Under the pieces are notes generated by a model. That model was not told the origin of the DNA. It worked only from the letters and a program-made list of their open reading frames with translations, and ran no database searches. A stretch of 11,120 nt of DNA, taken from Microcaldota archaeon. GTDB lineage: Archaea; Micrarchaeota; Micrarchaeia; Anstonellales; VGKX01. Made by a program: the position numbers and the translations under genes. Below, piece by piece: positions 1 to 11,120 of this stretch; position 1 is the stretch's first letter; every line of letters begins with the position of its first letter. The DNA is taken from assembly GCA_021823945.1 (NCBI GenBank), contig JAKALW010000016.1:1-11120 (forward strand). Reading direction: 5' to 3'.

Positions 1-2153
1 TTCTCGCCCTTGCGCTCCCTTATCTGCCTGACTACTTTTGCAAGCAGTTCCTTGGGCAGCGGCTCGTAGCCGGCGTATTCCTGGTAGGGAATTGCCCTGC
101 CTTGGGTTGCCGACCTCAAGTCGTTCCCGAACCCGAACAGCTCAGCTACAGGGACCTTGGCGATGATGTTTGTCACCTCGCCTTCCTGTTGCATGTCAAG
201 CATCTGGCCGCGCTTGCCCTGGATGAGGGTGATGACAGCGCCCATGTAATCCTGCGGCACGATGATTGTCAGCTTCTGCTTGGGCTCAAGCAATGTGACG
301 CCTGCGTACAATATGCCCGCGTACATCGCCCTCTTGATTGCCGGGATAATCTGGGCGGGGCCCCTGTGGACCGGGTCCTCGTGGATTGTGGCGTCCACAA
401 TCCTGATTTTAAGCCCCGTGATTTTCTCCTTCGCAAGCGGGCCCTTGTCAAGCGCCTCCTCAAAGCCCTGCAGGAGAAGCTCCATTATCTCGTCGAGATA
501 CTGGACGCCCCTCGTGTCGTTTATGAAAAGCGACTTGTTGTAAATGTGCTTGACAGCCTTTGCCAGGTCGCGGTCCAGGCCAGCCTTCACAAGCGCCTCC
601 ACTGCAGCCTTGCCCTTGGGCTTGCCCTCGGCGATTTCGCCATTGTCAATGGCGTCAATGACAGACTGCTCGAGCTTCTCGACAAACAACTTGATTTTCG
701 TGTGCTTGTTTGGGGACTTGCCTTCCACCTGCGGCGAGTTGCCAGTGATTGCCTCGCGGTAAACCACGATTGGCGGGGACGTAACTATGTTTATGCCCCT
801 CTCCTTTGTAATCTTGTATTCTATGATTTCAAGGTGTAGGTCGCCCATGCCAGAAATCAGGTGCTCGCCGGTTTCCTGATTGATTTCGACCTTCAATGTC
901 GGGTCCTCCTTTGAGAGCTGCCTCAACGCCATGATGAGCTTTGCGAGGTCCTTGGACTCCTTCGCCTCGATGGACTTCGTGACCACGGGCTCTGAGTAGT
1001 GCTTTATCTGCTCGAAAGGCTCGACCGGGCCTGCGCTCACTGTCTCGCCTACATAAACGTCTTTCAGGCCCACAAGGCCCACGATGTTGCCTGCCACGAC
1101 TTCCTCGACCATGACCCTGTCAATGCCCATGTAGATTGCGCATTGCTGGACCTTCTCCTCCTTGTACTTGGATGCGAGATACATCATGTCTCCCTTCCTG
1201 ACATGGCCTGAAAAGAGCCTGACAACCGCGACTTCGCCCGCGTTGGGGTCGTTAACGACGCCAAAGCACACGCCGATTGTCTTGCCCTGGACATTGCATG
1301 AAAGCATGTCCTTTGCGTCCTGGGATTCCAAGTCGCCTTTCCATATGACCGGGATACGGTATTTCTGCGCCACGAGCGGGTTTGGAATGTGGGACGTTAT
1401 CATTTCAAGCATGGTCTCGTCAAGCGGGGATTTCTCCCTCAATGTCTTGTGGTCGCCGGCCTTGCACAGCTCAGCCATTTCCTTGAACGAGAGGTTGAAC
1501 CTCTTCATTGAAAGGACAGAAACTGCCCATTTGTTGTACGCCGAGCCGAAGCTGATGTTGCCCTTTGCGACCTGGATCATCCAGTCGTCCCTTTTGTCCT
1601 CGGGCGCGTACTGCATGATGATTTTGTTCAATCCAGTGATGATTTTGATGAACCTCTGCTGCATCTGGTCGCCGTCAAGCTGCAATTCGTTAATGAGCCT
1701 GTCTATCTTGTTGATGAAGATTGTGGGCTTTGCCCTCTCCCTCAATGCCTGCCTAAGCACTGTCTCGGTCTGCGGCATGATGCCCTCGACTGAGTCCACT
1801 ACGAGCACGACGCCGTCCACCGCCCTCATTGCCCTTGTGACGTGGCCGCCGAAGTCCACGTGGCCCGGCGTGTCTATGAGGTTCAGGAGGTAGTCCTTGC
1901 CCTTCAACTCGAAGGCGATTGAAATATTGGCGGATTTGATTGTGATGCCCCTTGCCTGCTCCTGCTCGTCAAAGTCCATGACCCTCTGCTCGCCCGCCTT
2001 TTCCTTGGAAATCAGACCCGCGCGCGCAACAAGGGAGTCCGTAAGAGTAGTCTTGCCGTGGTCGACGTGGGCGCAAATCGCGACATTCCTCACGTTTTCG
2101 AGGTTGTTCATCAGCTTTGAAACTTCGCCTACTACGTATTCTTTCCTGACCAT
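1..2153 (-). CDS. fusA: Translation elongation factor EF-2 (aEF-2), partial: C-terminus cut by window edge
   Basis: GTPase that drives ribosomal translocation in the cytoplasm. Reading leftward from the ATG at 2153, 717 codons are open to the window edge. Seen: the G1 motif AHVDHGKT (residues 28-35), the switch I RGITIK (68-73), G3 DTPGH (94-98) and G4 NKID (148-151). Later domains follow in normal order, including the domain IV loop EDPVHRGPAQ with the diphthamide-acceptor histidine at about residue 596 (codon at 366-368). Archaeal EF-2 is about 730 residues, so some 15 C-terminal residues lie outside the window. The start is supported by a GGTGA ribosome-binding site 6 nt upstream (2160-2164). 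The gene follows the peptidase gene on the same strand, but 203 bp away with a terminator-like element and TATA-like box between, so it is probably transcribed alone. The diphthamide loop reads DPVH where DAIH is more usual; the histidine and RGPAQ are intact. Confidence 0.97.
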   Translation of the reverse strand, partial: MVRKEYVVGEVSKLMNNLENVRNVAICAHVDHGKTTLTDSLVARAGLISKEKAGEQRVMDFDEQEQARGITIKSANISIAFELKGKDYLLNLIDTPGHVDFGGHVTRAMRAVDGVVLVVDSVEGIMPQTETVLRQALRERAKPTIFINKIDRLINELQLDGDQMQQRFIKIITGLNKIIMQYAPEDKRDDWMIQVAKGNISFGSAYNKWAVSVLSMKRFNLSFKEMAELCKAGDHKTLREKSPLDETMLEMITSHIPNPLVAQKYRIPVIWKGDLESQDAKDMLSCNVQGKTIGVCFGVVNDPNAGEVAVVRLFSGHVRKGDMMYLASKYKEEKVQQCAIYMGIDRVMVEEVVAGNIVGLVGLKDVYVGETVSAGPVEPFEQIKHYSEPVVTKSIEAKESKDLAKLIMALRQLSKEDPTLKVEINQETGEHLISGMGDLHLEIIEYKITKERGINIVTSPPIVVYREAITGNSPQVEGKSPNKHTKIKLFVEKLEQSVIDAIDNGEIAEGKPKGKAAVEALVKAGLDRDLAKAVKHIYNKSLFINDTRGVQYLDEIMELLLQGFEEALDKGPLAKEKITGLKIRIVDATIHEDPVHRGPAQIIPAIKRAMYAGILYAGVTLLEPKQKLTIIVPQDYMGAVITLIQGKRGQMLDMQQEGEVTNIIAKVPVAELFGFGNDLRSATQGRAIPYQEYAGYEPLPKELLAKVVRQIRERKGE

Positions 2154-2159
2154 GTGAAT

Positions 2160-2164
2160 TCACC
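2160..2164 (-). promoter_or_regulatory. Ribosome-binding site of EF-2 (GGTGA)
   Basis: GGTGA on the minus strand, 6 nt before the EF-2 ATG. It matches the UCACC of the archaeal 16S rRNA 3' end. The same element at similar spacing precedes fba and the DUF2892 gene, so it helps fix starts in this genome. Confidence 0.75.
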
Positions 2165-2226
2165 GTTTTTTTGGATTTTTAGCAGAAAACCAGCCTTGGA
2201 CAATGGCAAATAGGATAAGCGCTCAT

Positions 2227-2240
2227 GCAAAATCTTTTGC
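2227..2240. repeat. 14-bp inverted repeat in the EF-2 leader
   Basis: GCAAAA-TC-TTTTGC is a perfect inverted repeat with 6-bp arms and a 2-nt centre. It lies between the putative EF-2 TATA box and the start codon. The centre is too short for a good RNA hairpin unless the innermost pair opens, so a protein-binding site is as likely as an RNA structure. It may also be chance in AT-rich DNA. Confidence 0.3.
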
Positions 2241-2300
2241 CTCAATCCAAAACAAGCTTTCAAATTAAGCATTTAACGAGAGTAAGTTAATCTGAATATG

Positions 2301-2308
2301 TTTATATA
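2301..2308 (-). promoter_or_regulatory. Putative TATA box for EF-2
   Basis: TATATAAA on the minus strand in an AT-rich stretch between the peptidase stop and EF-2. Initiation would be expected about 25 nt downstream, near 2277, giving an untranslated leader of about 120 nt. That is long for archaea, so either the leader is functional or a weaker, closer TATA-like sequence is used. Confidence 0.5.
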
Positions 2309-2330
2309 CTTATTGGGGTTTTGGCGCCGC

Positions 2331-2347
2331 AAAAACGCGCAAAGCGC
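2331..2347 (-). terminator. Putative terminator after the fba-fbp-peptidase unit
   Basis: On the minus strand, about 10 nt past the peptidase stop, a short GC stem (GCGC-TTT-GCGC, 2337-2347) is followed by G and then five T residues (2331-2335). A longer pairing, GGCGC with GCGCC, surrounds it. Archaeal termination depends mainly on the T tract, and this one is short, so confidence is modest. Confidence 0.4.
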
Positions 2348-2356
2348 CGCCGCAAA

Positions 2357-3388
2357 TCAGAGGAAAACGTCCTTTTCGTACCTGACTCCGAACTTGCCCG
2401 CGTAATATGCCGCTGGCTCTATTGCTATCACCATTCCCTTCACAATTTTGTCCTTTGACTTTAGCCCAAGGGAAGGGGACTCGTGGACATCCAGGCCCAC
2501 TCCATGCCCTATTGAATGGGGGAGCTTGGGCAGGTTGTACCTCTCATGCAGCCGGGCTGCGTCACTGGCAAGCTCGGAGCCGGTGTGGTATGCGCCGGAT
2601 TCCGCCTTGTCGCAGACCTCATCGCAGATTAAGGTCAGCTTGTCATAGGCGTTTTTCTGCATCCTGCCGGACGGGAAGAAAAAGCACCGCGTCAGGTCGG
2701 AGCAATAGCCTTCGACTTTTACGCCCATGTCAATAAGCACGTGCCCGCGCACCTTGGCGCCTGTTGGCTGGGAATGCGGGCTCGACGAGTTCGCGCCGCT
2801 TGAGATTATTGGCGAGAATGACGGCTTCAAACCTTTCCCTATCATCTCGCGAAGGAGCATGGATTCAATTTTCTTCTCGCTCATGCCCTCGCCAATGTTG
2901 GAGTCGAGGTATGCGAGGAGGGTTTCAGCCTCGAGAATCGCCCTGTCAATGCAGGATTTCTCGTATTCCGACTTGACAGAGCGCAAGCTGGAAATTTTTT
3001 CCGAGAAGTCCAGGCGTTTTGCCCTGGAATGCTTTGCAAGGAAATCCGCAAACGACAGTTTGGTCGAGGGATAGTCAAGGAGCAAAGTCTTTGCTTTTCC
3101 TATTCCTGCCCTTACAAGCTTTGAAAACTCGCCCTTGCTTGAATATTTCAGAGTTTCAATGCCGTGGGAATTGGCAAGGGCGTAATTGAAGTTCATCTCT
3201 GGCGAGATTATTGTTGCGCTATCATGCCCCAAAACAAGCATGCACCCGTCAATCTCAAGCCCAGTAAAATAGTAAAACGACGGATTCGCATTCGCGGGGT
3301 CGTTGCCGCTTGTGAGAAGGAGAGCCTCATTTTTGCCAATGAGCTTTTGCACTGCAGAAATCCTTGATTTCATCTCCGAATCTTTCAT
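2357..3388 (-). CDS. M24B family metallopeptidase (Xaa-Pro dipeptidase/aminopeptidase-like), short C-terminus
   Basis: Predicted cytoplasmic dinuclear-metal peptidase acting on Xaa-Pro bonds. From the ATG at 3388 it has 343 residues: a creatinase-like N-terminal domain (about 8-115) and a pita-bread catalytic domain (about 140-343). All five metal ligands are visible: Asp220 and Asp231 (IDMG...SDLTR), His295 (GHGVGLDVHE), Glu324 (AIEPAAYY) and Glu338 (VRYEKDVF). Their spacing of 11, 64, 29 and 14 residues equals that of Pyrococcus furiosus prolidase as I recall it. The protein stops five residues after the last ligand, where that enzyme has about 21 more, so the closing C-terminal strands are missing. 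The arginine of the usual HEWPR stretch is also absent (HESPS). I chose 3388 because GAAGGA lies 6 nt upstream (3395-3400); an ATG at 3430 is in frame but has no such site. It lies 75 nt after fbp and is probably co-transcribed. Exact substrate is uncertain. Confidence 0.88.
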   Translation of the reverse strand: MKDSEMKSRISAVQKLIGKNEALLLTSGNDPANANPSFYYFTGLEIDGCMLVLGHDSATIISPEMNFNYALANSHGIETLKYSSKGEFSKLVRAGIGKAKTLLLDYPSTKLSFADFLAKHSRAKRLDFSEKISSLRSVKSEYEKSCIDRAILEAETLLAYLDSNIGEGMSEKKIESMLLREMIGKGLKPSFSPIISSGANSSSPHSQPTGAKVRGHVLIDMGVKVEGYCSDLTRCFFFPSGRMQKNAYDKLTLICDEVCDKAESGAYHTGSELASDAARLHERYNLPKLPHSIGHGVGLDVHESPSLGLKSKDKIVKGMVIAIEPAAYYAGKFGVRYEKDVFL

Positions 3389-3463
3389 CAATATTCCTTC
3401 AAGGCGGCCGATTGCCAGCCGAATTGTCATGCCAAACTTTTGCAGACCGCAGCATTCCTTTCC

Positions 3464-4405
3464 TTACTGCTGCCTGTATGTCTGGCCTTTCTTTATCGCC
3501 GCCTCAAGCTCCTCAATGAGGTATTTGTTCCCCATGTAGAGGGGCACTCTGGCGTCTATATCGGGCAGGTCAACGTCCAGCAGTGAGATAGAGCCATTGC
3601 TTGACGCCCCGCCGGCCTCTTCCATGATAAGCGCCATTGGCGCTGCCTCGAAATACAGCCTCAATTTGCCATTAGGGCTTTTTTTCGTGCATGGGTATGA
3701 GAACAGACCGCCCCTGTGCAGGACCTGGGAAAAATCGCCTACAAACGCGCCGCAGTACCTTGCCTTGAGCCTGTGCTTCTTGAAAAGCCCCTTTGCGAAT
3801 CCCATGAACTCATTGCTCCATTCCATGGGGTCAGCGCCAATCCCGAAAACCTCGCCTTTGGCAGGCAATTTCATGTTCTCGTGCAAAAGCAGGTATTGCT
3901 GCTCGCCCTCGCGCTGCTTGACGAATTCATGAACCCCCATCCCGTTCCCAGCAGTATAGACCAGGGTGGTTATGGGCCCATATAATTCGTAGATTGCGCA
4001 CACGAGTTTCCTGCCTGTCGCGGGCAAATCCTCGCGGTAAATGCCGAAAATAGTGCCGAACACGTTGTTTGTGGATATGTTTGACGAGCCGTCAAGCGGG
4101 TCCATCGTGACCACAAACGGCGCGCTGTCATTGTAAATGTACGGCTTGTCAAGCTCCTCGGAGTATATGGCGCGAACAAGCCCGGTCTTGATTAGCGCAT
4201 CCACAAAAAAGCCGTTTGTCCACGCGTCAAGCTCCTTTTGGACCTCGCCAAACTTGTTGGTTGTACGAGCTACTTTGAGCCGTTTGGGGAATTCAGCCTT
4301 GACATTGGGCGTCATCTGCCCTATGCGCGAAATCAACGTTGCCAAATCAGCGGACAGGTGTTTGGACGCGTGTTTTCCAAGGGTGATTTCAAGATTGTCA
4401 GGCAC
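3464..4405 (-). CDS. fbp: Class I fructose-1,6-bisphosphatase
   Basis: Hydrolyses fructose 1,6-bisphosphate to fructose 6-phosphate and phosphate, the committed step of gluconeogenesis, in the cytoplasm. Class I signatures are seen (numbering from the GTG at 4405, 313 residues): the metal-binding SEE at 82-84, DPLDGSSN at 102-109, GGLFSYP at 232-238, YFEAAPM with the metal-ligand glutamate at 253, and RVPLYMGN at 286-293. Length is near the usual 320-340. Start choice: the frame opens after a TAG at 4463-4465 and has no ATG nearby. GTG at 4405 has AAGGTG 6 nt upstream, whereas TTG at 4420 has no clear site; the difference is only five residues. The gene follows the aldolase that makes its substrate. 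Having a class I phosphatase beside a separate aldolase differs from the bifunctional aldolase/phosphatase common in thermophilic archaea. Confidence 0.95.
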   Translation of the reverse strand: MPDNLEITLGKHASKHLSADLATLISRIGQMTPNVKAEFPKRLKVARTTNKFGEVQKELDAWTNGFFVDALIKTGLVRAIYSEELDKPYIYNDSAPFVVTMDPLDGSSNISTNNVFGTIFGIYREDLPATGRKLVCAIYELYGPITTLVYTAGNGMGVHEFVKQREGEQQYLLLHENMKLPAKGEVFGIGADPMEWSNEFMGFAKGLFKKHRLKARYCGAFVGDFSQVLHRGGLFSYPCTKKSPNGKLRLYFEAAPMALIMEEAGGASSNGSISLLDVDLPDIDARVPLYMGNKYLIEELEAAIKKGQTYRQQ

Positions 4406-4495
4406 ATTGAACACCTTCAAAATTCCAGGGTTTGAAATTATCTCAAGGGGTTTGGCGCACCCCTAAAAATGCATGAAAAAACAAAGGGGAGGGGC

Positions 4496-5272
4496 TTAAT
4501 CCGAACCGAAAACCACTTTGGCAATGCCTTTTGCGATTTTCTCGGGGTTCGGGTTTTGCCAGACATTCCTGCCGACCGCAAAGCCGGACGCGCCTGCGGA
4601 CATGACGTCCTTTGCCATTTTCAGGAAATCCTCGTCCGACTGTTTCGAGCCGCCCGCGGAAATGACTTTGGTCTTCTGCGCCGCAGCAACGACTTTCTTG
4701 AACGAGTCTGGCGAGCCAGTGTAGTTGACCTTCACTATGTCCGCGTTGATTTCAAGCGCAACGCGCGCGGCATAGCCGACCATGTCCACGGATTTCTCTT
4801 CCGCGACGTATTTGCCCCGCGGGTATGCCCAGACAATTGTCGGGATGCCGTATTCGCGGCATTCCTGCTCTATTATCGAGAAGTCGTGGAGCATCTTTGC
4901 CTCTGTGGGCGAGCCGACGTAAATAGTATAGCCGACGGCATCCGCGCCAAGTGCTATCGCGTCCTTGACAGACGCGACTGGCGAGGAATATATCTCGTCT
5001 TTCGGGACTATGCTTGTCCTGCCGTTCAGCTTGAGGATGAGCGGGACTTTGCCAGCATAGTTCTCCATATACTTGACTGCCACGCCCTTGTGGAGCACCA
5101 TTCCGGTGAAATCGCCTTTGGATGCCACTGAAAGAACGTAGTCGGGGTCGATGTTCTTGTCATTGAAGTCCTTTGGCCCGTGCTCTATGCCCTGGTCCAT
5201 TGCGCAAAGCAGTACCTTGCCTTTCCGCGTAATGCGCGACATCCTTGCCTTATGACCTGCAAAACCGACCAT
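4496..5272 (-). CDS. fba: Archaeal-type class I fructose-bisphosphate aldolase (DhnA family)
   Basis: Condenses dihydroxyacetone phosphate and glyceraldehyde 3-phosphate to fructose 1,6-bisphosphate through a Schiff base. The 258-residue TIM barrel carries AMDQGIEHGP (Asp26), the WAYPRG segment (Trp148, Tyr150), the Schiff-base lysine Lys181 in DIVKVNYTG, and phosphate-binding loops AGGSK (206-210) and AVGRNVWQ (232-239). These correspond to the catalytic Asp, Trp, Tyr and Lys of the Thermoproteus tenax enzyme. The related ADH synthase of archaeal aromatic synthesis usually reads PMDHGV at the first motif; DQGIEHGP points to true aldolase. The ATG at 5272 has GGTGA 6 nt upstream (5279-5283). 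It is the first gene of a probable fba-fbp-peptidase unit, with fbp about 90 bp downstream. Confidence 0.95.
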   Translation of the reverse strand: MVGFAGHKARMSRITRKGKVLLCAMDQGIEHGPKDFNDKNIDPDYVLSVASKGDFTGMVLHKGVAVKYMENYAGKVPLILKLNGRTSIVPKDEIYSSPVASVKDAIALGADAVGYTIYVGSPTEAKMLHDFSIIEQECREYGIPTIVWAYPRGKYVAEEKSVDMVGYAARVALEINADIVKVNYTGSPDSFKKVVAAAQKTKVISAGGSKQSDEDFLKMAKDVMSAGASGFAVGRNVWQNPNPEKIAKGIAKVVFGSD

Positions 5273-5278
5273 ACGAAA

Positions 5279-5283
5279 TCACC
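5279..5283 (-). promoter_or_regulatory. Ribosome-binding site of fba (GGTGA)
   Basis: GGTGA on the minus strand with a 6-nt spacer to the ATG at 5272. It decides between that start and an internal ATG at codon 11, which lacks a comparable site. Confidence 0.7.
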
Positions 5284-5324
5284 CACAAACAGGAATAACC
5301 GTTCTACGCAATTTACATGCAGAC

Positions 5325-5340
5325 AAAAAAATATAAATTC
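5325..5340. promoter_or_regulatory. Shared AT-rich promoter element between fba and ribK
   Basis: An A-rich run leads into ATATAAAT (5331-5338). Read rightward it resembles a BRE/TATA element for ribK, with initiation expected near 5360. Read leftward it gives TTTATATTTTTT, placed about 60 bp before the fba start with initiation expected near 5306. It is the only good TATA-like sequence in this 139-bp divergent gap, so both genes may use the same or overlapping elements. Confidence 0.55.
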
Positions 5341-5373
5341 GCCTCAGCCGCTGTTGACCTCATCATTTATTCA

Positions 5374-5393
5374 GTGGTTGTTCACAACATCAC
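5374..5393. promoter_or_regulatory. Candidate operator (inverted repeat) in the ribK leader
   Basis: GTTGT-TC-ACAAC (5377-5388) is a perfect inverted repeat. The outer bases GTG (5374-5376) and CAC (5391-5393) also mirror each other with a small offset. It lies between the expected transcription start and the ribK start codon, where a repressor would act. The ribK product has its own helix-turn-helix domain, so autoregulation is a reasonable guess, not shown. Confidence 0.35.
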
Positions 5394-5411
5394 AGGCACT
5401 ACCATTTGACC

Positions 5412-6089
5412 ATGGCAGATTTAAATTATATGCAGGGCAAGGTTCATGGCATGATAGACGAAGTTCTGGCTTATCTTGTCAGGCGCGGGGCGCATCTGGA
5501 GCCCGCAAAAATCACAACGCGCGAAATAGCGTACGACCTCGACATGTCGCAGCAGACGGCATCAAGGAAGGCAATCGAGCTCATCAAGTCGGGAAAAATC
5601 GAGCGCACGCCCGAAGGCATGGTGGTGACAGGCAAGGCACTCGCTGAGCTCAAGCGCACTGTAGACGAGCTGCAAAAAATGCTATACCCGGAGCTTGGCT
5701 TCGAGTTCTCGGGCAAGGTCGTGAGCGGGCTTGGCGAGGGCGCGCGGTTCATGAAAATCCAGCAGTACAAGGACAACATAAAAAAACAGCTCGGCTTTGT
5801 CCCGTACGCAGGCACGCTCAATGTCAAGATAAACCCCGAAGACGTTGAAAAGCGCCTGCGCCTCAAGACCCATCCGCCAATCATAATCAACGGCTTCCGG
5901 CTTGCGGGAAAGGATTTCGGGAAAATCCTCTGTTACAGGTGCAAGATAAGGGGAATCCAGGGCGCGATTGTGTTCCCCGTGCGCTCGACGCACGGGCTCA
6001 ACGTGCTCGAGATGATAGCGCCCGTGAACCTGAGAAAGGAGCTGTCGCTAACAGACCAGTCATGGACTGAATTCGTTGTCTACCCCTGA
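5412..6089 (+). CDS. ribK: CTP-dependent riboflavin kinase with N-terminal HTH domain (RbkR type)
   Basis: Makes FMN from riboflavin using CTP (archaeal riboflavin kinase family, DUF120; EC 2.7.1.161). The 225-residue product has two parts. Residues about 15-70 form a winged-helix/MarR-like DNA-binding region with a clear helix-turn-helix pattern (TREIAYDLDMSQQTASRKAI, 36-55). Residues about 97-225 form the kinase, with SGLGEGARF (105-113), YAGTLNVKI (132-140), RSTHG (191-195) and VNLRKEL (205-211), all hallmarks of the family. The stand-alone Methanocaldococcus enzyme is about 135 residues, so the extra N-terminus is a fusion. Such fusions are known in archaea as RbkR, which both makes FMN and regulates riboflavin genes. 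The ATG at 5412 is preferred over a TTG at 5406; neither has a clear ribosome-binding site. It is divergent from fba. No other riboflavin gene is nearby. Confidence 0.93.
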   Translation: MADLNYMQGKVHGMIDEVLAYLVRRGAHLEPAKITTREIAYDLDMSQQTASRKAIELIKSGKIERTPEGMVVTGKALAELKRTVDELQKMLYPELGFEFSGKVVSGLGEGARFMKIQQYKDNIKKQLGFVPYAGTLNVKINPEDVEKRLRLKTHPPIIINGFRLAGKDFGKILCYRCKIRGIQGAIVFPVRSTHGLNVLEMIAPVNLRKELSLTDQSWTEFVVYP

Positions 6090-6124
6090 ACAGCCAGGAT
6101 GAAGCGCGCAAGGGGAACACTCTG

Positions 6125-6129
6125 TTTTT
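6125..6129 (+). terminator. T-tract terminator after ribK
   Basis: Five T residues about 35 nt past the ribK stop, in otherwise GC-balanced sequence. No strong hairpin precedes them. Archaeal RNA polymerase can stop at T tracts alone. Confidence 0.35.
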
Positions 6130-6190
6130 AAGCGGGAAATGCCATTTGCCAAACCCTGGCTTGGGCAATTTCAAAATGCGGGAGGAGCCT

Positions 6191-6207
6191 AGCTTTCTGG
6201 CAAAGCT
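6191..6207. repeat. Perfect 6-bp stem-loop in the ribK-TPR gap
   Basis: AGCTTT-CTGGC-AAAGCT forms a perfect stem of 6 bp with a 5-nt loop. It lies in the 6090-6246 stretch, which otherwise shows no gene. No T tract follows on the plus strand. Function is unknown, and the structure is weak in energy. Confidence 0.3.
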
Positions 6208-6218
6208 GATTTGATTGC

Positions 6219-6227
6219 ATATAAAAT
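6219..6227 (+). promoter_or_regulatory. Orphan TATA-like sequence facing rightward
   Basis: ATATAAAAT is a good archaeal TATA match. An ATG at 6257 lies about 34 bp downstream, which would suit a leaderless or short-leader transcript. The rightward ORF from 6257 is not convincing as a protein, so a small RNA or a chance match is equally possible. Confidence 0.3.
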
Positions 6228-6246
6228 CCTGCTTCCAAGCCTGGCT

Positions 6247-6447
6247 TCAAATAGAAATGGAATTGAAAAAGCCGCGTGCGCCCTTTTCGTCGAGCTTCGC
6301 GTTCGCCCTTATCGGGACAGAATCGGTCGGCGTCAGGTCCCAGCTTGTGATGTGCGACAGGTTGGACTTGAGCTGCTCGAACTCGCCTTGCGCCTTGGAA
6401 GACACTGGCGCAGCTTTGGGTACGCTTGGGATTGCTGCTATTGCCAT
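6247..6447 (-). CDS. Small hypothetical protein, 66 residues (doubtful)
   Basis: I do not recognise this protein. From the ATG at 6447 it has 66 residues, starting with a short apolar stretch (MAIAAIPSVP) and then becoming hydrophilic with an even, protein-like composition (SKAQGEFEQLKSN, NAKLDEKGARGFF). Codon choice, with AAG, GAG, AGC, AGG and ATA and about two-thirds G or C in third positions, matches its neighbours. No ribosome-binding site is seen. A weak AT-rich element (6465-6478) lies about 25 bp upstream, suiting a leaderless message. An overlapping rightward frame (6257-6469) has similar third-position composition but an odd, cysteine-rich product. The frame stays open upstream to 6717, so a longer form starting at 6524 is possible. 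It is divergent from the TPR gene. Confidence 0.45.
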   Translation of the reverse strand: MAIAAIPSVPKAAPVSSKAQGEFEQLKSNLSHITSWDLTPTDSVPIRANAKLDEKGARGFFNSISI

Positions 6448-6521
6448 GCAAAGGGTATTGGATGAATAGTAATAATAACCCGATTGTGCCACAAAATCCC
6501 AGGGCAGGAAATATGCGATTT

Positions 6522-6547
6522 GCATGCCGCGGCGATATAGCGCATGC
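6522..6547. repeat. Paired GCATGC palindromes around a TATA-like sequence
   Basis: GCATGC occurs at 6522-6527 and again at 6542-6547, 20 bp apart (about two helical turns). GATATAG (6534-6540), the best TATA-like sequence for the TPR gene, lies between them. The layout resembles an operator over a core promoter, but this is inference only. Confidence 0.3.
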
Positions 6548-6580
6548 GGATTGCCGAAAAAGCGCGCGGGTGCATGTATC

Positions 6581-7132
6581 ATGAGCGACGAACTTGAAGA
6601 TTCACTGGTTTCAAAAAACGAGGAGCAGATTGAGGGGAAGAAAATCCAGGACGCGGACGTGACCGCGCAGGACCTCGTTGCGCTCAAGCCGCAGGACGCC
6701 ATAACGTGGTTTGTCAAGGGAAAAACACATTACGTTGAAGGCGATTATGACAATGCCCTTTCCTGCCTGTCCCAGGCTGCCCAGATTGACAAGGAGGCGC
6801 CGCTTGTCTGGCACATGATGGGCCTGACGCTCCTTGCTCTTGGTAGGGTGGACGAGGCAGTCGAGGCGCTCACATACGCGGCTGAGAAAATGCCGCAAAA
6901 CCCAGACGCTCTCCTCGCGCTAGGCATAGCCCTTGCGCTTGGCGGCAAAACCGACAATGCAAAAAAGTGGATTGAAAAGGCTTTCAAGGCGGACCCGCAG
7001 AAGGCAAGCGACCTGGCAACGGATTTCGCCGAGAACTTCATAGCATCGAGCCCGGCGGTGGAAAGCGGGACAAAGGCGCTAATTGAAAGGGCCATCGAGA
7101 CGCAGCGCGTCAAGGTAATAAACGGGTACTGA
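6581..7132 (+). CDS. TPR-repeat protein
   Basis: A 183-residue soluble protein, probably a protein-protein interaction scaffold in the cytoplasm; no signal peptide or membrane segment is seen. The first 35 residues are acidic and likely flexible. Three tetratricopeptide repeats follow, at about 40-73, 74-107 and 108-141, with the usual pattern: WFVKGKTHYVEGDYDNAL, then WHMMGLTLLALGRVDEAV, then LLALGIALALGGKTDNAK, each ending near a proline. A C-terminal helical tail (about 142-183) has no recognisable motif. I chose the ATG at 6581 (MSDELEDS) because GGGTG lies 8 nt upstream; the upstream in-frame ATG at 6524 would add an arginine- and cysteine-rich stretch unlike its neighbours and covers the likely promoter. 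The partner protein cannot be inferred; neighbours are unrelated. Confidence 0.88.
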   Translation: MSDELEDSLVSKNEEQIEGKKIQDADVTAQDLVALKPQDAITWFVKGKTHYVEGDYDNALSCLSQAAQIDKEAPLVWHMMGLTLLALGRVDEAVEALTYAAEKMPQNPDALLALGIALALGGKTDNAKKWIEKAFKADPQKASDLATDFAENFIASSPAVESGTKALIERAIETQRVKVINGY

Positions 7133-7157
7133 TTCTTCCAGGAAAAAACAGGCTGGG

Positions 7158-7187
7158 AAAAAAGAAGCCGGGGCAAAACATTGCCCC
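7158..7187 (-). terminator. Hairpin terminator between convergent TPR and DUF2892 genes
   Basis: GGGGCAA-AACA-TTGCCCC (7170-7187) is a perfect 7-bp GC-rich stem with a 4-nt loop. Read leftward, it is followed six bases later by six T residues (7158-7163), as expected for the end of the DUF2892 message, whose stop lies about 60 nt earlier. Read rightward there is no T tract, so it may only stabilise the 3' end of the TPR message. Confidence 0.65.
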
Positions 7188-7246
7188 CCCAAATTATTGA
7201 CGCCTAAACTCTTTCCTTTATGGGTGTCTTGCATATCCCGCTCGGG

Positions 7247-7474
7247 CTATTTCTTATTGCCTTTCGCCTCAGCCGCCCCGGTGTTTATGCCCAACAAGGT
7301 GTAGAGCGCGCATGATGACATGGCGGCTGTCGCGAACAATACAAGCGCAATCAGGATCAGTATATAGCTCAAGGGCGCGGCCAATACGTTTGCAAAATAC
7401 GCTCCAAGCGCAGCCAATCCGACTACGACCCTCACTACCCTGTCGATTTCGCCTACGTTCTTTTTGAATTCCAT
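7247..7474 (-). CDS. DUF2892 family small membrane protein (YgaP-like transmembrane domain)
   Basis: A 75-residue inner-membrane protein. The family pattern is clear: KNVGEIDRVVRVVVG at the N-terminus (5-19), two transmembrane segments at about 14-32 and 35-53, and CALYTLLGINT (55-65) at the end of the second. The family usually reads CPLY at this last motif; here the proline is alanine. In bacteria the domain occurs alone or fused to rhodanese (YgaP), and its function as a stand-alone protein is not known. No rhodanese is nearby. The start at 7474 is supported by GGTGA four bases upstream (7479-7483) and a TATA-like sequence near 7510-7516. It is divergent from the four-helix membrane protein gene. 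Confidence 0.85.
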   Translation of the reverse strand: MEFKKNVGEIDRVVRVVVGLAALGAYFANVLAAPLSYILILIALVLFATAAMSSCALYTLLGINTGAAEAKGNKK

Positions 7475-7508
7475 AATATCACCTGCGCAAACCCTTGCCT
7501 TGCGGGGG

Positions 7509-7516
7509 ATTTAAAC
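7509..7516 (-). promoter_or_regulatory. Putative TATA box for the DUF2892 gene
   Basis: GTTTAAAT-type sequence on the minus strand, about 38 bp before the start. Initiation would fall near 7487, leaving a leader of about 13 nt that contains the GGTGA site. Confidence 0.4.
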
Positions 7517-7571
7517 CCATATCCCGCAATCCCAGGAATTAAACAGGGCGCGGGCGGGGAATTTGCGATTG

Positions 7572-7580
7572 ATTTTTTAA
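7572..7580 (+). promoter_or_regulatory. Putative TATA box for the four-helix membrane protein
   Basis: ATTTTTTAA centred about 29 bp before the ATG at 7605. No ribosome-binding site precedes that ATG. Together these suggest a leaderless transcript starting at or just before the start codon. Confidence 0.4.
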
Positions 7581-7604
7581 CATGCGGGCGCAAATGGATT
7601 TCCA

Positions 7605-8576
7605 ATGGCAATCCCAAAACTCCCAAGCGCGGCGGGCCTTGAAAAAAGCGCGGCCATTTTCCTGCTCACGCAGGGTTTCGCCATATTCGCACTCCTCTTC
7701 GCATTCAACTCGGTCGTGCTGGCGCCCGGCACATACACTTCTTTCATGTCGCAAAACGGCATCTACGCGCAGATATCAAGCGCGGTCGCGAACAACATAG
7801 TCATGGGGCTTCCGGAAGGGGCAATGATAGCGCCGCCGGGCGACATGGTCAACAGGATTTCAAATTACCTGCCGGAAAATTACATAGAGGAGCAGACAGG
7901 AATTTTCATCACTGAGACAATCGACTACGTGGCTGGCAGGAGCGCACATTACAGCCCGTCCATAAACCTTGTGCCCATCAGGGGCAAGATATCACAGGCG
8001 ATAATCGAATCATACATATCCACGCGCGGGCTTGACATCACAAGCCCGGAGCAGCAAAGCGTAATCGCATTGCAGCAGCAAAGCATAGTCAATCTCATCC
8101 CTGAGACAATCGACAGGCAGCAGATTGAAAAGAGCCAAACCGCAGCTGCGGCATTCGGAAAAATGGTCGCCGCCCTCGACACTGCGCGGGGCTATTTTGC
8201 CACGCTCAATGCTTTCATGGTGGCGGCTGGGATAATAGCGGCATTGTCCGCATTGGCTCTGTTTGCTCTCGTGCGCAATGCATATGAATTCTTCAGGGCG
8301 TTATGGAAGCCTATAGCGGTGTGCGGGGCTGAGATGGTAATCATATCCATAGCCCTGCCGTTTTTGGGCGCGGGCATCGCAGGGAATGCGCTTGCAGGAT
8401 ACGCGGCAGACGCGCAGACCCAGGCTGCAATATCCAAACTGATGGCCTACATGCTCACAAGCGTAGGCATCACGAACGCCATGTTCGGCGCTGCCGCCAT
8501 AATCGCGGGCGGCGCGTTATACGCCCTTGCAAAATACGTGCTATCCCCGCCAGGCTTTTCCGAGCCTGCGCAGTAA
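7605..8576 (+). CDS. Unrecognised membrane protein, four predicted helices with a large extracytoplasmic domain
   Basis: I do not recognise the family. The 323-residue protein has an N-terminal membrane helix (about 17-39), a 160-residue polar domain (40-199), and three closely spaced helices (about 200-223, 233-258, 287-313), ending in a short proline-containing tail. A positively charged N-terminus (KLP) suggests the large domain faces outside. That domain has a repeated short motif, ITETID (102-107) and IPETID (165-170), and a glutamine-rich helix (EQQSVIALQQQS, 149-160). The last two helices are rich in Ala and Gly. No catalytic residues stand out. The layout of one helix, a large outer domain, then three helices recalls uncharacterised bacterial membrane proteins. 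The gene stands alone between divergent DUF2892 and convergent tRNA-Cys. Confidence 0.85.
   Translation: MAIPKLPSAAGLEKSAAIFLLTQGFAIFALLFAFNSVVLAPGTYTSFMSQNGIYAQISSAVANNIVMGLPEGAMIAPPGDMVNRISNYLPENYIEEQTGIFITETIDYVAGRSAHYSPSINLVPIRGKISQAIIESYISTRGLDITSPEQQSVIALQQQSIVNLIPETIDRQQIEKSQTAAAAFGKMVAALDTARGYFATLNAFMVAAGIIAALSALALFALVRNAYEFFRALWKPIAVCGAEMVIISIALPFLGAGIAGNALAGYAADAQTQAAISKLMAYMLTSVGITNAMFGAAAIIAGGALYALAKYVLSPPGFSEPAQ
8551..8568 (+). terminator. Stem-loop at the 3' end of the four-helix membrane protein gene
   Basis: CAGGCT-TTTCCG-AGCCTG is a perfect 6-bp stem with a 6-nt loop, ending 5 nt before the stop codon. No T tract follows directly. A second, looser pair, GCCAGG (8579-8584) with CCTGGC (8611-8616), lies just downstream. 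These may protect the message end or assist termination; evidence is structural only. Confidence 0.3.
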
Positions 8577-8655
8577 GAGCCAGGTTTCAACAAGCAAAGT
8601 TCAAGCCCGGCCTGGCGATAGAAGTAGGAGTTCACATAGAATCAAGAAAGATAAA

Positions 8656-8725
8656 GCCAGGTGAGGGAATCGAACCCCCCTAATCCGCTCTGCAGGCGGA
8701 TGCATAGCCTCTCTGCCAACCTGGC
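8656..8725 (-). tRNA. tRNA-Cys (anticodon GCA)
   Basis: The 70-nt minus-strand sequence folds as a full cloverleaf. The acceptor stem pairs GCCAGGT with ACCTGGC in all seven positions. The D stem starts GCA and closes with TGC. The anticodon stem is TCCGC/GCGGA with loop CTGCAGA, giving anticodon GCA. The variable loop is four bases, TTAG. The T stem GGGGG/CCCTC has one G-U pair and encloses TTCGATT. There is no intron and CCA is not encoded. A T-rich stretch follows its 3' end (8645-8655), fitting termination. A TATA-like CATATAG lies upstream near 8777-8783, implying a 5' leader of roughly 30 nt removed by RNase P. Confidence 0.95.
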
Positions 8726-8776
8726 GGCCATAAATTGGTTGTTGGAAAATTACGCCTGAACAGGGCGCGGATTAAC

Positions 8777-8783
8777 TATATGA
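8777..8783 (-). promoter_or_regulatory. Putative TATA box for tRNA-Cys
   Basis: CATATAG on the minus strand, about 55 bp before the tRNA 5' end. It is the best TATA-like match upstream of the tRNA, and it lies back to back with the TATA box for the CBS gene. Confidence 0.35.
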
Positions 8784-8791
8784 TAATAAAG

Positions 8792-8800
8792 AATATAAAC
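8792..8800 (+). promoter_or_regulatory. Putative TATA box for the CBS-HPF gene
   Basis: AATATAAAC on the plus strand. Initiation is expected near 8822, giving a leader of about 55 nt that includes the strong ribosome-binding site. Confidence 0.5.
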
Positions 8801-8861
8801 TGCACATTTCAATTAACAAACAAGTAATAAACAAGTCGGGCAGGCAGACCAGAAACGTATT

Positions 8862-8870
8862 GAGGCGGTG
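8862..8870 (+). promoter_or_regulatory. Ribosome-binding site of the CBS-HPF gene
   Basis: GAGGCGGTG ends 6 nt before the ATG at 8877. It favours this ATG over an in-frame GTG at 8868, which lies inside the site itself. Confidence 0.65.
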
Positions 8871-8876
8871 TTTTTC

Positions 8877-9959
8877 ATGGAGATAAAGCAGGCATATACG
8901 ATTGACGCAGATGAATCGGTCAGCAAGGCATTTTCCGAAATAGTCAGGAGCGGGCTTTCAGTGGTCGTATTGAAAGACGGGAAATACGCGGGCCTCATAG
9001 ACGACAGGGAGGTCAGGCAGACCATCAGCGACCCCGCAAAGGCCAAATGCTCAAGCGTTTGCGTCAAGGCGCCAGTCCTGACAAAGCAAAGCACGCTTGA
9101 AGACATGTGCAACGCTTTCTTCGCAGGCAGGTTCAAGAGCCTGGCCGTCATTGACAAAAGCAAGGTCATGGGCGTCATAACGCGCGCGGACGTGATATCC
9201 GAACTCCTCAATGAGAAGCTCATAGCCCGCAAGAAAGTCGAAGAAGTCATGTCATCCCCAGCGCTGGCAATTGACGAGGCGGAAACAGTGGCCACGGCAA
9301 GGAACCTCATGAAGAACAACAACGTCAGGCGCCTGATAGTGACGAACAACGGCAACATCACAGGCGTCATATCCACTTTCGACCTTGTCCAGATGCTTGT
9401 CTTCTCAAATGAGGCCCCGCCCATGCGCAAGTCAAAGGCGAACGTGGACCTCCAGCCCGTAAGCTCGCACATGAGGGAAGAGACTGTCAGGATAGTGCCA
9501 GAGGCGCCCCTGACAGACGCGGCGCGCCTGATGGCGCAGCACAACGTGTCCTCGGTGATAGTCGCAAAGGGGCAAAAGCCCCTTGGCATGGTCACGGCGA
9601 GGGACCTTTTCGAGACAATAATCAAGGAAGCGAAGAGGGAGAAGGTGTTCATATCCGGCCTCTACGGAAATGAAAAGGAGAATTACGAGGAAATCCACGA
9701 GCACGCGTCGGATCTTGTCGAAAAGCTTGGCAAGAGCATGGGCATTGAGGCCTTGTCGATACACATAAAAAAATACGGAAACAAGTATTCAGTGCACATC
9801 AGGGCGGACACCAAGAAAGGCATAATTGCCTGCTCCGAAAGCGGCTGGGACATACAAAGCGCCATAAGCGGCGCGCTTGGCGAGGTCAAGAAAATCGCGA
9901 TGAAGAAGAAGGAAGGCACGCTTGTGCGGAAAAGGATACAGAGGCGGGAGAAAAGCTGA
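8877..9959 (+). CDS. Four-CBS-domain protein with C-terminal HPF/RaiA-like (S30AE) domain; probable ribosome hibernation factor
   Basis: The 360-residue cytoplasmic protein has four CBS domains at about 1-56, 57-115, 118-175 and 194-252. The nucleotide-contacting S/T-x-x-D pattern is kept in the second (TRAD, 102-105), third (STFD, 166-169) and fourth (TARD, 240-243) but lost in the first (IDDREV). Paired CBS domains usually bind adenine nucleotides. Residues about 256-346 follow the strand-helix-strand-strand-strand-helix order of HPF/RaiA: KVFISG, a long helix to about 287, SIHIKKYG, KYSVHIRAD, GIIACSESGWD, then an amphipathic helix (IQSAISGALGEVKKIAMKKK). The ACSESGWDIQSAI stretch resembles the ASAEGQDMYAAI of E. 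coli HPF. The tail (347-360) is very basic, fitting rRNA contact. I recall a CBS-containing ribosome-dimerising protein (aRDF) reported from Pyrococcus; this may be a relative. Its stop overlaps the start of the pilin-like gene. Confidence 0.85.
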   Translation: MEIKQAYTIDADESVSKAFSEIVRSGLSVVVLKDGKYAGLIDDREVRQTISDPAKAKCSSVCVKAPVLTKQSTLEDMCNAFFAGRFKSLAVIDKSKVMGVITRADVISELLNEKLIARKKVEEVMSSPALAIDEAETVATARNLMKNNNVRRLIVTNNGNITGVISTFDLVQMLVFSNEAPPMRKSKANVDLQPVSSHMREETVRIVPEAPLTDAARLMAQHNVSSVIVAKGQKPLGMVTARDLFETIIKEAKREKVFISGLYGNEKENYEEIHEHASDLVEKLGKSMGIEALSIHIKKYGNKYSVHIRADTKKGIIACSESGWDIQSAISGALGEVKKIAMKKKEGTLVRKRIQRREKS

Positions 9960-10399
9960 TGATGATGAATTGCAGAAAACGCGGCGGGCAGGTATCAGTA
10001 GAGCTCCTCATAGTCCTTGGGGTAGTGATGATACTTGTCCTTCCCTCCCTGTTTTCGGTCTACTTCAGGATAAACAGGGCAAACGAGCAGCTAAGCGTCA
10101 ACCAGGCGGACATGGCTGCAAAAAGGATTGCAAGCAGCATCTCGCTTGTGGGCGCGGCTTCGGGCTCGAGCCTGATATCGCAGGTCATAATGCCCTCGAA
10201 TGTCAAAAACGTGTCAATTGGCAACAATGAGGTGGTGATTACGCTTGCCACCCAGAACGGCGTCACAAGCATAGTCAAAAGCGCCGAGTACAATGCCACT
10301 GTGCCGCAGGAAAGCCTGGGCAGGATGATTCGCCCTGGCACATACATGCTTGAGATATACTCAAATGAAACTGGAGTATTCGGCAGGCTTGTGAACTGA
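9959..10399 (+). CDS. Pilin-like protein with class III signal peptide
   Basis: A 146-residue surface or pilus subunit candidate. The N-terminus reads KRGGQVSVELLIVLGVV, matching archaeal class III signal peptides: a basic, Gly-ended leader, predicted cut before Gln11, mature Q-V-S-V-E with glutamate at +5, then a hydrophobic assembly helix (to about residue 30). In methanococci such leaders are cut by the prepilin peptidase EppA and the products are type IV pilins. The rest is a Ser/Ala/Val-rich soluble domain with no cysteine after the leader and several NxS/T sites (NVS, NAT, NET) that could be glycosylated. Three in-frame ATG codons (9959, 9962, 9965) are possible; the first overlaps the TGA of the CBS-HPF gene by one base, so translation is probably coupled. 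No secretion ATPase or peptidase gene is in the window. Confidence 0.85.
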   Translation: MMMNCRKRGGQVSVELLIVLGVVMILVLPSLFSVYFRINRANEQLSVNQADMAAKRIASSISLVGAASGSSLISQVIMPSNVKNVSIGNNEVVITLATQNGVTSIVKSAEYNATVPQESLGRMIRPGTYMLEIYSNETGVFGRLVN

Positions 10400-10405
10400 T
10401 TGCGC

Positions 10406-10411
10406 TTTTTT
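10406..10411 (+). terminator. T-tract terminator after the pilin-like gene
   Basis: Six T residues starting seven bases past the stop of the rightward pilin-like gene. They reach the stop codon of the convergent leftward gene at 10411, so the two transcripts end within about 12 bp of one another. Confidence 0.4.
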
Positions 10412-10599
10412 CAGGATTTCTCCTCTGCGCCAGGCAGCCCAATGCCAAGCTTTTCCCTGATTCCATTGGCGAACATGGAAACAGAACCGAGTATGCAGAC
10501 CGGGCACGGGCAGGCGGTGACTGCGCTGATTCCGAAAATCGCGCCAAGCGCGATGCTCTCATTGCCCTTTGAAATTATTTTTTCCTTGTCTATTTCCAT
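10411..10599 (-). CDS. Small membrane protein with CPCPVC motif, unknown function
   Basis: A 62-residue protein, not recognised. A short charged N-terminus (to about 14) leads into one apolar segment (about 16-45) that contains CPCPVC, with cysteines at residues 30, 32 and 35, then a conserved-looking NGIREKLGIG stretch (44-53) and an acidic tail. Three closely spaced cysteines with prolines suggest a metal or Fe-S site, or a redox-active disulfide, at or in the membrane; this is inference. The ATG at 10599 has GGTGG six bases upstream (10606-10610), inside the last codons of the preceding pilin-like gene, whose stop is two bases away. The pair is therefore almost certainly co-transcribed and translationally coupled. 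It converges on the other pilin-like gene. Confidence 0.82.
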   Translation of the reverse strand: MEIDKEKIISKGNESIALGAIFGISAVTACPCPVCILGSVSMFANGIREKLGIGLPGAEEKS

Positions 10600-10601
10600 G
10601 G

Positions 10602-11108
10602 CTATCCACCAAGCAAAGCCAATTGCAAAGTCCCGCTCAGGGGAAAAGAAGGATAAAACCCGTATTGCGCAGAAGAGTCCTGCGAGTCAGAGAAGTCGAA
10701 CCCAATAAGATAGGAATACGGCGCGCCAACCCTGCCGGAAGGCGCTGAACCCGCAGGCAGTGACAAAGGCATCTCGTCGCCAGGCTTGAGGGTGACATTG
10801 GATACCGGGATTGCCTGCCCGCCCATACTGACTGATGACAAAGCTATTGAAAACGGCTTCCTGTTCTTCAAAAGCAGGGACGCGGAGCCGTCAGAACTGA
10901 AACTGCTGGCAAGTATGGAAATCTGCGCATCCTGCCAGTATGTAGACGATTTGGGAGACACGAGATTGCCAATAGAGCCGGAAATGTTGAGGGCTGAATT
11001 GGCTGCCAAAAGCGCAACTACAAGCACTATTGAGATTAGGATTAAATACTCGACTGCCGCCTGCCCGTTGAATAACGGGATGCGAATTTTTGCCGTATTT
11101 TTGCCCAT
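10602..11108 (-). CDS. Second pilin-like protein with class III signal peptide
   Basis: A 168-residue surface or pilus subunit candidate. The leader MGKNTAKIRIPLFNG ends in Gly and is followed by QAAVEYLILISIVLVVALLA: predicted cut before Gln16, glutamate at +5 of the mature protein, then a hydrophobic helix. The mature domain is Ser/Gly/Leu-rich with a beta-like pattern, has no cysteine, and carries sequons at NIS (residue 41) and NVT. It shares the signal class with the 146-residue pilin-like protein but no evident similarity beyond it. The ATG at 11108 is 12 bp from the window edge, so the promoter and any upstream genes are not visible, and a longer N-terminus cannot be excluded. It is directly followed by the CPCPVC gene. 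Confidence 0.83.
   Translation of the reverse strand: MGKNTAKIRIPLFNGQAAVEYLILISIVLVVALLAANSALNISGSIGNLVSPKSSTYWQDAQISILASSFSSDGSASLLLKNRKPFSIALSSVSMGGQAIPVSNVTLKPGDEMPLSLPAGSAPSGRVGAPYSYLIGFDFSDSQDSSAQYGFYPSFPLSGTLQLALLGG
10606..10610 (-). promoter_or_regulatory. Ribosome-binding site of the CPCPVC gene inside the pilin-like gene
   Basis: GGTGG on the minus strand with a 6-nt spacer to the ATG at 10599. It overlaps the final Gly-Gly codons of the upstream pilin-like gene, supporting both starts and coupling. Confidence 0.6.
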
Positions 11109-11120
11109 GGCAGGAGATCG

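Follow-up and report, generated by a model that had tools for sequence, protein, structure and literature searches.

The gene at positions 8877–9959 on the forward strand of a micrarchaeal contig very probably encodes a ribosome hibernation factor of the HibA family. The DNA that was analysed, hereafter the window, spans 11 120 nucleotides. The 360-residue product joins four CBS domains to a C-terminal domain of the S30AE/HPF fold, as found in Pfam CBS matches, in the predicted fold, in profile searches and in relatives of the protein. An original prediction, made from the DNA letters, had proposed this fusion. The fusion is confirmed and has been named already, because HibA is a published match across both parts; a CBS–HPF fusion is therefore not new. 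HibA-type hibernation is seen here to be widespread in one tiny-genome archaeal lineage, whose proteins have a compact HPF domain and conserve the CBS3/CBS4 site, and the link to a neighbouring pilin-like gene offers a lead on further effects of dormancy in largely uncultured micrarchaeal cells.

Gene, C-terminal domain and relation to HibA

The gene is an open frame with its stop codon at 9957–9959, and it was delimited using the frame, the PDB match described below and relatives. The GC content at its three codon positions (0.52/0.37/0.72) follows a coding pattern. An in-frame GTG is located at 8868, 5′ of the ATG at 8877. The ATG is favoured because GAGG at 8862–8865 (forward strand), read from the sequence as a possible Shine–Dalgarno motif, lies 11 nt before it and because most relatives start near the same Met. 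The assembly that contains the window consists of 1.21 Mb in 209 contigs. Among database proteins the closest is a partial sequence from a Candidatus Micrarchaeota archaeon, with 97% identity over 84% of the query. One of ten genome-collection loci, titled Thermoproteota, matched only in the CBS part. Several relatives are named 'CBS domain-containing protein/ribosome-associated translation inhibitor RaiA' by one source, JGI.

The HibA family was published in Nat Commun on 27 April 2026 (PMC13324472). P. abyssi HibA (UniProt Q9UYR4) was solved on 70S ribosomes (PDB entries 9SR9 to 9SRF and 9T7H; 9SR9 is HibA–ATP according to the data-availability text); its residues 1–269 form four CBS domains and residues 270–392 the HPF/RaiA domain (PMC13324472). 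The authors found HibA in 47% of the archaeal genomes; HPF/RaiA-like proteins that lack CBS domains occur in 8% of archaea, chiefly in DPANN and Nitrososphaerales (PMC13324472). The best full-length PDB match to the window protein was chain H of 9sr9 (392 residues, deposited as 'Dehydrogenase'), with an E value of 2.3e-21 over residues 9–346, so that sequence homology extends across both parts. A profile search against P. abyssi HibA gave an E value of 2.3e-39 over residues 9–345. The profile also matched both parts of a second solved protein, 9l96_a; a literature search gave no paper that names 9L96. Similarity to P. abyssi HibA is low, the CBS domains being the clearest parts of the alignment.

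HibA has 392 residues against the 360 of the window protein, and about six of its extra residues lie in the hairpin between HPF strands 2 and 3, where the window protein does not have them. To survey such positions we used an alignment of 121 proteins, comprising the window protein and those 120 of 127 relatives that have 330–420 residues (the search for relatives found 222, with 120 listed). The short hairpin form occurs in 116 of the 121, the window protein included; two proteins have a hairpin one residue longer and three have one five residues longer. The second of two archaeal-specific insertions is located in the HPF-domain hairpin of HibA, and inhibition was unaltered when both archaeal insertions were deleted; as described in the same paper, the longer hairpin was not used by the authors for finding or defining the family (PMC13324472).

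The HPF/RaiA (S30AE-fold) domain and a basic tail occupy residues 251–360 (9627–9956, forward strand), as assigned by model, profile and fold searches. In the full-length model this region contains a strand (257–260), a helix (264–288), three further strands (290–300, 303–312 and 315–323) and a second helix (326–359). The fold and topology are those of HPF/RaiA by predicted structure, by profile and by Pfam applied to relatives. The order of strands and helices, the ACSESGWD stretch and the basic tail (net charge of about +8 for residues 336–360), from which the domain had been recognized originally, are all present. The claim had been made to depend on residues 256–346 adopting the S30AE fold, and with residues 251–360 the HPF fold was found. 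Fold searches with these residues listed 33 matches to the HPF family, and identity did not exceed 17% in 29 of them. Bacterial HPF/RaiA (YfiA), in which we know of no CBS module, shares this fold and shows weak similarity to the C-terminal profile; three of the 25 matches to that profile are unrelated chains (5cwc, E = 0.011; 5cwg, 0.18; 5tgw, 3.2).

The C-terminal domain of the window protein itself gave no match reaching Pfam PF02482, and NCBIfam yfiA matched the protein with an E value of 0.062. The assignment therefore rests on relatives, profile and fold. When 18 such domains were searched with PF02482, 13 matched at E ≤ 0.1 (best 8.9e-6). The argument that a domain without a PF02482 match is not HPF was rejected on the profile, the relatives and the fold tests. 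Matches to L-rhamnose mutarotase, DUF4342 and a phage ABA sandwich were weak and below the cut-off. Since full-length fold searches gave only CBS proteins among the matches listed, a separate prediction was made for the C-terminal domain. The structure of P. abyssi HibA (9sr9) was not among the fold-search matches listed (library to 8 April 2026).

Dri and SriA–SriD, which are CBS proteins solved on archaeal ribosomes, share the CBS-module fold with the window protein; their matches span the CBS module, and the HPF-like domain distinguishes HibA from them. Haloferax volcanii HVO_2384, found via co-purification with an acetyltransferase variant, is listed among the closest known systems and is likened here by its description (PMC12607858). 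The original prediction had also drawn a parallel with Pyrococcus aRDF, which its paper led us to discard: aRDF (PF0560, P. furiosus) is another kind of factor, a 30S–30S dimeriser that shares only action on archaeal ribosomes, and the term 'CBS' is absent from the main text (PMC11724365).

CBS module and predicted nucleotide site

Pfam CBS (PF00571) matched four stretches of the window protein (E = 8e-35), and Pfam and the predicted structure both give a tandem four-CBS N-terminal module, as in HibA. All four repeats are encoded on the forward strand. In the genome search CBS1 (8886–9026; 27.0 bits), CBS3 (9237–9395; 44.5 bits) and CBS4 (9459–9620; 43.1 bits) were individually above the curated cut-off; CBS2 (9072–9209) was under it (22.5 versus 24 bits) and has the CBS fold in the structure model. 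The predicted nucleotide site is formed by two motifs, GVISTFDL in CBS3 (S166 and D169) and GMVTARDL in CBS4 (T240 and D243). The CBS3–CBS4 loop (approximately residues 178–196; 9408–9464, forward strand) is positioned like the PTC loop of HibA, with whose residues 190–207 it aligns. Its residues 178–186 have pLDDT values below 50 in the full-length model.

In CBS domains generally, the closing Asp of the motif contacts the ribose. In the alignment it is present in CBS4 of all 121 proteins and in CBS3 of 119 (Glu in the other two), and only five have it in CBS1. The CBS2 motif ends in Asp in 17 proteins, the window protein among them, and in Glu in 99; the T-x-x-D motif that the window protein thereby has in CBS2 is absent from HibA. 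Near-invariance of the Asp in CBS3 and CBS4 only therefore agrees with the single CBS3/CBS4 site of HibA, which binds one nucleotide per module, with Kd values of 12 µM for AMP, 65 µM for ADP and 113 µM for ATP (PMC13324472). Motif conservation thus agrees with the prediction that the window protein would hold one adenine nucleotide at CBS3/CBS4.

Ribosome hibernation and competing readings

The role in ribosome hibernation is upheld by homology to HibA, which was observed on ribosomes, where it occupies the 30S mRNA/tRNA channel while its CBS module takes three positions on the 50S subunit, and which inhibits translation (PMC13324472). T. barophilus cells without hibA had a lag of 4 h instead of 2 h, about 60% fewer 70S ribosomes and delayed regrowth (PMC13324472). 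By this homology, the window protein would bind the ribosome, block translation and bind adenine nucleotides. The tethered four-CBS module would fill the space that absent tRNA leaves on the 50S subunit, the CBS3–CBS4 loop would extend towards the peptidyl-transferase centre, and translation would be halted with the 70S ribosomes kept intact in starvation or stress.

Similarly shaped CBS modules also occur in a transcription regulator (HhpR) and in kinases (AMPK gamma), as would suit a regulator with CBS domains and a C-terminal domain that binds some other RNA or protein instead of the ribosome; we regard such a regulator as improbable. It is more improbable still that the main role is played away from the ribosome, through replication or recombination partners, with ribosome binding secondary. 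Pull-downs of Thermococcales HibA did give such partners, as cited in the Discussion of PMC13324472, but the inhibition of translation by HibA and the loss of 70S ribosomes and delayed regrowth after its deletion argue against this role, and no replication or recombination gene was recognized among the window genes scanned or read.

If the window protein is a HibA-family hibernation factor, AMP or ATP at CBS3/CBS4 might further control ribosome engagement by the HPF domain. The near-invariant motif Asp of CBS3 and CBS4 and the binding of AMP, ADP and ATP by the HibA module speak for such a switch. However, HibA conformations in reconstituted P. abyssi complexes stayed largely unchanged with AMP or ATP, ATP adding only one weakly populated state; neither nucleotide clearly influenced ribosome binding, and native HibA complexes carried no bound nucleotide; the authors keep engagement, release or sequestration by a partner all possible (PMC13324472). 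We consider this refinement rather unlikely. Of the direct nucleotide switch in the original prediction, nucleotide binding thus finds support in HibA and the switching itself is unproven.

Distribution in Micrarchaeota and the adjoining pilin-like gene

The C-terminal profile matched 232 of the 295 genomes of the phylum, with a single match in each but one among the matches listed. A closer sample of 59 genomes was formed by the genome of the window, one of the same family and 57 of the same order. A 17-row profile matched all 59 at E ≤ 0.001, many of the matches being other CBS proteins; among the matches listed, those extending into the C-terminal domain came from 53 genomes. Within its genome no protein other than the window protein was seen to have four CBS matches (the other CBS matches lie in four frames with two each), and the C-terminal profile gave one match there, the window protein. 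A search of this genome with PF02482 did not find a separate HPF gene, although a diverged one could be missed because PF02482 misses the domain of the window protein itself and genome completeness is 85%. A literature search found no experiment on a HibA-type protein from a micrarchaeon.

In five genomes of genus g18 (G018, G023, G029, G032 and G035; 500–600 kb) the HibA match is absent, ends before the HPF domain or contains an in-frame TGA. G023 and G035 each have one such TGA, and the C-terminal profile matches only G023 among the five. Loss or fast change of the HPF domain in this genus is possible.

A gene for a pilin-like protein of 146 residues with a class III signal-peptide-like start (9959–10399, forward strand) begins inside the stop codon of the hibA-like gene. 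Its product has no Pfam match. To place its relatives, 61 loci from different genera were compared, namely the window and L064–L123, one picked per genus among the matches listed; this choice left out several loci near contig ends and a few others. A pilin-like relative was found on the same strand, with its match starting at −19 to +140 nt relative to the HibA stop, at 37 of the 61 loci, a count that is partly circular because the pilin profile was trained on 36 of these loci, with a class III motif immediately downstream of HibA as the seed. At five loci the relative lies beside HibA on the opposite strand, at three it lies 531–1377 nt downstream and at 16 it is absent. The 36 sequences align over their full length with 40% mean column identity, so they constitute a protein family beyond a mere signal motif; Pfam Class_IIIsignal matches seven of them. 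A sequence search of the PDB with the family gave three matches, none meaningful (best E = 0.015).

The pilin profile matched 255 of the 295 genomes at E ≤ 1e-15. At E ≤ 0.001 it matched one to nine genes per genome in the 59 genomes, and related pilin-like genes are therefore also present elsewhere. The position of the best match was counted in 54 of these genomes (G018, G026, G029, G032 and G042 were left out): in 36 it followed HibA directly on the same strand, in six it lay on the opposite strand 3–4 kb downstream, in two it was farther away and in ten it was on another contig. With the 16 profile-feeding genomes excluded, the best match followed HibA directly in 20 of 38. In a phylum sample outside the profile the pilin-like gene was directly after HibA in 39 of 43 genomes, with 10–87 nt between the matched parts; this sample, obtained from 67 genomes with HibA and pilin both among the matches listed by excluding 24 in the profile, favours strong matches, and some of its genomes share a genus with profile members. 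In a BLAST cluster of pilin-like genes, 54 of 57 were downstream of HibA, two were upstream and one overlapped it.

The stop/start overlap or short gap, together with the spread over many genera, supports co-expression of the two genes. We tentatively suggest, as a possibility on the doubtful side of even, that Micrarchaeota carry the genes for the hibernation factor and for an exported pilin-like protein as one two-gene unit, through which ribosome silencing and a change at the cell surface are switched on together. This joint function is speculative; the change might be attachment to, or departure from, a host or surface. Nothing on the pairing was found among the papers that targeted literature searches listed, as judged by titles and abstract openings, and the strings 'pilin', 'operon', 'neighbo' and 'synten' are absent from the main text of the HibA paper (PMC13324472). 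At L088, L104, L107 and L117 the pilin-like gene is followed on the same strand by a gene for a large protein with a class III-like start (at least 517–672 residues), and for this reason a cluster of surface-protein genes may begin with the pair.

Two reverse-strand frames in the window are directed towards the pilin-like gene: a small ORF of 62 residues with the motif CPCPVC (10411–10599) and a second class III signal-peptide protein (PF04021; 10602–11108). A tRNA-Cys (gca) gene lies just upstream of the hibA-like gene on the opposite strand (8655–8725, reverse). The remaining genes noted are an elongation factor 2-like gene, assigned by reading only (3–2153, reverse), a class 1 fructose-bisphosphatase-like gene (3464–4420, reverse), a DeoC/LacD-type aldolase gene (4496–5272, reverse) and a gene with a CTP-dependent riboflavin kinase domain (5406–6089, forward).
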